A stretch of DNA of 64,000 nucleotides from a bacterium (GTDB lineage: Bacteria > Myxococcota_A > UBA9160 > UBA4427): the NCBI GenBank assembly GCA_024742285.1, contig JANSYR010000003.1, positions 248,001-312,000 of the forward strand, given 5' to 3'. A program made the position numbers and the translations under genes. The first letter of the stretch is position 1. Each line of letters begins with the position of its first letter. The notes beneath the pieces were generated by a model. That model was given only the letters and a program-made list of their open reading frames with translations. It was not told where the DNA came from and did no database searches. This document shows, piece by piece, positions 1 to 64,000 of this stretch.

Positions 1-178
1 GGTCCCAGCTGGTCGAGCAGGTGAGCTCCGGCTGCTTGTAGGCGTGCGCCCCGGAGGGGGCGAGGACCAGGAGGAGAGCGGTCGCCGCGAGGAGACCGCT
101 CAGGAAACGGGATCGGCGCCGGGACTGAGGGGGGACGGGCCCGGGCCGGCCGGGAGGGGTCTCGTAGCTGCGCATCAT
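1..178 (-). CDS. Secreted protein, N-terminal part only
   Basis: Runs off the left edge, so only the first 59 codons are visible. It opens with two consecutive ATGs (178 and 175) and reads without stops to the edge. Residues 1-24 are Pro/Arg-rich. Residues about 25-46 form a hydrophobic core ending in an Ala-His-Ala type signal peptidase I site, followed by a mature start YKQPELTC. A secreted or periplasmic protein is therefore expected. The visible mature part is too short to name a family. It is divergent from the fumarase gene, with about 210 bases between the two starts. Confidence 0.55.
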   Translation of the reverse strand, partial: MMRSYETPPGRPGPVPPQSRRRSRFLSGLLAATALLLVLAPSGAHAYKQPELTCSTSWD

Positions 179-390
179 GACTCCGATAATAGGGAGGGCC
201 GCAGGTGGCGTCAGGCACGCCGCGAGCGCTCCCCGCATTTCCCTTCGGTCGCGCGCCGACGGGATCTGAGGTTTTGGGGGCCGACCGCCCCGATTTCGTT
301 CACGAATTCACCCGACCGGAGGTCCCTCGGCTACAGTCGCGGCCCCCGAGGCCGGGTCCCACACGGCTTCGGAAGGATGGAGAGGGATCG

Positions 391-1990
<1,600 letters not shown>

Positions 1991-2001
<11 letters not shown>

Positions 2002-2021
2002 TTCTCCGAATCAGATCTTCG
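1991..2021 (+). terminator. Perfect hairpin overlapping the fumarase stop codon
   Basis: Left arm 1991-2004 (CGAAGATCTGATTC) and right arm 2008-2021 are perfect 14-bp inverted complements around a 3-base loop. The fumarase stop TGA (1999-2001) lies inside the left arm. No T-run follows, so this is not a textbook intrinsic terminator. It may act as an mRNA 3'-end stabiliser, an attenuating terminator before the MFS gene, or a protein-binding palindrome. Confidence 0.5.
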
Positions 2022-2054
2022 TAGGCCGCGGGCACTTTCGCGGCGGAGTCCGTC

Positions 2055-3371
2055 GTGGCGGTTGATCCGGATCGATCGCCCACCCGCCAGGTCATCGCGA
2101 TGCCGGCGGTGCGCCGGTTCCTGGGCGCCCAGTTCTTCTCGGCGTTCGCGCGGTCGCTCCTCCAGGCGACGATCGCGTGGCATCTCTGGAAGCTGACCGA
2201 GTCGTACTTCATGCTCGGCGTGATCGGGTTCGTCGAGTTCGTGCCGGTGATCCCGGTCTCGCTCTTCGCCGGCGCTTTCGCGGACGCCCACGATCGCAAG
2301 CGGATCGTGCTCTCGACGCGGTCGCTCACGCTCTGCGGCGCACTCGTCCTCGCGCTGGCGACCCGCGCGGCCTCGCCCGAGGTCGAGACCGGCGTCGTCC
2401 TCGCGACGGCCTTCGCGCTCGCCTTCTCGTCCTCCTTCGAGAACCCCGCGAGCACGTCGATCCTGCCGAACCTCGTGCCGATCCGGATCTTCGCTTCGGC
2501 GACCGTCGTCTCCGCGAACGTCCGGAACGTCGCGCGCATGAGCGGACCGGTCGCGATGGGCGCGCTCACGGCGGGCTTCGGGATCGCCTCCGCCTATCAG
2601 GTGACCGTCGGATGCCTCGCCGCGTCGCTGGTCCTGCTGTCGGGGGTCACGGTGCCGCGCCCGGCCGCCGAGGCGCGCCCGCGGGTCTCCTGGGTCGCCG
2701 TCCGCGAGGGGCTCGTCTTCGTTCGCGAGCAGAAGGCGATCCTCGGATCGATGACCCTCGACATGTTCGCGGTCATCTTCGCCGGGGCGACGGCGATGCT
2801 CCCGGTCTACGCGGACGAGATCCTCGGGGTCGGCGAGTTCGGGTACGGGCTGCTCTCGGCGTCGATGCAGCTCGGGACGCTGGTGATGGCGGCGATCATG
2901 TTGTGGCTGCCTCCCTTCGAGCGGCCCGGGCGGGCACTGCTCTGGGCCGTGCTCGGCTTCGGGCTCTCGACGATCGTGTTCGGCCTCTCGCGCTCCTTCC
3001 CACTCTCGGTCGCGGCCTTCGTCCTGGCAGGCATGGCCGATCAGGTCAGCATGGTGACGCGCTCGGTGATCCTCCAGCTCTCCACGCCGGACGCGCTCCG
3101 CGGACGCGTCAACTCCGTCGGCATGATCTTCATCGGCGCGAGCAACGAGCTCGGTGCGGCGGAGTCCGGGTTCCTGGCGGCCGTCACGAACGCGACGGTG
3201 TCGGTCGTCGCGGGCGGGTTCGCCTGCCTCGGGGCGCTGGGACTCGTGAACGCGCGGATGCCGCAGCTGCGCGACTTCGAGGTCGGCGCGGTGCGCGTCG
3301 GCGGAGATCCGACCGCAACGCACGCTATCGTGGCAACCGCGTCCGGGAACAGGCGTGGGGGACGGAAATGA
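2055..3371 (+). CDS. MFS transporter, EntS/DHA3-like exporter
   Basis: A 438-aa membrane protein with about 12 hydrophobic segments. The family is recognised from the N-terminal pattern MPAVRRFLGAQFFSAFARSL, a first long helix pair, and the cytoplasmic loop FADAHDRKRIV matching the MFS motif A region (G-x3-D-x2-DR-K/R). This combination is typical of the MFS_3/EntS group, which exports siderophores or drugs. The substrate cannot be told from sequence. The GTG at 2055 is preceded by GGAG at a suitable distance; an ATG lies at 2100. The stop overlaps the thiolase start (ATGA), so the two are translationally coupled. Confidence 0.85.
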   Translation: MAVDPDRSPTRQVIAMPAVRRFLGAQFFSAFARSLLQATIAWHLWKLTESYFMLGVIGFVEFVPVIPVSLFAGAFADAHDRKRIVLSTRSLTLCGALVLALATRAASPEVETGVVLATAFALAFSSSFENPASTSILPNLVPIRIFASATVVSANVRNVARMSGPVAMGALTAGFGIASAYQVTVGCLAASLVLLSGVTVPRPAAEARPRVSWVAVREGLVFVREQKAILGSMTLDMFAVIFAGATAMLPVYADEILGVGEFGYGLLSASMQLGTLVMAAIMLWLPPFERPGRALLWAVLGFGLSTIVFGLSRSFPLSVAAFVLAGMADQVSMVTRSVILQLSTPDALRGRVNSVGMIFIGASNELGAAESGFLAAVTNATVSVVAGGFACLGALGLVNARMPQLRDFEVGAVRVGGDPTATHAIVATASGNRRGGRK

Positions 3372-4552
3372 CACAGCGAGACGTAGTGGTTCTGGGCGCG
3401 GCGCGCTCGGCGATCGGGACCTTCCAGGGAGGGCTCTCAGGGATCGAGCCCGCCGACCTGGCCGGTCAGGTCATGAAGGCGTCGATCGAGCGGTCCGGCG
3501 TCGAGCCGGAGCAGATCGAGTACGTGACGGTCGGGAACACGATTCCCACGGAGAGCCGCTTCGCCTACGTCGCCCGGGTGGCGAGCATTCAGGCCGGTCT
3601 CTCGATGGACTCCGTCGCGATGTCCGTGAACCGCCTCTGTTCCTCCGGTCTGCAGGGCATCGTCACGACGGCGCAGAACATCCTGCTCGGCGACTGCGAC
3701 TACGGCGTGGGCGGCGGGGTCGAGGTGATGAGCCGCGGTGCCTATCTCAGCCCGGCCCTGCGGAGCGGCGCGCGGATGGGGGATTCGACCCTGATCGACA
3801 GCATGCTCGCGACGCTGACCGACCCCTTCGGCGTCGGTCACATGGGGATCACCGCCGAGAACCTGGCCGCCAAGTGGGGCATCACGCGCGAGGAGCAGGA
3901 CGCCTTGGCCGTCGAGTCCCATCGGCGCGCCGCGGCCGCGATCGCGGAGGGCCGATTCAAGGAGCAGATCGTCCCCGTCGCGCTGAAGACGCGAAAGGGC
4001 GAAGTCTCCTTCGAGACCGACGAGCACGTGAAGCCCGATACTTCGCTCGAGAGCCTCGCGGGCCTGCGCCCCGCCTTCAAGAAGGACGGGACCGTGACCG
4101 CCGGCAACGCTTCGGGCATCAACGACGGCGCCGCCTTCTTCGTGCTCGGCGAAGCGGACGCGGCGGCGAAGCAGGGACACACGCCGCTCGCGCGCCTGGT
4201 CGGCTACGCGGTCGCCGGCGTGCCGAACGACGTGATGGGCGAGGGGCCGATCCCCGCGAGCCGGCGGGTGCTGGACCGGTGCGGCCTGACCCTCGACCAG
4301 ATGGACGTCATCGAGTCGAACGAGGCGTTCGCGGCCCAGGCCATCGCGGTCGCGCGGGGTCTCGAGCTCGACATGGAGAAGACGAACCCGAACGGCGGGG
4401 CGATCGCCCTCGGTCATCCGATCGGCTGCTCCGGCGCGTTCCTCGCGACGAAGGCCCTCTACGAGCTGCATCGCACCGGCGGGCGCCACGCCCTCGTGAC
4501 GATGTGCGTCGGTGGCGGTCAGGGGATCGCGGCGGTCTTCGAACGACTCTGA
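3368..4552 (+). CDS. Acetyl-CoA acetyltransferase (thiolase II family)
   Basis: Catalyses condensation of two acetyl-CoA, or thiolytic cleavage of 3-ketoacyl-CoA. The 394-aa length is the family norm. Nucleophilic Cys91 lies in NRLCSSG, His350 in GHPIGCSG and the second active-site Cys380 in TMCVGGGQG, close to the positions in PhaA/AtoB thiolases. Biosynthetic (PhaA-like) and degradative (FadA-like) roles cannot be separated here; two acyl-CoA dehydrogenases elsewhere in the window fit beta-oxidation. The start ATG overlaps the stop of the MFS gene by ATGA. The frame is open far upstream into the MFS gene, but that part is out-of-frame shadow coding. A MAPEG gene follows 25 bases downstream. 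Confidence 0.95.
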
Positions 4553-4577
4553 CAGTCATGACGGAGGGAGACCTGAC

Positions 4578-4967
4578 ATGGAAGCGACCTATCCGGCTCT
4601 GATCACGTGCATCGCGATCCTCGAATACATGGCCTTCACGCTGCGGACGGGCTTCGGCCGCCAGAAATACGGGGTCGAGGTCCCCGCCGTGACCGGGCAT
4701 CCGGAGTTCGAGCGGATCTTCCGCGTTCAGCAGAATACGCTGGAACAGCTGATCATCTTCCTGCCCGCGCTCTGGATCTTCTCGTCGTTCGTGAGTCCGA
4801 CGATCGGTGCGGGGGTCGGGCTCCTGTTCGTGATCGGCCGTCCGATCTACGCGATCACCTACGTGAAGGATCCCTCGACGCGAACGCTCGGGTTCCTGAT
4901 GGGCTTCTTCGCGAACGTGGTCCTCGTTCTCGGGAGCCTCGGTGGGGTCATTGCGAGTCTGCTCTAG
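4578..4967 (+). CDS. MAPEG family membrane protein
   Basis: A 129-aa integral membrane protein with about four hydrophobic helices. The MAPEG family (microsomal glutathione transferase/eicosanoid metabolism-like) is recognised from a short first helix, a basic [14 protein letters not shown] loop and the signature [14 protein letters not shown] at about residues 46-59. The ATG at 4578 follows GGGAG at 4566-4570. Bacterial members are proposed glutathione or lipid-peroxide detoxification proteins; the substrate is unknown. It lies 25 bases behind the thiolase and overlaps the start of the next, lipoprotein, gene, suggesting one transcript. Confidence 0.85.
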
Positions 4968-5427
4968 AGGGGGCGGATCGAACCGAAGGCTCCTCGGGTG
5001 CGCCTTGCTGTTCGCGCTGGTGGGCTGCGGCGATCCGGTCGGGACGCCCTGCGAAATCGTCGGCGACGGATTTCATGCCCGCCACGATTGTGAGCACAGG
5101 TGTCTGTCTCGGTGGCAGATCACCTGCCCGAGCGGCGCAGCGGTCACGCCCGACACCTGTTCCGGCGCCTTCGGCTGCACACCCGGCAGCTGTCCGAGCG
5201 GCAGCGTCTGCTACGCCGATGACGACCCGTTCGACGACCGAAGCTTCTGTGTGGTCGCAGACGCGTGCGGTCCGCTCGACGCCGCAGCGCTCGCGGACTG
5301 GGAGCGTCGCAGCCTGGCTCGTCAGAAGGCCGTGATCGCCGAGCGAGCGGCCAGGGAAGCGCGCAAGGCGGCCTGGCAGGCCGAGCATCCCGACGCGGTC
5401 ACGGCTCCCGGAGCGACCCGCCCCTGA
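4942..5427 (+). CDS. Small cysteine-rich lipoprotein, unknown function
   Basis: I do not recognise a family. The 161-aa product has a short basic segment (SNRRLL), a hydrophobic stretch and a lipobox LVGC at about residues 26-29, so it should be a lipid-anchored envelope protein. The mature part holds ten further cysteines between the anchor and about residue 110, an even number consistent with disulfides. A charged Ala/Arg/Glu helix of about 40 residues and a Pro-containing tail follow. The GTG at 4942 is five bases after GGGAG and lies inside the end of the MAPEG gene, so translation is probably coupled. TTG at 4951 is an alternative start. Confidence 0.6.
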
Positions 5428-5727
5428 CCCGAGCCGGGCCGCCGGGGCCTCGTGCACCCCGTCGCGTGCCGTCCGACCGGATGGACGCGAGCGGGTCCCC
5501 GGCGGATCGAATCCTCCACGGGCTTGCCTGCGGAGCACGCAACCCGCCGGCAACACCGCCGCGTGTCGCCGGAGGGGGACGCCCTCCGGAGAGGCCGTCG
5601 CGCTTTTTGCGTCACCCGAAGCCCCTCCTCAGGGACTTACGAGGCGAGGGTGGAGTTCCCCGTCTTCGTCCAGGGACGAGGGGCTCCGCGAACGAGTTCT
5701 CTCGAATCGTCCCGAGGTGACGCGACG
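5428..5727. other. 300-base intergenic stretch with a hairpin
   Basis: No convincing coding region on either strand. It contains a GC-rich inverted repeat at 5569-5589 (CCGGAGGG / CCCTCCGG, 5-base loop), with a run of five T at 5604-5608. This could be a weak terminator for the lipoprotein gene upstream. Nothing else was seen. Confidence 0.35.
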
Positions 5728-5874
5728 ATGATGGCGCGATCGATGCTCTGGCTCAGATACGGCTTCTGTACCTGCCTGGGATTGGCAGTGATCGGTTTGG
5801 CTGCGGTCTCCCCCGATCCCCTGCCGGATGCATCCACCGGAACCGACGTCCCCAGGGACGCCGGCCTCCGCTAG
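5728..5874 (+). CDS. Possible 48-aa secreted or membrane peptide
   Basis: Two adjacent ATGs open a short frame whose first 28 residues look like a signal or membrane segment: Arg residues, then a hydrophobic run of mixed Gly/Leu/Ala/Val. About 20 polar residues (PDPLPDASTGTDVP) follow. A GAGGTGA purine tract lies about 8 bases upstream. No family is recognised. A strong hairpin follows 57 bases downstream, consistent with a small transcription unit. In DNA this GC-rich a 48-codon frame can be chance; the signal-like start is the main argument for it. Confidence 0.3.
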   Translation: MMARSMLWLRYGFCTCLGLAVIGLAAVSPDPLPDASTGTDVPRDAGLR

Positions 5875-5931
5875 CCCCCACGCTCCGTCTCCTCCCATCC
5901 GAAAAGGGTCCATCGACTCCCTGGATGGACC

Positions 5932-5964
5932 GCCGCCCCACCGTCCCTCGAGCGGTGGGGCGGC
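5932..5964 (+). terminator. 12-bp GC hairpin before the RNA methyltransferase gene
   Basis: Arms 5932-5943 (GCCGCCCCACCG) and 5953-5964 are perfect complements around a 9-base loop, followed by CTCGTTT. Its place between the small peptide frame and the next gene fits a transcription terminator. The T-run is short. Confidence 0.5.
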
Positions 5965-6030
5965 CTCGTTTCGGGGCCCCGTTCCGCCGAGGGCTTCGCG
6001 CTCCGCCCCGCGCTGTGCTTCGCTCGCGCG

Positions 6031-6861
6031 ATGGACCCCGTCCGGATCGAATCACTCGAGGATCCCCGGATCGCCGACTACCGGAACCTGAAGGACGCGC
6101 AGCTCGCCCGCGATCGCGACCGCTTCATCGTCGAAGGGCGCGGCAACCTCCGGGTCCTCCTCGAGCGTTCGCCCCTCGTCCCCGAATCGATCCTGCTGTC
6201 GGACCGCGCGTGGGCCGCGCTCGAAGCCGAACTCGGCGACGCACGGCCCGACTGTCCGATCTTCGTCGCATCGCAGTCCGTCCTCGACGCGATCGTCGGC
6301 TTTGCGATCCACCGCGGCGTGCTGTCCGCCTGTGCGCGGCCGGCGTCTCGGGATCCGCTCGCGCTCGTCCGCGAGACGATCTCGCGCGCCGGGTCGCGGT
6401 CGCGCTCGGCGCGCTTCGTCCTGCTCGAAGGCCTGACCAATCACGACAACGTGGGCGGGATCCTGCGCAGCGCGATGGCCCTCGGCGGCGACGCGGTCCT
6501 GCTCTGCCCGCGTTCTTGTGATCCGCTCTACCGGAAGGCGATCCGGACCTCGATGGGCGGGAGCCTGGTCGTTCCCTTCGCCCGCGCGGAGGACTTCGAC
6601 GCGCTGCTGGCCGGCCTGGTCGATCTCGGCGTCGCGGTCGTCGGCCTCGATCCCGATCCCCGGGGCATCGATCTCGCGGACCTCGACCCGAGCGCGCTCG
6701 GGCACACGGCGCTCCTGGTCGGGACCGAAGGCGAGGGGATCTCCGAGGCGGCCCTCGCGCGGGCGACCCACCGCGCCCGGATCGACATGGAGCCCGGGGT
6801 CGATTCCCTGAACGTCTCCGTCGCGGCCGCGATCGCGCTCCACCGCTTTCGCGCGAGGTGA
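6031..6861 (+). CDS. TrmH/SpoU-family RNA 2'-O-methyltransferase
   Basis: An SPOUT-fold enzyme that methylates a ribose 2'-OH in tRNA or rRNA with S-adenosylmethionine. The 276-aa protein has an N-terminal substrate-binding region (about 1-110) and a C-terminal SpoU domain. The three SpoU motifs are visible: motif 1 TNHDNVGGILRSA (136-148, with the catalytic Arg), motif 2 GTEGEGIS (231-238) and motif 3 DSLNVSVAAAIALH (258-271), which form the trefoil knot. The target (tRNA Gm18, 23S Gm2251 or another) cannot be assigned. ATG 6031 is the only start consistent with the N-terminal domain. The amidotransferase gene starts 65 bases downstream. Confidence 0.9.
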   Translation: MDPVRIESLEDPRIADYRNLKDAQLARDRDRFIVEGRGNLRVLLERSPLVPESILLSDRAWAALEAELGDARPDCPIFVASQSVLDAIVGFAIHRGVLSACARPASRDPLALVRETISRAGSRSRSARFVLLEGLTNHDNVGGILRSAMALGGDAVLLCPRSCDPLYRKAIRTSMGGSLVVPFARAEDFDALLAGLVDLGVAVVGLDPDPRGIDLADLDPSALGHTALLVGTEGEGISEAALARATHRARIDMEPGVDSLNVSVAAAIALHRFRAR

Positions 6862-6926
6862 CCGCCGGCCATTGCGGCCCGTCGTTCGGAGCCCGACGTT
6901 ACGTCCTTCGCAGAGGAGCGAGCGAC

Positions 6927-7652
6927 GTGGCGCGCGATGGATCGATTCTGGTGGTGAAGACGGGAGAGGCGCTCGCGCCCGTGAAGGCGGCGCGCGGCGA
7001 CTTCCACCAATGGATCGCGAAGGGCATGGGGGTCGCCGACGACGAGCTGGCGGTGGCGCACGTCCATGCGGGCGATCCGCTTCCTGATCCCGCCTCGATC
7101 TCGGGGGTCGTCGTGACGGGCTCGCCGCTCATGGTCACCGACCGCGCCGATTGGAGCGAAGCCTCGGCGGCGTGGCTCGCGAAGATCGTCGAGGCGGACG
7201 CGATGCCGGTTCTCGGCATCTGCTACGGCCACCAGCTCCTGGCCCACGCCCTCGGCGGCGAGGTCGGGGCGAATCCGAACGGACGCGAGATGGGGACCGT
7301 CGAGGTCCGACACGATACGGCGGCGATCGTCGACGATCCGGTCCTGATCGGGGCCGTCGAGCCGGGGCACATGTCCCATCTCGAGAGCGTTCTCCGGCCG
7401 CCGTCCGACGCGCAGGTGCTCGCGACGACGGACCTCGAGGCCCACGCGGTGCTCAAGTTCGGTCCGCGACAATGGGGGCTGCAGTACCACCCGGAGTTCG
7501 ACCGGGACATCATGCAGGGGTACGTCGCGGCCCGCCGCGAGATCATCGAGAGCGAGGGGCTCGACCCGGATGCGATGATCGAGAACGCGGTCGAGACCCC
7601 GGTCCTCACGAGCACCCTCGAGCGGTTCGCGGCCTTCGTCGAGAAGGGCTGA
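6927..7652 (+). CDS. Class I glutamine amidotransferase-like protein
   Basis: A 241-aa stand-alone GATase1 domain. The catalytic triad is visible: Cys99 in LGICYGHQLL, His188 and Glu190 in LQYHPEF. Members hydrolyse glutamine or gamma-glutamyl compounds; many are annotated GMP synthase-like, but no synthetase domain is present or adjacent. The frame is open from 6858, but GTG 6927 follows a good site (AGAGGAG) and begins with the usual SILVVKTGE strand. It lies 65 bases after the RNA methyltransferase, probably in the same transcript, and converges on the PilZ gene. The exact substrate is unknown. Confidence 0.8.
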   Translation: MARDGSILVVKTGEALAPVKAARGDFHQWIAKGMGVADDELAVAHVHAGDPLPDPASISGVVVTGSPLMVTDRADWSEASAAWLAKIVEADAMPVLGICYGHQLLAHALGGEVGANPNGREMGTVEVRHDTAAIVDDPVLIGAVEPGHMSHLESVLRPPSDAQVLATTDLEAHAVLKFGPRQWGLQYHPEFDRDIMQGYVAARREIIESEGLDPDAMIENAVETPVLTSTLERFAAFVEKG

Positions 7653-7683
7653 CGCGCGGAGCGCAGGGGGCCGGGGCGCGCGA

Positions 7684-8409
7684 TCAGCGCCGTGAGTGCC
7701 GCTTTACGCGGGCGCGGGCCTTCTCTTCCGCTCGCGCTTCGTCGCGGTGGCGCCGCACCTGCTCGCGGTAGACCCAGCGAAGCAGCTGCGAACGATTCGT
7801 CTCGTCGAGCCCCGCGAACTCGACCGCCGTGCTCGGCTTGCCGCGTCGGGTCGTCGGCGCGTCCGGTGCGCGGACGATCCGACCGGGGAGCACGAAGCAG
7901 AGCGAGCCGGGCAGCTCGAAATGGCAGACCACGTCTTCATCGACCCCGAAGTCGTCGTCGCTGGCGAAGCGGAGGCCGCCGGCCGAGACGTCGAGGAGGT
8001 CGAATACGTCGTCGATCGGCTCGTCCTGGTCTTCCGCGGGGCCCGGCATCACGAGCCGCACGACGCGGACCTGGTAGCCGTGGGCGGAGACCCGGACGAA
8101 GGCGCGCTGCTGGACTCGCTCCCATTCGGCCTCGATCCTGAGACCGAAGGTCGAAGGCGAGCACGCCACGACCGTCGCCTGGGTCGCGTAGCGCGCGTCG
8201 TCGGGGATCGGGCACTCGACGAGCAGGCTCTCGCCGCGGCGCAGAGGCTCGATCGAGCCGAGGAACCAGTGGGTTCCGTCCTCGACGTGGTCGACCGGGA
8301 CGACCAGCGGAAAGCCGCCGGCGGGTCCCTCCGGATGCAGGATCACGAGACGCCCGGCCTCGATGATGAGCCGGCGCGTCTGTGGGCTGGCGTCTTCCAC
8401 GTCTTCCAC
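7684..8409 (-). CDS. PilZ-domain protein (YcgR-like), probable c-di-GMP receptor
   Basis: A 241-aa cytoplasmic protein. Residues about 10-95 resemble the YcgR N-terminal beta domain. A PilZ domain follows, with the c-di-GMP-binding signature: RxxxR at 102-106 (QQRAFVR) and DxSxxG at 140-145 (DVSAGG). An Arg/Lys/Glu-rich tail ends the protein. Such proteins transmit c-di-GMP levels to motility or exopolysaccharide machinery. The GTG at 8409 follows GAGGGGA at a normal distance; a second in-frame GTG lies at 8400. It is divergent from the MerR-type gene and convergent with the amidotransferase. No flagellar or polysaccharide genes are nearby. Confidence 0.85.
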   Translation of the reverse strand: MEDVEDASPQTRRLIIEAGRLVILHPEGPAGGFPLVVPVDHVEDGTHWFLGSIEPLRRGESLLVECPIPDDARYATQATVVACSPSTFGLRIEAEWERVQQRAFVRVSAHGYQVRVVRLVMPGPAEDQDEPIDDVFDLLDVSAGGLRFASDDDFGVDEDVVCHFELPGSLCFVLPGRIVRAPDAPTTRRGKPSTAVEFAGLDETNRSQLLRWVYREQVRRHRDEARAEEKARARVKRHSRR

Positions 8410-8536
8410 GTCGCGGTCCCCTCGGCCCGATCGACGGGCCTCGCACTCGTTTCGGCCTGTCCGACCGACGCTTGAGTTCGGGCCCTGCCTGTCGCCCCGA
8501 GGGGAAGAGCGTCAAGCGCGGTGGTGCAGCCCCGCG

Positions 8537-8567
8537 TTGCTCGACATTTCGAGTGATCACTCTTAGA
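8537..8567 (+). promoter_or_regulatory. Candidate MerR-type promoter with palindrome
   Basis: A -35-like TTGCTC (8537-8542) and a weak -10-like CTTAGA (8562-8567) are 19 bases apart, the long spacer typical of MerR-regulated promoters. A perfect 12-bp palindrome, GAGTGATCACTC (8551-8562), sits at the spacer and touches the -10. It lies just before the MerR-type gene, leaving an 8-base leader at most. Autoregulation is inferred; the -10 is poor. Confidence 0.4.
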
Positions 8568-8575
8568 GTCACCGC

Positions 8576-9361
8576 ATGGATTATCGGGTCGCAGCGCTCG
8601 CAGAAGCCGCCGGTGTCGGCGTCGACACCGTGCGCTTCTACCAGTCCCGCGGCCTGATTCCCGGACCGCGGCGCGAGGGTCGCTTCGCGATCTACGGCGA
8701 GGTCCACCTCGAGCGTATCCGGAGGATCCGGGCGCTCCTCGACCAGGGCTTCTCGCTCGCGCAGATTCGCCGACTCCTCGAGGACGAGGCCGCCGAGGGC
8801 AGCTCCGCCGGAGCCCCCGATCGCGCCGACGATCGCGGCCTCCTCGAAGCCCTCGCCGCCCGGAGCATCGGCGAAGGCACCGTCTCCCGGGCCGAGCTCT
8901 CCGCCGAGACCGGCGTCCCCGAGGCGCTGGTCGCGTCGGTGATCCAGGCCGGCCTGATCCAGCCGATCGAGGTGCAGGGCGAGGAGCGCTTCCCGCGCCA
9001 GGACCTCGAGATGGTGAAGGGGGCGCTCGAGATCCTCGGAATGGGTCTGCCCCTCGACCGGCTCCTCGAGCTCGCGGCCCAGCACGCGGCGAACGTCGAC
9101 GCGCTGGCCGAGCAGGCGATCGACCTCTTCGACGATCACGTCCGCACACCGCTGCGCGAGGCCTCGGGCGACGAAGAAGAAGAAGTCCGCCGGACCTTCG
9201 AGCGGCTCCTTCCCCGGGCGACCCAGATCGTCGCCCTGCATTTCCAGCGTACCGTCGTCGCCCGCGCTCTCGCGCGGCTTCGCGGGCGCGGCGAGGAGAG
9301 CGCCCTCGAACGTGCGCTCGATGCGACCCAGAAGGCCCGACTCGAGGTCTCCTGGCGTTAG
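8576..9361 (+). CDS. MerR-family regulator with a second HTH-like segment
   Basis: A 261-aa probable transcription factor. Residues 1-70 are a clear MerR winged helix (VAALAEAAGVGVDTVRFYQS, then GRFAIYGEVHLERI). Residues about 102-170 repeat the layout: SRAELSAETGVPEALVASVI, GLIQP, RFPRQDLEMVKGA and a following G-L-P-L-DRLLEL helix, so a second, diverged MerR-like DNA-binding segment is likely. The rest is helical, with no Cys cluster for metal sensing. The gene ends 12 bases before menG and heads the menaquinone gene run, so it may regulate that operon (inference). The leader is very short and lacks a clear ribosome site. Confidence 0.8.
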   Translation: MDYRVAALAEAAGVGVDTVRFYQSRGLIPGPRREGRFAIYGEVHLERIRRIRALLDQGFSLAQIRRLLEDEAAEGSSAGAPDRADDRGLLEALAARSIGEGTVSRAELSAETGVPEALVASVIQAGLIQPIEVQGEERFPRQDLEMVKGALEILGMGLPLDRLLELAAQHAANVDALAEQAIDLFDDHVRTPLREASGDEEEEVRRTFERLLPRATQIVALHFQRTVVARALARLRGRGEESALERALDATQKARLEVSWR

Positions 9362-9373
9362 GCCTCGAGACGA

Positions 9374-10135
9374 GTGGATGGGCAGAGCAAAGACAGTGGA
9401 GTTTCCGTGGCGTTAGGCGATCTGCCGACCGGTGAAGACAAGCGCGTTCGCGTGCAGGACATGTTCGACCGCATCGCACCGAAATACGATGCGCTCAACC
9501 GCGTGATGAGCATCGGCATGGACCAGCGATGGCGGCGCCGACTGCTCGACAAGATCGGCGTCGGGGACGGTGACCTGGTCGTCGACCTCGCCTGCGGGAC
9601 CGGCGACTTCTGCGAGCTCGTCGAAGAACGGGGCGCCGAGGTCATCGGCGTCGATTTCGCGCTCCAGATGCTGAAGCAGGGGCGCACCCGCGGTCTCGAT
9701 TTCCGCTCGGTCCAGGGCGACGGCGAGTGGCTGCCCTTCAAGACGGCCTCCGTCGACGTGGTGACCTGCGGCTTCGCGCTCCGCAACTTCGTGTCGCTCA
9801 AGGGCGTGCTCGCCGAGACCGCCCGGATCCTGAAGCCCGGCGGGCGGATCGCGCTGGTCGACGTCGATCGCCCCGCGTGGGCCCCGATCCGCGCCGCGCA
9901 TTCCCTCTACTTCGATCGGATCGTGCCCTTCGTCGGCGGCCTCGTCTCCGACAAGAAGGCCTACGCCTATCTCCCGCAGTCGACGGCCTACCTGCCGCCG
10001 CCGGAGGAGCTCAAGGAGATGCTCTCGGGGGCGGGCTTCCTCGAGGTGGAGCGCGAGACCGTCTTCCTCGGCTCCGCGCAGATGCTGACCGGCGTGCGCG
10101 GTCCGCTCACGCCGGTGGGAGGAGGACGCGAGTGA
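9374..10135 (+). CDS. menG: Demethylmenaquinone methyltransferase (MenG/UbiE)
   Basis: Performs the last step of menaquinone synthesis, C-methylation of demethylmenaquinone with S-adenosylmethionine. The 253-aa protein has the UbiE layout: VQDMFDRIAPKYDALNRVMS near the N-terminus, SAM motif I VVDLACGTGDF (69-79), motif GFALRNF at about 134, and LKPGGRI. Start GTG 9374 lies 12 bases after the regulator gene. The stop overlaps the menF start (GTGA). Because the window encodes menaquinone but no ubiquinone genes, the MenG role is preferred over UbiE; a dual role is possible. Confidence 0.93.
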   Translation: MDGQSKDSGVSVALGDLPTGEDKRVRVQDMFDRIAPKYDALNRVMSIGMDQRWRRRLLDKIGVGDGDLVVDLACGTGDFCELVEERGAEVIGVDFALQMLKQGRTRGLDFRSVQGDGEWLPFKTASVDVVTCGFALRNFVSLKGVLAETARILKPGGRIALVDVDRPAWAPIRAAHSLYFDRIVPFVGGLVSDKKAYAYLPQSTAYLPPPEELKEMLSGAGFLEVERETVFLGSAQMLTGVRGPLTPVGGGRE

Positions 10136-11589
10136 ACCTGCGACCCGACGCCGACACGATCGAACATCTCGTCGCGCGGGCGCGCGACGAGGGACGAACG
10201 CTCTGGCTCGCCTGCGTCGTCGCCGACCCGGCGGTCGAGGCCGTGCTCGCCTGTCCCCTGAGTGGCTTCGCTGCCGCGGGACGCGTGGATCGCTTCTTCT
10301 GGGAGCAGGGTGAGTCCGGAGATCTGGCGCTGGCCGTCGGTCTCGCGGACGAGATCGAGAGCGCCGGGGCGGATCGCTTCGCGGACGTCCGGAGCTGGAC
10401 GCGCGAGGTGTCGGCACGGATGGCGTGGACCGGCGAGACGCGCGTGGCGGGCAGCCCCTCCTTCTTCGGCGGTTTCGGATTCGAGTCGACCTCACGCGGC
10501 AGCGAGGATTGGAAGGCCTTCCCGGCGGCGCGCTTCGTTCTGCCGGCGCTCGTCGTTTCGCGGATCGACGGTGCGCCGAGCGCGACGCTGGTCGTGCGGG
10601 TGGAGCCCGGGGCGACGGCGGCGTCGGTCCAGGCGGAGCTCGAGGCGCGGGCCCGCTCGCTCGAATCCCTCGCGACCCTGCCGGAAGCCCCGGCGGCAGC
10701 TCCGATCGATCTCTCCGACGTCTGGGGAGATGGACCCGAGTACCGGGTCCAGTCGGATCGGCCCCACGCGGTCTTCTGCGCTCAGGTCGAGGACGCCCTC
10801 GGCGCCTTCGAAGAGGGTGAACTCGAAAAGGTCGTCCTCGCTCGCTCGCTCTCGGTCGCGCACGACGGTCCGGTCGACGTGCCGGATTTCCTGGGACGAC
10901 TGCGCGGGCTCTATCCGACCTGCACCCTGGTCGCGATGGGACGTGGCGACGACACCTTCCTGGCGGCAACGCCGGAGCTGCTCGTCCGGACGCGCGGCGA
11001 CGTCGTCGCGACCGCCGCCCTCGCCGGGTCGGCGCCGCGCGGACGGCATCCCGAGGAGGACCAGGCGCTCGGGGCGTCGCTCCTCGCGAGCGCGAAGGAA
11101 CGCGCGGAGCACGGGCACGTCGTCGAGGCGGTCCGCGGCGTCCTGGAGGCGCGCACCGTACGGCTCGACGTGCCCGAGGCGCCGGTGCTGCGAAGGCTCT
11201 TCGGCATCCAGCACCTCGAGACCTCGATCGCCGGTCGCCTGCGACCCGAGCACACCGACATCGTCGGGCTCGTCGAAGCCCTGCATCCGACCCCGGCCGT
11301 GGGGGGCGTCCCGGCGCCGGCCGCGCGGGAATGGTTGAGCCGGGTCGAAGGGCTCGATCGCGGCTGGTACGCCGCTCCGATCGGTTGGCTCGACCTCGAG
11401 GGTGGAGGCGACTTCCGCGTCGCGCTCCGGTCGGCGCTGATCCGGAACGGGGCCGACGAGGCCGGGGGCGGAAGTCGTACGCTGCTCTTCGCAGGAGCGG
11501 GACTCGTCGCTGGCTCGGTGCCCGCGCAGGAGCTCGCGGAGACGCGGATCAAGCTTCGCGCGCTGCTCGCTCCGCTGACGGAGATCTAG
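10132..11589 (+). CDS. menF: Isochorismate synthase
   Basis: Converts chorismate to isochorismate, the committed step of the menaquinone branch. The 485-aa length is normal. The chorismate-binding domain fills the C-terminal half: ELEKVVLARS (about 229-238, with the general-base Lys), ALAGSAPRG (about 298), HPTPAVGG (about 384), YAAPIGW, and AGAGLVAGSVPAQEL (about 457), which carries metal-binding Glu residues. Start GTG overlaps the menG stop; the stop TAG directly abuts the menD GTG. Salicylate synthase is an alternative for the fold, but the neighbours are all menaquinone genes. Confidence 0.93.
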   Translation: MNLRPDADTIEHLVARARDEGRTLWLACVVADPAVEAVLACPLSGFAAAGRVDRFFWEQGESGDLALAVGLADEIESAGADRFADVRSWTREVSARMAWTGETRVAGSPSFFGGFGFESTSRGSEDWKAFPAARFVLPALVVSRIDGAPSATLVVRVEPGATAASVQAELEARARSLESLATLPEAPAAAPIDLSDVWGDGPEYRVQSDRPHAVFCAQVEDALGAFEEGELEKVVLARSLSVAHDGPVDVPDFLGRLRGLYPTCTLVAMGRGDDTFLAATPELLVRTRGDVVATAALAGSAPRGRHPEEDQALGASLLASAKERAEHGHVVEAVRGVLEARTVRLDVPEAPVLRRLFGIQHLETSIAGRLRPEHTDIVGLVEALHPTPAVGGVPAPAAREWLSRVEGLDRGWYAAPIGWLDLEGGGDFRVALRSALIRNGADEAGGGSRTLLFAGAGLVAGSVPAQELAETRIKLRALLAPLTEI

Positions 11590-13422
11590 GTGACGGTTCC
11601 GCCCGATCTCCGGACGGAGCGCCCGGCGTCGGCCTTCGTCGCCGATCCCGCGGCGGTGTACGCCTACGTGGGCGCGTTCTTCCACGGCGTCCGCGCCGCC
11701 GGCGTCGAACACGTGGTCGTCTCGCCCGGTTCGCGATCGACGCCCCTCACGATCAGCGCCCGGCATACGCCGGGCCTGCGGACCTGGGTCGAGCTCGACG
11801 AACGGGCCGCGGCGTTCTTCGCTCTCGGGCTCGCGAAGGCCTCGGGCCGTCCCGCCGTCCTCGTCTGTACGTCGGGCACCGCGGCGGCGAACTACCTGCC
11901 GGCGATCGTCGAGGCCCACTACTCGCGGGTGCCCATGATCGTGGCGACGACGGACCGGCCGCCGGAGCTGCGCGACTGGGGCGCCGGGCAGACGATCGAG
12001 CAGAACGGTCTCTACGGCGGCTACACGCGCTGGGCGAGCGAGGTCCCGATTCCCGAAGCGGGGGAGGCCTCGCTGCGTCATGCGGGGCAGCTCGCGGGTC
12101 GGGCCTTCGACGAAGCGACGTCGACGCCGGCGGGCGCGGTGCACTTGAACTGGCCCCTCCGCGAGCCGCTGCCGCCGCCGGAAGGGGAGCTCGAAGAGAT
12201 CCTCGCCGCGTCGGCCGCAGAGCTGCGGGTGCCGCGCTTCTCGGCGGCGCGAGCGATCCCGGCGCGCGAGGACATCGACGTGCTCGCCGGACTCGCGGAG
12301 GCGCACGAACGCGGGGTGATCCTCGTCGGGCCGCGCGACGACGACCCCGCCCTCGCCGACGCGATCGCAGCGTTCGGGACGGCGTCGGGGTGGCCCGTGC
12401 TCGCCGATCCCGCCGCGAACCTGCGCGCGGGCCGCGAGCCGGGCCGGGCGCCGATTCTCGACGCGGGCGACCTGCTGCTGCGGGACGGGCCCTTCCGCGA
12501 AGCGCGCGTGCCCGAAGTCGTGGTCCGGGTCGGGGATCCGCCGGTCTCGAAGCCCCAGCGGCTCTGGATCGAGGCCGCAGAACCTCGCGAAGTGCTCTGG
12601 CTCGACGAAGGCGGGCAGTGGGGCGAGCCCTCTCATCGCGCGACCCGCGTCGTTCGCGGGGGCGCGGCGGCGCTCCTCGATGGCGCCGCGGCGCAGCTCG
12701 GCGTGCCGTCGGCGCGACCGCCGCTGCGCGAGCGGGCCTGGTGTCGGGACTTCGAAGCGATGAACACCGTCGCGCGCGCGGCGATCGACGACGTCGCGCG
12801 GGACGACGCGGGCTTCTGCGGCCTCACGGTGGCGAGCGCCGTCGCGCGATGCACCCCGGACGACGCAGCGCTCTTCGTGTCGAACAGCATGGCGGTTCGC
12901 CTCCTCGATCTGGGCTTCGGCGTGCGCGCGTCCCGTCTCCGCGTCCACGCGAGTCGCGGTGCCGCGGGAATCGACGGGATCAACTCGACCGCCCTCGGGA
13001 TCGCGGCGGCCACGGATCGGCCGACGGTGCTCTTCACCGGCGATCTCGCCTTCCTGCACGATCTCTCCGGCCTGCTGATCACGCGGCGGGTCACGCTCCC
13101 CCTCACGATCGTCGTGCTCGACGACGACGGCGGCGGGATCTTCTCCATGCTGCCGATCGCGAGCCAGGGCGAGTCGGTCGCGTTCCGCGAGCTCTTCCAT
13201 ACCCCGCACGGTCTCGACCTCGAGCGCGTGGCCGGGGCATTCGCGCTGCCGTACTCGCGTGTCTCCGAGGTCGCTGCGCTCGAGAAGGCGATCGAGGAAG
13301 GGACCGCCGCGCGCGGCGTCTCGATCGTCCACGTCCCGGTCGAGGCGGGGACGAACGAGACCCGCTACCGGGCGGCCGTCGCGAAGGCGCGCGCCGCGGT
13401 CGATGCGGAGGCCCCCTCATGA
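11590..13422 (+). CDS. menD: 2-succinyl-5-enolpyruvyl-6-hydroxy-3-cyclohexene-1-carboxylate synthase
   Basis: A thiamine-diphosphate enzyme joining isochorismate and 2-oxoglutarate (SEPHCHC synthase). The 610-aa protein has the three ThDP-enzyme domains. The N-terminal domain shows VVSPGSRSTPLTISA and VELDERAAAFFALG, where the conserved Glu activates the cofactor. The C-terminal domain shows GINSTALGIAAA and GDLAFLHDLSGLL (about residue 483), the GD...N-type ThDP/Mg site. The GTG start directly follows the menF stop, and its own stop overlaps menH by ATGA, so the block is translationally coupled. Confidence 0.94.
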   Translation: MTVPPDLRTERPASAFVADPAAVYAYVGAFFHGVRAAGVEHVVVSPGSRSTPLTISARHTPGLRTWVELDERAAAFFALGLAKASGRPAVLVCTSGTAAANYLPAIVEAHYSRVPMIVATTDRPPELRDWGAGQTIEQNGLYGGYTRWASEVPIPEAGEASLRHAGQLAGRAFDEATSTPAGAVHLNWPLREPLPPPEGELEEILAASAAELRVPRFSAARAIPAREDIDVLAGLAEAHERGVILVGPRDDDPALADAIAAFGTASGWPVLADPAANLRAGREPGRAPILDAGDLLLRDGPFREARVPEVVVRVGDPPVSKPQRLWIEAAEPREVLWLDEGGQWGEPSHRATRVVRGGAAALLDGAAAQLGVPSARPPLRERAWCRDFEAMNTVARAAIDDVARDDAGFCGLTVASAVARCTPDDAALFVSNSMAVRLLDLGFGVRASRLRVHASRGAAGIDGINSTALGIAAATDRPTVLFTGDLAFLHDLSGLLITRRVTLPLTIVVLDDDGGGIFSMLPIASQGESVAFRELFHTPHGLDLERVAGAFALPYSRVSEVAALEKAIEEGTAARGVSIVHVPVEAGTNETRYRAAVAKARAAVDAEAPS

Positions 13423-14270
13423 GCGGCGTCTTCGTCGACGCCGACGGCGTGCGCCTGCGTGCCGTGATCGAGGGCCCCGAATCGGCCCCGCCGGTCCTGA
13501 TCCTGCATGGCTTCACGGGCTCCGCCGAGAGCATGGCGTGCGTCGCCGCGCCCCTCGCGGCCGACTACCGCGTCGTGCGCCTCGAGCTGGTCGGGCACGG
13601 AGAGAGTGATGCCCCCGACGACGTCGCGCCCTACGCGATGGACGTCTGCACGCGGCAGGTCGCGTCCGCCGCGTCCGCCCTCGGACTCGAGCGGCCTCAC
13701 CTCGTCGGCTACTCGATGGGGGGGCGCACGGCCCTCGCGACCGCCGTCGCCTTCCCCGGACGGTTCGCGAGCGTGAGCCTGATCGGCGCGACGGCGGGGA
13801 TCGCGGACGAGGCGGATCGCGCGGCCCGGATCGCAGCGGACGAAGCCCTCGCCGATCGGATCGAGGACGAAGGACTCGAGGCCTTCGTCGACCACTGGAT
13901 GGCGCTGCCGATCTTCGCGAGCCAGTCGCGCCTCGGCCCGGACTTCCTGGCGCGGGCGCGGGCGGAGCGTCTCCGTCAGCGGCCGAAGGGCCTCGCGAAC
14001 AGTTTGCGGGGGATGGGGGCGGGCGCGCAGGCACCGGTCTGGGAGGGGCTCGAGCACGTGACGGCGCCGGTGTTGCTCGTGGCGGGGGGCGAGGACGCGA
14101 AGTTCCGGGCGATCGCCGACGCGTTGGCCGCGCCGATGCCCGACGCACGGATCGAGATCATCGAGGGCGTCGGCCACGCCGCGCATCTCGAGGACGTGAA
14201 CGCCTTCGGCGACGTGTTGCGCGCCTTCCTCGCCGAGATCGAGACGCGCCGGGAAGGAGAACGAGGATGA
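13419..14270 (+). CDS. menH: SHCHC synthase, alpha/beta hydrolase
   Basis: Expected to eliminate pyruvate from the MenD product to give 2-succinyl-6-hydroxy-2,4-cyclohexadiene-1-carboxylate. The 283-aa alpha/beta-hydrolase has the oxyanion stretch LHGFTGSAESM (29-39), nucleophile elbow GYSMGG with Ser99, and His in GVGHAAHLED near residue 253. MenH enzymes share GFTGS and GYSMGGR with this protein. Start and stop both overlap the neighbouring men genes by ATGA. Assignment rests on motifs plus operon position, because the hydrolase fold alone is not specific. Confidence 0.88.
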   Translation: MSGVFVDADGVRLRAVIEGPESAPPVLILHGFTGSAESMACVAAPLAADYRVVRLELVGHGESDAPDDVAPYAMDVCTRQVASAASALGLERPHLVGYSMGGRTALATAVAFPGRFASVSLIGATAGIADEADRAARIAADEALADRIEDEGLEAFVDHWMALPIFASQSRLGPDFLARARAERLRQRPKGLANSLRGMGAGAQAPVWEGLEHVTAPVLLVAGGEDAKFRAIADALAAPMPDARIEIIEGVGHAAHLEDVNAFGDVLRAFLAEIETRREGERG

Positions 14271-15172
14271 GCGAGGTACGACCGGGGAGCCCCGGCGCAT
14301 GGGTGATGGCGATCCGGCCGCAGACGCTGCCGGTCTCGATCGGGCCCGTGCTCGTGGGGACGGCGGTGGCCTTCGTCGAAGGGGGCCTCCATGCGGGCGC
14401 AGCGCTGGCCGCGGCAATCGGCGCGCTCTGTCTGCAGATCGGTTCGAATTTCGCCAACGACGTCTTCGACTTCGAGAAGGGCGCGGACACCGAGGAGCGG
14501 ATCGGCCCGCCCCGCGCGGCCCAGCTCGGTCTGCTCACGCCGGCGCAGCTGAAGCGCGGCATGATCGTCGTCTTCGCCCTCGCGACCCTCGCTGGCCTCT
14601 ATCTGACGGCAGTGGCCGGCCCGGTCATCCTCGCGATCGGGGCCGTCTCGATCGTCGCCGCGATCGCCTATACCGGCGGTCCCTATCCGCTCGGTTACCA
14701 CGGCCTGGGCGACGCCGCGGTCTTCCTCTTCTTCGGCCTCGTGGCCGTGGTCGGCACGACCTTCGTGCAGACGGGGACGCTGCCGACCCTCGCCTGGCTC
14801 TGTGCGATCCCCGTCGGTGCGTTCGCGACCGCGATCCTCGTCGTGAACAACCTGCGCGACGTCGACACCGACACGGTCGCCGGGAAGCGGACGCTCGCGG
14901 TCCGGCTCGGGCGGAGCGGAGCGCGAGCGGAGTGGGCGTTTCTCGTCTGGGGCGCGCTTCTCTTTCCGGTGGGCCTCTGGCTCGCCTTGGGACTCTCGCC
15001 CTGGGTGCTGCTTCCCTTCGCCTGTCTGCCCCGAGTCGTCCGGATCTTCGGCGTGATCCAGACGAGCGAAGAGGGGCCGGCGCTCAACCAGGCCCTCGCG
15101 GCGACGGCGCAGACGGGCTTCCTGTTTTCGTTGCTGCTCGCGCTCGGTCTCGTGGCCGGGGTGACCGGGTGA
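14267..15172 (+). CDS. menA: 1,4-dihydroxy-2-naphthoate polyprenyltransferase
   Basis: Attaches the polyprenyl tail to dihydroxynaphthoate in the cytoplasmic membrane. The 301-aa UbiA-family protein has about eight to nine hydrophobic helices and two Asp-rich Mg-diphosphate motifs: NFANDVFDFEKGAD (61-74) and NNLRDVDTD (about 193-201). The N-terminal AIRPQTLPVSIGPVLVG is characteristic of MenA. The ATG overlaps the menH stop (ATGA). The next gene, menC, starts about 40 bases downstream. Confidence 0.94.
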   Translation: MSEVRPGSPGAWVMAIRPQTLPVSIGPVLVGTAVAFVEGGLHAGAALAAAIGALCLQIGSNFANDVFDFEKGADTEERIGPPRAAQLGLLTPAQLKRGMIVVFALATLAGLYLTAVAGPVILAIGAVSIVAAIAYTGGPYPLGYHGLGDAAVFLFFGLVAVVGTTFVQTGTLPTLAWLCAIPVGAFATAILVVNNLRDVDTDTVAGKRTLAVRLGRSGARAEWAFLVWGALLFPVGLWLALGLSPWVLLPFACLPRVVRIFGVIQTSEEGPALNQALAATAQTGFLFSLLLALGLVAGVTG

Positions 15173-15212
15173 GCCGTCGACCTGCCCTTCGCTCCGCGGG
15201 CCCGGGCCGATC

Positions 15213-16331
15213 GTGAGGCAGCCGGACTTCGGCGGCTGGCGCCGCGGGCGGATCCTGCAGGCCGCGCTTCCACTGGTGCGGCCCCTCGCGACGGCGCACG
15301 GTCCGATCGAGCGCCGCAACGCCCTCGTCGTCGCCCTCGAGGACGAAGACGGTCGGGTCGGTTGGGGCGAAGCGACGCCGCTGCCCGAGTTCGGGACCGA
15401 GTCCTTCGAGTCCTGCCGCAAGCGGCTGGTCGCGCTTCTCGACGGGACCGCGCCCGCCTCGGACGTCACGAAGCCTTGCGCGGACTTCGCCTGGTCGACG
15501 GCCACGCGGGACCTCGAAGCGAGGCAGGTGGGGGAGAGCTTCGCCGAGCGCCTCGGCCGGGACGCGGGCTTCGGGGACGGCCCCCTGCCGAGCGTCTCGT
15601 CCCAGGCCCTCGTTGGCGGCGAGACCCCCGAGGCGGTCGTGGAATCGGCGCGGGCCCTCGTCGCCCGGGGCTTCCAGGCCTTCAAGCTCAAGCTCGCGGT
15701 GTCGCCGGGCGCGCGCCGTCTCGGTGTCGATCTCGATCGCGTCGCGGCCCTGCGACAGGTGATCGGTCCCTCGGCGCGGCTCCGGCTCGATGCGAACGAA
15801 GCGTGGAGTGAGACGGAGGCGCGTCGCGCGTTGGTGGCGCTCGCGTGCTTCGACGTCGACTATGTGGAGCAGCCCGTCGCGCGCACGGATCTCGAGGCGC
15901 TCGCGCGGCTCGCCGCCGAGGCGGACATCGCGATCGCGGCCGACGAGGCGCTGCTCGGAGCGGGATGGCGGCGCGTGCTCGAGGCGCGGCCGGTCTCGAT
16001 CTGGATCGCGAAGCCTGCGGCCCTCGGTTCCCTCGACGCTGCCCTCGAGCTCGTCCGCGCGGTGGGCGAGCAGGGGGGACGGCTGGTCTGGTCGACGCTG
16101 ATCGATGGGGCGATCGGTCGCGCGGCGGCGCGTGCCCTCGCGGGCGCGACCGGCGCGCCGGACGAGATCCACGGCCTCGGAACCGGGCCGCTCCTCGCCG
16201 CGGACCTCTGTGACGCGTCGGATCCCGTCACGGAGGGGCGACTTCCGACGCCGACCGGGCCCGGTCTCGGCCTCACGCCGGACGGGCCCGTCTTCGACGC
16301 GGCGAAGCTCGTCCACGAGGTCACGCGGTGA
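15213..16331 (+). CDS. menC: o-Succinylbenzoate synthase (enolase superfamily)
   Basis: Dehydrates SHCHC to o-succinylbenzoate. The 372-aa protein has the N-terminal capping domain (NALVVALEDEDGRVGWGEATP) and the (beta/alpha)7-barrel. Catalytic Lys pair is in AFKLKLA (about 157-162). Metal ligands are in RLDANEAW (Asp about 192), VEQP (Glu about 219) and AADEAL (Asp about 243). The first in-frame start is GTG 15213; no strong ribosome site precedes it. The stop overlaps menE by GTGA. Other muconate-cycloisomerase-like enzymes share this fold, but the operon fixes the role. Confidence 0.92.
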   Translation: MRQPDFGGWRRGRILQAALPLVRPLATAHGPIERRNALVVALEDEDGRVGWGEATPLPEFGTESFESCRKRLVALLDGTAPASDVTKPCADFAWSTATRDLEARQVGESFAERLGRDAGFGDGPLPSVSSQALVGGETPEAVVESARALVARGFQAFKLKLAVSPGARRLGVDLDRVAALRQVIGPSARLRLDANEAWSETEARRALVALACFDVDYVEQPVARTDLEALARLAAEADIAIAADEALLGAGWRRVLEARPVSIWIAKPAALGSLDAALELVRAVGEQGGRLVWSTLIDGAIGRAAARALAGATGAPDEIHGLGTGPLLAADLCDASDPVTEGRLPTPTGPGLGLTPDGPVFDAAKLVHEVTR

Positions 16332-17908
16332 CCGGCGCGGAGGAGGGCGTGCTCGCGAACGCGCTTCGCGACCACGGGAGCGCCGAGGCGATTCGCATGG
16401 GGGCGACGTCGCTCACCTGGTCGGCGCTCGCGCACGCGTCGCGACGGATGCAGGCCGCCCTCGAAGACGCCGGCGTCGCGAAGGGGGATCTCGTCGCGGT
16501 GCTCGCGCCGCCATCGGTCGAGGGCGCAGCCCTCCTCTTCGCGCTCCTCGAGCTCGGGGCCCCGATGCTGCCGCTCAATGCCCGCCTCTCCGAGATCGAG
16601 CAGGCGCAGGCGATCGAGGAGACCCACGCGCGCTTCCTCGTCGTCGCGCCGAGCGACGCGCTCGGCTCGCGACTCGCGAGGGAAACGGGCTGCGGTCTTC
16701 TCGCGCTCGCGCCGCGGGATGGCGCGAGCCCGCTCGCTCGTCTCGAGTCGCCGGATGGCGCGAGCCCGCTCGTTCGGCTCGAGTCGCCGGATGGCGCGAG
16801 CCCGCTCGTTTTTCTCGCGTCGCCGGCGCCCGGGCGCGCGGACGAGCTCGCCGGCGCCGCCGAACGACGACGGGACGAAGGGGCGGCGCTCGTGCTGCGC
16901 ACGTCCGGGACCAGCGGGCGGCCGAAGGGCGCCGTGCTCGGGCTCGACAACCTGATCGCGAGCGCCGACGGGGCCGCGTCGCTGCTCGGCAGCTCGCCTT
17001 CCGATCGCTGGCTGCTCTGCATGCCGCTCTTCCACATCGGCGGGCTCGCGATCCTGATTCGCGCTTCCCGGGTCGGCGCGAGCGTCGTCCTGCACGCGCG
17101 CTTCGACGAGGTCGAGGTCGCGCGGGCGCTCGACGAGGACGGGATCACGCGGGTGAGCTTCGTCGCGACGATGCTCGAGCGGGTCCTCGCGACGCGAGGA
17201 GACCGTCCGGCGCCGGCGACCCTCGAGCTCGTGCTGCTCGGGGGCGGACCCGCGAGCGACGACCTGATCCGGCGCGCCGAGGCGCTCGGGTATCCCCTGG
17301 CCCCCACCTACGGACTGACGGAGGCGGCCTCGCAGGTGGCGACGCGACCGCCGCGCGCCGCGGTCGACGAGCCCGCCGGAGGACTCGTGCCGTTGGGCGG
17401 AGTCTCGCTTCGGATCGTGGACGAGAACGGCACGGCGTGTGCGCCAGGGGTCGAAGGGGAGATCCGGGTGCGCGGGCCGATCGTGATGCGGGGCTACCTC
17501 GACGACCCGGAGGCCTCGCGCGCGGCGCTTCTCGACGGCTGGCTCGCGACCGGCGACATCGGCCGCCTCGACGAAGCGGGCCGCCTGCGCGTCCTCGATC
17601 GCCGCACCGATCTGATCCTGTCCGGCGGCGAGAACGTCTATCCGGCGCAGATCGAGTCGGTGCTCGAAGCCCATCCCGACGTGGTCGAAGCCGGAGTCCG
17701 GGGCATCGAAGACGAGACCTACGGCGCTCGTCCCGCCGCCTGGGTCGTCCTCCGCGAGGAGGCACGGCTCGCGCCTTCCGCGCTGCTCGCGTACTGCCGC
17801 GCGCGTCTCGCCGGCTATGCGGTACCTGCTCGGATCGAAACGGTCGACGTACTTCCGCGCAACGCGACGGGCAAGTTGCTTCGTCGGCGCCTCGGCGGGG
17901 ACGACTAG
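16328..17908 (+). CDS. menE: o-Succinylbenzoate-CoA ligase
   Basis: Activates o-succinylbenzoate with ATP and CoA. The 526-aa ANL-superfamily enzyme has the AMP-binding motif RTSGTSGRPKGAVLG (about 190), YGLTEAAS (about 327), GDIGRLDEAG (about 407), the hinge RRTDLILSGGENVYP and a C-terminal NATGKLL lysine. Odd feature: three in-frame copies of a 36-base unit encode DGASPL(A/V)(R/F)L(E/A)SP between residues about 131 and 166, inside the N-terminal domain just before the AMP-binding loop. The start overlaps the menC stop (GTGA). It is the last gene of the run; menB, the next enzyme, is not in the window. Confidence 0.93.
   Translation: MTGAEEGVLANALRDHGSAEAIRMGATSLTWSALAHASRRMQAALEDAGVAKGDLVAVLAPPSVEGAALLFALLELGAPMLPLNARLSEIEQAQAIEETHARFLVVAPSDALGSRLARETGCGLLALAPRDGASPLARLESPDGASPLVRLESPDGASPLVFLASPAPGRADELAGAAERRRDEGAALVLRTSGTSGRPKGAVLGLDNLIASADGAASLLGSSPSDRWLLCMPLFHIGGLAILIRASRVGASVVLHARFDEVEVARALDEDGITRVSFVATMLERVLATRGDRPAPATLELVLLGGGPASDDLIRRAEALGYPLAPTYGLTEAASQVATRPPRAAVDEPAGGLVPLGGVSLRIVDENGTACAPGVEGEIRVRGPIVMRGYLDDPEASRAALLDGWLATGDIGRLDEAGRLRVLDRRTDLILSGGENVYPAQIESVLEAHPDVVEAGVRGIEDETYGARPAAWVVLREEARLAPSALLAYCRARLAGYAVPARIETVDVLPRNATGKLLRRRLGGDD
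16718..16825 (+). repeat. Three tandem 36-base units inside menE
   Basis: Units at 16718-16753, 16754-16789 and 16790-16825 each begin GATGGCGCGAGCCCGCTCG and keep the reading frame (12 codons each). Copies 1 and 2 are nearly identical; copy 3 differs mainly near its end. This looks like a coding minisatellite that could change copy number by slippage or recombination. Confidence 0.9.
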
Positions 17909-18052
17909 CCGATCGGAAACGACCGGGCGCCGGGCCGCCGATCACGCGGCCCGCGAAGGCCGCCGTTTCGTGGCCGCATCTTCGAAGGCTCGGGGCAAGG
18001 CCGCTTCGCACGGATGCTATGTTCGGCCCACCCCCTGATCGAAGGGGGAAGC

Positions 18053-19906
18053 GTGCGCCGACGCCGGTTCCAGATTCGCATCGCGCCTCACGCGCTCGCG
18101 GCCCGCGCTCTGGCCGCAGCGGTTCTGCTCTTTCATTACGCCTCCCCCGCGCTCACGGTCGAGGGCGAGCCCGATTCGACGCCGGATCTGGCGCGCTGGA
18201 CCTGGATCGGGGTCGTCGAGTCCGGTAGCGATCCGATGGACCCGTCGATCGTGCCCGGGGCACCGCTCAAGATCGAGTTCGTCGCCGATCGCGCGGCCAG
18301 GCGGCGCGGCACCGGTCAGATCCTCGGCTTCGGGGACTGTGACGTCGAGGCGAATCTTCGGCTCTGGGTCGGTGATTCGGTCTTCGAGCTCGGCGCCAAC
18401 CGGCAGACGGGCGACTGTCCGTACCTCGACCTGAGCCTGAGTCTCGACGATCAGGGTGGGACTGCGGCCCGGAATCCCGCGGTCGAATGCATTGGACGCC
18501 TCGACGCGCCGGAATGCGCCGTCCTCAGTCTCTTCGCAGCCGGCGAGGCCTGGTGCACGTCGGGAGCGCACGGCTCGACCTGCTCCCGCGTCGCGCTGCC
18601 GCACGGTCCCGAAGGCGAAGGGCGGCGCTACTGGGAGGTGGCCCGGCTCGGCGTGCGATTCGCCGACGACGCGGCCCGCTTTCCGAACCTCTGGGCAGCC
18701 GCCTCGCCCGACAGCGAATGCCAGTGGAGCTTCGGCCAGCACTTCATCATCGGCGACGGACTCCTGCCGCCCGACACGCCGGACCTGTCCGCTCTGCCTC
18801 CGGGTGAAATCGTCCTCGAGCTGCCGTTTCGGGACGTCCGGATTCGCGGACGATTGATCGCGCCGGGCGGCGTCCCACTCCGCACGGCGTGGACGATGGG
18901 AGGTTCCGTCGTCGACGTGCACGACGGCAGCGGGGGCCTCCCGTTCGACCCCGCCCTCTCGTTCCTGCCCCTCGGATCGCGCGTCCAACTCGACATCTCG
19001 GTCGACGACGCGCGTCCGACGAGTCGGGATCCCTGTGGAGTGACGAGTGCCGGCCGTCCACCGCCCGACGTGCACACTCGCCTCGACTTCGGGCTCGCTC
19101 CCGATCGCGACTTCCGCATCTCCGGTCGTCTCGGCGACTACCGGTTGGCCGGGCGCGACTGGGAGAGCTGCGATCTCCTCTGCGAACGTCCGCCTCGCCT
19201 CGACGTGTACGCGGCCACCGCAACGGATCCGCTCGTGGGCTGGCTTCCCTCTCGGTTGCAGCAGGAGGAGGCCTATTTCCGCTCCCTCGGATGCGAGGAG
19301 GACCGGGACGAGTATCCGCCCGAGTGCGCCGAGCCCTGGGTCGACCCGGCCAATCCGCCGCCCCTCGACACGCTCATCCTGACGACCAGTCTCCATCGGC
19401 GGGCCGTCCGCGCCGATGGCGCCACGAGCTCGGCGCTCGTCTCGGTTCTTCTGCAGGGCAGCGCGGTCTTCGACCCCGATCGGCCACTGGCGAATTCGTT
19501 CGACTTCTCGGCCCTGCGGACGGCGAGGGTGCTCGCAGTCGTCCTGGCGGAGCAGCCGTCGCATTTCGTCGAGATCGAGCTCGACCATCTCGAGAAGCAC
19601 GAGTGGCGTTGCCGTCCTCCCTTCTTCCCGGGTGACGCGACGGGGGACGGCGCGGTCGATCTCGACGACGAACAGCGCATCCGCGGCAACCTCGGTAAGC
19701 GGTACGTCAGCCAGAGACAGGGCGATCTCGACTGTGATGGCTTCGTCGACGAGGCGGATCTGGCGATCTGGGCCGACAATCTGCGACCGCCGCTCTTCGC
19801 GCCCGAGCCGAGCTTCGGGGCGGCGCTCCTGATCGGGGCGGCTTCGCTGGTGGCTTCGACCGGGAGATCCCGTTCGTCCTCCGTGCGAGCGTCTTCGATC
19901 GGCTGA
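18053..19906 (+). CDS. Secreted protein with dockerin-like repeat and PEP-CTERM-like end
   Basis: A 617-aa protein of unknown main domain. Residues 1-35 are a basic, then hydrophobic, export signal. The central 480 residues are beta-rich with scattered Cys and no family I recognise. Residues about 526-580 carry two Ca-binding dockerin/EF-hand-type loops (DATGDGAVDLDD and DLDCDGFVDEADL). The C-terminus has PEPS (about 584) followed by a hydrophobic helix (GAALLIGAASLVAS) and a basic tail, the layout of PEP-CTERM sorting signals recognised by exosortase. GTG 18053 is preceded by GAAGGGGGA; an upstream ATG at 18014 lacks this. It stands alone, convergent with plsC. Confidence 0.65.
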   Translation: MRRRRFQIRIAPHALAARALAAAVLLFHYASPALTVEGEPDSTPDLARWTWIGVVESGSDPMDPSIVPGAPLKIEFVADRAARRRGTGQILGFGDCDVEANLRLWVGDSVFELGANRQTGDCPYLDLSLSLDDQGGTAARNPAVECIGRLDAPECAVLSLFAAGEAWCTSGAHGSTCSRVALPHGPEGEGRRYWEVARLGVRFADDAARFPNLWAAASPDSECQWSFGQHFIIGDGLLPPDTPDLSALPPGEIVLELPFRDVRIRGRLIAPGGVPLRTAWTMGGSVVDVHDGSGGLPFDPALSFLPLGSRVQLDISVDDARPTSRDPCGVTSAGRPPPDVHTRLDFGLAPDRDFRISGRLGDYRLAGRDWESCDLLCERPPRLDVYAATATDPLVGWLPSRLQQEEAYFRSLGCEEDRDEYPPECAEPWVDPANPPPLDTLILTTSLHRRAVRADGATSSALVSVLLQGSAVFDPDRPLANSFDFSALRTARVLAVVLAEQPSHFVEIELDHLEKHEWRCRPPFFPGDATGDGAVDLDDEQRIRGNLGKRYVSQRQGDLDCDGFVDEADLAIWADNLRPPLFAPEPSFGAALLIGAASLVASTGRSRSSSVRASSIG

Positions 19907-19927
19907 GTCGCTGCTTCGGATCTCGGA

Positions 19928-20668
19928 TCAGGAGCCCGCGGGTGTCGGCTCGTCGAGCGCTTCGGCGATCCGGTTCCGCACGCGCTCCATCATCTCTTCC
20001 GGGGCGGTCTTCTCCACGTCCGACGGAGATACGGCGTCGAGGATCTCGATCGAGATGTCGTGGCGGCCCTGGAGGACGAAGCCGCGCTTCGGCAGCGCGT
20101 CTCCGGTCCCGCGGATCACGAGGGGCTGGATCGGCACGCCGTTTCGCTGGGCGATCTCGAAGGCGCCCGGCTTGAAGGCGCGCATGCGTCCGGTCGGGGA
20201 ACGCGTGCCTTCCGGGAACATCACGATCGAGCTGCCCGCGTCGAGCGCCGCGTCGCAGGCGCGCATCATCGACATCACGCTGGTCTTCGTCCCGCGCTGG
20301 AGCGGGATGTACCCGCACAGGGTCATGTTCCAGCCGATCAAGGGCACGCGGAAGTTCTCGATCTTCGAGACCCACTTGAAGTGGCTCTGGAGTCGGAACA
20401 TCACGAGGATGTCGAGCAGCGACAGGTGGTTGGCGACGATCACCGCCGGCCCCGCCCGATGGAGCCGCTCGCGACCGTGGATCGTCACCGCCCACGCGGG
20501 ATTCAGCCAGGTGTAGAGCGAGGCCCAGAAGCAGGTGAAGCGGTGGAGGAGGGCGCGTCGGGAGTCGAAGGGCGCGGTGACGACGAAGATCAGGACCGCG
20601 ATCGGAAAGAGCACGATCGAGGAGAGGGCGATGAAGGCCCAGAAGAGCGCGGAGAGCACCGGTCGCAT
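19928..20668 (-). CDS. plsC: 1-Acyl-sn-glycerol-3-phosphate acyltransferase
   Basis: Acylates lysophosphatidate to phosphatidate in membrane phospholipid synthesis. The 246-aa protein starts with a long hydrophobic helix (about 6-33), then shows the acyltransferase blocks: ANHLSLLDILVMF (catalytic NHx4D, about residues 79-91), an IPLQRGT segment and FPEGTRSPTGRM (about 150). The start ATG shares one base with the stop of the upstream peptidase C26 gene (TGATG), so the two are coupled. Related lyso-acyltransferases share these blocks, so the exact acceptor is inferred. Confidence 0.9.
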   Translation of the reverse strand: MRPVLSALFWAFIALSSIVLFPIAVLIFVVTAPFDSRRALLHRFTCFWASLYTWLNPAWAVTIHGRERLHRAGPAVIVANHLSLLDILVMFRLQSHFKWVSKIENFRVPLIGWNMTLCGYIPLQRGTKTSVMSMMRACDAALDAGSSIVMFPEGTRSPTGRMRAFKPGAFEIAQRNGVPIQPLVIRGTGDALPKRGFVLQGRHDISIEILDAVSPSDVEKTAPEEMMERVRNRIAEALDEPTPAGS

Positions 20669-21411
20669 CAGGCGCCCTCCGCTCGGTCAGTCGCCGAGCC
20701 GTCCGCTCGGGCGCGCACCGCACGTGCCGCTTCGACGAAGGCCGCGAAGAGGGCGCGGCTCGTCGCCTCGTCCATCTTTTCCGGGTGCCACTGCACGCCG
20801 ATCTCCCAGCGATCCGGGGTCTCGATGGCTTCGATGACCCCGTCGGAAGCGGTCGCCGCGACGCGGTGACCGTCACCGATCGCGCGAACGGCCTGATGAT
20901 GGAGGCTGTTGACCCGATGCGCACCCGGGCCGAGGATCGCCGCGAGGCGCGTCTGCGGGGCGACCTCGATCGGGTGGCGCCGGGACTCGTCGAGGCGGTG
21001 GGCATCGAATGCGCCGACGGCGCTCGGGAGATGGGGCTCGAGCTCGGCGCCGGATTCGCGGGCGAGCAGCTGCATCCCGTAGCAGATCCCCAGTATGGGC
21101 CGGTCGCGTTCGCGCGCGGCGGCCAGGATCGCCGCGTCGAAGGCGATCTGCGAAGCCGGAGCGAGGTCGAGCTCGACGCCCGAAGGAAGCGGTCGATCGC
21201 TCGGGAAATCGTCGCCGCCGGGCAGGAGCAGCCCATCGAGCCCTTCGATCAGCCCCGCCGTGTCCGACTGGATCGGAAGCTGCACCGCGATCCCGCCCGC
21301 CTCGTCGACCGCCCGCGCGTAGGCGTGGTCGATGTAGACGTAGTCCCTACCCGGCCGCCAGCGACCGCGATCGTCGAGGCAGAGCGGAATCCCGATTCGC
21401 GGCCTTTCCAT
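20668..21411 (-). CDS. Gamma-glutamyl-gamma-aminobutyrate hydrolase-like protein (peptidase C26)
   Basis: A 247-aa class I amidotransferase of the PuuD/peptidase C26 type, hydrolysing gamma-glutamyl amide bonds in small molecules. The N-terminal IGIPLC strand, YARAVDEAGG and LLLPGGDDFPSD are typical of the family. The nucleophile is in ILGICYGMQLL and the His/Glu pair in GVQWHPEKMD. PuuD acts in putrescine breakdown, but no puu genes are nearby, so the substrate is open. It is divergent from the NAD-epimerase gene (35 bases) and overlaps plsC. Confidence 0.85.
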   Translation of the reverse strand: MERPRIGIPLCLDDRGRWRPGRDYVYIDHAYARAVDEAGGIAVQLPIQSDTAGLIEGLDGLLLPGGDDFPSDRPLPSGVELDLAPASQIAFDAAILAAARERDRPILGICYGMQLLARESGAELEPHLPSAVGAFDAHRLDESRRHPIEVAPQTRLAAILGPGAHRVNSLHHQAVRAIGDGHRVAATASDGVIEAIETPDRWEIGVQWHPEKMDEATSRALFAAFVEAARAVRARADGSATDRAEGA

Positions 21412-21446
21412 GGCACGAGCATAGCCAGCTGCGGCATCCTGCCCGG

Positions 21447-22310
21447 ATGGCGCAGGTGGTGATCGCGGGATGCGGCTACGTGGGGAACGCGTTGGCCGGG
21501 ATGCTGATGGCGGAGGGGCACGAAGTCTTCGGCGTCCGACGAAACGTCGACGCCCTGGCTCCGGGCGTGAAGGGCATCGCCGGCGATCTCGCCGAGCCGT
21601 CGGCGCTCGGGCCGGCGCCGCCGCGGGTCGAGTACGCGGTCTTCGCCGTCGGCGCCGACGGCGGAAACGAGAAGGCCTATCGCCACGCCTATCTCGACGG
21701 CCTCGCGGGCTTCCTCCAGTGGCTCCTCGACGAGGGACAGCGACCGAAGCGGATCGTGATGACCTCGAGCACGAGCGTCTACGGGCAGCGGCGAGGCGAG
21801 ATCATCACCGAGGAATCCCCCACCCATCCCACCCAGTTCCGCGGCGAGACCCTGCTCGCGAGCGAGGGGCTCGTCTCCGCCAGCGCGATCCGGAGCGTCG
21901 TCGTCCGACTCGGGGGGATCTACGGGCCCGGTCGCACGCGCTTGATCCAGCGTGCCCGGTCGGGGGAGCTCGTCCTGCGAGGGCGTGAGCACTACACGAA
22001 CCGGATCCACCGGGACGATGCCGCCGGCCTGATTCGTCATCTGCTCTTCCATCCCGATCCGGCGCCCCTCTATCTCGGCGTCGACGACCGGAGCGCCGAG
22101 GAGTCCGAGGTCTACACCTGGCTCGCGAAGGAGACCGGTGGCCCGCCGCCGAAGGAGCCGGACGCCGAGGCCGCGCCGAGCGATCGGCGGAGGGAGGTCG
22201 GGAGCAAGCGATGCAGCAACGCCCTCGCCCGGGAGAGCGGCTACCGATTCCGCTTCCCGACCTACCGTGAGGGCTACGGCGAGCTGATCCGCGAGACGGC
22301 CGACGCTTGA
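21447..22310 (+). CDS. NAD-dependent epimerase/dehydratase family protein (YeeZ-like)
   Basis: An extended SDR-fold protein of 287 aa. The nucleotide-binding motif is GCGYVGNALAG (about 8-18), slightly unlike the classical GxxGxxG and typical of the YeeZ/atypical SDR group. SSTSVYGQRRG supplies the Ser/Tyr region, and RLGGIYGPGR and NRIHRDDAA follow as in nucleoside-diphosphate-sugar epimerases. The frame extends to 21009, but the Rossmann fold starts at ATG 21447. The stop overlaps a TTG start for the aminotransferase (TTGA). The substrate is unknown. Confidence 0.8.
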   Translation: MAQVVIAGCGYVGNALAGMLMAEGHEVFGVRRNVDALAPGVKGIAGDLAEPSALGPAPPRVEYAVFAVGADGGNEKAYRHAYLDGLAGFLQWLLDEGQRPKRIVMTSSTSVYGQRRGEIITEESPTHPTQFRGETLLASEGLVSASAIRSVVVRLGGIYGPGRTRLIQRARSGELVLRGREHYTNRIHRDDAAGLIRHLLFHPDPAPLYLGVDDRSAEESEVYTWLAKETGGPPPKEPDAEAAPSDRRREVGSKRCSNALARESGYRFRFPTYREGYGELIRETADA

Positions 22311-23479
22311 GCGACGGCCGTCCGATGCCGCGACTCGCCTCCGAGACCCTCGCCATGCCCGGGGCGATCTATTCGCCCTTCGCGGATCGCATGGCGGATC
22401 ACCCGGGCCCGCTCTTCCCCCTCCACGTCGGCGATACCTGGCGGGATCCCTTCCCCGGCGCGCGCTCCGAGGACGTCGCGTCGGCGGATCATCCGCGCCT
22501 CCACGCCTACGGCGACACGCGCGGCCTGCCGGCGCTGATCGAGGCGATCGCCGCGAAGCTCGCGCGCCGCAACGGGCTGACGCACGCGCCGGACGAGATC
22601 CTCGTGACCGCCGGCGCGACGGGAGGACTGGCGGCCGTCGCCGGAGCGACGCTCTCGCCCGGCGACGAGATCCTGATCCTGGCCCCGTTCTGGCCCCTCA
22701 TCCGGGGGATCGCCCAGAGCTTCCGCGCGAAGCCCGTGGAGGTCCCCTTCTTCGATCGCGTCTCGAACGTCGAGGAGGCCGTCGCGTCGGTCGCTTCACG
22801 GATCACCCCCCGGAGCCGCGTCCTCTACGTCTCGACGCCGTCGAATCCGACGGGTCGGGTGATTCCGGGGGAGTGGCTCGAAGCGCTCGCGGCGCTCGCC
22901 CGGCGCCACGACCTCTGGATCTTCTCCGACGAGGTCTACGAGGACTATCACTACGACGGCGGCCCCGGCGCCCACGTCTCGATGGCCTGCTTCGCGCCCG
23001 AACGGACGGTCTCGGTCTACTCGTTCTCGAAGAGCTACGCGATGGCGGGGCAGCGGGTGGGCTACCTGGCCGCGCCCGCGGACCTGATCCACAACGCACG
23101 CAAGATCGGGACCCACGTCTACTACCACGCACCGATCATCGCGCAGTACACGGCCCTCGCGGCCCTCGAAGGCGGGGCGGGCTGGCTCGAGACGGCCCAC
23201 GCCCAGGATCGCGAGGTCGGACGCCGGGTCGCCGACCTGCTCGGCGAGGACGCGCCGCGGGGCGGGACCTTCCTCTTCCTGGACGTGCGCGATCGCCTGG
23301 ACGAACGGGGGCTCGAGGGACTGCTCGAGGACTGCCTCGCCGAGGGCGTCCTCGTCGCGCCGGGCTCGAGCTGCGGCGAGGCCTACGGCGAATGGATCCG
23401 GTTGAGCTTCACGGCCGCACCGGCGGACGACGTGATCGAGGCGGCGACGCGACTCGCGAAGGTCCTCGGTCGCGGCTGA
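22307..23479 (+). CDS. Class I/II pyridoxal-phosphate aminotransferase
   Basis: A fold-type I PLP enzyme of about 384-390 aa. Visible motifs are YGDTRGLPALIEAIA, VTAGATGGLAAV, STPSNPTGRVI (the N-P-T-G substrate motif), FSDEVYEDY (the cofactor Asp/Tyr), SFSKSYAMAGQRVG (the Schiff-base Lys) and IRLSFTA (the carboxylate-binding Arg). The substrate is not predictable; aspartate/aromatic-type enzymes look like this. TTG 22307 overlaps the preceding stop and would be coupled; ATG 22325 (MPRLASET) is a reasonable alternative six codons in. Confidence 0.88.
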   Translation: MSDGRPMPRLASETLAMPGAIYSPFADRMADHPGPLFPLHVGDTWRDPFPGARSEDVASADHPRLHAYGDTRGLPALIEAIAAKLARRNGLTHAPDEILVTAGATGGLAAVAGATLSPGDEILILAPFWPLIRGIAQSFRAKPVEVPFFDRVSNVEEAVASVASRITPRSRVLYVSTPSNPTGRVIPGEWLEALAALARRHDLWIFSDEVYEDYHYDGGPGAHVSMACFAPERTVSVYSFSKSYAMAGQRVGYLAAPADLIHNARKIGTHVYYHAPIIAQYTALAALEGGAGWLETAHAQDREVGRRVADLLGEDAPRGGTFLFLDVRDRLDERGLEGLLEDCLAEGVLVAPGSSCGEAYGEWIRLSFTAAPADDVIEAATRLAKVLGRG

Positions 23480-23592
23480 AGCGCGCGGGGGCACGCCCTT
23501 CGGGCCCGTGATCGAGTATCCTCGGTCGGCCGCGCCTCGCGCGACGACACCTCGCCCGCGCCTGTCGAGCGCCCGACCGAAGGACCCCCGCC

Positions 23593-24018
23593 ATGTCGAT
23601 CGATCTCGTGAAGAACGCCCCGAAGACGCCCGCCCGGGAGGCGAGCATCCAGTCGATGGAGCTCGCGATGGCCGGCGATGGGGAGGGCTGGCTCGCCCTC
23701 TTCGCCGACGATGCCGTCGTCCAGGATCCCTACGGCCCGTCCGAGTGGGATCCGGAAGGGCGCGGTCGGATCGGCAAGGACGAGATCCGCGATTTCTGTG
23801 CGGCCTTCATCAAGCCCGACGCGATCCGTTTCGAGGTCCGCCAGACCCTCGACGGCAACGGTGCCTGCGTGAACGTCGGGACGATCATCGCCAAGGGACC
23901 CGATGGCCGCGTCGGCTGGAACGAAGTGATCAACGTCTACGAGGTGAACGACGCGGGCAAGATCACCCTTCTGCGCTCCTACTGGGACTTCGCGGCCAAC
24001 CAGAAGACCTTCTTCTAG
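23593..24018 (+). CDS. SnoaL-like (NTF2 fold) protein
   Basis: A 141-aa single-domain protein. The pattern of an N-terminal helix pair (SIQSMELAMAGDGEGWLALF), ADDAVVQDPYGPS, then strands ending in a long curved sheet (VINVYEVNDAGKITLLRSYWD) is that of SnoaL/ketosteroid-isomerase-like NTF2 folds. Members are isomerases, hydrolases or binding proteins for small hydrophobic compounds; no substrate can be named. A purine tract precedes ATG 23593. It lies 113 bases after the aminotransferase and 15 bases before recC. Confidence 0.75.
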   Translation: MSIDLVKNAPKTPAREASIQSMELAMAGDGEGWLALFADDAVVQDPYGPSEWDPEGRGRIGKDEIRDFCAAFIKPDAIRFEVRQTLDGNGACVNVGTIIAKGPDGRVGWNEVINVYEVNDAGKITLLRSYWDFAANQKTFF

Positions 24019-24033
24019 TCCACGCGGGCGCCC

Positions 24034-27000
24034 TTGCTCACCGTCGAACGCAGCAATCGGACCGAACGACTCTTCGAAGGTCTCGCGACCCGCCTGATGG
24101 CGCCCGGTCGCTCGCCCCTCGCGCCGTCGACCGTCATCGTCCAGGGCCCCGGCATGGAGCGCTGGCTCGCGCAGTCGCTGGCGCGCGCCTACGGGGTCTG
24201 CGCGAACACCGAGTTCATCTTCCCGCGAGACTTTCTCGAGCGGGTATTCGCGCAGGTCGAAGGGGACGCGCGACCGGCAGCGGGTCTCTGGCAGGGGGGG
24301 CGTCTCGTCTGGGCCGTCGCTCGCCAGCTCGAAGCCCTGCGCGACGACCCGGACTTCGCCCCCCTCGCGCTCCATCTCCAGGCGGCGGACGGCGAGTGGC
24401 GGCTCGTCCAGCTCGCGGGCGAGATCGCGGCGATGCTCGATCGCTATGCGACGCACCGCCCACAGTGGCTGCACGACTGGTGCGAAGGGCGCGACCTGCC
24501 CACCGAGGGCGACGCGCGTTGGCAGGGGCGGCTCGTTCACGCCCTCGGCCAGGCGAGCGCGGATCGTCCCTTCGCGGATCGAGCGCTCGCCGTCCTCGAA
24601 GCGCTCGAGAGCGAGTCGGCGCAGGCCGCGCTCGCGCAGGCGTGGCCCCGGGGTGTCGAGGTCTTCGCGGTGTCGACGCTGCTCCCGGTCGATCTCGCGG
24701 TCCTCGATCGGGTGTCTCGGATCGTCGACGTGCATCTGTCGATCCTGAGTCCGTCGCGCCAGTGGTGGGCAGAGCTCTGGCACGAGGTCCGGGACGCCGA
24801 GCGCGCGGGGCTCCTCCAGCCGGGCGGGCTGCCGATGGCCCCGCCGCCGGCAGAGGCGCTGATCGATCCGCCGACCCCCGCCGGGCGACTCCTCGCGAAC
24901 CTCGGGCGACTCGGCGCGGATTTCCAGCGCTGTCTCGAAGAGCTCGAGTCGGCGCAGGAAGCGCCGGAGGATCGATACGAGACGCCGTTCGCCGCCACGC
25001 TGCTCGGTCGCCTGCAGCGACGCTTCCTCGACCTCGACACGCCCGGGGAGGATGAGCGGGTCGTCGCCGCGGACGACGATTCGATCCAGATCCATCGCTG
25101 TCACGGACCGCGACGGGAGCTCGAGGTCGTCCACGCGCAGCTCCACGAAGCGTTCCGTGCCCTCCCGGATCTCGTGCCCGAGGACGTGATCGTGATGGCG
25201 CCGGGGATCGATGCCATTGCGCCGGACATCGAGGCGGTCTTCGGGGCGTTGCGTCGAGAGGACGGCGCGATTCCGCATCGGATCGCGGATCGTGGCGCGA
25301 TGCGACGTTCCCCCGTCGCGGAGACCTTCGTCGCGCTCCTTCAGCTGATGACCGGACGCGCGGGACGCGGTGAGGTCATCGACTGGCTCGCCCGCGAGCC
25401 GGCCCGCGCACGCTTCGGCCTCGAGGCGGACGCGGTCGAGGAGGTGGCGGAGTGGGCGGCGCGGGCGGGGATCCGATTCGGGCTCGATGCCGACCATCGC
25501 GCGTCGCTCGGGCTCGCCGCCGACCCGGCGCATACCTGGACGGAAGGTCTCGCGCGCCTGGCGCTCTCCCACGCGGTGGGGACGACCGGAGCGGCCTATC
25601 AGGATCTCGCGGCGGAGCGCATCGGACCGATGGCCGATCCCGCGCTCCTCGGTGCGGTCGGGGACGTGGTCGACCTGCTCGTCGCCGCGCGCCGCGTCGC
25701 TTCCGGTCGTCGTTCGGTCGGCGGCTGGTGTCGCTGGCTCGCGGAGCTGCTCGACGCGGCGTGCGACGGCGGGGATCTTTCCGCGGACGAACACGTTCGG
25801 ATCCGCACGCATCTCACGCGAATCGCCGAGGACGCGGAGGTCGTGGGGTTCGAGGACGAGATCCCCTTCGAAGCGATCCGCGAGCGGGTCGTCGGGGCCT
25901 TGACTGCGAGCCCCGCCCCCCAGGCGTTCCTGGCCGGGGGCGTGACCTTCTGCGAGCTGGTACCGCTGCGCGCGATCCCGTTCCGGGTCGTCGTGATCCT
26001 CGGCCTGGTCGACGGCGCGTTCCCACGCGGCCGCGCCGCGCCGGGCTACGACCTGATGGCGCGGGCGCCGCGCGCAGGGGACCGAAGCCAGCGGAGCGAC
26101 GACCGCTATCTCTTTCTCGAGGCGCTGCTCTCCGCGCGAGACCGGTTGATCCTCACGGCGCCGGCGCGTGACGTGCGCGACGGCAGTGACCTCCCGCTCT
26201 CGATCGTCGTGACCGAGCTCCTCGAAGCGCTCGACGGGACCTTCGTCGCGGAAGACGGTCGCGCGCTGCGCGAGCAGCTCGTCGCCGAGCACGCGCTCCA
26301 CGGCTTCAGTCCGAGCTACTTCGAAGGGCGCCCCGGCCTGGGGCGGCGTGGACTCGACCCCGACGCCTACGCGGGGGCACGGGCGCGAAGGCAGGCGCTC
26401 CAGGACGGGGGCGGTCGCGTGCGTCGCTTCCTCGACGAGCCGATCGACGCGGCGCACGCGGTTCCGCCGATCGACCATCTCGGCCTCGAAACGCTGACGG
26501 CTCTGATCGGTCGACCCTCGCGGACCTTTCTTCGCGATCGACTGCACGTCCGACTCCCCCAGGAAGAAGACGTCGTCGACGAGCTCGACCCCTTTACCCT
26601 CGACGGCCTCGATCGCTGGGGACTCGGCAGCGCGCTGCTCCAGGCGATGGAAGAGGGCGCTTCCCCGGAAGCCGCGCTCGAGCGGTTGGCCGCCTCTGCG
26701 TCGACGCCCCGAGGCGTCGCCGGGCGCTCCGCCTTGCGGAGCATCCTGACCCAGGTCCTCGACGTCGCCCGCGTCGCGGCAGCTCGACGCGCGAGCGGTT
26801 CGCTCCCGGACCACCGAGCGAGTCTCGACCTCGAGCTCGCTTCCGGTCGGGTCGTCCGCCTCTCGGGCCGCCTCGATCACCTCACGCCGGCGGGGCGCGT
26901 CCTCGCGCGGTTCACGAAGCACGGGAAACGCGGCGAGCTCGAGGACTGGGTCCGCCACCTCTTCCTCTGCGCGTGCGTCGAGGAAGGGGCCGACCTCGAG

Positions 27001-27414
27001 CCGCATACCTTCGTCGTCGGACGCCCGACCGACACGAAGCAGCCTCGCCCGGTGATCGAGTTCGAGCCGGTCGAAGGCGCGCGCCGCGAGCTGGTCCGAC
27101 TGCTCGACTGGGCGCTCGAGTCCGGGGATGGCCCGCTACCCTTCTTCCCGGACACCTCGCGTGAGTACGCGGCGGGGGCTGCGGACGATCCGGCGCAGGC
27201 CCGCCGGGCGGCCAATCTCCACTTCTTCGGGAGCGGCTCGGCCGCGTTCGGTCCGGGTCCCGAGGGCCAGCGCGAGCTCGAGATGCTGAGGTTGTGGGAA
27301 GGGCGCTCCCCGCTGGCCGAACCGGTGCCCGGCGTCGAAGGCCTCGACTTCGAGACGCTGGCGCGGGCGATCTACCAGCCGCTCTTCGATGCACGGAAGG
27401 AGCACGCTTCGTGA
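24034..27414 (+). CDS. recC: Exodeoxyribonuclease V gamma subunit
   Basis: The Chi-recognising scaffold subunit of the RecBCD helicase-nuclease, which processes double-strand DNA ends. The 1126-aa length matches E. coli RecC (1122). The start LLTVERSNRTERLFEGLA, followed by VIVQGPGMERWLAQSLA, parallels the RecC N-terminal helicase-like domain. CELVPLRAIPFRVVVILGLVDGAFPR is the diagnostic helicase-like segment near residue 630-655, and the C-terminal inactive nuclease-like domain follows. TTG 24034 is the likely start, 15 bases after the preceding stop. The stop overlaps recB by GTGA. Confidence 0.93.
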   Translation: MLTVERSNRTERLFEGLATRLMAPGRSPLAPSTVIVQGPGMERWLAQSLARAYGVCANTEFIFPRDFLERVFAQVEGDARPAAGLWQGGRLVWAVARQLEALRDDPDFAPLALHLQAADGEWRLVQLAGEIAAMLDRYATHRPQWLHDWCEGRDLPTEGDARWQGRLVHALGQASADRPFADRALAVLEALESESAQAALAQAWPRGVEVFAVSTLLPVDLAVLDRVSRIVDVHLSILSPSRQWWAELWHEVRDAERAGLLQPGGLPMAPPPAEALIDPPTPAGRLLANLGRLGADFQRCLEELESAQEAPEDRYETPFAATLLGRLQRRFLDLDTPGEDERVVAADDDSIQIHRCHGPRRELEVVHAQLHEAFRALPDLVPEDVIVMAPGIDAIAPDIEAVFGALRREDGAIPHRIADRGAMRRSPVAETFVALLQLMTGRAGRGEVIDWLAREPARARFGLEADAVEEVAEWAARAGIRFGLDADHRASLGLAADPAHTWTEGLARLALSHAVGTTGAAYQDLAAERIGPMADPALLGAVGDVVDLLVAARRVASGRRSVGGWCRWLAELLDAACDGGDLSADEHVRIRTHLTRIAEDAEVVGFEDEIPFEAIRERVVGALTASPAPQAFLAGGVTFCELVPLRAIPFRVVVILGLVDGAFPRGRAAPGYDLMARAPRAGDRSQRSDDRYLFLEALLSARDRLILTAPARDVRDGSDLPLSIVVTELLEALDGTFVAEDGRALREQLVAEHALHGFSPSYFEGRPGLGRRGLDPDAYAGARARRQALQDGGGRVRRFLDEPIDAAHAVPPIDHLGLETLTALIGRPSRTFLRDRLHVRLPQEEDVVDELDPFTLDGLDRWGLGSALLQAMEEGASPEAALERLAASASTPRGVAGRSALRSILTQVLDVARVAAARRASGSLPDHRASLDLELASGRVVRLSGRLDHLTPAGRVLARFTKHGKRGELEDWVRHLFLCACVEEGADLEPHTFVVGRPTDTKQPRPVIEFEPVEGARRELVRLLDWALESGDGPLPFFPDTSREYAAGAADDPAQARRAANLHFFGSGSAAFGPGPEGQRELEMLRLWEGRSPLAEPVPGVEGLDFETLARAIYQPLFDARKEHAS

Positions 27415-30400
27415 AGGCGCTCGATCCGTGGACGATGCCCCTCTCCGGAACGGCGCTCATCGAGGCGAGCGCGGGGACCGGCAAGACCTACACCCTGACG
27501 ACCCTCTACGTCCGGCTGCTCGTCGAACGACGCCTCCAGCCGCGCGAGATCCTCGTCGTGACCTACACGAACGCGGCGACCGCCGAGCTTCGCGACCGCG
27601 TGCGTAGTCGGGTCCTCGAGGTGATCGACGCAGGCGATCGTGCGTCGAAGGGCGAGGCGCTCGGCGACGACCCCGAGTCGGAGCAGCGTCTGCGCGACCT
27701 CGCCGAGAAGGCGGCGCAGGATCCGGCCGGCGATCCGCTCCTTCGCGCGCTCTCGGAGTTCGACGAGGCGGCGATCTTCACCATCCATGGCTTCTGTCAG
27801 CGAACCCTCCAGGAGAACGCCTTCGAGAGCGGGATGCCCTTCGATGCCGAACTCGTCGAGAGGTCGAAGCCGATCGAGCTGACCCTGGCCCACGATCTCT
27901 TCCGCCGGCTGATCGCCGACGAGGACCCGGGGATGGTTCGTTGGCTGGTCGACGGTCCCGGTGCGAAGTGGGGATTCGAGCCGGACGCGCTCTACGGGAA
28001 GATCCTGTCGCAGCTCGGTGCGGACGACGACATGCCGCTCCTGCCCGCGCGGGAGGGCGGGGATGGCGGCGACGGACTCTCGGCGCTCGTCGCCGAAGCG
28101 GCAGCCGCGCGCCGGACCTGGGCCGCCGCCTGGAGAGCGGGACGCGACGAGATCCGCGAGCTCTTCACCGATCCGAAGCGCATGAACCAGGGCAGCTACA
28201 AGCTCTCGCGGATCGATTCACAGTTCCTTCCCTACTTCGACGGCGTGGCCCAGCGAGTCGAAGACGCGGGGGACGACGACGGCGCGGTCACCGCGGTCCC
28301 GCTCCCCGAGAGCCATTTCAAGCAGTTCACGACCGCAGGCCTCGCGAAGGGGGCCAACAAGAACCAGGATCCGGTTGCCCACCGCGTCGTGGCCGACTTC
28401 GACGTCGTCTGGGCCCAGACCGCAGCAATCGAAGCGATGCGCGAGACGCGCGTCCTCGAGCTGCGGCGACGCTTCGTCGAGCTCGCTCGCGAAGAGGCCG
28501 CGCGCCGCCGCGACGAGCGTCATCTCTATTTCTTCGACGATCTTCTGAGCGAGGTCCGGCGCGCGCTTCGAGGCGACGGTGGCGAACGACTGACTTCGCT
28601 GCTCCGCGAGCGCTACCCCATCGCGTTGATCGACGAGTTCCAGGACACGGACCCGGTCCAGTACGACGTGTTCAGACGGGTCTGGCACGATGCGCCGAAG
28701 GAAGCCGGACTCGGACTCGTGTTGATCGGCGATCCGAAGCAGGCGATCTATTCGTTCCGCGGGGCCGACGTGTTCACCTACCTGTCCGCGCACGAAGACG
28801 CGGGCGAGGCGGTCTACGGTCTCGAACGCAACTACCGATCGGATCCGAACCTGATCGAGGCCGTGAACGCGCTCTTCGGTCGACCCAAGGATCCGTTCAG
28901 GGTCGGAAAGATCGAGTTCTCGCCCGTCGGCGCGCGCCCGGACTTCACGCCTTCATTCGACGCCGGACGAGGCGTCGGTGGCGCGCTTCGGATCCTGATG
29001 CTCGAGCGCGAGTCGATCGAGCAGGCGACGGGGCAGTCGATCGACGTCGCGTCCCTGCTCGAGGCGAGGTTCGGCCGGACGCTCGGGGTGCGCGCCGTCG
29101 CGAACGATCTCGCGCGGCGCCTCGATTCCGGTGCGCAGGTGAAGGGCGAGCCGCTCGCGCCGTCGGACGTCGCGATCCTGTGTCGCAAGAAGTCGGAGAT
29201 CCGACTGATGCGGGAAGCCCTCGAATCATCGGGCATTCCGTGCGTCGACCGGGGAGAGGCGGACGTCTTCGAGTCGCGCGAGGCATGGGAGATGTCGAGC
29301 GTGTTGCAGGCGATGCTCCACCCGACGGACCCGGCCCGGCTTCGCGGGGCTTGTTCGACCGGTGCCCATGGTGCGGACGCCGCGAGAATCGCGGCGTTGT
29401 CCGACGAGTCGACGGACCTGGCCGAGCGCTCGGAGGCGTTTGCGGAGTACGGTCGGATCTGGACGCAGTCCGGCTTCGGCCGGGCCTTCGAGACCTGGCG
29501 TCGCCGAGAGCGCGTGACCGAACGGCTCCTCGCCTATCGCGACGGCGAGCGGAGGATCACGAACTGGCTCCACCTCGCAGAGCTGCTCCAGCGCTACGCC
29601 AGCGAGAACCGGCCGTCGCGGGGCGGCCTGGTCTCGGCCCTCGATCGCGCGATCGCTTCGTCCGAGGCCCGTTCGAGCTTCGGTGGCGAAGCGTCGCTCC
29701 TCCGGTTGGAACGCGACGATCGCGCGGTCCAGCTCGTGACCCTTCACGGATGCAAGGGGCTCGAGTATCCCCTCGTCTATCTGCCCTTCCTGTGGGAGGA
29801 TCCGGATTCCGGTGGCCGAGCCACAGGGAAGCCGCCCGTCCGATTCCACGACGAGGAGACGGGCGAGCGAAGCTTCGATCTCGCACGCTCGAAGGCGAGC
29901 GTCGACGCGGCGAAGGCCGAGACCTTCGCGGAGGAGCTGCGCCTGCTCTACGTGGGGCTGACCCGTGCGCGTCACGAGTGCGTGATCGGCTGGGGGGCGT
30001 TCAAGACGGCACCGAAGACCCCGCTCGCGTCGCTTCTCGCAGGGGCGGACGAATCCGGGACCGAGCTCAAGAAGTGGAGTGACGACGAATGGGTGGCCGC
30101 GTTCGAGACGATCGCGGCGACGGGCGACGCGTCGGTCTCGGTCGAGACGATGGACCTCTCCGAACGATCGCCGTGGAAGGGCGAGGCACCGGAGGTCGCT
30201 GCCCTCGTCGCGCCCGATCCGCCGGCATCGCTTCCCGCGGCGACCCGGACCACCAGCTTCACCGGTCTCACCCGCGAAGGACACGCCGCCGGGACGCCGG
30301 TGGCGGGAATCGACGTGCTCGGGCGCGATCTCGATTTCGCGGTGGATGTGGCGGAGGAGGACTCGGCGCTCCCCGAAGCGCCGGACCTCGCGCGCGACCT

Positions 30401-31169
30401 CCATCTCTTTCCGCGCGGCGCCGAGGCGGGGACGCTGCTGCACTCGGTGCTCGAACTCGTCGATTTCCCGACCGTCGCGGCGCAGGGCAGCGAGCCCCAC
30501 CGCGAGGAGGCGCTCCGCCTGCTCGCCGCGAGCGGGATGGAGCCCGGCCTCGTCGACACGGCGCTCGGGGTGGTGGACGCCGTCGCGACGACCCCGCTGC
30601 GACTCGAGCCCGCGCCGTTCCGGCTGGCGGATCTGGGCGTGGGCGCGTTGCGCCCGGAGATGGAGTTCACGCTCGGGGCGCCGGGGGGCGGGTTCACGCC
30701 GTCGGCTCTCGCCGCCGCCCTCGAACGCGCGCCGGAGGGTTCGCCGCTCCGACGGTATGCGCCCGCCGCTTCGCGTCTCGGCTTCACGGCGCTTCGCGGG
30801 TTCCTGCGCGGCTTCATCGACGCCGTCTTCTTCGACGGCGAGCGCTACTGCCTGGCGGACTACAAGTCGAACCATCTCGGTGCGCGGCAGGCGGACTATC
30901 TGCCGGATGCGCTCGTCGCGCCGATGATCGACCACGACTACGTCCTCCAGTACCTCCTCTACACGGTCGCCCTCGATCGTCACCTCGCGACCTGCCTTCC
31001 GGACTACGACTACGATCGCGACTTCGGCGGAATCTACTACCTCTTCCTGCGCGGCTTCGCGCCGGAGCACGCGCCGCTCTGCGGCGTGTTCCACGACCGA
31101 CCGCCGCGGCAGATCGTCGAGCGCGTCTCGGCGCTCCTGGGCCGGGAGCCCGAGGAGCGCGCGGCATGA
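27411..31169 (+). CDS. recB: Exodeoxyribonuclease V beta subunit
   Basis: The 3'-5' SF1 helicase plus nuclease subunit of RecBCD (1252 aa; E. coli RecB 1180). Motif I (Walker A) is EASAGTGKTYTL near residue 19-30, motif II LIDEFQDTDPVQY near 404, then GDPKQAIYSFRGAD and LVTLHGCKGLEYPLVY. The C-terminal nuclease domain has GFIDAVFFDG and LADYKSNHLG, then LQYLLYTVALDRHL, with the D...DYK catalytic pattern intact. The GTG overlaps the recC stop and the stop overlaps recD (ATGA). The nuclease looks active. Confidence 0.95.
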   Translation: MKALDPWTMPLSGTALIEASAGTGKTYTLTTLYVRLLVERRLQPREILVVTYTNAATAELRDRVRSRVLEVIDAGDRASKGEALGDDPESEQRLRDLAEKAAQDPAGDPLLRALSEFDEAAIFTIHGFCQRTLQENAFESGMPFDAELVERSKPIELTLAHDLFRRLIADEDPGMVRWLVDGPGAKWGFEPDALYGKILSQLGADDDMPLLPAREGGDGGDGLSALVAEAAAARRTWAAAWRAGRDEIRELFTDPKRMNQGSYKLSRIDSQFLPYFDGVAQRVEDAGDDDGAVTAVPLPESHFKQFTTAGLAKGANKNQDPVAHRVVADFDVVWAQTAAIEAMRETRVLELRRRFVELAREEAARRRDERHLYFFDDLLSEVRRALRGDGGERLTSLLRERYPIALIDEFQDTDPVQYDVFRRVWHDAPKEAGLGLVLIGDPKQAIYSFRGADVFTYLSAHEDAGEAVYGLERNYRSDPNLIEAVNALFGRPKDPFRVGKIEFSPVGARPDFTPSFDAGRGVGGALRILMLERESIEQATGQSIDVASLLEARFGRTLGVRAVANDLARRLDSGAQVKGEPLAPSDVAILCRKKSEIRLMREALESSGIPCVDRGEADVFESREAWEMSSVLQAMLHPTDPARLRGACSTGAHGADAARIAALSDESTDLAERSEAFAEYGRIWTQSGFGRAFETWRRRERVTERLLAYRDGERRITNWLHLAELLQRYASENRPSRGGLVSALDRAIASSEARSSFGGEASLLRLERDDRAVQLVTLHGCKGLEYPLVYLPFLWEDPDSGGRATGKPPVRFHDEETGERSFDLARSKASVDAAKAETFAEELRLLYVGLTRARHECVIGWGAFKTAPKTPLASLLAGADESGTELKKWSDDEWVAAFETIAATGDASVSVETMDLSERSPWKGEAPEVAALVAPDPPASLPAATRTTSFTGLTREGHAAGTPVAGIDVLGRDLDFAVDVAEEDSALPEAPDLARDLHLFPRGAEAGTLLHSVLELVDFPTVAAQGSEPHREEALRLLAASGMEPGLVDTALGVVDAVATTPLRLEPAPFRLADLGVGALRPEMEFTLGAPGGGFTPSALAAALERAPEGSPLRRYAPAASRLGFTALRGFLRGFIDAVFFDGERYCLADYKSNHLGARQADYLPDALVAPMIDHDYVLQYLLYTVALDRHLATCLPDYDYDRDFGGIYYLFLRGFAPEHAPLCGVFHDRPPRQIVERVSALLGREPEERAA

Positions 31170-32995
31170 CGCTTCCTCTCTTTCCCGAAGCGAGCGAGCG
31201 GCCGTCGCCGAGTGCGAGCGGCCGCGACGTGCTCGACCGCATGCGCGCGGCGGGGGTCCTGACGGCCCTCGACGCACAGTTCGCCCGGCGGCTCACGGCG
31301 CTCTACGAGGTCGAAGACGAGGGCGTCCGTTGGGCGGCGGCGGTCGTCTGTCACCAACAGGCGAACGGACACGTCTGCGCGGATCTGCGACAGCTCGCGC
31401 GGGACGGCCTCGTCGCGGAGCTCGGGGACGAGGTCCGGGTCGAGTCCGTGCTCCAGACCCACGACGACGTCGAGGCCTGGATCGAGACGATCGCGCGGAG
31501 TCCGCTCGTGACACGGGAGGGGGAAGAGATCGAGCCGCGGCCTCTCGTCCTCGACGTGAAGCAGCGGCTCTATCTCGCCCGGGAGTTCGAGGCGGAGGTC
31601 GGGCTCGCGCGCCGTCTCGCGGAGCGGGGCGCCGCGCCGGATTTTCAGCTCGATCCCGACTGGACCGAAGACGTGATCGCACGGCTCGCCGGGGACGGGG
31701 ATCCCGCGGCGGCCTCCGCTCTCCGGGTCGGCTTGACGCGCCCCCTCGCGATCGTGACCGGAGGGCCGGGAACGGGCAAGACGACCCTCGTCGTGCGGTT
31801 GATCGCCGCGCTCGTCGAGCGCGCCCTCGAGCGTGACGAGCCCGCGCCGCGGGTCCGGCTCCTTGCCCCGACCGGGAAGGCAGCGGCGGCGATGGCCGGA
31901 GCGTTCGCGCGCGGCCGCGAGAACGTCGACGCACCGTCGGCGGTGCTCGAAGCCTTGCCGGAGCAGGCCGGCACGATCCAGCGCGCGCTGCTCGGTCAGT
32001 CGCGCCTCGATCGCTTCGGGCGCGCGCCGGACGTCCGGCTCGACGCGGACGTGGTCGTCGTCGACGAAGCGTCGATGGTCGACCTCGCCATGATGAAGCG
32101 ACTCTTCGACGCGTGCGTCGACGTGCCGCGCGTCCTCCTCCTGGGCGACTCGGATCAGCTCGCGAGCGTCGAGTCGGGGGCCGTGCTCCACGAGCTGAGC
32201 ACGCCCGAAGGCCACGGTGGCGGTCTCGATCGCTCGCGGGTCCGCCTGACGAGGAGCCATCGCTTCGACGCGGAGGGCGGGATCGGTCGGCTCGCCGCGG
32301 CGATTCGGGACGGGGACGTGGACGCGGTGCTCGCGCTCCTCGACGATCCGGCGGTCCCGGAGGTGTCGCGCTTCGACGCCACCCGGCCGGACGAAGTGAT
32401 CGTCCGCGTCGTCGCGGAGGCCGAAGCGATGCATCGCGCCGTCGCCGAAGTCGGCGATCCCGCCGAGAAGCTCGCTCTGCTCGGCCGCCACCGCGTGCTC
32501 TGCGCCCATCGTCGCGGACCGCTCGGCGCGACGGCTCTCGGGGCGCGCCTCGACGAAGCGGCGGCCGCGGTCCACGCGACGACGACCCGCGCCGGCTGGT
32601 GGCGTGGGCGCATGCTCCTGGTGACACGCAACGCGCCGGATCAGGATCTCTGGAACGGCGACATCGGCCTGATCGACGAGACGACGAACGGTTTGCGGGC
32701 GCTCTTCCCCGACGGCCACGGTGGCGTTCGGTCGCTCTCGGCCGGCCGCCTGCCGAGTCACGAGAGCGCGGTCGCGATGAGCGTGCACAAGAGTCAGGGG
32801 TCCGAGTTCGACGAGGTCGACCTGGTGCTGGGCGACCGGTCTTCGCCGATCATGACCCGCGAGCTCTTCTACACCGGTGTGACCCGCGCGCGCGAGGCGA
32901 TCCGGGTCTTCGCCTCCGCCCCGGCGATCCGTGAGATGATGGCGCGACGGATCGTGCGCGACTCGGGGCTCGCGGAGAGGATCTGGAGCGACTGA
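31166..32995 (+). CDS. recD: Exodeoxyribonuclease V alpha subunit
   Basis: The fast 5'-3' SF1B helicase of RecBCD. The 609-aa length is almost that of E. coli RecD (608). The N-terminal RecB-binding domain (1-140) precedes Walker A GGPGTGKTTLV (about 197-207), VVDEASMVDLAMM, LLGDSDQLASVESG, and motif VI region AMSVHKSQGSEFDEVDLVL with YTGVTRARE near the end. ATG overlaps the recB stop; the stop shares a base with the rsgA start (TGATG). A full recCBD set in one operon indicates RecBCD-type repair rather than AddAB. Confidence 0.95.
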   Translation: MTLPLFPEASERPSPSASGRDVLDRMRAAGVLTALDAQFARRLTALYEVEDEGVRWAAAVVCHQQANGHVCADLRQLARDGLVAELGDEVRVESVLQTHDDVEAWIETIARSPLVTREGEEIEPRPLVLDVKQRLYLAREFEAEVGLARRLAERGAAPDFQLDPDWTEDVIARLAGDGDPAAASALRVGLTRPLAIVTGGPGTGKTTLVVRLIAALVERALERDEPAPRVRLLAPTGKAAAAMAGAFARGRENVDAPSAVLEALPEQAGTIQRALLGQSRLDRFGRAPDVRLDADVVVVDEASMVDLAMMKRLFDACVDVPRVLLLGDSDQLASVESGAVLHELSTPEGHGGGLDRSRVRLTRSHRFDAEGGIGRLAAAIRDGDVDAVLALLDDPAVPEVSRFDATRPDEVIVRVVAEAEAMHRAVAEVGDPAEKLALLGRHRVLCAHRRGPLGATALGARLDEAAAAVHATTTRAGWWRGRMLLVTRNAPDQDLWNGDIGLIDETTNGLRALFPDGHGGVRSLSAGRLPSHESAVAMSVHKSQGSEFDEVDLVLGDRSSPIMTRELFYTGVTRAREAIRVFASAPAIREMMARRIVRDSGLAERIWSD

Positions 32996-33951
32996 TGGCG
33001 AGCGGACGCCGAAAGAAGCCGGGACGGCGCGGACGCAGCGCGGAGGAAGCCAAGTCCCAGCCCGATTTCGAGGGCGGGAGCCCCGGACTCGTCGTCGCCC
33101 ATCACGGCGTCGCCGTCCTCGTCCGCTTCGACGACGGCAGCGAGCGCCAGGTCTGGCTCCAACCGGAGCAGAAGGCCGTCGTCGGCGACCGGGTCCGCGT
33201 CGACGGTGACCGGCTCGCCGTCGATCCCGCACACGGGGTCCTGCGACGTCGAGATCCGCGGGGGCGCGAGCGCACGATCGCCACGAATCTCGACTGGCTC
33301 GGGATCGTCGTCGCCGTCGAGCCGCGGGAGCCTCCGGGCTACATCGATCGTGGTTTCGTGATCGCGCGCGCGGCGGGGATCGAGCCCTTCCTCGTGCTGA
33401 ACAAGACCGATCTCGACGAGGGCGACGTGCTCGGGGCGCGCCTCGAGGAGATCTACGGGCCATCCGGACCCGTCCTCCGGGTGTCCGCCGAACAGCGCGT
33501 CGGGCTCGAAGCAATCGACGCGCTCCTGGCGGGCGGGAAGCTCGGCGCGTTCGTCGGTCCCTCCGGCGTCGGCAAGAGCTCGCTCCTGAACGCGCTCGTG
33601 CCGGATCTCGATCTGCGGGTCGGAGCGCTGAATCGCGGGAGCGGGAAGGGGACGCATACCACGACGACGGCGACGCTCCACGCGCTCGGAGAGGGCGGCT
33701 TCCTCGTGGATACCGCGGGCTTCAAGGACTTCATCGCGGTCGACGTCTCGCCCCTGGAAGCCGCTGTTGGATTCCCCGGATTCGAGGTCGCTCTCGAAGC
33801 GGGCTGTCGTTTCCGGGACTGTCGCCACCGGACGGAGCCCGGCTGCGGGGTCCTCGCCGCCCTCGAGGCGGGCGAGATCGACGAGCGCCGCCACCGCGCC
33901 TACGTGCAGCTCATCGAAGAGCTCGAGTCTCCGGACGATCTCCGCCGCTAG
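32995..33951 (+). CDS. rsgA: Small ribosomal subunit biogenesis GTPase
   Basis: A circularly permuted GTPase that acts in late 30S maturation. The 318-aa protein has an N-terminal basic tail, an OB-fold (about 30-95), and permuted GTPase motifs in order G4 NKTDL (about 132), G1 GPSGVGKSSLLN (about 184), G2 T-rich loop GTHTTTTA and G3 DTAGFK (about 239). A C-terminal zinc knuckle (C-x4-C-x-H-x5-C, in CRFRDCRHRTEPGC) follows. The start is fused to the recD stop (TGATG), so it is probably translated from the recCBD mRNA. It ends tail-to-tail with rbgA, sharing CTAG. Confidence 0.94.
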   Translation: MASGRRKKPGRRGRSAEEAKSQPDFEGGSPGLVVAHHGVAVLVRFDDGSERQVWLQPEQKAVVGDRVRVDGDRLAVDPAHGVLRRRDPRGRERTIATNLDWLGIVVAVEPREPPGYIDRGFVIARAAGIEPFLVLNKTDLDEGDVLGARLEEIYGPSGPVLRVSAEQRVGLEAIDALLAGGKLGAFVGPSGVGKSSLLNALVPDLDLRVGALNRGSGKGTHTTTTATLHALGEGGFLVDTAGFKDFIAVDVSPLEAAVGFPGFEVALEAGCRFRDCRHRTEPGCGVLAALEAGEIDERRHRAYVQLIEELESPDDLRR

Positions 33952-34823
33952 TCGTCGTCGGGCCCGGGCCGCTCGAAGCTGATCCGCCCGATCTTGCCGG
34001 CCCGAAGGTCCCGGAGAAAGACGTCGGCGGCACGATCGAGATCGACGTGTCCGCCGGAACGGAGCGCCCCCCGCCGTCTTCCCACCGCCTCGAGCAACTC
34101 CACGGCGCGCGTCGCGTCCGTGGGATCCGGTGACGTCCGCGCGAGGATGCCGGCGACGCCGTCTTCGAGGTCGAAGCGCTCCTCGAGGAGTGCCGGGTAG
34201 GTCGTCGCGACGAAGCAGACGGCCCAGCCCGCGACGTCGATCGGTTCGAAGGCGTTCTCGCCGACGGCGCCGCTCGCCGCGAGCCGGCGCGCGCCCTCCT
34301 GGTCGTCCAGCTTCGGCCAGAGGACGCCCGGAGAGTCGAAGATGGACAGATCGTGGTCGAGTTCGACCCGCTGGGCGCGTCGCGTGACCGCTGGCCGATC
34401 GCCGACCTTCGCCACCTTCTTGCCGGTCAGGGTGTTGATCAGCGTGGACTTGCCGACGTTCGGGATCCCGACGACGAGGATCCGGACGGTCTTGCCCGGC
34501 CCGCCCCGGTGCGGCGCGAGCTCACGACAGCGCTCCGGGATCTTCGCCACGCTCCTCCGCTCGCTCATCACGAGAGCGAGGGGGCGCGGGCCTTCCCAGG
34601 CCCGGGTCCACGCTTCGGTCACTTCGGGATCGGCGAGGTCGGACTTCGTGAACAGGGTGAGGATCGGCTTGTCGCGCGCGAGCTCCCCGAGCATCGGGTT
34701 CCGACTCGAGTGCGGCAGCCGCGCATCGACGAGCTCGACGACCACGTCGCATTTCCGGATCGCGTCGCCGATCTCCCGGCGCGCGCGATTCATGTGTCCG
34801 GGGAACCAGTTGATCTTCGCCAT
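33948..34823 (-). CDS. rbgA: Ribosome biogenesis GTPase YlqF/RbgA
   Basis: A circularly permuted GTPase for 50S assembly. The 291-aa protein starts INWFPGHMNRARREI, the usual YlqF start, then shows VELVDARLPHSSRNP, G4 TKSD (about 59), G1 GIPNVGKSTLIN (about 118) and G3 DSPGVLWPK. The C-terminal domain ends in an Asp-rich tail. It converges with rsgA: the two stop codons share the four bases CTAG at 33948-33951. Its start faces asnS about 90 bases away. Confidence 0.93.
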   Translation of the reverse strand: MAKINWFPGHMNRARREIGDAIRKCDVVVELVDARLPHSSRNPMLGELARDKPILTLFTKSDLADPEVTEAWTRAWEGPRPLALVMSERRSVAKIPERCRELAPHRGGPGKTVRILVVGIPNVGKSTLINTLTGKKVAKVGDRPAVTRRAQRVELDHDLSIFDSPGVLWPKLDDQEGARRLAASGAVGENAFEPIDVAGWAVCFVATTYPALLEERFDLEDGVAGILARTSPDPTDATRAVELLEAVGRRRGALRSGGHVDLDRAADVFLRDLRAGKIGRISFERPGPDDD

Positions 34824-34916
34824 AGCCGGCGCGATTCGCGCCTCTCCCGTTCAGATGCCCGCACGATAGCGGCCCCCCTCCGTCCGGCGGTACTCTGGGC
34901 CATGGGGGTTCCTTCC

Positions 34917-36317
34917 ATGTCGTCGAGCGAGTCGGTCCGAAGCCTGTTAGCCCGCGAAGCCGCCGGAGGCGACGCGCTCGTCCGCGGCTGGCTCCGCACC
35001 GTCCGCCACGGAAAGGGCGTGTCCTTTCTCGACGTCTCGGACGGCTCCTGCATGGACGGTCTCCAGGTCGTCGCGGGCCCGGAAACCGAGGGCTACGAAG
35101 AGGTCGTGAAGCAGCTCTCGACCGGCTGCTCGGTCGTTGCGCGCGGCGAGCTCGTCGACTCGCCCGCCAAGGGACAGCGCTTCGAGCTGAAGGCGAGCGA
35201 GGTCGAGCTCGTGGGCGATGCCGGTGAGGACTATCCGCTCCAGAAGAAGCGGCACAGCTTCGAGTTCCTGCGCACGATCGCGCACCTCCGACCGCGGACC
35301 AATACGATCGGGGCGGTGCTCCGGGTGCGGAACGCGGCCTCGATGGCGATCCACGATTTCTTCCAGCGCGAGGAATTCTTCTATCTCCACACGCCGATCA
35401 TCACCGCGAGCGATGCGGAGGGTGCGGGAGAGATGTTCCGCGTGACGACCTTGCCGGTCGGCGACCCGCCGCGGGACGAGGACGGGAAGGTCGACGATGC
35501 GCAGGATTTCTTCTCGCGCCCCGCCTACCTCACCGTCTCCGGGCAGCTAGAGGGCGAGATCGGCGCGCTGGCGCTCTCGCGGGTCTACACCTTCGGTCCG
35601 ACCTTCCGGGCCGAGAACTCGAACACCGCGCGCCATCTCGCGGAGTTCTGGATGGTCGAGCCCGAAGCCGCATTCTACGACCTCGATGATCTGGCGGATC
35701 TCTCCGAGCGGTTCCTCAAGTCCGTCTTCACGGACGTGCTCGACCGCTGTGAGGACGACATGGCCTTCTTCGAGAAGCGGATCGAGAAGCAGGCGATCGA
35801 GCGCATGAAGACGGTGATCGAGCGGCCCTTCGAGCGGATCCCCTACCGGCAGGCGATCGCGATCCTCGAGAAGGCCCGGGACGGCGGCGAGAAGTTCGAG
35901 TTCCCGGTCGGCTTCGGCCTCGACCTGCAGAGCGAGCACGAGCGCTACCTGACCGAGAAGCACACGGGCTGCCCCGTCGTGGTCACGGACTGGCCGAAGG
36001 AGATCAAGGCCTTCTACATGTACCGGAACGAGGACGACGAGACCGTCGCGGCGATGGACGTGCTCGTCGGCGGCGTCGGCGAGATCATCGGCGGCTCCCA
36101 GCGGGAGCACCGCGCGGACGTGCTCGAGGCGACGATCCGGGCGCAGGGCCTCGAGCCCGACGACTACTGGTGGTACCTCGACCTTCGTCGTTTCGGCAGC
36201 GTGCCCCACGCGGGCTTCGGCCTCGGCTTCGAGCGGATCATCCAGTTCATCACGGGCATGGCGAACATCCGCGACGTGATCCCGTTCCCGCGGACGCCGG
36301 GCTCGGCGGAGTTCTAG
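34917..36317 (+). CDS. asnS: Asparaginyl-tRNA synthetase
   Basis: Charges tRNA-Asn. From ATG 34917 the product is 466 aa, exactly the E. coli AsnS length, and GGGGG sits 8 bases upstream; ATG 34902 is less favoured. An N-terminal OB anticodon domain ([20 protein letters not shown]) precedes the class IIb core: motif 1 region [15 protein letters not shown], motif 2 [20 protein letters not shown] (about 229) and motif 3 [12 protein letters not shown] (about 432). YDLDD and the AENSN variant favour asparagine over aspartate. Presence of asnS suggests direct Asn-tRNA charging. Confidence 0.95.
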
Positions 36318-36377
36318 ACCCTCGGGTCGCGCCGCTCGGTCGCCTCCGTCCGCAATCGTCCCCGACCGCCCTTCTTC

Positions 36378-36800
36378 TCAATCGCCATAGGTCTCTCGCG
36401 CCCAGCGATCGAGCTCCTGGTTCATCCGGTCGAGGGTCGCAACGGCGAAGCGCTCCTCCGCGACGGTGTCGCGCAGGTTCGCGCCGACCTCGACGAGGCG
36501 CGCGAGGCGGCGCTTGCGACCCGCCGGCGACAGCGGCTGGCCGCGACGCGGGCCGGACTGGACGGTCGGTTGGCCTTCGAGGAACGGCGCTTCGAGGCGC
36601 TCGAGCTCCAGAGCGAGCCGCGTGCGTCGAGCGCGGACGCGATTCACCCGCCGTACGACGGCGTCGTACCGGTCCTCGGCGTCGGCGCCCAGCGGATCGA
36701 AGGGTCGAACGAACTCGATCACCCGGGACGGCTTCGCGTCGATCTCCGTGTCCGGCGCGACGGAAGGCGCGCCCTTCGGTTCCAACGTGTCGTCCATCAT
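36378..36800 (-). CDS. Small charged helical protein, unknown
   Basis: A 140-aa product with no recognised family. ATGATG at 36800 follows AAGGAG at an ideal distance, which supports a real gene. The sequence is rich in Arg, Glu and Leu. Residues about 40-70 (DRYDAVVRRVNRVRARRTRL) and 95-138 look like amphipathic helices, perhaps a coiled coil. No signal peptide or membrane segment is seen. It is convergent with asnS and sits downstream of the glycosyltransferase on the same strand, 246 bases away. Confidence 0.55.
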   Translation of the reverse strand: MMDDTLEPKGAPSVAPDTEIDAKPSRVIEFVRPFDPLGADAEDRYDAVVRRVNRVRARRTRLALELERLEAPFLEGQPTVQSGPRRGQPLSPAGRKRRLARLVEVGANLRDTVAEERFAVATLDRMNQELDRWARETYGD

Positions 36801-37046
36801 CGACTCCTTGCCGAGGCGCGCGCTCGCTCGACGTCCGAGCGGATCGACACGCGTGCCTCGATAGGTAGGTTCCTCGCGAGATCAATACGGGTCGCGAAGA
36901 ATGGGTCACCGAGTCGAACGATCGGGAACGCGAGCTCCGCTGATGACGCATCAGGTCGCTCGTTTCGACGAGAGGAACGAAGCGGGGTGACCACGCCCGC
37001 GACACCGGGCCCAAGGAAGCGGCCGCCTAGGGGCCCGTGGCGGCGC

Positions 37047-38048
37047 TCAGGCCGCGCAGACGTAGTCGAAGCCTTCGCGATAGCCGTACTCGTCGAGACG
37101 TGCCCGGATCTCCCCACGCGGGGTCGATCCTGCGACGGAGACCACGAGCGGGTAGGGCGGTCGTTCTTCGAGGGCATCGACCGGGACTACGGGTGCGCCC
37201 CCGATCGCGTTACCGAGCCGGCCGGGGTGGACCTCGACGATCGCTGCGGCGCGATGGCCGAGGGGCTCCAGCGCGTGGCGAAGGGCCTTGCCCGTCGAAC
37301 CGTGCCCCCAGAGCAGGTATTCCGGCGAGCCGTCGAGGAAGTCGCGCGACAGGTGCCACGCGCGACACGCCGTGAACCGGTCGAGGCGACAGCGCGGATC
37401 CGTTCGGGAGAGTCGCGTCGGGAGATCGCGCCAGCCGAGGAGCCGCTCGGGCACCGTGCCGACGACGGGGCCGTCGCGGAGTAGACGCAGCACCAGGTCG
37501 TAGTCCTCGGGCCATCCGCGATCGCGATAGCCGAGGGCGGTGAGGCGATCCCGGCGGATCATCAGGGTCGGGTGCGCGACGGGGCATTCGATGAAGCGCT
37601 CGCGCCAGATCCGCGCCGGTGTATCGAGGGCGTTCAGCCAGCGTTCGTATTCCCGGCGCCCATCGCGGAGCCCCGCGCGCGGGAAGAGCCGGACACCGCC
37701 ACCGACCGCCTGGAGGGTCGGTCGGGCGTCGAGCAACGCTGCCTGCTTCTCGATCCGATCTCGCCGCATCCAGTCGTCGGCATCGAGGCGCGCGACGAGG
37801 GGCGAGCGCGCTTCGCCGAGGCCGGCCTCCAGGCTGGCCACGATCCCGGCGTGCGGCCGGCGCAGCACGCGGAAGCGGGGATCGCGACGGGCGAAGTCGT
37901 CGGCGAGCGAGGCCGAGCCGTCGGTCGAGCCGTCGTCGACGACGAGGCATTCGAGGTCGCGTTCGGTCTGCCGCGCGACGCTTCGAAGCGCGGTCGCGAG
38001 GGTGGGGCGTGCGTTCCAGACGGGCATCAACACCGTCACGCGCGGCAT
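37047..38048 (-). CDS. GT2 glycosyltransferase with C-terminal nucleotide-binding-like domain
   Basis: A 333-aa family 2 glycosyltransferase. The GT-A fold is shown by VTVLMPVWNARPTLATALRS (4-23), DDGSTDGS (38-45), the metal-binding DADDW (89-93) and WPEDYDLVLRLL. From about residue 240 comes an extra segment, YLLWGHGSTGKALRHAL, resembling a Rossmann G-x-G-x-x-G loop, then AAIVEVHPGRLGN and PVVPVDAL, not part of the usual GT2 core. Cytoplasmic, with no membrane helix. ATG 38048 follows AGGAG; an ATG at 38078 and a long upstream open frame are less likely. Sugar donor and acceptor are unknown, and no polysaccharide cluster surrounds it. Confidence 0.8.
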   Translation of the reverse strand: MPRVTVLMPVWNARPTLATALRSVARQTERDLECLVVDDGSTDGSASLADDFARRDPRFRVLRRPHAGIVASLEAGLGEARSPLVARLDADDWMRRDRIEKQAALLDARPTLQAVGGGVRLFPRAGLRDGRREYERWLNALDTPARIWRERFIECPVAHPTLMIRRDRLTALGYRDRGWPEDYDLVLRLLRDGPVVGTVPERLLGWRDLPTRLSRTDPRCRLDRFTACRAWHLSRDFLDGSPEYLLWGHGSTGKALRHALEPLGHRAAAIVEVHPGRLGNAIGGAPVVPVDALEERPPYPLVVSVAGSTPRGEIRARLDEYGYREGFDYVCAA

Positions 38049-38240
38049 CGAGGGAACTCCTGAGGTGAATCGAGCCATCGAGTGGGGGTTACTGACCACG
38101 CCGAGTCGAGATTTCCACGGCGAGGGTTGGGTTTCGCGAAACGCCTGCCGATGACAAGGAGCGAGTCGGTTCCCCACTTCTCGATTGGAGTCCTGCGCGT
38201 GCTTCGAGCAACGCCTTCCATGACATCCGCGAGGGTCCAC

Positions 38241-38771
38241 ATGCGTCGAACGCTGGTCGGCCTCGTCGTCTGCGTGTTCGCCCTCGGCGGATCCGCGACG
38301 ACCGCCCGTGCGCAATCCGAAGACCAGATCAAGGCGGCGTTCCTCTTCAACTTCGCCCGCTACGTGGAATGGCCCGACGAGGCGTTCGCGAACGGGAGCG
38401 CGCCGGTGCGGATCTGCATGGCCGGCGCGGGCGACTTCGCGAGCATCGTGTCGCAGGCCGTCGGTGGCAAGAGCGTCGGCGAGCGTGCCGTCGACGTCGT
38501 CTCGGACATGAGCCTCGACGCCGCGGGCGGCTGCCACATCCTCTACGTCGGCGAGGGCCTCGACGCCGGCGCCGGTGCCGTCGCCTCGAGCGTCTCCGGC
38601 GGCCACGTGTTCACCGTCGCGGACCGCGAGGGCTTCGCTGCGGCGGGCGGGATCGCCAACTTCATCCGCGCGGACAACAAGATCCGCTTCGAGATCAACC
38701 CCAGCGCCGCGAAGCAGGCAGGGCTGAAGATCAGCTCCCGTCTGCTCCGTCTGGCGACGGTCGTGAAGTAG
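38241..38771 (+). CDS. YfiR-family periplasmic protein (DUF4154)
   Basis: A 176-aa exported protein. Residues 1-24 form a signal peptide ending TARA, cut before Gln25. The mature start, KAAFLFNFARYVEWPDEAF (31-49), is the hallmark of the YfiR family. In Pseudomonas, periplasmic YfiR represses the membrane diguanylate cyclase YfiN in a redox-dependent way. Cys59 and Cys98 keep the 39-residue spacing of one YfiR disulfide pair; the second pair is missing. ATG 38241 follows GAGGG; ATG 38220 is an alternative. The next gene, 68 bases on, encodes a receptor with a YfiN-like periplasmic domain, so the two probably work together. Confidence 0.85.
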   Translation: MRRTLVGLVVCVFALGGSATTARAQSEDQIKAAFLFNFARYVEWPDEAFANGSAPVRICMAGAGDFASIVSQAVGGKSVGERAVDVVSDMSLDAAGGCHILYVGEGLDAGAGAVASSVSGGHVFTVADREGFAAAGGIANFIRADNKIRFEINPSAAKQAGLKISSRLLRLATVVK

Positions 38772-38839
38772 GAGTCCGGGCATGGGCGAATGCGACACGC
38801 GGAGCGGGCGATCCTCGAGCTCGACGGAGGGCCGGGTCG

Positions 38840-40882
38840 ATGCCGGATAGCGACGTCGGACGCGATTCGATCCAGCGGCGGATCCAGCGGGGCTTCTTCG
38901 TCACGACGGGCCTCGCGCTCGTGCTGACCGCCGGCGCGCTCTTCACGACGGCCTCCCTGCAGTTCCGCCAGGACATGGACGAGAACCTCCGGGTCCTCGC
39001 CCGCGTGACCGGCGCGAACTCGGAGGCATCGCTCCTCTTCGACGACGACCAGGCCGCGATGGAGACGCTCCGTGCGCTCAAGGCGGTGGAGTCGATCGAG
39101 GCCGCCGTCGTCTACGACGGCGACGGCCGCGTGTTCGCGAAGTACGTCCGCGCCGACATCGAGGGGTTCCGCCCGCCGCGGGATCTCTCCTACGAGCCGA
39201 CCTGGACGCGGGAGCACATCGACCTCGCTGCGAAGATCCGGATGGGCGAAGAACAGATCGGCACGGTCTACCTCCGCTCGGACACCAAGCAGGTCCAGGC
39301 CTTCCTCTTCACGTCGCTCGCCATCGTGTTCGGCGTCGTCGTGATCTCCCTCGTCCTCTGCTGGTGGGGCGCGGCTCGACTCCAGCAGACGATCGCGACG
39401 CCCCTCGAACAGCTGGTGCAGGGCGCCGCCTCGATGGCGGCGGGCGATCTCTCGACGCAGGTCACCGTGAGCTCGGACGACGAGACCGGGGCTCTGGCTC
39501 GGGCATTCAACGCGATGGTCGACAGTCTGCGCGGCCTGGTCTCGCAGGTCGGTGAGAACACGCGCTACGTCGCGACGGCCATGGGCAAGCTCACCTCCGC
39601 GAGCACCACCATGCGGGAGGAGGCCCAGCGCCAGGAGGAGGCCGTCGAATCGACCGCTGAATCCATCGGATCGATCATCGCCTCGATGCACACGGTGAAC
39701 GCGAACGTCGAGGCGCTCTCGGAGACGGCGATCGAGACGTCGAGCGCGGCCATCGAGATGGACTCCTCGATCGCCGAGACCGCGAACCACATCGACGAGC
39801 TGTCGGAGATCATCGAGACGACGGCTTCGAGCGTCGTCGAGATGACGAGCGGGATTCGTGAGATCGCCCGCAGCGCCGACATCCTGAACCAGTCGACGGA
39901 ATCGACCGCACAGGCCCTCGAGCTTCTCTCGGGCTCGGTCCGCACCGTCGAGTCGAACGCGAACGAGAGCCATGCGCTCTCGGACCAGACCCAGTCGAAG
40001 GCGGAGCAGGGCATGTCCGCGGTCCACCAGACCGTCGAAGGCATGGTCGAGATCCAGGAGTCCTTCGAGGGCATCGAGTCGATCATCTCGAGTCTGTCCG
40101 AGAAGAGCGAGTCGATCGGTGCCGTCGTCAAGGTCATCGAGTCGGTCGTCGAGCAGACGAACCTGCTCGCCCTCAACGCCGCGATCATCTCGTCGCAGGC
40201 GGGGGAGCACGGGCGGGCCTTCTCGGTCGTCGCCGAAGAGGTGCGCAGCCTCGCCGAGCGGACCGCCTCGAGCACCCGCGAGATCGCCGACCTGATCGAT
40301 TCGGTCCAGGGCGGTGTCCACAGCGCCGTGGCTGCGATGGCGCAGGGCTCCACGCGCGTCGAGCGCGGCGTCGAGCTCTCGAACACGGCCGGCCGCATCC
40401 TGCGCGAGATCGGCGAGAGCACCCAGCAGTCGAACCGCTGGGCGAAGGAGATCGTCGAGGCGACCCGGAGCCAGGCGGCGGACATCGACCAGGTCGGGGT
40501 CGCGATGACCCAGGTCAAGGAGACCGCGACGCAGCTCAATCGCGGGACCCACGAGCAGGACAGCGCCACCGCGGAGATCACCCGGGGCGTCGAGCAGATG
40601 CGTCACCTCGGTCTCGAGGTGAAGAACTCGGCGCAGGAGCAGCGCCGCGAATCGAGCCTGATCACCCAGTCCGTCGAGATCGTCGCTTCGAAGATCAAGG
40701 AGATCTCGGTCGAGACCAAGGATCAGAGCAAGCGGGCCGACCAGATCCAGGAGGCCCTCGCGGTCTTCCGGGAGGTCACGGTCCAGACGACGCGTCGGGC
40801 CGCGGAGACCGCAGAGACGGTCAAGGATCTCGCGGACCACGCGGAAGGTCTCGAGCAGGAGATCGATCGCTTCCGGCTCTAG
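38840..40882 (+). CDS. Methyl-accepting chemotaxis protein with CHASE8-like sensor
   Basis: A 680-aa transmembrane receptor. TM1 at about 17-40; a periplasmic domain at about 41-150 containing NSEASLLFDDDQAAMETLRA, then AAVVYDGDGRVFAKY, which resembles the CHASE8 domain of YfiN-type proteins. TM2 at about 153-176, HAMP at about 177-230, then a long helical signalling domain whose tip is QTNLLALNAAIISSQAGEHG (about 437-456) and VVAEEVRSLAERT. It signals to CheA/CheW-type kinases. The tip variant ISSQAGEHG differs from the E. coli EAARAGEQG. The output is a chemoreceptor, not the GGDEF domain of YfiN. ATG 38840 follows GGAGGG. No che genes are in the window. Confidence 0.9.
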   Translation: MPDSDVGRDSIQRRIQRGFFVTTGLALVLTAGALFTTASLQFRQDMDENLRVLARVTGANSEASLLFDDDQAAMETLRALKAVESIEAAVVYDGDGRVFAKYVRADIEGFRPPRDLSYEPTWTREHIDLAAKIRMGEEQIGTVYLRSDTKQVQAFLFTSLAIVFGVVVISLVLCWWGAARLQQTIATPLEQLVQGAASMAAGDLSTQVTVSSDDETGALARAFNAMVDSLRGLVSQVGENTRYVATAMGKLTSASTTMREEAQRQEEAVESTAESIGSIIASMHTVNANVEALSETAIETSSAAIEMDSSIAETANHIDELSEIIETTASSVVEMTSGIREIARSADILNQSTESTAQALELLSGSVRTVESNANESHALSDQTQSKAEQGMSAVHQTVEGMVEIQESFEGIESIISSLSEKSESIGAVVKVIESVVEQTNLLALNAAIISSQAGEHGRAFSVVAEEVRSLAERTASSTREIADLIDSVQGGVHSAVAAMAQGSTRVERGVELSNTAGRILREIGESTQQSNRWAKEIVEATRSQAADIDQVGVAMTQVKETATQLNRGTHEQDSATAEITRGVEQMRHLGLEVKNSAQEQRRESSLITQSVEIVASKIKEISVETKDQSKRADQIQEALAVFREVTVQTTRRAAETAETVKDLADHAEGLEQEIDRFRL

Positions 40883-40900
40883 GCCCGGACGGCGTTCCGA

Positions 40901-43141
40901 TCAATCCGCGCCGGTCTCCGACGCGCGCGGCGCGCTTACGAAGATCGGGCTCGACCACGCGTTGCCTCCGTCGGCCTGACGGATGCGGACGTAGTGGAAC
41001 TCGCCGGGCCGCAGCGCCGGGATCTTCCGTTCGAGATCCACGCTGAGGGGCGTCTCCGGCTCGAGGGCGGCGATGCGGCCGCTGCGGACGAGCTCGATCC
41101 GGTCGATCGTGTCGGTCGCCTCGTATCGGATTCGAAGCGTGTGCTCGCGGTCGGCGGTCGGGAGCGTGCCGCCCATCGGGACGTCGTCGATCGAGACCTC
41201 GAGGAAGGGCCGGATGCCGTTCGTCGCAAACGTGTGTCGCCGGAGGAGGGCGTCCTTCACGGCGCCGCGATCGAGACGTTCGACGAAGAGTCCCGCGAGA
41301 CCGCCGTGACCGCCGGCGATCTGCGGCAAGCCGGGGTGGCCGTCGTGGGAGTCGCCGCTGCCGATGAAGCCGTAGCGGTAGCCTGCGCGGAGGGCGTCGA
41401 GGACGAACCAGCCGGGCATCCCGCCCCGAACCGGGACCGGCATCTCCATGGACTCGCTCTGGCCGTGGACCGAGGCGATCTCGGTGACGGGTTCGAGCGC
41501 CGGGTCCGGTCGGTAGCGCCAGTTGACCGCGACGGGGTCGCCGGCGGAGTGATGGGCGAAGGTCAGGGCGTTGCGGCCGCGGAGCGCGTTCCAGAGCTCG
41601 TCGGGGCGGTCGGTGGCGTCGTCGACCGCGGAGAAGATCTCCGGGCGCGGCTCGCTGCCCGCCGGATCGAAGTAGAGGACGTGGCGGTGGCCGTGGAGCC
41701 AGCTGGTCCACTCGTAGCCCGGGATCGTGACGAAGCGATCGAGCTCCTCGGCGGCGTCGGTCGTGTCGAAGACGCCGCGCGCGGCCTCCGGGTCGAGCGC
41801 CAGCGGACGCATCCCCCAGTGGTCGTGGTCGGTCAGGGCGACCACGTCGAGACGCGCGACCTCCCGGGCGTACCGGAAATAGTCCTCCGGGCGGCCCGTT
41901 CCGTCGGAGAGGCCGGTGTGGCCGTGGAGGTCCCCCCAGACGAGCCGGCGCGGCCCACGTCGCGCGACGATCGGGGGCAGGGTCGCTGCGAAGTCCGCGA
42001 GGCGACCCGTGCCGCGGACTTCGAGACGGAGCACGCCCTCGCCGGAGACCTTGCCGAGCGAGACGCTCGCGCCCCCGTCCTGCCAGTCCGGCACGTCGAT
42101 CTCTCGCGGCGGACCGAATGCGATCGTCGATTCCGGCAGGGGTCGGATCTCGAGCCCGACCCGCCCAGGGTCAGGCCCGATCGGAGGGGCGCCATCGGCG
42201 AGGCGGTCCGTCCGGTTGCCCTGCGCATCGACCAGTGACACGCGGACCGTGAGCGCGTCGCCCGGGGCGAGCTCCGAGGGTCCATGGGCGACGAGGCGCG
42301 CCGCGCGGCGTGCCGCGACGTCGAGGCGTGCTCCTTCGTCGGTGAAGCGGCGATAGCCGTCTCCGTCCGCGTCGACGGCGACCCCGATCTCCGCGTCCCG
42401 CTCCGCATAGCGGTCGATCTGCGCACCGAAGGGGCCGGCCCCGTAGACGAACCGGACCCGGTCCCCCTCGACCAACGGCCCACCTACGACTTCGAAGCCT
42501 GCGCCGGAAGCATCGGGGGCCAGTCGCGCGTCGCCGCGGACGACTTCGGCCACCGTGAAGCCCGGGGTCTCCCGATCGACGTGTTGTGCGGGGCTCCAGT
42601 CCCAGAAGGCCTCGGCGGCCAGGAAGAGGAGGCCGCCCTCGCTGACACCGAGGGGGCCGACCTCGAAGACGAGCTCGAAACGATGCGTCGTCGCCGCGGG
42701 GAGCACGGGCTTTGTCGAAGCTTCGGTCCGCCGCCACGGGCGACCGCCTTCCCGGGAGGTCGGGCCGACCGGGTCGACCCGCTCGAGCCAGACGCGGCCC
42801 CCGCCGTCTCCGGGATGGGCCTCGGCGGCCTGCTCGGCGAGCAGCAGGAGGTGGGTCTCGAGCTGGGCGTTCGGCGAGAGGGTGGGGTGCCGACTGGACC
42901 AGTCTTCGGGCAGCTCGAACCACGGGGCCGCCTCGAGGATCGGTGCTTCCCCTTCCTCCGGCTCCGGGGAAGCGGGGATCTGCGCGACGGGTTCTTCCCC
43001 GGCCTCGCATCCGGCGATCGCCAGCAGCAGGAGTCCCAGAAGGCCGTGCAGTCGGGACGCAATCTTCCAGCAGGAGCGGATTCCGAAGCCCCGGCGTCGG
43101 GGCGTGATCGCGAGCCGGTGTTCGTCCTTCCGTTTTCCCAC
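40901..43141 (-). CDS. DUF3604 lipoprotein, PHP-like metal-dependent phosphoesterase fold
   Basis: A 746-aa probable lipoprotein. A long basic n-region leads to a hydrophobic run with lipobox AIAGC. The first 390 residues are beta-rich with Asp-rich stretches such as DADGDGYRR. The C-terminal half has WGDLHGHTGLSDGTG (about residue 400) and VVALTDHDHWG, the H-x-H and D-H-D metal-binding motifs of DUF3604/PHP-type domains, then GSGDSHDGHPG and RRHTFATNG. Hydrolysis of a phosphoester or related bond is expected; the substrate is unknown. GTG 43141 is the only start giving the full signal. It converges with the chemoreceptor gene. Confidence 0.75.
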   Translation of the reverse strand: MGKRKDEHRLAITPRRRGFGIRSCWKIASRLHGLLGLLLLAIAGCEAGEEPVAQIPASPEPEEGEAPILEAAPWFELPEDWSSRHPTLSPNAQLETHLLLLAEQAAEAHPGDGGGRVWLERVDPVGPTSREGGRPWRRTEASTKPVLPAATTHRFELVFEVGPLGVSEGGLLFLAAEAFWDWSPAQHVDRETPGFTVAEVVRGDARLAPDASGAGFEVVGGPLVEGDRVRFVYGAGPFGAQIDRYAERDAEIGVAVDADGDGYRRFTDEGARLDVAARRAARLVAHGPSELAPGDALTVRVSLVDAQGNRTDRLADGAPPIGPDPGRVGLEIRPLPESTIAFGPPREIDVPDWQDGGASVSLGKVSGEGVLRLEVRGTGRLADFAATLPPIVARRGPRRLVWGDLHGHTGLSDGTGRPEDYFRYAREVARLDVVALTDHDHWGMRPLALDPEAARGVFDTTDAAEELDRFVTIPGYEWTSWLHGHRHVLYFDPAGSEPRPEIFSAVDDATDRPDELWNALRGRNALTFAHHSAGDPVAVNWRYRPDPALEPVTEIASVHGQSESMEMPVPVRGGMPGWFVLDALRAGYRYGFIGSGDSHDGHPGLPQIAGGHGGLAGLFVERLDRGAVKDALLRRHTFATNGIRPFLEVSIDDVPMGGTLPTADREHTLRIRYEATDTIDRIELVRSGRIAALEPETPLSVDLERKIPALRPGEFHYVRIRQADGGNAWSSPIFVSAPRASETGAD

Positions 43142-43237
43142 TAAGGACAGTCGCCGGTCCGTCCGTTGATCAGAGAAGCCGGGAGCGTCGGCGGGCGGGT
43201 CCGTCCGGCACCTGGTGTCCCCAGGGAGACGACCGGA

Positions 43238-45784
43238 TTGGGTTGGCTGCAGAAGACGCCGCTCGTGAGCCTGCTCTTCGCCGTCGCGATCGCGGCGGTG
43301 CCCTTCTTGCTCGGCGATCCGTCGCCCGGCTCGGGCGCCCGCTTCGACAACGCGCGGGAAGCGGCACGGGACTATTTCGTCCGGAATCCGGTCCTCGACG
43401 TAGATGCCCTCGGTGAGCTCGTCCTCGACGCCACCTGGCTCGCGGAGGCTCGCTCGGAGGCCGCCCTCGCCGAAGCCGAGTCCGCGAGCGACGTCCGTCT
43501 TCCGCCTCGGCTGCTCGCCCGCTCCCAGGCTCGGCTCGACGGCCTGATCGACGAGGCCTACGTCGCGCGCATGGGCGCCGATCCCGCCTGGCGTCTCGGC
43601 GTGCTCGATCAGCAGACGCCGAGCCGGAACTACATCTCGCATGCGTTCGTCCACGGGGCGATGGCGGCGGTCGGGCTGTGCATCGCCGTGCTCCTGTTGG
43701 TCGGCGTGCCCCTCGAACGAAGCTGGGGCTCTCCGATCTTCGCGCTCTTCGTGCTCACGTCGATCCCGTTGACCGCACAGGCCTACCGCGTGCTCGACGG
43801 CGCGAGTGGCGTGCCGTGGAGCGGCAGCGCAGGCCTCGCCGGCGCGCTCGTCGGAGCCTACTTCATTCGGAGTCTCGGCGGTCAGCTGCCGTTTCCGGGT
43901 TGGGTCGTGCTCCCGGTCTGGATCGCGACGGAGTCGTTCGCGGTCCGTGGCCTCTGGATCGACGACCTCGGCGCCGTTCCCTGGGCGACGCTCTGCGCGG
44001 CGGTGGGCTTCGGGGCTGCGACGGCAGGCGTCCTGCGACTGCTGAGCGTCGAGGCGCGAATCGACTCGATCTCCAACGAGCGCCGCGGCAAGGGGCCGAA
44101 CCCGGTCGTCCTTCGCGCCGCGCGTCTGCGCAGCGACGGGGACCCCTATCAGGCCTTCGATCTGATCCAGGCCGCGTGGCGCGAGGATCCCGAGGACAGC
44201 GACGTCCGCGAGGCCTTCTTCTCGATCGCCGTCGAGGTCGGACAGCCGGAGGCCGCAGCCGAGGCGATCCTGCCGAGCCTGCGGACGGCGCTTCGCAAGG
44301 GCGAGTTCGCCCTCGCGCTCGACTACTGGTACCCCCTCGCGGCGACGCGCTGCGAGGTCTCTCTCGAGCCGACGGCCTTCGTGCGGTTGGGCGAGGCGCT
44401 GCTCGACGCGAGTCATCCCGAGGAGGCGCTCTTCTCGCTGCAGGGCGCGATCGACGCCGGCGTGTCCTCCGCCGGTGCGGCGCGGATCGTGAACATCGCT
44501 CGTGACCTCGACCCGGAGCTCACCCGCACGGCGGCGCAGCTCGCCCTCGAGGATCCCTCGATCGAAGGCCACCTCCGCGAAGAGCTCGAACGCCTCGTCG
44601 CGACGACCGACGCGCCGGGGGCGCCTGCCGCGAGCCCGGCCCCGCCGCCGGCGTCCCGTTCGCAGCTCGATCGTCGGGTGCAGGCCGAGCACCAGACCGT
44701 GGAGACGACCGCCTTTCCGCTCGAGCTCGATACCGACGTCGAGCCAGCGCAGACCTCCGATGCCAACGAGGACGCCCTCGCCGCGCAGGCCCTCGATACG
44801 GGCGCACTCTCGATGGAGCGTCTCGCTGCGGACGCGGCCGCCGACCCGGAGGCGGCTCCGGTCGACTCCGGCGATGTGCTCTCCCATTGGAACGACCGGT
44901 CGGCGATCGATGCCGACGCGCTCGCCGACGTCTCGGGGGTCCTCGAGCCGACGATGAACGAGGACTCGCTCTTCGAGATCGATGATCTCGAGACACCGGA
45001 GTCCGGGTTCGATTTCGGTCTCCACAGCGTCGGCGCGGACCAGGTGGATCCGTTGGAGGACGAGACCGACTCGGATCTCACGCCGATGATGGACGCGACC
45101 GACGAGCTCACGAGTCCGCTCGCCGGGGACGAAGACACGTCGACCGCCGTCTTCGGCGACGACGCCTCGGCCGCCGCCTCCGATGCCGACGCGAAGACGA
45201 CGTTCCTCGACGCGACTCCGGCGGTGTCGATCGACGACGACGGCCGGACCGCCTTCTTCGATCCGCAGGCCGAGAGCGACGCGACGCCCGTCGCCCCCGC
45301 GACCGGCGACGTCGCGTTCGCCTCGCCGGGCCCCGAGGCCGCGACGACGGTGCTCACTCGCCGCGTGCTCAAGGCCGTCGACGCGGTTCCGGTCGGCGCG
45401 AGCGACGTGTGGATCGAGGTCGACGCCGAGGGCCGCGGGAAGACGAAGCTCCCCCTCGACCGGATCGATGCGATCGCCCTCGGTGCGGTCGACGGGCTCG
45501 GTCCGCGGCCGGTCCTCGTCATCGACTTCGTGCTCAACTGGACCGGCGACACCCGCGACCCGCTCAAGTCGATCCGGGCGCGCAGCGATCGCTTCGACCC
45601 GCTCGCCTTCTCTCCGGGGGCCGCGAATCCCTTCGAAGCGCTCACCACCTGGATCGCGTCCCTCGAGGCGAGAACGGGGGCGACCTGCCTTCCGAACCGG
45701 GACGTTCTCGAGGGCCGGTTCGGCCGCTTCGAGGACCTCGCGAGCTACGAACGCGACGTCCTGCTCGCGGAGTCCGCGTCCTAG
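43238..45784 (+). CDS. Rhomboid-like membrane protein with degenerate active site and acidic region
   Basis: About 848 aa. One N-terminal membrane helix (LVSLLFAVAIAAVPFLL), a soluble loop, then a bundle resembling rhomboid proteases: YISHAFVHGAMAAVGL, LERSWGSPIFALFVL, WSGSAGLAGALVGAYF and VPWATLCAAVGFGAATAG. At the catalytic GxSG the sequence reads GSAG, and where rhomboids have WAHLGG it reads WATLCA, so Ser and His both look lost. A helical TPR-like stretch, about 280 residues of acidic low-complexity sequence and a folded-looking C-terminal domain (about 120 aa) follow. TTG 43238 follows AGGGAG; TTG 43166 is the longest frame. The function is unknown. Confidence 0.6.
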   Translation: MGWLQKTPLVSLLFAVAIAAVPFLLGDPSPGSGARFDNAREAARDYFVRNPVLDVDALGELVLDATWLAEARSEAALAEAESASDVRLPPRLLARSQARLDGLIDEAYVARMGADPAWRLGVLDQQTPSRNYISHAFVHGAMAAVGLCIAVLLLVGVPLERSWGSPIFALFVLTSIPLTAQAYRVLDGASGVPWSGSAGLAGALVGAYFIRSLGGQLPFPGWVVLPVWIATESFAVRGLWIDDLGAVPWATLCAAVGFGAATAGVLRLLSVEARIDSISNERRGKGPNPVVLRAARLRSDGDPYQAFDLIQAAWREDPEDSDVREAFFSIAVEVGQPEAAAEAILPSLRTALRKGEFALALDYWYPLAATRCEVSLEPTAFVRLGEALLDASHPEEALFSLQGAIDAGVSSAGAARIVNIARDLDPELTRTAAQLALEDPSIEGHLREELERLVATTDAPGAPAASPAPPPASRSQLDRRVQAEHQTVETTAFPLELDTDVEPAQTSDANEDALAAQALDTGALSMERLAADAAADPEAAPVDSGDVLSHWNDRSAIDADALADVSGVLEPTMNEDSLFEIDDLETPESGFDFGLHSVGADQVDPLEDETDSDLTPMMDATDELTSPLAGDEDTSTAVFGDDASAAASDADAKTTFLDATPAVSIDDDGRTAFFDPQAESDATPVAPATGDVAFASPGPEAATTVLTRRVLKAVDAVPVGASDVWIEVDAEGRGKTKLPLDRIDAIALGAVDGLGPRPVLVIDFVLNWTGDTRDPLKSIRARSDRFDPLAFSPGAANPFEALTTWIASLEARTGATCLPNRDVLEGRFGRFEDLASYERDVLLAESAS

Positions 45785-45794
45785 TCGCTCGCGG

Positions 45795-46658
45795 TCAACT
45801 GCCTTCTTCGGCCTCGACGAAGGCGTTGGTCAGGGACAGCCGCGGCTCCGCCAGGGGCTTCAGACAGCCGTCGTAGAGCCGGCCGCGGACGTGGCTGAAC
45901 GCGTACTCCTCGATCCCCGGCCCGGTCATCCGACACTTCGTGCTGGCCATGTGCAGCGTGATCACCCGGCGGTGGCGGTCGGTCTCGTTGCCTCCGCTCC
46001 GGTGGTAGAGCCGCGTATTGAAGAGCAGGCACTCACCGGGCTGCATCTCGAGGGCGATCGATCGACGATGGACGTCCTCTTCTCCCTCGACGCCCTCGGC
46101 GGCGAAGGCGCCGAAGTTGATCCCCTCGCGGGCGCCGTGCTCCTTCACGCCCTCCGTATGGGAACGGGGCACGACTTCGAGGGTGCCGTTCTTCTCGTCG
46201 ACCGGATCGAGCGGGATCCATACGCCGAGGCAGGAATCCTGTGGCTCGAACATGAAGTAGACCGCGTCCTGGTGGAACGGGTGGACCGACTGGGGAACGC
46301 CGAGCGGCTTGTAGATGAACATCAGCAGGAAGGCCATCAGATCCTCGCCGATCAGCGACTCGACGGCGTCGAGGACCTTCGGGAGCGAGAGACACGCGCG
46401 GAAGGTCGCGTCGAAGCGGTCCGGGTTGAGGATCTTCCAGACCGCGTGTTCGGGATCCTCGGGCATCGGGAGATGCCCCTTGACGAACGAGATGTCCTTG
46501 ACGATCCGGTTCGCGGCCTCCGGCGGGACGTCGCCGTGGACGACGTCCCGGGCGCGCGCCAGGAAACGTTCGATCTCGTGGGACTCGAGGACGGGCGGAA
46601 GGACGACGTACCCCTCGCGCCAGTAGTGATCGATCTGGTCCTGCGTGAGGCTGCCCAT
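45795..46658 (-). CDS. Phytanoyl-CoA dioxygenase (PhyH) family protein
   Basis: A 287-aa non-heme Fe(II)/2-oxoglutarate oxygenase. The jelly-roll facial triad is visible: His129 and Asp131 in HPFHQDAVYF and His219 in NTRLYHRSGGN, with a downstream Arg (about 230) for 2-oxoglutarate. GVWIPLDPVDEKNGTLEVVP is the typical PhyH core strand pattern. Substrates in the family range from phytanoyl-CoA to small natural products, so hydroxylation of an unknown compound is the safe call. ATG 46658 is preceded by purines (GGAGAAGACC). It is 41 bases from the thioesterase gene on the same strand. Confidence 0.88.
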   Translation of the reverse strand: MGSLTQDQIDHYWREGYVVLPPVLESHEIERFLARARDVVHGDVPPEAANRIVKDISFVKGHLPMPEDPEHAVWKILNPDRFDATFRACLSLPKVLDAVESLIGEDLMAFLLMFIYKPLGVPQSVHPFHQDAVYFMFEPQDSCLGVWIPLDPVDEKNGTLEVVPRSHTEGVKEHGAREGINFGAFAAEGVEGEEDVHRRSIALEMQPGECLLFNTRLYHRSGGNETDRHRRVITLHMASTKCRMTGPGIEEYAFSHVRGRLYDGCLKPLAEPRLSLTNAFVEAEEGS

Positions 46659-46699
46659 GGTCTTCTCCTGCCCGCGCGTCGCGGAGCGCCCCGCTTCGC

Positions 46700-47407
46700 C
46701 TACCCGCTCGCCGCGCCGTCCGATCCGATCGCCTCGCTCGCGAGGGCGGCGAGCCGCTCGGGAGGGATCGAAAGGAAGAGGCCTTCGGCTTCGGCGGTGA
46801 GCGTGTCGCCGGCGTAGACCTGCGCCTCGGTGAAGATCTTCCGGCCCTCTTCGCGCAGCAGCCGGGCTTCGAACCGGAGGTCGACGTGGAGTGGCGTGGG
46901 ACGGCGGTAGTGCACGGTCAGGCGGCCGGTCATGCCGGGGTTGCCGCCGAGGCTCTGCACGTAGCCGAGCACCTCGTCGAAGGCGGCGGCGATCCAGCCG
47001 CCGTGGACGTGACCCGGCGGCCCCTCGTAGGCGGAGCCGAAGGTCGCGGTCGCGCGGGCGGTGAGCTCGCCGGATCGGGCAATCGCCAGCGGCGGCGCGA
47101 GCGGGTTGGCGAGACCGATGATCGGGCTCTGGTCGAAGAAGGCGGCCGCATCGCCCGACGTCGCGGCTTCCGGATGGCCCATCGTGCGGACGAGCTTCGG
47201 GTGACCCTCGAGACGATCCGCGTAGCGCTCGAGCGCGTCGGCGGCGCTGGCGAGCTCGTCTTCCGGCGCGTCGGAGAGCACCATGTGCTCGATCACGCGG
47301 CGCAGGGCATCGGCCAGGCGCCGCTTCTGCCGCCAGACCGTCGGATTCGGAACCGCCTCGGGGTCGTAGTAGGTGCGATCCCCGTCGATCGGGTCGTGCT
47401 CGGCCAT
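46700..47407 (-). CDS. PaaI-type hotdog thioesterase
   Basis: A 235-aa protein with an N-terminal helical extension (about 1-85) and a C-terminal hotdog domain. The domain shows NPLAPPLAI, GPPGHVHGGWIAAAFDEVLGY (the active-site helix region with the His-Gly-Gly and Asp/Glu residues) and YRRPTPLHVDLRFEARL, as in acyl-CoA thioesterases of the PaaI/4HBT group. It would hydrolyse acyl-CoAs of unknown type. ATG 47407 lies 15 bases after the exonuclease III stop, so the xth, thioesterase and perhaps PhyH genes may share a transcript. Confidence 0.82.
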   Translation of the reverse strand: MAEHDPIDGDRTYYDPEAVPNPTVWRQKRRLADALRRVIEHMVLSDAPEDELASAADALERYADRLEGHPKLVRTMGHPEAATSGDAAAFFDQSPIIGLANPLAPPLAIARSGELTARATATFGSAYEGPPGHVHGGWIAAAFDEVLGYVQSLGGNPGMTGRLTVHYRRPTPLHVDLRFEARLLREEGRKIFTEAQVYAGDTLTAEAEGLFLSIPPERLAALASEAIGSDGAASG

Positions 47408-47421
47408 GAGATGCGCTCCGT

Positions 47422-48240
47422 TCAGCCGAAGATCGCCGGGTCGAGGTCGACGCCGATCGGGCAGTGGTCGGAGCCCTGGGTGTCGGGCTCGATGAAGGCG
47501 TTGCGCACGAAGGGCATCGCCGACGGCGAGGCGAGGACGTAGTCGATCCGCCAGCCGATGTTCTTCGCGCGGACGCCGAAGCGCTGACTCCACCAGGAGT
47601 AGTGGCCGGGTCCGTCCTCGAAGGCGCGGAAGGTGTCGATCCAGCCGGCGTCGATCCAGCGGTCGAGCTCTTCGCATTCCACCGGGAGGAATCCCGAGGT
47701 CTTGCGGTTGTCCTTCGGCCGGGCGAGGTCGATTTCCTTGTGGGCCGTGTTGTAGTCGCCCATGACGAGGACTCGGTAGCCCCCGCGCCGCCATTTCTCG
47801 ACCTTCTCGAAGAGGGCGCGATACCAGTCGAGCTTGTAGGGCACGCGGTCGTTGCTTCGGTCCTTGCCTGATCCGTTCGGGAAGTAGCCGTTCGCGACCA
47901 CGAGGCGGCCGAAGCGCGCGACCTGGAGCCGTCCCTCCGCGTCGAAGCGGTCTTCGCCGAGGCTCGTGTCGAGGCGGTCGGGCTTGCGCCGGGAGAGGAG
48001 GCCGACCCCGGAGTAGCCCTTCTTCTCGGCAGCGACGTAGTGGTGCTGGTAGTCGTCGAGGGCGAGGATCTCGTCGGGGATTGCCGTCGTGTCGGCGCGG
48101 ACTTCCTGCAGGCCGATGATCTCCGCCCGGGAGTCGCGCACCCAGACGTCGAGGCCCTTCTTCGTCGCGGCGCGAATGCCGTTCACGTTCCAGGAATAGA
48201 CCCGGACGTCGTCCTTGCTCTTCTTCGGGGGTGTCTTCAT
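47422..48240 (-). CDS. xth: Exodeoxyribonuclease III
   Basis: An AP endonuclease and 3'-5' exonuclease of base-excision repair. The 272-aa protein is near E. coli ExoIII length (268). Motifs: SWNVNGIRAA (about 16-25, Asn metal ligand), IGLQEVRAD with catalytic Glu46, GYFPNG, VMGDYNTAHKEID (about 157-169, Asp/Asn), RIDYVLAS and GSDHCPIGVDL (the His/Asp pair near 260). The frame is open upstream through antisense speA sequence, but ATG 48240 gives the family start. It lies 14 bases downstream of speA. Confidence 0.93.
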   Translation of the reverse strand: MKTPPKKSKDDVRVYSWNVNGIRAATKKGLDVWVRDSRAEIIGLQEVRADTTAIPDEILALDDYQHHYVAAEKKGYSGVGLLSRRKPDRLDTSLGEDRFDAEGRLQVARFGRLVVANGYFPNGSGKDRSNDRVPYKLDWYRALFEKVEKWRRGGYRVLVMGDYNTAHKEIDLARPKDNRKTSGFLPVECEELDRWIDAGWIDTFRAFEDGPGHYSWWSQRFGVRAKNIGWRIDYVLASPSAMPFVRNAFIEPDTQGSDHCPIGVDLDPAIFG

Positions 48241-48254
48241 TCGGGCGGCCACGT

Positions 48255-50189
48255 TCAGCTCTCGTCGGACAAATAGGTATAGCCGTTCAGGCCCTGGTCG
48301 TAGCGCTTCCGGAGGAGGGCCGAATCCTCGAGGGAGATCCGGCCGTCGCGCAACGCCCGCTCGATCGTGCGGCGAACCCGCTCGGAGAGGGCACGCTTGT
48401 CGTACTGGACGTAGGAGAGGACATCGGTCACCGCGTCGCCCTCGACGAAGTGCTCGACTTCGTAGCCGTCTTCGCCGTCGAGGCGGACGTGGACGGCGTC
48501 GGTGTCCCCGAAGAGGTTGTGCAGATCGCCCAGGATCTCCTGATAGGCGCCGACCAGGAAGACGGCGAGGAAGTAGGGCGCGCCGTTCCAGGCGTGGAGC
48601 CGCAGCGTCGGCTGTTCCTCGTGCTCGCCGATGAAACGGTCGAGTCGACCGTCGGAGTCGCAGGTCAGGTCGACGATCGTCCCGTTCCGCGCGGGCTCTT
48701 CGTCCAGCCGATGGATCGGCATGACCGGGAAGACCTGCTTGACCGCCCAGGCGTCCGGAGCGGATTGGAAGATCGAGAAGTTTCCGAAATAGGTGTCGGT
48801 CAGGAGCTCGTTCAGGTCCTCGAACCCCTCGGGCGTCTCGCCGAGCTGCGAGAGGATCTCTCCGATCCGGCGGCAGCCCGTATGGAAGAGCGTCTCGGAC
48901 TTCGCGCGGCCGCGCAGGTCGAGGTAGCCGAGGGAGAAGAGCGAAGCGGCTTCGTCGCGTCCGTGGAGCAGATCGTGGTAGCACTCGGAGAGGGTCTCCG
49001 GCGCGATCGTATCGACGGCCTCTTTGAGCGAGTGCAGGACGGCGTGGTCGTCCTCTTCACAGGTCGGTGGCTTCGCCGGGCTCTGGTCCCGGTTCACGCC
49101 AATCACGTCGAAGACCAGCACCGAGTGGTGGGCGACCATCGCGCGGCCCGACTCGGTGATGAGGTCCGGCTCGGAGATGCCGGCGTCGGCGCAGGCCTGG
49201 CTGGCGGCGAAGACGATGTCGTTCGCGTATTCCTGGGTCGAGTAGTTCATGGACGACGGGTCGTCGGTCCCGCCGCCGATGTAGTCGACGCCGAGGCCAC
49301 CGCCCACGTCGAGCAGGTGGAGCGACTCGGCACCGAGTCGGTGGAGCCCGACGTAGATCCTCATCGCCTCGCGGAGCGCGTCCTTGTGGGCGCGGATCGA
49401 CGTGATCTGGCTCCCGATGTGGAAGTGGAGCAGCCGGACGCAGTCCAGCATGTCCTCGGCGCGCAGGCGCTCCACCGCCCGCACCAGCTCGTCGGCAGAC
49501 AGCCCGAACTTCGAGCGCTCGCCGCTCGACTCGACCCAACGACCGGCGCCGACGGTCGACAGCCGCGCCCGCAGTCCGATCTGGGGCCGGATCCCGAGGC
49601 TCGCGGCGGCCTTCACGATCAGGTCGATCTCGTTGTACCGGTCGACCACGATCACCGGGTTGCGGCCGAGGCGCTGGGCGAGGAGCGCGGTCTCGACGTA
49701 GGCGCGGTCCTTGTAGCCGTTGCAGACGAGCAGCGCGTCCTGCGTGTCGAGCAGCGCCAGGGCGATCAGCAGCTCCGGCTTGCTGCCTGCTTCGAGACCG
49801 ACACCGAAGGGCGCGCCGAACTCGACGACCTCCTCGACCACGTGGGCCTGCTGGTTGACCTTGATCGGATAGACCCCGCGCCAGCGCCCGGCGTAGGCGT
49901 TTTCCGCGATCGCCTCCGAGAAGCAGCCGGCCAGGTGCTCGATCCGCGCCGCGAGGATGTCCGAGAAGCGGATCAGCATGGGACGACGCAGGCCGCGACG
50001 CTCGAGCTCGCCGACGAGATGAGGCAGGTCGATCGAGCGCGACGGCTCGCTGCTCGACGCGTTCATCCCGGTCTCCGTTCCACGCGGATGCACGCGGAGG
50101 TCTCCGTCGGGAGAGACGGAGAAGAAGCCGTCGCCCCAGTCGGCGATCCGATAGAGATCGGCGCTCTGTTTCGGGGTCCATTCGGACAT
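48255..50189 (-). CDS. speA: Biosynthetic arginine decarboxylase
   Basis: Decarboxylates arginine to agmatine, first step of the agmatine route to putrescine. The 644-aa PLP fold-type III enzyme matches E. coli SpeA (658). The cofactor Lys110 is in VYPIKVNQQ; LLHFHIGSQI and LDVGGGLGVDY are the barrel PLP-phosphate regions; DLTCDSDGRLD holds the partner-subunit Cys. ATG 50189 follows CCGGAGTCGCC. No agmatinase or agmatine deiminase gene is adjacent. A plausible promoter lies about 85 bases upstream. Confidence 0.95.
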   Translation of the reverse strand: MSEWTPKQSADLYRIADWGDGFFSVSPDGDLRVHPRGTETGMNASSSEPSRSIDLPHLVGELERRGLRRPMLIRFSDILAARIEHLAGCFSEAIAENAYAGRWRGVYPIKVNQQAHVVEEVVEFGAPFGVGLEAGSKPELLIALALLDTQDALLVCNGYKDRAYVETALLAQRLGRNPVIVVDRYNEIDLIVKAAASLGIRPQIGLRARLSTVGAGRWVESSGERSKFGLSADELVRAVERLRAEDMLDCVRLLHFHIGSQITSIRAHKDALREAMRIYVGLHRLGAESLHLLDVGGGLGVDYIGGGTDDPSSMNYSTQEYANDIVFAASQACADAGISEPDLITESGRAMVAHHSVLVFDVIGVNRDQSPAKPPTCEEDDHAVLHSLKEAVDTIAPETLSECYHDLLHGRDEAASLFSLGYLDLRGRAKSETLFHTGCRRIGEILSQLGETPEGFEDLNELLTDTYFGNFSIFQSAPDAWAVKQVFPVMPIHRLDEEPARNGTIVDLTCDSDGRLDRFIGEHEEQPTLRLHAWNGAPYFLAVFLVGAYQEILGDLHNLFGDTDAVHVRLDGEDGYEVEHFVEGDAVTDVLSYVQYDKRALSERVRRTIERALRDGRISLEDSALLRKRYDQGLNGYTYLSDES

Positions 50190-50273
50190 GGCGACTCCGG
50201 CGGTGGACGGCCGCGGGACGGGAAGAGAGGAAAGGGAGGAGGAGGGCGAGCACGCTGGAGGCGCCGCCGCCGG

Positions 50274-50302
50274 ATTCTACATGCCCGCTTTTCGCGTGTA
50301 CA
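50274..50302 (-). promoter_or_regulatory. Candidate sigma70-type promoter for speA
   Basis: On the minus strand, TGTACA (50302-50297) and TAGAAT (50279-50274) are separated by 17 bases. The -10 matches five of six consensus bases and the -35 four of six. The predicted start lies about 78 bases before the speA ATG. This is among the few AT-richer spots in the window. Confidence 0.4.
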
Positions 50303-50319
50303 GGAGTCGAGACCGTCGC

Positions 50320-51606
50320 CTAGAGCGGCTCTTCGTGCTCTTCCTTGGCGGCGAGGTTCCGCACCTTCACGACGCCGCGGGCGCGCTCGTCGTCGCCGAT
50401 CAGGAAGACACGCTCGGCGCCGGCCTTGTCCGCATCGCCCAGTACGCGCTTGAGCTTGCTCTGGCCGAGGCAGAGCTCGACCCGACGTCCCTCCGCTCGG
50501 AGCCGGGAGGCGACGCCGATCGCGGCGGGCTTCTCTGCCGGTCCGAAGGCGTAGACGACGTCCTGCACATCCCGCGCGAGATCCGGCCAGAGGCCTTCGT
50601 CCGCCAGGAGCTCTGCGATCACCGCATCGCCGAATCCGAAGCCGACGGCGGGGACGGGCTTGCCGCCGAGCGTCTCGGCCAGGCGGTCGTAGCGGCCGCC
50701 TCCCGCGATCGCGCGCAGCTCGCCCGCCGTATCGAAGGCCTCGAAGACGACGCCCGTGTAGTAGGCGAGGCCGCGGACGACGCTGGCGTCGAAGGGAACA
50801 TGGTCCGCGATGCCGTAGGCGTCGAGCAGGTCGTAGAGCTTGCGCAGGTCCGCGATCGCCTGCGAGTCGTCGACGGTGAACTTCGCGGCCTCGTCGAGGG
50901 AGCGGGCCGACAGCATCTCGATCACGGTCTCGGCCTCGCCCTCGGAGAGCCCGACCTTGCCTTCGGGATCGCAGAGCTGCTCCGTCACCGCCTCGGCCCC
51001 GATCTTGTCGATCTTGTCGATCACGACACAGAGCGGTTCGAAGACGTCGGGTCGATCCGCGAGCACGCCTGCGCGCAGCGATTCCTCGAGGAGGGCGCGA
51101 CTGTTGAGGCGGACGCCCACCTTTCCCCGCGCGAGGCCGAGCCCGTCGAGCGCGTGGAACATCGCCGAGAGCAGCTCCGCCTCCGCCTCGACGCCGGGCT
51201 CTCCCCAGACGTCCATGTTCCACTGGAAGTGCTCGCGCCGACGGCCGCGGGTCATGCGTTCGTAGCGCCAGTTCTGCGTAACCGTGAACCAGCGGATCGG
51301 GAAGCGCATCGCGCCCTGGCGCGCGATCACCATCCGCGCGATCGACGGCGTCATCTACGCGCGCAGCGCGAGCTCCCGGTCGTGGAGCGTGAAGTGGTAG
51401 AGCTGGTCGACGATCTCCTCCCCGGCCTTCCGTCGGAAGAGGTCGAGATGCTCGACCATGGGCGCGTCGACCTCCTCGAAGCCGAACGCATGGGCCGACC
51501 GTCGGAACTGGTCGAAGAGCCAGTTCCGACGCCGCATGTCTTCGGGGTAGAAGTCCCGCGTGCCCCGAGGGGCCTTGAGTCCGTCGCCGCCTTTGCCCTT
51601 TGCCAC
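50320..51606 (-). pseudogene. hisS: Histidyl-tRNA synthetase interrupted by in-frame amber codon
   Basis: Reads as a full-length HisRS (428 codons) except for TAG at 51357-51355. The 83 codons before it (GTG 51606) contain GTRDFYPEDM and the motif 1 region; the 344 codons after it contain motif 2 (RYERMTRGRRREHFQWNMDV), the HisA signature (LAYYTGVVFEAFD), GGGRYD, motif 3 (GFGFGDAVI) and the anticodon domain. The interrupted stretch is normally LRPEMTP: here Pro-Glu (CCG GAG type) reads GCG TAG, removing the Glu that binds histidine (E. coli Glu83). An ATG directly follows the stop (UAGAUG), so termination-reinitiation could make two chains. Sequencing error, pseudogene or split gene remain open. 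Other genes here end in TAG, arguing against general amber recoding. Confidence 0.75.
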
Positions 51607-51897
51607 GGGCCGCCTTTCGTCTTTCGGGGGCGGATCGCCGACGCCCGGTCGGGGCGGCGATCCCGCGCCGGCCGAATCGGCCGGGATTTCGCGAATCAGG
51701 GGATACCACGCTCAGGCCACGATGCGCAGCGTCCGACTCGTTGGGAGGCGATTTCGCTCCCGCGAAGCGGATAGGCGGACCGCCCGCCGTCGGCTCCCCC
51801 GGCGGGAGCGGGACTGCTACAAAGCGCCGGGAACGGGCCCGTGGGCCCACCGGTCGACCCGCCCGACGGCGGTCATCCAAACGAGGGATCTGGAACC

Positions 51898-53259
51898 ATG
51901 ATTTCGATGCTCGCGAAGACTGCGCTCCGAGGGCGCCCCGACAGGCTCGTCCTGACCCTCGCCCTGACGGTTCTCGCCATCGGGGTTCTGGCGTGCGGCG
52001 ACGACGGCGCGCCCGGCGCCTCCCAGAAGACCGAGCCCGCCCAGGCCGCCGCGGCGCCGACCCCGGCGCCCGAGAAGAAGAAGTCGACCCGCCCGGAGAC
52101 GCCCGCGGACATCCAGAACGGTCTCGTGCTCGCGCTCTCCGCGTTCCCGGAAGGCTCTTCCGATCCGCTCCCCGCGGAGCTCGAGTTCATCGTCCGCAAG
52201 GGCGGCGAGTGGGTCGTCACCCGGATGACCGACGAGGCGAGCAACGTCTTCCACAAGGCGATGGCCTACGAGACCCCCGCCGGCGAGACGAAGCTCCTGA
52301 CCGGCGCCGGCGAGAAGGCGCTGCTCAAGCTCTGGACGAAGCAGCCGGACGGGGCCTTCTACTCCGAGACGATCTGGGAGAAGGACTTCGGCGGACAGTT
52401 CTCGCGCATGCGCGACATCGAGGTCGGCGACATCGACGGCAACGGCACGAACGTGATGGCCGTCGCGACCCACGACCAGGGCGTCGTCGCGGTCGTGCGG
52501 CCGACCGCCGACGGCTACGCGGTCGAGGAGCTCGACGTCGAGAAGGACACCTTCGTGCACGAGGTGGAGCTCGGGGACGTCGACGGCGACGGGGCGATGG
52601 AGATCTACGCCACGCCCTCCGAGCCGAACAAGCTCGACGGCTCGCACCAGTCGGGCCAGGTCGTGCGCTACGTCCCGAGCAAGGGCGAGGGCCGCGTCGT
52701 CGTGGCGGATCTCGGCGATCGCCACGCGAAGGAGATCCTCGTCCACGACATCGACGGCAACGGCAAGGACGAGCTCTACGTGATCGTCGAGGGGCAGGTC
52801 GATCCGGAGACGAAGCGCATGAGCCACCGGACCGAGGTCTGGCGCTACGAGGCCGATACGCCGGCGGACCAGGGCGTCGTGATCGCCGAGCTCGACGATC
52901 GACTGGGACGCTTCCTGACGCCCGCGGACCTCGATGGCGACGGGAAGAAGGAGATCGTGGCGGCCCTCTTCGCGAAGGGCGTCTGGTGGCTGCGGCCCGG
53001 TGACGACCCGACGAAGCCCTGGCGCAAGAAGGCGATCGATCGCCGCTCCTCGAGCTTCGAGCACGCGACGATCGCGCTCGACCTCGACGAGGACGGCCAG
53101 CAGGAGCTCTACGTCGCCGGAGACAACCAGGGCGAGATCCGGCGCTACGTCTGGAACGGCCGCCGGCTCGTCAAGGAAGTGATCTACGAGCGGAACGACC
53201 CGCGCTCGATCCTGACCTGGAACATCATGCCGATCCCGGCGGAGCTGGCGCTCGAGTAG
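51898..53259 (+). CDS. FG-GAP/VCBS-repeat lipoprotein
   Basis: A 453-aa envelope lipoprotein: basic start, hydrophobic core and lipobox GVLAC near residue 37, followed by an Ala/Pro/Lys linker. The mature part has repeated Ca-binding beta-propeller blades: DIDGNGTN, DVDGDGAME, DIDGNGKDE, DLDGDGKKE and DLDEDGQQE, the FG-GAP/VCBS pattern. Such propellers bind partners or polysaccharides at the surface; no enzyme motif is seen. ATG 51898 gives a clean signal; the frame opens at GTG 51841. Divergent from hisS across 291 bases, where a CG-rich hairpin (about 51791-51808) was the only structure noticed. Confidence 0.8.
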   Translation: MISMLAKTALRGRPDRLVLTLALTVLAIGVLACGDDGAPGASQKTEPAQAAAAPTPAPEKKKSTRPETPADIQNGLVLALSAFPEGSSDPLPAELEFIVRKGGEWVVTRMTDEASNVFHKAMAYETPAGETKLLTGAGEKALLKLWTKQPDGAFYSETIWEKDFGGQFSRMRDIEVGDIDGNGTNVMAVATHDQGVVAVVRPTADGYAVEELDVEKDTFVHEVELGDVDGDGAMEIYATPSEPNKLDGSHQSGQVVRYVPSKGEGRVVVADLGDRHAKEILVHDIDGNGKDELYVIVEGQVDPETKRMSHRTEVWRYEADTPADQGVVIAELDDRLGRFLTPADLDGDGKKEIVAALFAKGVWWLRPGDDPTKPWRKKAIDRRSSSFEHATIALDLDEDGQQELYVAGDNQGEIRRYVWNGRRLVKEVIYERNDPRSILTWNIMPIPAELALE

Positions 53260-53274
53260 GCGGCGACGCCGACG

Positions 53275-54060
53275 TCAGGCGTCCATCCGAGCGAGGGCCA
53301 GCATCGCGTTCGTCGCGATCTCGATGCACTGACCCATGTTCGCGTCGAGGTCGATCTCCGAGGGGCCGGGCCAGGGGGCTTTGTCCGAGACGACGCAGAT
53401 CGCGCCCGCGCGGATCCCGAAGAGTCCCGCGAGGGTCAGCAGGATCCCGGCCTCCATTTCGCAGTTGAGGATGCGGGCCTGCTGCATGTCGCGGATGCGT
53501 GCGCCGAGAGGGGACGGCCAGTAGCCGTCGACGCTCATGCTGAGGAGCGTGTCGTCCGGACCCGCGACGGCGTTGCGCGCGTAGAACGCGTCGAGGGACC
53601 AGGTCACGCCGGTGCGCACGCGCGCGTTCGTCGCGCTCGCCGCCGCGACGAGCGCGCCGACGACGTCCCAGCTCGCGACCGCCGGATACTCCGGCACGAC
53701 GTAGGTCTTGCTCGTGCCGTCGTCGCGCACGCAGCCGGTCGTGATCGCGAGGTCGCCGACCTCGAGGGCCGGGTCGAGGCCGCCGGAGTTCCCGATCCGG
53801 ACGATCGTCTTCACGCCGAGCTTGATCATCTCTTCGAGCAGGACGGCGGTGCCAGGGGCCCCGATGCCGTGCGAGGCGACCGAGAGCGGGATCCCATCCT
53901 TCGATCCGGTCACGACCATGTACTCGCGCACCTGCGCCACGACGCGCTTGTCGTCCCAGTCGGCGGAGATGCGCTCGACCCGGGCGGGGTCGCCGCAGAC
54001 GAAGGCGTGGGGGGCGAGTTCACCGGGACGCAGGCCGGTGATCGGTTGGGCGTCGCTCAA
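53275..54060 (-). CDS. Nucleoside phosphorylase (uridine phosphorylase-like)
   Basis: A 261-aa NP-I family enzyme splitting nucleosides with phosphate. Phosphate-site GDPARVERI (23-31), VASHGIGAPGTAVLLEE (62-78), RIGNSGGLDP and NCEMEAGILLTLAG (ribose-contacting Met-Glu) are visible, with VVSDKAP for the base site. The Asp/Lys in the last motif does not clearly separate uridine from purine phosphorylases, so the base specificity is open. It converges with the FG-GAP gene and diverges from the GNAT gene. Confidence 0.85.
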   Translation of the reverse strand: MSDAQPITGLRPGELAPHAFVCGDPARVERISADWDDKRVVAQVREYMVVTGSKDGIPLSVASHGIGAPGTAVLLEEMIKLGVKTIVRIGNSGGLDPALEVGDLAITTGCVRDDGTSKTYVVPEYPAVASWDVVGALVAAASATNARVRTGVTWSLDAFYARNAVAGPDDTLLSMSVDGYWPSPLGARIRDMQQARILNCEMEAGILLTLAGLFGIRAGAICVVSDKAPWPGPSEIDLDANMGQCIEIATNAMLALARMDA

Positions 54061-54173
54061 GACGGACTCCTTCGGGTGCGCAGGGGACGCGCGGCGGGGG
54101 CAGGAAAGCGGTTTTCGCGGGGGCGTGCCAGACTCCCGGCCCGCGCGCCCCGCGCCCTTCCGGGAGACGCGAC

Positions 54174-54737
54174 ATGCTCCGCCTCGAGACCGATCGCCTG
54201 ATCCTCCGCCCCTTCGCGCCGACCGACTTCGACGCGGTCCACGCCTACGGGAGCGATCCCGAAGTCACGCGCTACACGAGCTTCGGTCCGAACACCGAAG
54301 AGGAGACCCGCGGCTTTCTCGAGACGTGCGTCGACGGCATGGCCCTCGCCGCTGCGACTTCGCCGGAGACGCACGTCGAGACCGGCTCCCTCGACTGGGC
54401 GATCGTGCTCCGTGACGGCGACTCGTTGATCGGGGGGTGCGGCTTGCGCGGCGGGCTGCCCGGAAGCGGCGAGCTCGAGACCGGCTACGTGCTGAATCGT
54501 GGCTATTGGAGGCGGGGCTTCGGGCGCGAAGCGGTCGAGGCCCTGAGGGACTTCGCGTTCGGTCCCTTGGCGGCCCGCCGGGTCTTCGCGCGGATCTTCC
54601 CCGCCAACGCCGGGTCGATCGCCCTGATCGAGTCCCTTGGATTCGTGCGGGAAGGGGTGCGGCGGCGGGACTTCTTCGTGCGTGGGGCATGGGAGGACGC
54701 GGCGGTCTACGCGCAGCTCGCCGACGATCCGCGATAG
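54174..54737 (+). CDS. GNAT N-acetyltransferase (RimJ/RimL type)
   Basis: A 187-aa acetyl-CoA-dependent acetyltransferase. It begins LRLETDRLILRPF, the common RimJ/RimL-like start. The pyrophosphate-binding loop is RGYWRRGFGREAV (about 109-121, R-x-x-G-x-G), and NAGSIALIESLGFVREG is the C-terminal motif B region. The target may be a ribosomal protein N-terminus, another amine or a small molecule. ATG 54174 follows GGGAG. The histidine kinase gene starts 59 bases downstream. Confidence 0.85.
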   Translation: MLRLETDRLILRPFAPTDFDAVHAYGSDPEVTRYTSFGPNTEEETRGFLETCVDGMALAAATSPETHVETGSLDWAIVLRDGDSLIGGCGLRGGLPGSGELETGYVLNRGYWRRGFGREAVEALRDFAFGPLAARRVFARIFPANAGSIALIESLGFVREGVRRRDFFVRGAWEDAAVYAQLADDPR

Positions 54738-54796
54738 ACTCCCGGACGAGCGATTCCCCCTGCGTTCCCGGGGATCGCCTCGCCCCTGGAGGTGTC

Positions 54797-55714
54797 ATGC
54801 CCCGCCGATCGATCGGAGGCCCGCTCACGATCGGGATCGTCTCGATGGTCCTGGTGCTCGCCCTCGGCGTGGGCTGGCAGATCCTCGTCTGGCGGGACGA
54901 GCCCGGCGCCGAGACGGGCATGTCGACCTTCGACCTCGTGCTCTTCGGTTTCGGCACGCTCTTCTTCCTGATGGTCTTCGCGGGCCTGGTCTGGTTGAGC
55001 GTGAAGCTCGTCCTCGAGATGCGACTCAACCAGTCCCAGCGCGCGTTCATCGACGCCGTCACGCACGAGTTGAAGACGCCCCTCGCGTCCTTCCGGCTCG
55101 GGCTCGAGACCCTCGATCGGCACGAGCTGAAGCCGGAGAAGCGGGCGGAGTTCCTGGGACGAATGGGCGAGGACCTCGATCGCCTCGAGTACACGGTGAC
55201 CCAGGTGCTGGCGGCCGCCCGGGCGGAGGAAGGGGCGGTCAAGACGGCCGATCGCCCGAGCGTCGATCTGCGCGAAGTCCTCGGAGCGAACGTGCGGGAG
55301 CTCCGGGAACGACACGATCTCGATGCCGACGCCGTTCGCCTGGACCCGTCCCGGACGCTTCGGGTGCGCGGTGACGAAGCCGAGCTGGGCGTCATCTTCC
55401 GCAACCTGCTCGAGAATGCGGTGAAGTACTCGGACGACCCGATCTGCATCCGCGTCGGGATCATCGAAGTCCCGGACGGCCGCGTGCGCGTCGAGATCTC
55501 CGACCAGGGGATCGGCATCCCGAAGCAGGAGCTCGGCCGGATCTTCAACCGGTTCTACCGGGCGGGCCGCGACGTCCAACGACAGGTCTCGGGGCTGGGC
55601 CTGGGTCTCTTCGTCGTTCGCACGCTGCTTCGCAAGCACGGCGGCGGGATCGTCGCGCTCTCGGAAGGGGCAGGGCGCGGGAGCCGTTTCGTCGTGACCC
55701 TGAGGCCCGCCTGA
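54797..55714 (+). CDS. Two-component sensor histidine kinase
   Basis: A compact 305-aa membrane kinase: TM1 at about 8-32, a very short extracytoplasmic loop (about 15 residues), TM2 at about 46-74. H box DAVTHELKTPLASFR with phospho-acceptor His90, N box NLLENAVKYS, G1 DQGIGIPKQ, F box FNRFYR and G2 GLGLGLFVV complete the HisKA-HATPase core. The tiny loop suggests sensing within the membrane or through a partner. ATG 54797 follows GGAGGTG. The stop overlaps the response-regulator start (TGATG), so they are a cognate pair. Confidence 0.92.
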   Translation: MPRRSIGGPLTIGIVSMVLVLALGVGWQILVWRDEPGAETGMSTFDLVLFGFGTLFFLMVFAGLVWLSVKLVLEMRLNQSQRAFIDAVTHELKTPLASFRLGLETLDRHELKPEKRAEFLGRMGEDLDRLEYTVTQVLAAARAEEGAVKTADRPSVDLREVLGANVRELRERHDLDADAVRLDPSRTLRVRGDEAELGVIFRNLLENAVKYSDDPICIRVGIIEVPDGRVRVEISDQGIGIPKQELGRIFNRFYRAGRDVQRQVSGLGLGLFVVRTLLRKHGGGIVALSEGAGRGSRFVVTLRPA

Positions 55715-56448
55715 TGGCCGCGGGGCCGGAGTCGAAGGGTCTCGCGGCACGGATCCTCGTCGTCGAGGACGAGGCGCACATCGCCGACGGGTTGCGCTTC
55801 AACCTCGAGGAGGAGGGCTATTCGGTCGAGGTCGCGACGGACGGGCGGACCGCCGTCGAGCGGATCTCCGATGGCGAAGCCCCGCGTCTCGACCTCGTGA
55901 TCCTCGACCTGATGCTGCCCGAGCTCTCCGGCTTCGAGGTCGCGCGCCGGACCCGTGCGTCGGGCAACTACGTCGCGATCCTGATGCTGACCGCGAAAGA
56001 CGACGGCGCCGACGTCGTCCGCGGCCTCGAGGAAGGAGCGGACGACTACCTGACGAAGCCCTTCCGACTCGAGGAGCTGCTCGCGCGGGTCCGCGGTCTC
56101 CTCCGACGCCGACGTTGGGACGGGGCGTTCGAGCGCACGGATCCGAGCGCCGAGGTCCAGGTCGGCAAGAGCGTGATCCACTTCGACCGCTTCGCGATCG
56201 AAACGCCCGACGAGACGGTCACGCTCACCACCCGCGAAGCCGGGTTGTTGCGCGCGCTCGTGGACCGCGAAGGCGAGACGGTCACGCGGGGTGAGCTGCT
56301 CGAGCAGGTCTGGGGATTGCGCCCCGACACCAAGACGCGTGTGATCGACAGCTTCGTCGTCCGTCTCCGAAAGTATCTCGAACGCGACCCGAGTGAGCCG
56401 GAACACATCGTCTCCGTCCGCGGACGCGGCTATCGATTCGATCGTTAG
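55714..56448 (+). CDS. OmpR-family response regulator
   Basis: A 244-aa transcription factor paired with the preceding kinase. The receiver domain has acidic pocket Glu18-Asp19, phospho-acceptor Asp65 (VILDLMLP), Thr93 (LMLTAKD) and Lys115 (DYLTKPF), all intact. A winged helix from about residue 140 to 240 shows LTTREAGLLRALVDREGETV and TRVIDSFVVRLRKYLE, ending RGRGYRF, typical of OmpR/PhoB. Targets are unknown; no DNA repeat characteristic of a Pho box was found in the window. Confidence 0.93.
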   Translation: MAAGPESKGLAARILVVEDEAHIADGLRFNLEEEGYSVEVATDGRTAVERISDGEAPRLDLVILDLMLPELSGFEVARRTRASGNYVAILMLTAKDDGADVVRGLEEGADDYLTKPFRLEELLARVRGLLRRRRWDGAFERTDPSAEVQVGKSVIHFDRFAIETPDETVTLTTREAGLLRALVDREGETVTRGELLEQVWGLRPDTKTRVIDSFVVRLRKYLERDPSEPEHIVSVRGRGYRFDR

Positions 56449-56580
56449 GACCGATCGCAACGGTTCGTCTCTGTCAAGTGCTCATTGCGGATCAATCGTC
56501 CACGACGCGATGAGAACGACGCACGAGTGACGCGTGTTTTTCGCTTGTGGAGAGTGGCGGGATCGTGCCAACTTCTCCCC

Positions 56581-57357
56581 ATGAGTTCGTTGCGCATGCA
56601 TGTCCAGCCGGTCCTCGGCGAGCCGACGCTGATGATGGCGTTCGAAGGTTGGAACGACGCGTGCGAGTCGGCTTCGTCGGCGGTCCGTTTCGTCGATGCC
56701 CATCTTCGCGGCGTGCCCCTCGCGGACATCGACCCCGACGACTACTACGACTTCACGGTCCGACGTCCGCAGGTTCACTACGCGACCGGACACTCCGGCC
56801 CGATCTCCTGGCCGTCGAGCGAGTTCCGCTACGGCGTGACCGAAGACGGACTCGAGCTGATCACCGGCCTCGGCGTCGAACCGCACATGCGCTGGCGCAG
56901 CTACTGCGAGTCGATCGTCGAGCTCGCCGTCGACATGGGCGTCCAGCGCTGTCTCCTGCTGGGCGCGTATCTCGCCGACGTCGTCTACTCCCAGCCCGTC
57001 ACGGTCTCGGGCTTCGCCAGCGACGCCTCGCTCCTCGAGCGCTTCGAGGTCGAGCCGACCAGCTACGAGGGGCCGACCGGGATCGTCGGTGTGCTCGCGA
57101 ACGCGCTGATCGAAGAGGGCGTCGAAGTGCTCTCCCTCTGGGCCGGACTCCCCCACTACATCACCGCGACCCCGAACCCGCGCGGTGCCCTCGCGCTCCT
57201 GCGCAAGGTCTCGCAGTACCTCGAGGTCCCCTTCGATCTCCAGAAGATGCGGGAGGACGCCCTCCGCTTCGAAGAGGACGTCTCGCGCGTCGTCGCCTCC
57301 GACGAAGAGCTCTCCGACTACGTCAAGGAGCTGAAGCGGCGCGAGTTCGCCCAATAG
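56581..57357 (+). CDS. PAC2 family protein
   Basis: A 258-aa cytoplasmic protein resembling the proteasome assembly chaperone 2 fold found in archaea, actinobacteria and some other bacteria. PTLMMAFEGWNDACESASSA at the start, DPDDYYDFTVRRPQV, CLLLGAYLADVVYSQPV (with the conserved Gly-Ala loop) and GLPHYITATPNPRGALALL are the recurring PAC2 family patterns. Bacterial function is not established. ATG 56581 opens the family-like start; the frame is open from 56485. No proteasome or Pup genes are in view. It ends before the inverted-repeat element. Confidence 0.75.
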   Translation: MSSLRMHVQPVLGEPTLMMAFEGWNDACESASSAVRFVDAHLRGVPLADIDPDDYYDFTVRRPQVHYATGHSGPISWPSSEFRYGVTEDGLELITGLGVEPHMRWRSYCESIVELAVDMGVQRCLLLGAYLADVVYSQPVTVSGFASDASLLERFEVEPTSYEGPTGIVGVLANALIEEGVEVLSLWAGLPHYITATPNPRGALALLRKVSQYLEVPFDLQKMREDALRFEEDVSRVVASDEELSDYVKELKRREFAQ

Positions 57358-57417
57358 TCGCTCGTCTCGAACGCGGCCTTTCGGATGCCGTGCCGGGGCT
57401 GGGCCGGCGCGCGCTCC

Positions 57418-57770
57418 GATCCTCACTTTCTCTCGGCCTGTCGGCGGGGGGCGTGATCGTTCGGGCGTGGTGCACCAGGCCTCGCGGTTTTTTTGCGGTC
57501 TGAGCGCGCGCCGGCCGAGCCTCGGGCGGGGTGCTCGAGGGGCCACGTCCGAGCTCGCTCGGGTCGGTTGCGACTGCCGTGCTTGTTAGGCGGGGCTGCG
57601 CGGCGCGGCGTCCGATCGAAATCGTGCGAGCGCACCACGTGCGCCTCTACGCACATCGTCCCGAGCGGCCGGGGCGGCGGGCGCCTGGACCGCAATAAAA
57701 CCGCGAGGCGCGATGCACGGCCTCCAGTGCATCATGCGGTCCGCCGGCGCGCCGAGGGAAAGTGAGGATC
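57418..57770. repeat. 353-base inverted-repeat element, MITE-like
   Basis: The outer 20 bases at each end are inverted copies (GATCCTCACTTTC...CTCGGC, 19 of 20 identical). The arms stay collinear without gaps for about 95 bases: left arm 57418-57512, right arm 57770-57676. A second strongly matching block inside the arms carries CCTCGCGG, a run of T, then GCGGTC (20 of 21). The centre holds further hairpins, for example GCGCAC/GTGCGC at 57630-57644. No transposase is encoded. It lies between two convergent genes, whereas other convergent junctions here are 60 bases or less. It may be a non-autonomous mobile element, a structured RNA or a bidirectional terminator. No certain target duplication is visible. 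Confidence 0.7.
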
Positions 57771-57818
57771 CAGCCGCCCGCCGACCCGGCCGCCTGGCAC
57801 GGCCTGCGAACGCGCGCG

Positions 57819-58070
57819 TCAGCCGAGTTCGATACTTTCGCCGATGAGCATGATCGGGATGCTGTCGTCGACGATGTAGAGGACGCGGCCGTCTTCGCGC
57901 AGCAGGCCTTCCTCGATCACCGTCTCGACCTTCGCGCCGCCGCGGTTGCGCAGGCGCCCCGCTTCGATCTCGGCGTTGAGCGGCGCGAGGACCGCGGCCT
58001 CGGCGCGGGCCACGGGCTGGCGCGTCTCGGGGCAGCAGAGGATGTCGAGGAGTTGGTCGTCGATCGGCAT
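57819..58070 (-). CDS. Trm112 family protein
   Basis: An 83-aa protein of the Trm112/YcaR family. LLDILCCPETRQPV at the start and REDGRVLYIVDDSIPIML at the end are the two conserved blocks. Eukaryotic Trm112 activates methyltransferases; bacterial homologues are small, often zinc-ribbon-like, and functionally unclear. Here only the N-terminal CC pair is present and no second CxxC is seen, so metal binding is uncertain. It is convergent with the PAC2 gene across the inverted-repeat element. Confidence 0.8.
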   Translation of the reverse strand: MPIDDQLLDILCCPETRQPVARAEAAVLAPLNAEIEAGRLRNRGGAKVETVIEEGLLREDGRVLYIVDDSIPIMLIGESIELG

Positions 58071-58200
58071 GGGGGAATCCTAGCGGGCGTTCGGCCCGGT
58101 CGTCGTCCACGCGCGACGCATGGCCGCGGACGGCATTCGTGTCCGCAGGAGAGGCCGTCGCGATGGACGTCGCCACGCGTCTCGGCGTGACGAAGCCACT

Positions 58201-59445
58201 CTATCGCAACATCGCGGACGGATAGTCGAGGATGCGGCGGGCCACGATCAGCTGGTTGATCTGCTGGGTGCCCTCGTAGATGTCGTTGATCTTCGCGTCG
58301 CGCATCCACTTCTCGACCAGCAGCTTCTTCGAGTAGCCGACCGGGCCGAGGAGTTGGACCGCCTTCTGGGTGATCTTCGTGACCGCGAGGCCGGCCTTCG
58401 CCTTGGCCATCGAGGCCTCGAGGTTGTTGGGCTTGCCGGAGTTCATCATCCACGCGGCGCGCCAGGTGAGCAGTCGGGCCGCGCGGAGCTCCGCCTCCAT
58501 CTCGATCACGTCCCGCTCGATCGCGGTCAGCTCCCGCGGCGGTGCGTCGTAGCGGATCTCGACACCCTGTCGTTCGAGCTCTTCCTTGAGGAAGTCGAGG
58601 GCGGCGCGGCCGATGCCCGTCGCCATCGCGGCGACGATCGGGCGGCTCGCGTCGAAGGTCGCCATCGCGCCCTTGAAGCCCTTGTCTTTGGGGTTGGCGC
58701 CCGACTTCTTCGGATCCTTCTTCTTGACCTCGCTCGAGCCGAGCAGGTTCTCTGCCGGGACGCGGCAGTCCTCGAAGCGGAGCGTGGCGGTGTCCGAGGC
58801 CCGGATGCCGAGCTTCTTCTCACAGCCGATCAGCTCCATGCCCGGGGTGTTCGCCGGCACGACGAAGGACTTGATGCCGCCACGGCCAGCGCTCTTGTCG
58901 ATCGTGGCCCAGACGACGACGAAGCCGCCGTCGACGGTCGCGGCGCCTTCGCCCGCCGTGCAGAAGATCTTGGTGCCGTTGAGGACGTACTCCCCGGTCG
59001 CCTCGTCGTAGTCGGCGGTCGTCTCGATCGCGGCGGAGTCGGAGCCGGCGTTCGGCTCGGTGATGGCCATCGCGCCCCAGATCGGATGCCCCCCCTCCTC
59101 GCGGAACGCGTTCATGAACTTGCTGCGCTGCTCCTTGGTTCCGGCGGCGGAGACGGCGGAGCCGCCGAGGGCCGGCGTCGGCATCCGCAGGTAGAGCCCG
59201 GCGTCGCCCCAGCAGAGCTCTTCCGCCTGCAGGCAGACGGTCACGAAGCCGTCGTTCTGGAAGGCGCCCTTGTCCTGCGGCCCCTTGCGCCCCTCGCTCC
59301 ACCAGTAGTCGACCCACTCGGTCGGGAGCGTGTGCTCCTCGAGGTCGTATTTTCGGGAGATCGGGCGCATCTGCTCTCGCGCGATCTTGTTGTAGTGCTC
59401 GAGGGAGATCTGCGAGCCGGCGCTGAGTTCGAAGTCGATCGGCAT
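58201..59445 (-). CDS. Acyl-CoA dehydrogenase
   Basis: An FAD enzyme that makes the alpha-beta double bond of acyl-CoAs. From ATG 59445, which has GGAG 7 bases upstream, it is 414 aa; the frame opens at 59472. Helical N-terminal domain, then MAITEPNAGSDSAAIETTA (flavin loop), VLNGTKIFCTAGEG, GIRASDTATLRFEDCRVP and a C-terminal IYEGTQQINQLIVARRIL holding the usual catalytic Glu. A Lys-rich insert (about residues 228-245, SEVKKKDPKKSGANPKDKG) follows the beta domain. Substrate chain is unknown. It lies 62 bases downstream of a second dehydrogenase; the two may form one enzyme or act on related substrates. Confidence 0.9.
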   Translation of the reverse strand: MPIDFELSAGSQISLEHYNKIAREQMRPISRKYDLEEHTLPTEWVDYWWSEGRKGPQDKGAFQNDGFVTVCLQAEELCWGDAGLYLRMPTPALGGSAVSAAGTKEQRSKFMNAFREEGGHPIWGAMAITEPNAGSDSAAIETTADYDEATGEYVLNGTKIFCTAGEGAATVDGGFVVVWATIDKSAGRGGIKSFVVPANTPGMELIGCEKKLGIRASDTATLRFEDCRVPAENLLGSSEVKKKDPKKSGANPKDKGFKGAMATFDASRPIVAAMATGIGRAALDFLKEELERQGVEIRYDAPPRELTAIERDVIEMEAELRAARLLTWRAAWMMNSGKPNNLEASMAKAKAGLAVTKITQKAVQLLGPVGYSKKLLVEKWMRDAKINDIYEGTQQINQLIVARRILDYPSAMLR

Positions 59446-59507
59446 TTCGGACTCCATGTCGCGAGACAGCACGGCGAGAAACTTCGCCGAGCGCCCGCAG
59501 GCGAGTA

Positions 59508-60593
59508 TTAGACCAGGGCGAGGGTTTCGAAGCTGGCGAGGCCAGCGAGGTTGCGGAGGTGGAGCTCCGGGAGGTAGTCGCGGATGTAGCCGTGACCGCC
59601 GAAGACCTGGACCGCGCCATCGGCGACGCGAAGACCGATCCGCATCATCTGATCCTGCGCGAGGCGGGCGAGGCGGCCCGAGGGCTCGCCTCGATCGAGG
59701 GCGTCGGCCGCTTCCCAGATCAGCAGGCGGGCGCCGTCGATCTCGATCGCCATGTCCGCGAGCATGAAGGCGATCGCCTGCCGGGTGGCGATCGGCTGTC
59801 CGAAGGTCTCGCGCTGCTTCGCGTAGTCCCGGGAGACCTCGAAGGCCGCGCGTGCCGTTCCGAGCGCGGCGGCGGCGACGGCAATCCGGCCGCGATCGAT
59901 CAGGCCCCGGATCGCCGCGTCGTCAGCGGCCAGGCGAGCGCTCTCCGGAACGCGGACGCCGGCGAGGGTGAGCTCGGCGGTCGGGAGGCCGTTCAGGCCC
60001 ATGTTCATCTCGGCCTCGGCCGACAGGCCCGCCGCGTCGAGCGGTACGACGAAGGCCGCGAGGGAGTCGTTTTCCCCTGCAATCACGACGACTTGACTCG
60101 TTCCCTCGAGCCAGGGGACCTGGCACTTCACGCCGTCCAGGACGATCTCGCCGCCGTCCGCCTTCGCCGTCGTGTGGGGGTGAAAAACATCGAAATCGAA
60201 GCGGGGCTCGACGATGGCGAGGGATCCCGGGACGAATCGATCCCCGACCAGCGAAGGCAGGAGCTCGTTCTGCAGGGATTCGGACCCGAAATCGGCGATC
60301 GGGAGGCCCGAGAGGCCGGGCGAGAGGATTGCCAGGGCCGTCGCCATGTCGCCCCAGCCGAGCTCCTCGGCGATCAGCGCGCCGGTCAGCGCGGAGCGCT
60401 CGCCGCCGCCGCCGACGGATTCGGGCAGGGCGTTGGCGACGAGACCGAGCTCGTGGGCGGCGTCGAGGACGGCCGTATCAGGGGTACCGCGCTCGTCGGC
60501 CTCGCGACACCGGGGGCGGATCTCGTTCTCGGCGAACTGGCGGACGGTCTCGATGATGAGGGCCTGCTCTTCGCTGGGCTCGAAGTCGATCAT
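59508..60593 (-). CDS. Acyl-CoA dehydrogenase, shorter paralogue
   Basis: A 361-aa acyl-CoA dehydrogenase-fold protein. Recognisable are FEPSEEQALIIETVRQFAENE, NALPESVGGGGE, a beta domain with VLDGVKCQVPWLEGTS, RETFGQPIATRQAIAFMLADM and VFGGHGYIRDYLPELHLRN. The C-terminus reads ASFETLALV, so a Glu is present near the catalytic position but the usual YEGT context is lost. Some steroid- or cholesterol-type dehydrogenases pair a canonical and an atypical subunit, so a heteromer with the neighbour is possible (inference). ATG 60593 follows GGAG. Confidence 0.85.
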   Translation of the reverse strand: MIDFEPSEEQALIIETVRQFAENEIRPRCREADERGTPDTAVLDAAHELGLVANALPESVGGGGERSALTGALIAEELGWGDMATALAILSPGLSGLPIADFGSESLQNELLPSLVGDRFVPGSLAIVEPRFDFDVFHPHTTAKADGGEIVLDGVKCQVPWLEGTSQVVVIAGENDSLAAFVVPLDAAGLSAEAEMNMGLNGLPTAELTLAGVRVPESARLAADDAAIRGLIDRGRIAVAAAALGTARAAFEVSRDYAKQRETFGQPIATRQAIAFMLADMAIEIDGARLLIWEAADALDRGEPSGRLARLAQDQMMRIGLRVADGAVQVFGGHGYIRDYLPELHLRNLAGLASFETLALV

Positions 60594-61210
60594 GGGGAAC
60601 TCCGGGTGGGCGGGGAGAGGCCGTTCGCAGGCCTCGGTGGGGCGACCGAGCCTATCGGATCGGGTGGGGGATCGCCCCGCCGGTCGAGGACCGCGGGTCG
60701 GTCCGGCTTGCCGTTCGCGCGCCGGGATTCGACGCCCGCCGACCTGGCCGCATCGTGCGAACGCGTTCGCCCAAACTCCGGTTGCGAGCGCGGTCGGTCG
60801 AGCGCGCGATCGGGGGCTTCGTCGGACGGGGGATCTCCCCGGACGGCACTCCGGACTGCGCCTGCAACCATTCGCTGCGCGCTCCTTCCAGGGGTGCCAC
60901 GGATACTCCGCCGCGACCGCTTGACGCTGATTTCCGCCCGTTGTAACCACGGGCGCGTTCTCTGAAAAGTCCGCGTTTCGACTGCAGTTCGGTCATGTTC
61001 CACCGCCTCTTCCGTCTCCCGCCGCGCCCGATCGGGGCCACCGGTCGGGGAGGAGCGGGCGGCCTCGGTGCGTGTCCGGACAACCCTGAGCACTCCTAGG
61101 AAACCGTTTGTTGCACGCGGGGCTGCGTCGCCCGACCGATTCTCTCGGCCGACTCGACGCGACTCGAAACGACCCCCGCAACGACGGATCTCAGAAGGCC
61201 CCTACTCCAT
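60594..61210. other. 617-base divergent intergenic region before the ACIII genes
   Basis: No convincing gene; open frames here lack starts with ribosome sites and mirror GC bias. It separates the acyl-CoA dehydrogenase pair (-) from actA (+). Structures seen: an inverted repeat CGCCCGT/ACGGGCG at 60935-60955 with a 7-base loop, overlapping a possible promoter (TTGACG at 60921); a perfect 10-bp palindrome TGTCCGGACA at 61073-61082; and an 8-bp palindrome TCCTAGGA at 61094-61101. These could be operators or start-site elements for the ACIII operon. Confidence 0.35.
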
Positions 61211-61990
61211 ATGTCTGATACACACTCGTCGAACGAGCAGACCGGAGCAGCGCGACGGCGCTCGCTCGTGATCGGTGCGCTCTCGGCCCTCGCTGCGGCC
61301 GTGTTCGTGTTCTGGTCCGGCTGGCCGACGCCCACCGACGGCGCGGCCAACGCTGCCGGTGGCGGTGACGTGCTGATCGCCACCAGCGTCTGCGAGGCCC
61401 ACCTTCTCCGGTCTCGCAAGGAAGACGATCCGAGCCTCGAGATCGAGATCCCGGCGGAGTACGACAAGCAGTGGCCCTCCGCCTCCGCCTGTCAGTCCGC
61501 AGTCGACGCCTGGGACCCGACGGCCGAAGGGCCGATGCAGCCGATCCCGTTCAGCCACAAGCACCACGCGGGCGAGTTCCAGATCGAGTGCCTCTACTGC
61601 CATGCCGGGACCGACAAGTCCCAGGCCGCCGGCGTTCCCTCCGTCGAGCTCTGCATGGGCTGCCATTCGCAGTTCCCGGCCGAGTACGACCAGATCGAGG
61701 GCATCCGGATCCTCAAGGAGCACTGGAAGCAGAAGAAGCCGGTCGAGTGGGTGCAGATCCATCGCCTCCCCGAACACGTGCAGTTCCGGCACAACCGCCA
61801 CATCCAGGCGGGCGTCGACTGTCAGAACTGTCACGGCGACGTCGCTTCCTACGACAAGCTCCCGCTCGTCGAGGACTCGCACATCGGATACCTGGTGCCG
61901 GTCGCGAAGCTCGAGATGGGCTGGTGCATCAACTGCCATCGACAGAACAACCAGCAGGCGTCCCAGGACTGCCTGAAGTGCCACTACTAA
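61211..61990 (+). CDS. actA: Alternative complex III subunit A, pentaheme cytochrome c
   Basis: A 259-aa membrane-anchored c-type cytochrome. One N-terminal helix (about 19-38) anchors it; the periplasmic part has five CxxCH haem sites: CLYCH 127-131, CMGCH 148-152, CQNCH 204-208, CINCH 239-243 and CLKCH 254-258. This count and the following Mo-pterin/FeS-type gene match ActA of alternative complex III, which oxidises menaquinol and passes electrons to cytochrome c or a terminal oxidase. ATG 61211 follows AGAAGG. It is the first gene of the operon; actB starts 21 bases downstream. Confidence 0.9.
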   Translation: MSDTHSSNEQTGAARRRSLVIGALSALAAAVFVFWSGWPTPTDGAANAAGGGDVLIATSVCEAHLLRSRKEDDPSLEIEIPAEYDKQWPSASACQSAVDAWDPTAEGPMQPIPFSHKHHAGEFQIECLYCHAGTDKSQAAGVPSVELCMGCHSQFPAEYDQIEGIRILKEHWKQKKPVEWVQIHRLPEHVQFRHNRHIQAGVDCQNCHGDVASYDKLPLVEDSHIGYLVPVAKLEMGWCINCHRQNNQQASQDCLKCHY

Positions 61991-62011
61991 CGAGAGGTCT
62001 CGAGGAATCCC

Positions 62012-64000
62012 ATGTCCGAGCTCGATCGTCGTGACTTCCTGAAGGTCGTCGGTCTATCAACCGGCGCTGCAGCTACGATTGCCTGTGACCCCCCGGATAA
62101 GCTGGTCCCCTATGTGATCCAGCCCGAGGCGATCACGCCCGGGATCGCCACCGACTACGCCTCCACCTGCCAGGAGTGCCCCGTCGGCTGCGGTCTTCAC
62201 GTCAAGACCCGTGAAGGCCGCCCGATCAAGGTGGAAGGCAACCCCGACCATCCGATCAACCGCGGCGCGCTCTGTGCCCGCGGTCAGGCGGGCTTCTCTC
62301 GCGCCTATCACCCGGACCGGATCGAAGGCCCGATGACCCGCGGAAGCGACGGCTCCGCCCAGCCGATCAGTTGGGAAGACGCGACGGCCAAGGTCGCGGC
62401 GAAGCTCGGCGGCTCTGCCGGCAAGACCTGGATCCTCGGCGGTCCGGTCGGTCCCTCGCTCACCGGTGTGATCGATCAGTTCGCGGCCGCTGCGGGTCTC
62501 GCGGGACATCTCACCTACGACAACTTCGGAACCCAGGCGCTGGTCGAAGCGAGCGAGCAGGTCTTCGGGGCCTCCGCCGCGCCGATCTTCGACCTCTCCG
62601 AGGCCGACCTCGTCGTGGACTTCGGCGCCGACTTCCTCGACACGACCGTCGAGCTCGAAGCGCAGTGGACGAAGGCCCGGGACGTCAACACGCACAAGGA
62701 CGGCGGTGCTCGTCTGATCGCGATCTCGCCGCGGCAGAATCTGACGGCCTCGAACGCGGACCACTGGGTCGCCGCGGCGCCGGGCAGCGAAGGTGTTCTC
62801 GCCCTCGCGCTCGCGAAGGCCGTCGCCAGGAAGAAGGGGGCTTCGGTCGCTGCGGTGAGCGGCGCCGACATCGGTGGCGCGGTCTCGGCGGCGGGCATCA
62901 GCCAGGGCGTCTTCGACGAGATGGTCGAGAAGCTCGCGAGCGCGAGCCACGCGGTCGCGCTTCCGCCGGGCGTCGCGGCGTCGACCTCGGCCGGCGCGGG
63001 CAACGCGGCGGCGGTTCTCCTGCTCAACTCGGTCCTCGGTGCCGTCGGCTCGCAGCTGACCTACCCCGCCGAGGATGCGCCGAAGCGCGCGAGCCTGGCC
63101 GACATCATCGGCCTGGTCGAGCAGATGAACGCGGGCAACGTCGACTGCCTCCTCATCCACGACCTGAACCCGGTCTTCTCGCTTCCCGCTTCGATCGGCT
63201 TCAAGGAAGCGCTGTCGAAGGTGGACCTCGTCGTCTCCTTCGCGCAGCTGATCGACGAGACCACCGAGGTGGCCGGTCTGCTCATGCCCGACAACGCGGC
63301 GGTCGAGAGCTGGGGCGACTCGAGCCCGCGACCGGGTGTCCGCGGGATCGTGCAGCCGACGCTGCGCCCGCTCCACGACACGCGACAGCTCGGCGACTCG
63401 ATCCTCGCGATCGGTCGCGCCATGGGCGGCGGCGTCGCCTCGCAGCTGCCCGAGGGCAGCTTCAAGAGCGTGCTCGAGTCGAACTGGTCCGGCAGCAGCT
63501 GGCGCCAGGCCCTCGCCCGGGGCGGCGAGTTCGGCGCGACCCCGAAGCGCACCGTGTCGGTCGCCGGAAGCGCGGGCAACGTCCGCCCCTCTGCCCCGAA
63601 GCTCGCCGGTTCCGGCAGCTACACGCTGGTCGCGTTCCCGCACTCCTATTACGGCGACGGCGCCGGCGCGGCCCTGCCGTGGATGCAGGAGATCCCGGAC
63701 CCGGTCACCAAGCTTTCCTGGAACAGCTGGGCCGAGATCTCGCAGAGCAAGGCCGACGAGCTCGGCGTCGTGTTCGGTGACGTGATCTCGGTCGAGACCC
63801 CCAGCGGCTCGGTGGAGCTCTCGGTCTACCCGCGCGGCGGTATCCGCGACGACGTCGTCGCGATCCCGATCGGCCAGGGCCACACGGTCGGCCACTACGC
63901 CTCCCATGCGGGCGACGCCTCCCACGAGGGCGCGACCGCGAAGGACGCGATGCAGCGCGGCGTGAACGTCGCCGATCTGCTCCCGGCGGCGAGCGACGAG
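62012..64000 (+). CDS. actB: Alternative complex III subunit B, molybdopterin-like/FeS protein (partial)
   Basis: Runs off the right edge after 663 codons without a stop. It starts with a twin-arginine motif, LDRRDFLKVVGLS, and a hydrophobic stretch ending in TIAC, which could also be a lipobox. CQECPVGCG with a further Cys in ALCARG forms a cluster-binding N-terminal motif of the MopB type. ISWEDATAKVAAKL and DNAAVESWGD follow as in molybdopterin oxidoreductases. ACIII ActB usually lacks the molybdenum cofactor and adds a ferredoxin-like domain at the C-terminus, which would lie beyond the window. ATG 62012 follows GAGG. Confidence 0.88.
   Translation, partial: MSELDRRDFLKVVGLSTGAAATIACDPPDKLVPYVIQPEAITPGIATDYASTCQECPVGCGLHVKTREGRPIKVEGNPDHPINRGALCARGQAGFSRAYHPDRIEGPMTRGSDGSAQPISWEDATAKVAAKLGGSAGKTWILGGPVGPSLTGVIDQFAAAAGLAGHLTYDNFGTQALVEASEQVFGASAAPIFDLSEADLVVDFGADFLDTTVELEAQWTKARDVNTHKDGGARLIAISPRQNLTASNADHWVAAAPGSEGVLALALAKAVARKKGASVAAVSGADIGGAVSAAGISQGVFDEMVEKLASASHAVALPPGVAASTSAGAGNAAAVLLLNSVLGAVGSQLTYPAEDAPKRASLADIIGLVEQMNAGNVDCLLIHDLNPVFSLPASIGFKEALSKVDLVVSFAQLIDETTEVAGLLMPDNAAVESWGDSSPRPGVRGIVQPTLRPLHDTRQLGDSILAIGRAMGGGVASQLPEGSFKSVLESNWSGSSWRQALARGGEFGATPKRTVSVAGSAGNVRPSAPKLAGSGSYTLVAFPHSYYGDGAGAALPWMQEIPDPVTKLSWNSWAEISQSKADELGVVFGDVISVETPSGSVELSVYPRGGIRDDVVAIPIGQGHTVGHYASHAGDASHEGATAKDAMQRGVNVADLLPAASDE

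Follow-up and report, generated by a model that had tools for sequence, protein, structure and literature searches.

The locus examined here raises the question of what a conspicuous inverted repeat is doing between two convergent genes, and how it came to be there. Within the window (the whole 64,000-nucleotide stretch of DNA that was analysed), the left neighbour of the repeat is a PAC2-family gene (56596–57357, + strand, start codon approximate), identified by its gene call and by a Pfam match (PF09754, E 8.2e-48). The right neighbour is a Trm112-family gene (57819–58070, − strand; Pfam PF03966, E 7.3e-06, with a score of 26.2 bits, above the cut-off of 22), and is a conserved neighbour in relatives. 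The spacer from the PAC2-family stop (57357) to the convergent Trm112-family stop (57819) measures 461 bases. As an earlier, sequence-only reading of this DNA had noticed, it is the only large convergent gap in the window, where the six other convergent spacers span −4 to 60 bases. Self-inverted alignment revealed an imperfect, loop-free palindrome of 447 bases (57372–57818, centre near 57595) that fills nearly the whole spacer, with its ends close to the two stop codons. When the spacer was aligned with its own reverse complement, the arms were 75% identical in aligned columns; a separate alignment with gaps counted gave 68% (E 2.3e-27). The self-inverted local score was 152, whereas 2000 Markov shuffles averaged 29.9 (sd 6.1) and reached 64 at most; the score of 152 is the highest in the 1.25 Mb of the source genome (G000; other G-numbers denote genomes of the same order) that was scanned. 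All genome-wide comparisons of palindromes and T-runs cover this 1.25 Mb, with genes taken from a simple codon-usage caller. Folding of both strands, a check that the sequence-only reading had proposed, placed the predicted RNA structure of a 353-base core far below shuffles (z = −10.9 on + and −9.7 on −). An assembly artefact was ruled out on two grounds: a 25% difference between the arms, and the presence of the orthologue in a separate assembly, that of the congener G003. The inverted repeat is real, strong and single-copy, and is an imperfect palindrome.

That 353-base core (57418–57770) had been put forward as an undescribed element with 19/20 identical inverted tips, arms collinear for about 95 bases, and a T-run block shared by both arms. 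The two ends are inverted copies of one another (57421–57437 and 57751–57767), and the T-run block is present in each arm (57488–57494 on + and about 57694–57700 on −). The arms are likewise collinear, but over ~220 bases each and not 95. By contrast, 57418 and 57770 do not stand up as element ends: inverted identity runs outwards to 57372/57818 and, on the inner side, right up to the centre (near 57595), and the 353-base stretch is an inner part of the palindrome whose edges are ordinary by permutation. Identity is 81% across the 32 aligned columns furthest from the centre, on a par with the interior. When arm columns were permuted, one 19/20 window arose with P 0.62 and two with P 0.15, so windows of this kind are expected by chance because the arms are this similar. 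The tip is therefore not a special feature, the arms being generally as well conserved, and a discrete element with 20-base tips is ruled out both by the permutation and by the identity that continues beyond the tips. Defined terminal inverted repeats of the sort that mark a MITE were not found, the 20-base tips being no better kept than the arms.

Searches for further copies led to a single site and its orthologue. BLASTN of the source genome matched the palindrome site alone. A search of the order (80 genomes) found the orthologous site in G003 as its sole match in the other 79, together with a marginal 50-base match in G071. A three-arm profile run on nine congeneric genomes gave nothing convincing beyond the palindrome's own site and that in G003, and an exact search for the tip in GTDB r220 (84,980 species genomes) matched one contig and no second copy. 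The multiple copies that characterise a MITE were thus found neither in the genome, nor in the order, nor in the GTDB r220 tip scan, nor with the genus arm profile. A nucleotide similarity search gave no match to a related autonomous transposase element. The palindrome was also without a match in viral, plasmid and phage searches, and an origin from any of these was dropped. The sequence-only reading had itself held that finding no second copy and no empty site would argue against mobility; with no second copy and no clean empty site, the data argue against present mobility, and we found no evidence that the palindrome is currently mobile.

The history of the spacer was followed in congeners. 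G003 carries the same genes and the same spacer, lacking ~123 bases of the left arm; in a global alignment of the two spacers, the absent part corresponds to 57406–57528 (edges approximate), bracketed by the two halves of a local inverted repeat (57393–57419 / 57499–57525). At sites where the right arms of G000 and G003 differ, the left arm of G000 sides equally with each (9 vs 9), and the whole palindrome therefore predates the split of the two, with G003 having undergone a deletion. As the left arm was already there before the split, G003 was ruled out as an empty or half-built site. G004, which is nearly as close as G003 (PAC2 gene four-fold identity 0.64 vs 0.70), has a 103-base spacer unrelated to the palindrome. 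Across congeners, short spacers showed no homology to the palindrome beyond matches of 11–14 bases and lacked clean flanks from which an insertion point could be read; an 11-base word, GCTTGTTAGGC, that the G005 spacer shares with the palindrome spacer was too short for interpretation. An 8-base direct repeat, CGAACGCG, at 57368–57375 and 57807–57814 (shuffle P 0.02) could be a target duplication; it overlaps the arm ends, and G003 keeps only ACGCG.

To judge how fast the spacer changes, it was compared with other spacers of the same genome pair. Identity between G000 and G003 was 0.836, compared with about 0.79–0.86 for other well-aligned spacers (a small sample of 16), among them a 271-base convergent spacer at 0.817. 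Four-fold site identity in the pair was about 0.62, below the 0.84 of the palindrome spacer. Other spacers also exceed four-fold sites, so this conservation is a property of spacers in the pair and not of the palindrome spacer. Once control spacers had been compared, the idea that unusual conservation pointed to a function was dropped. On these alignments, the palindrome spacer evolves at an ordinary spacer rate. Base pairs retained between G000 and G003 numbered 58 against 51 expected (P 0.025), and there were four double changes in paired bases (P 0.06). The slight excess of retained pairs is a weak signal, which either selection or arm-to-arm correction could produce. We found no evidence for a special function or activity of the palindrome.

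The same spacer was examined across the order, through which the convergent PAC2–Trm112 pair is conserved. A Trm112-family gene adjoins PAC2 in 28 of the 30 loci examined, with spacers of 8–467 bases, often only 8–40. Four relatives (G011, G032, G039 and G054) carry strong palindromes in this very spacer (z 10–32). These are unrelated to one another and to that of G000, and each belongs to a multi-copy dispersed family with many matches in its own genome. Some of them also fill the spacer almost stop to stop, like the palindrome of G000. Counting relatives' spacers of at least 60 bases, 4 of 16 were strongly palindromic, a share that fell to 1 of 73 among background convergent spacers (P 0.003), whose genomes differ in repeat load; the excess at this locus is only a lead. 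A general palindromic habit of convergent spacers in G000 was ruled out (Mann-Whitney P 0.48). One could suppose that the PAC2–Trm112 spacer has been under a lasting demand for a large fold-back, with lineages recruiting unrelated palindromes as a repeatedly replaced two-way transcription insulator, an idea that we consider very improbable. If the recurrence at this locus survives a control for repeat load, it would offer a simple natural system for testing the selection of fold-back insulators by convergent genes.

The explanation that we favour, with moderate confidence, is an old palindromic insertion (fold-back, MITE-type) between convergent genes, of which the palindrome is the decayed relic in a single copy. 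A past insertion is likeliest because this very spacer holds multi-copy palindromic repeats of unrelated sequence in the four relatives; it thus repeatedly accepts such dispersed repeats, though the family of the G000 palindrome is otherwise unseen. From this we infer arrival by insertion. Palindromic fold-back DNA of the MITE type would have landed in a very short PAC2–Trm112 convergent spacer before the source species and its closest sampled congener diverged, and would afterwards have decayed, drifting like ordinary spacer. Transcripts from either gene would run into a large hairpin, making the palindrome a passive 3' boundary at most, a role that is possible. The MITE origin that the sequence-only reading had suggested is kept as a past insertion; neither a second copy, nor a clean empty site, nor a convincing target duplication was found. 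Several observations count against the relic: no search yielded a second copy or a recognisable family, the candidate target duplication overlaps with the ends of the arms and is not retained in G003, the 447 bases exceed the length of the relatives' palindromes, and the slight excess of retained pairs hints at constraint or arm-to-arm correction. An inverted duplication in place, in which template switching or fold-back repair made a reverse copy of ~220 bases of spacer, with later divergence and no mobile element involved, would suit a palindrome that is single-copy, has neither loop nor defined tips, and ends at coding regions. However, neither arm matches any congener spacer, related spacers are mostly far shorter than 220 bases, and the palindromes at the same place in four relatives are dispersed repeats; we regard such a duplication as unlikely.

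A role in transcription termination had also been suggested, on the grounds that the symmetry would present the same structure to transcription from either gene. The T7 tract of the left arm (57488–57494, + strand) lies 131 bases past the PAC2-family stop and is one of 6 T7 runs in the 1.25 Mb, both strands counted, while the TTTTATT tract of the right arm (57694–57700, − strand) lies ~118 bases past the Trm112-family stop and is one of 3. Read along the + strand, the T7 tract comes before the centre and the corresponding A-tract (57694–57700) after it, whereas a classical shared two-way terminator runs A-tract, hairpin, T-tract (PMC1852404). This order contradicts a bidirectional terminator built on one shared stem, and a single two-way terminator is unlikely from the arrangement of the tracts. 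A pair of terminators, one per arm, is possible and would fit the orientation of the tracts: the rare T-runs stand in the right sense, but the hairpins before them (−19.8 and −22.3 kcal/mol) match shuffles, 70% and 57% of which were as good (42–70% overall). Runs of at least 5 T after gene ends were more often sense than antisense (14 vs 4, P 0.015), and a consensus scan returned one site, a weak terminator-like sequence at 57714–57700 on the − strand. In E. coli, inverted repeats at gene ends are mostly parts of intrinsic terminators (PMC6060812), and by analogy a boundary role for the palindrome would be reasonable. It might be a selected boundary, that is, two homologous inverted intrinsic terminators (GC-rich hairpin plus T-tract) kept as a palindrome to stop convergent read-through. 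The rarity and sense orientation of the two tracts after each gene, the bias of T-runs past gene ends, the weak site on the − strand, the E. coli precedent and the retained pairs all speak for selection. Yet the hairpins are no better than shuffles, G003 has lost the left T-run with its surroundings, convergent spacers of G000 are not generally palindromic, and the one-stem version has its tracts reversed. Moreover, a higher conservation is reported for shared two-way terminators than for one-way terminators (PMC5381666), whereas that of this spacer is ordinary. On balance, selection for a boundary seems rather doubtful. A structured non-coding RNA or another specific element encoded in the spacer could account for the very stable predicted fold and for the stretch 57651–57720, in which 67 of 70 bases are identical between G000 and G003 (P 0.03, with no correction for the choice of window size). 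Against it, the whole window had no match to Rfam at gathering thresholds, leaving no known RNA family, and no promoter-like site was found in the spacer. The order search and the GTDB-wide tip scan placed the palindrome in two species only, and its overall conservation is ordinary. We judge such an element highly unlikely.

Set beside known systems, the palindrome resembles the palindromic MITE-type repeats of G011/G019, G032/G073, G039 and G054/G050 in folding back with little or no loop, in being intergenic and in occupying the same convergent spacer. It differs from those repeats, which are multi-copy and 90–180 bases long, in being a 447-base single copy of unrelated sequence, without demonstrable family, tips or target duplication. 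With bidirectional intrinsic terminators it shares an inverted repeat between two convergent stops and the presence of T-tracts; it departs from them in the + strand order of T-tract, centre and A-tract, and in its ordinary conservation. REP sequences are also extragenic palindromes for which the space between convergent genes is a frequent location (PMC1525189). However, they are 20–40 bases long and high in copy number (PMC3733652), and a REP sequence was ruled out by the 447-base length and single copy. Comparison thus takes the striking 'undescribed element' apart. Its edges turn out to be arbitrary and it occurs only once, and its unusual feature, a palindrome between convergent genes, is repeated in relatives by unrelated dispersed repeats.

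The dispersed repeats of the relatives vary in their placement. In G054 and G050, which belong to one genus, a palindromic repeat of ~100 bases (loci L164–L183 and L203) occurs in dozens of copies in the two genomes; 10 of the 19 classifiable sampled copies lay between convergent genes and one between divergent genes. The 182-base palindromic repeat of G011/G019 (L184–L202) spans genera of the family, with many copies in G019, and showed no bias towards convergent spacers. A 170-base palindromic repeat with many copies and a perfectly kept 28-base tip was found in G032/G073, often as inverted pairs roughly 30–180 bases apart, and looks like an active or recent family. On contig C10 of G039, two very strong palindromic spacers (near 41277 and 46627, scores 311 and 210; L268) lie ~5 kb apart and are possibly the ends of a mobile element. 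In the source genome itself, the second strongest palindrome of the scanned part (G000:C1:584647-584743, L121; 97 bases, score 129) sits in a 915-base tandem spacer.
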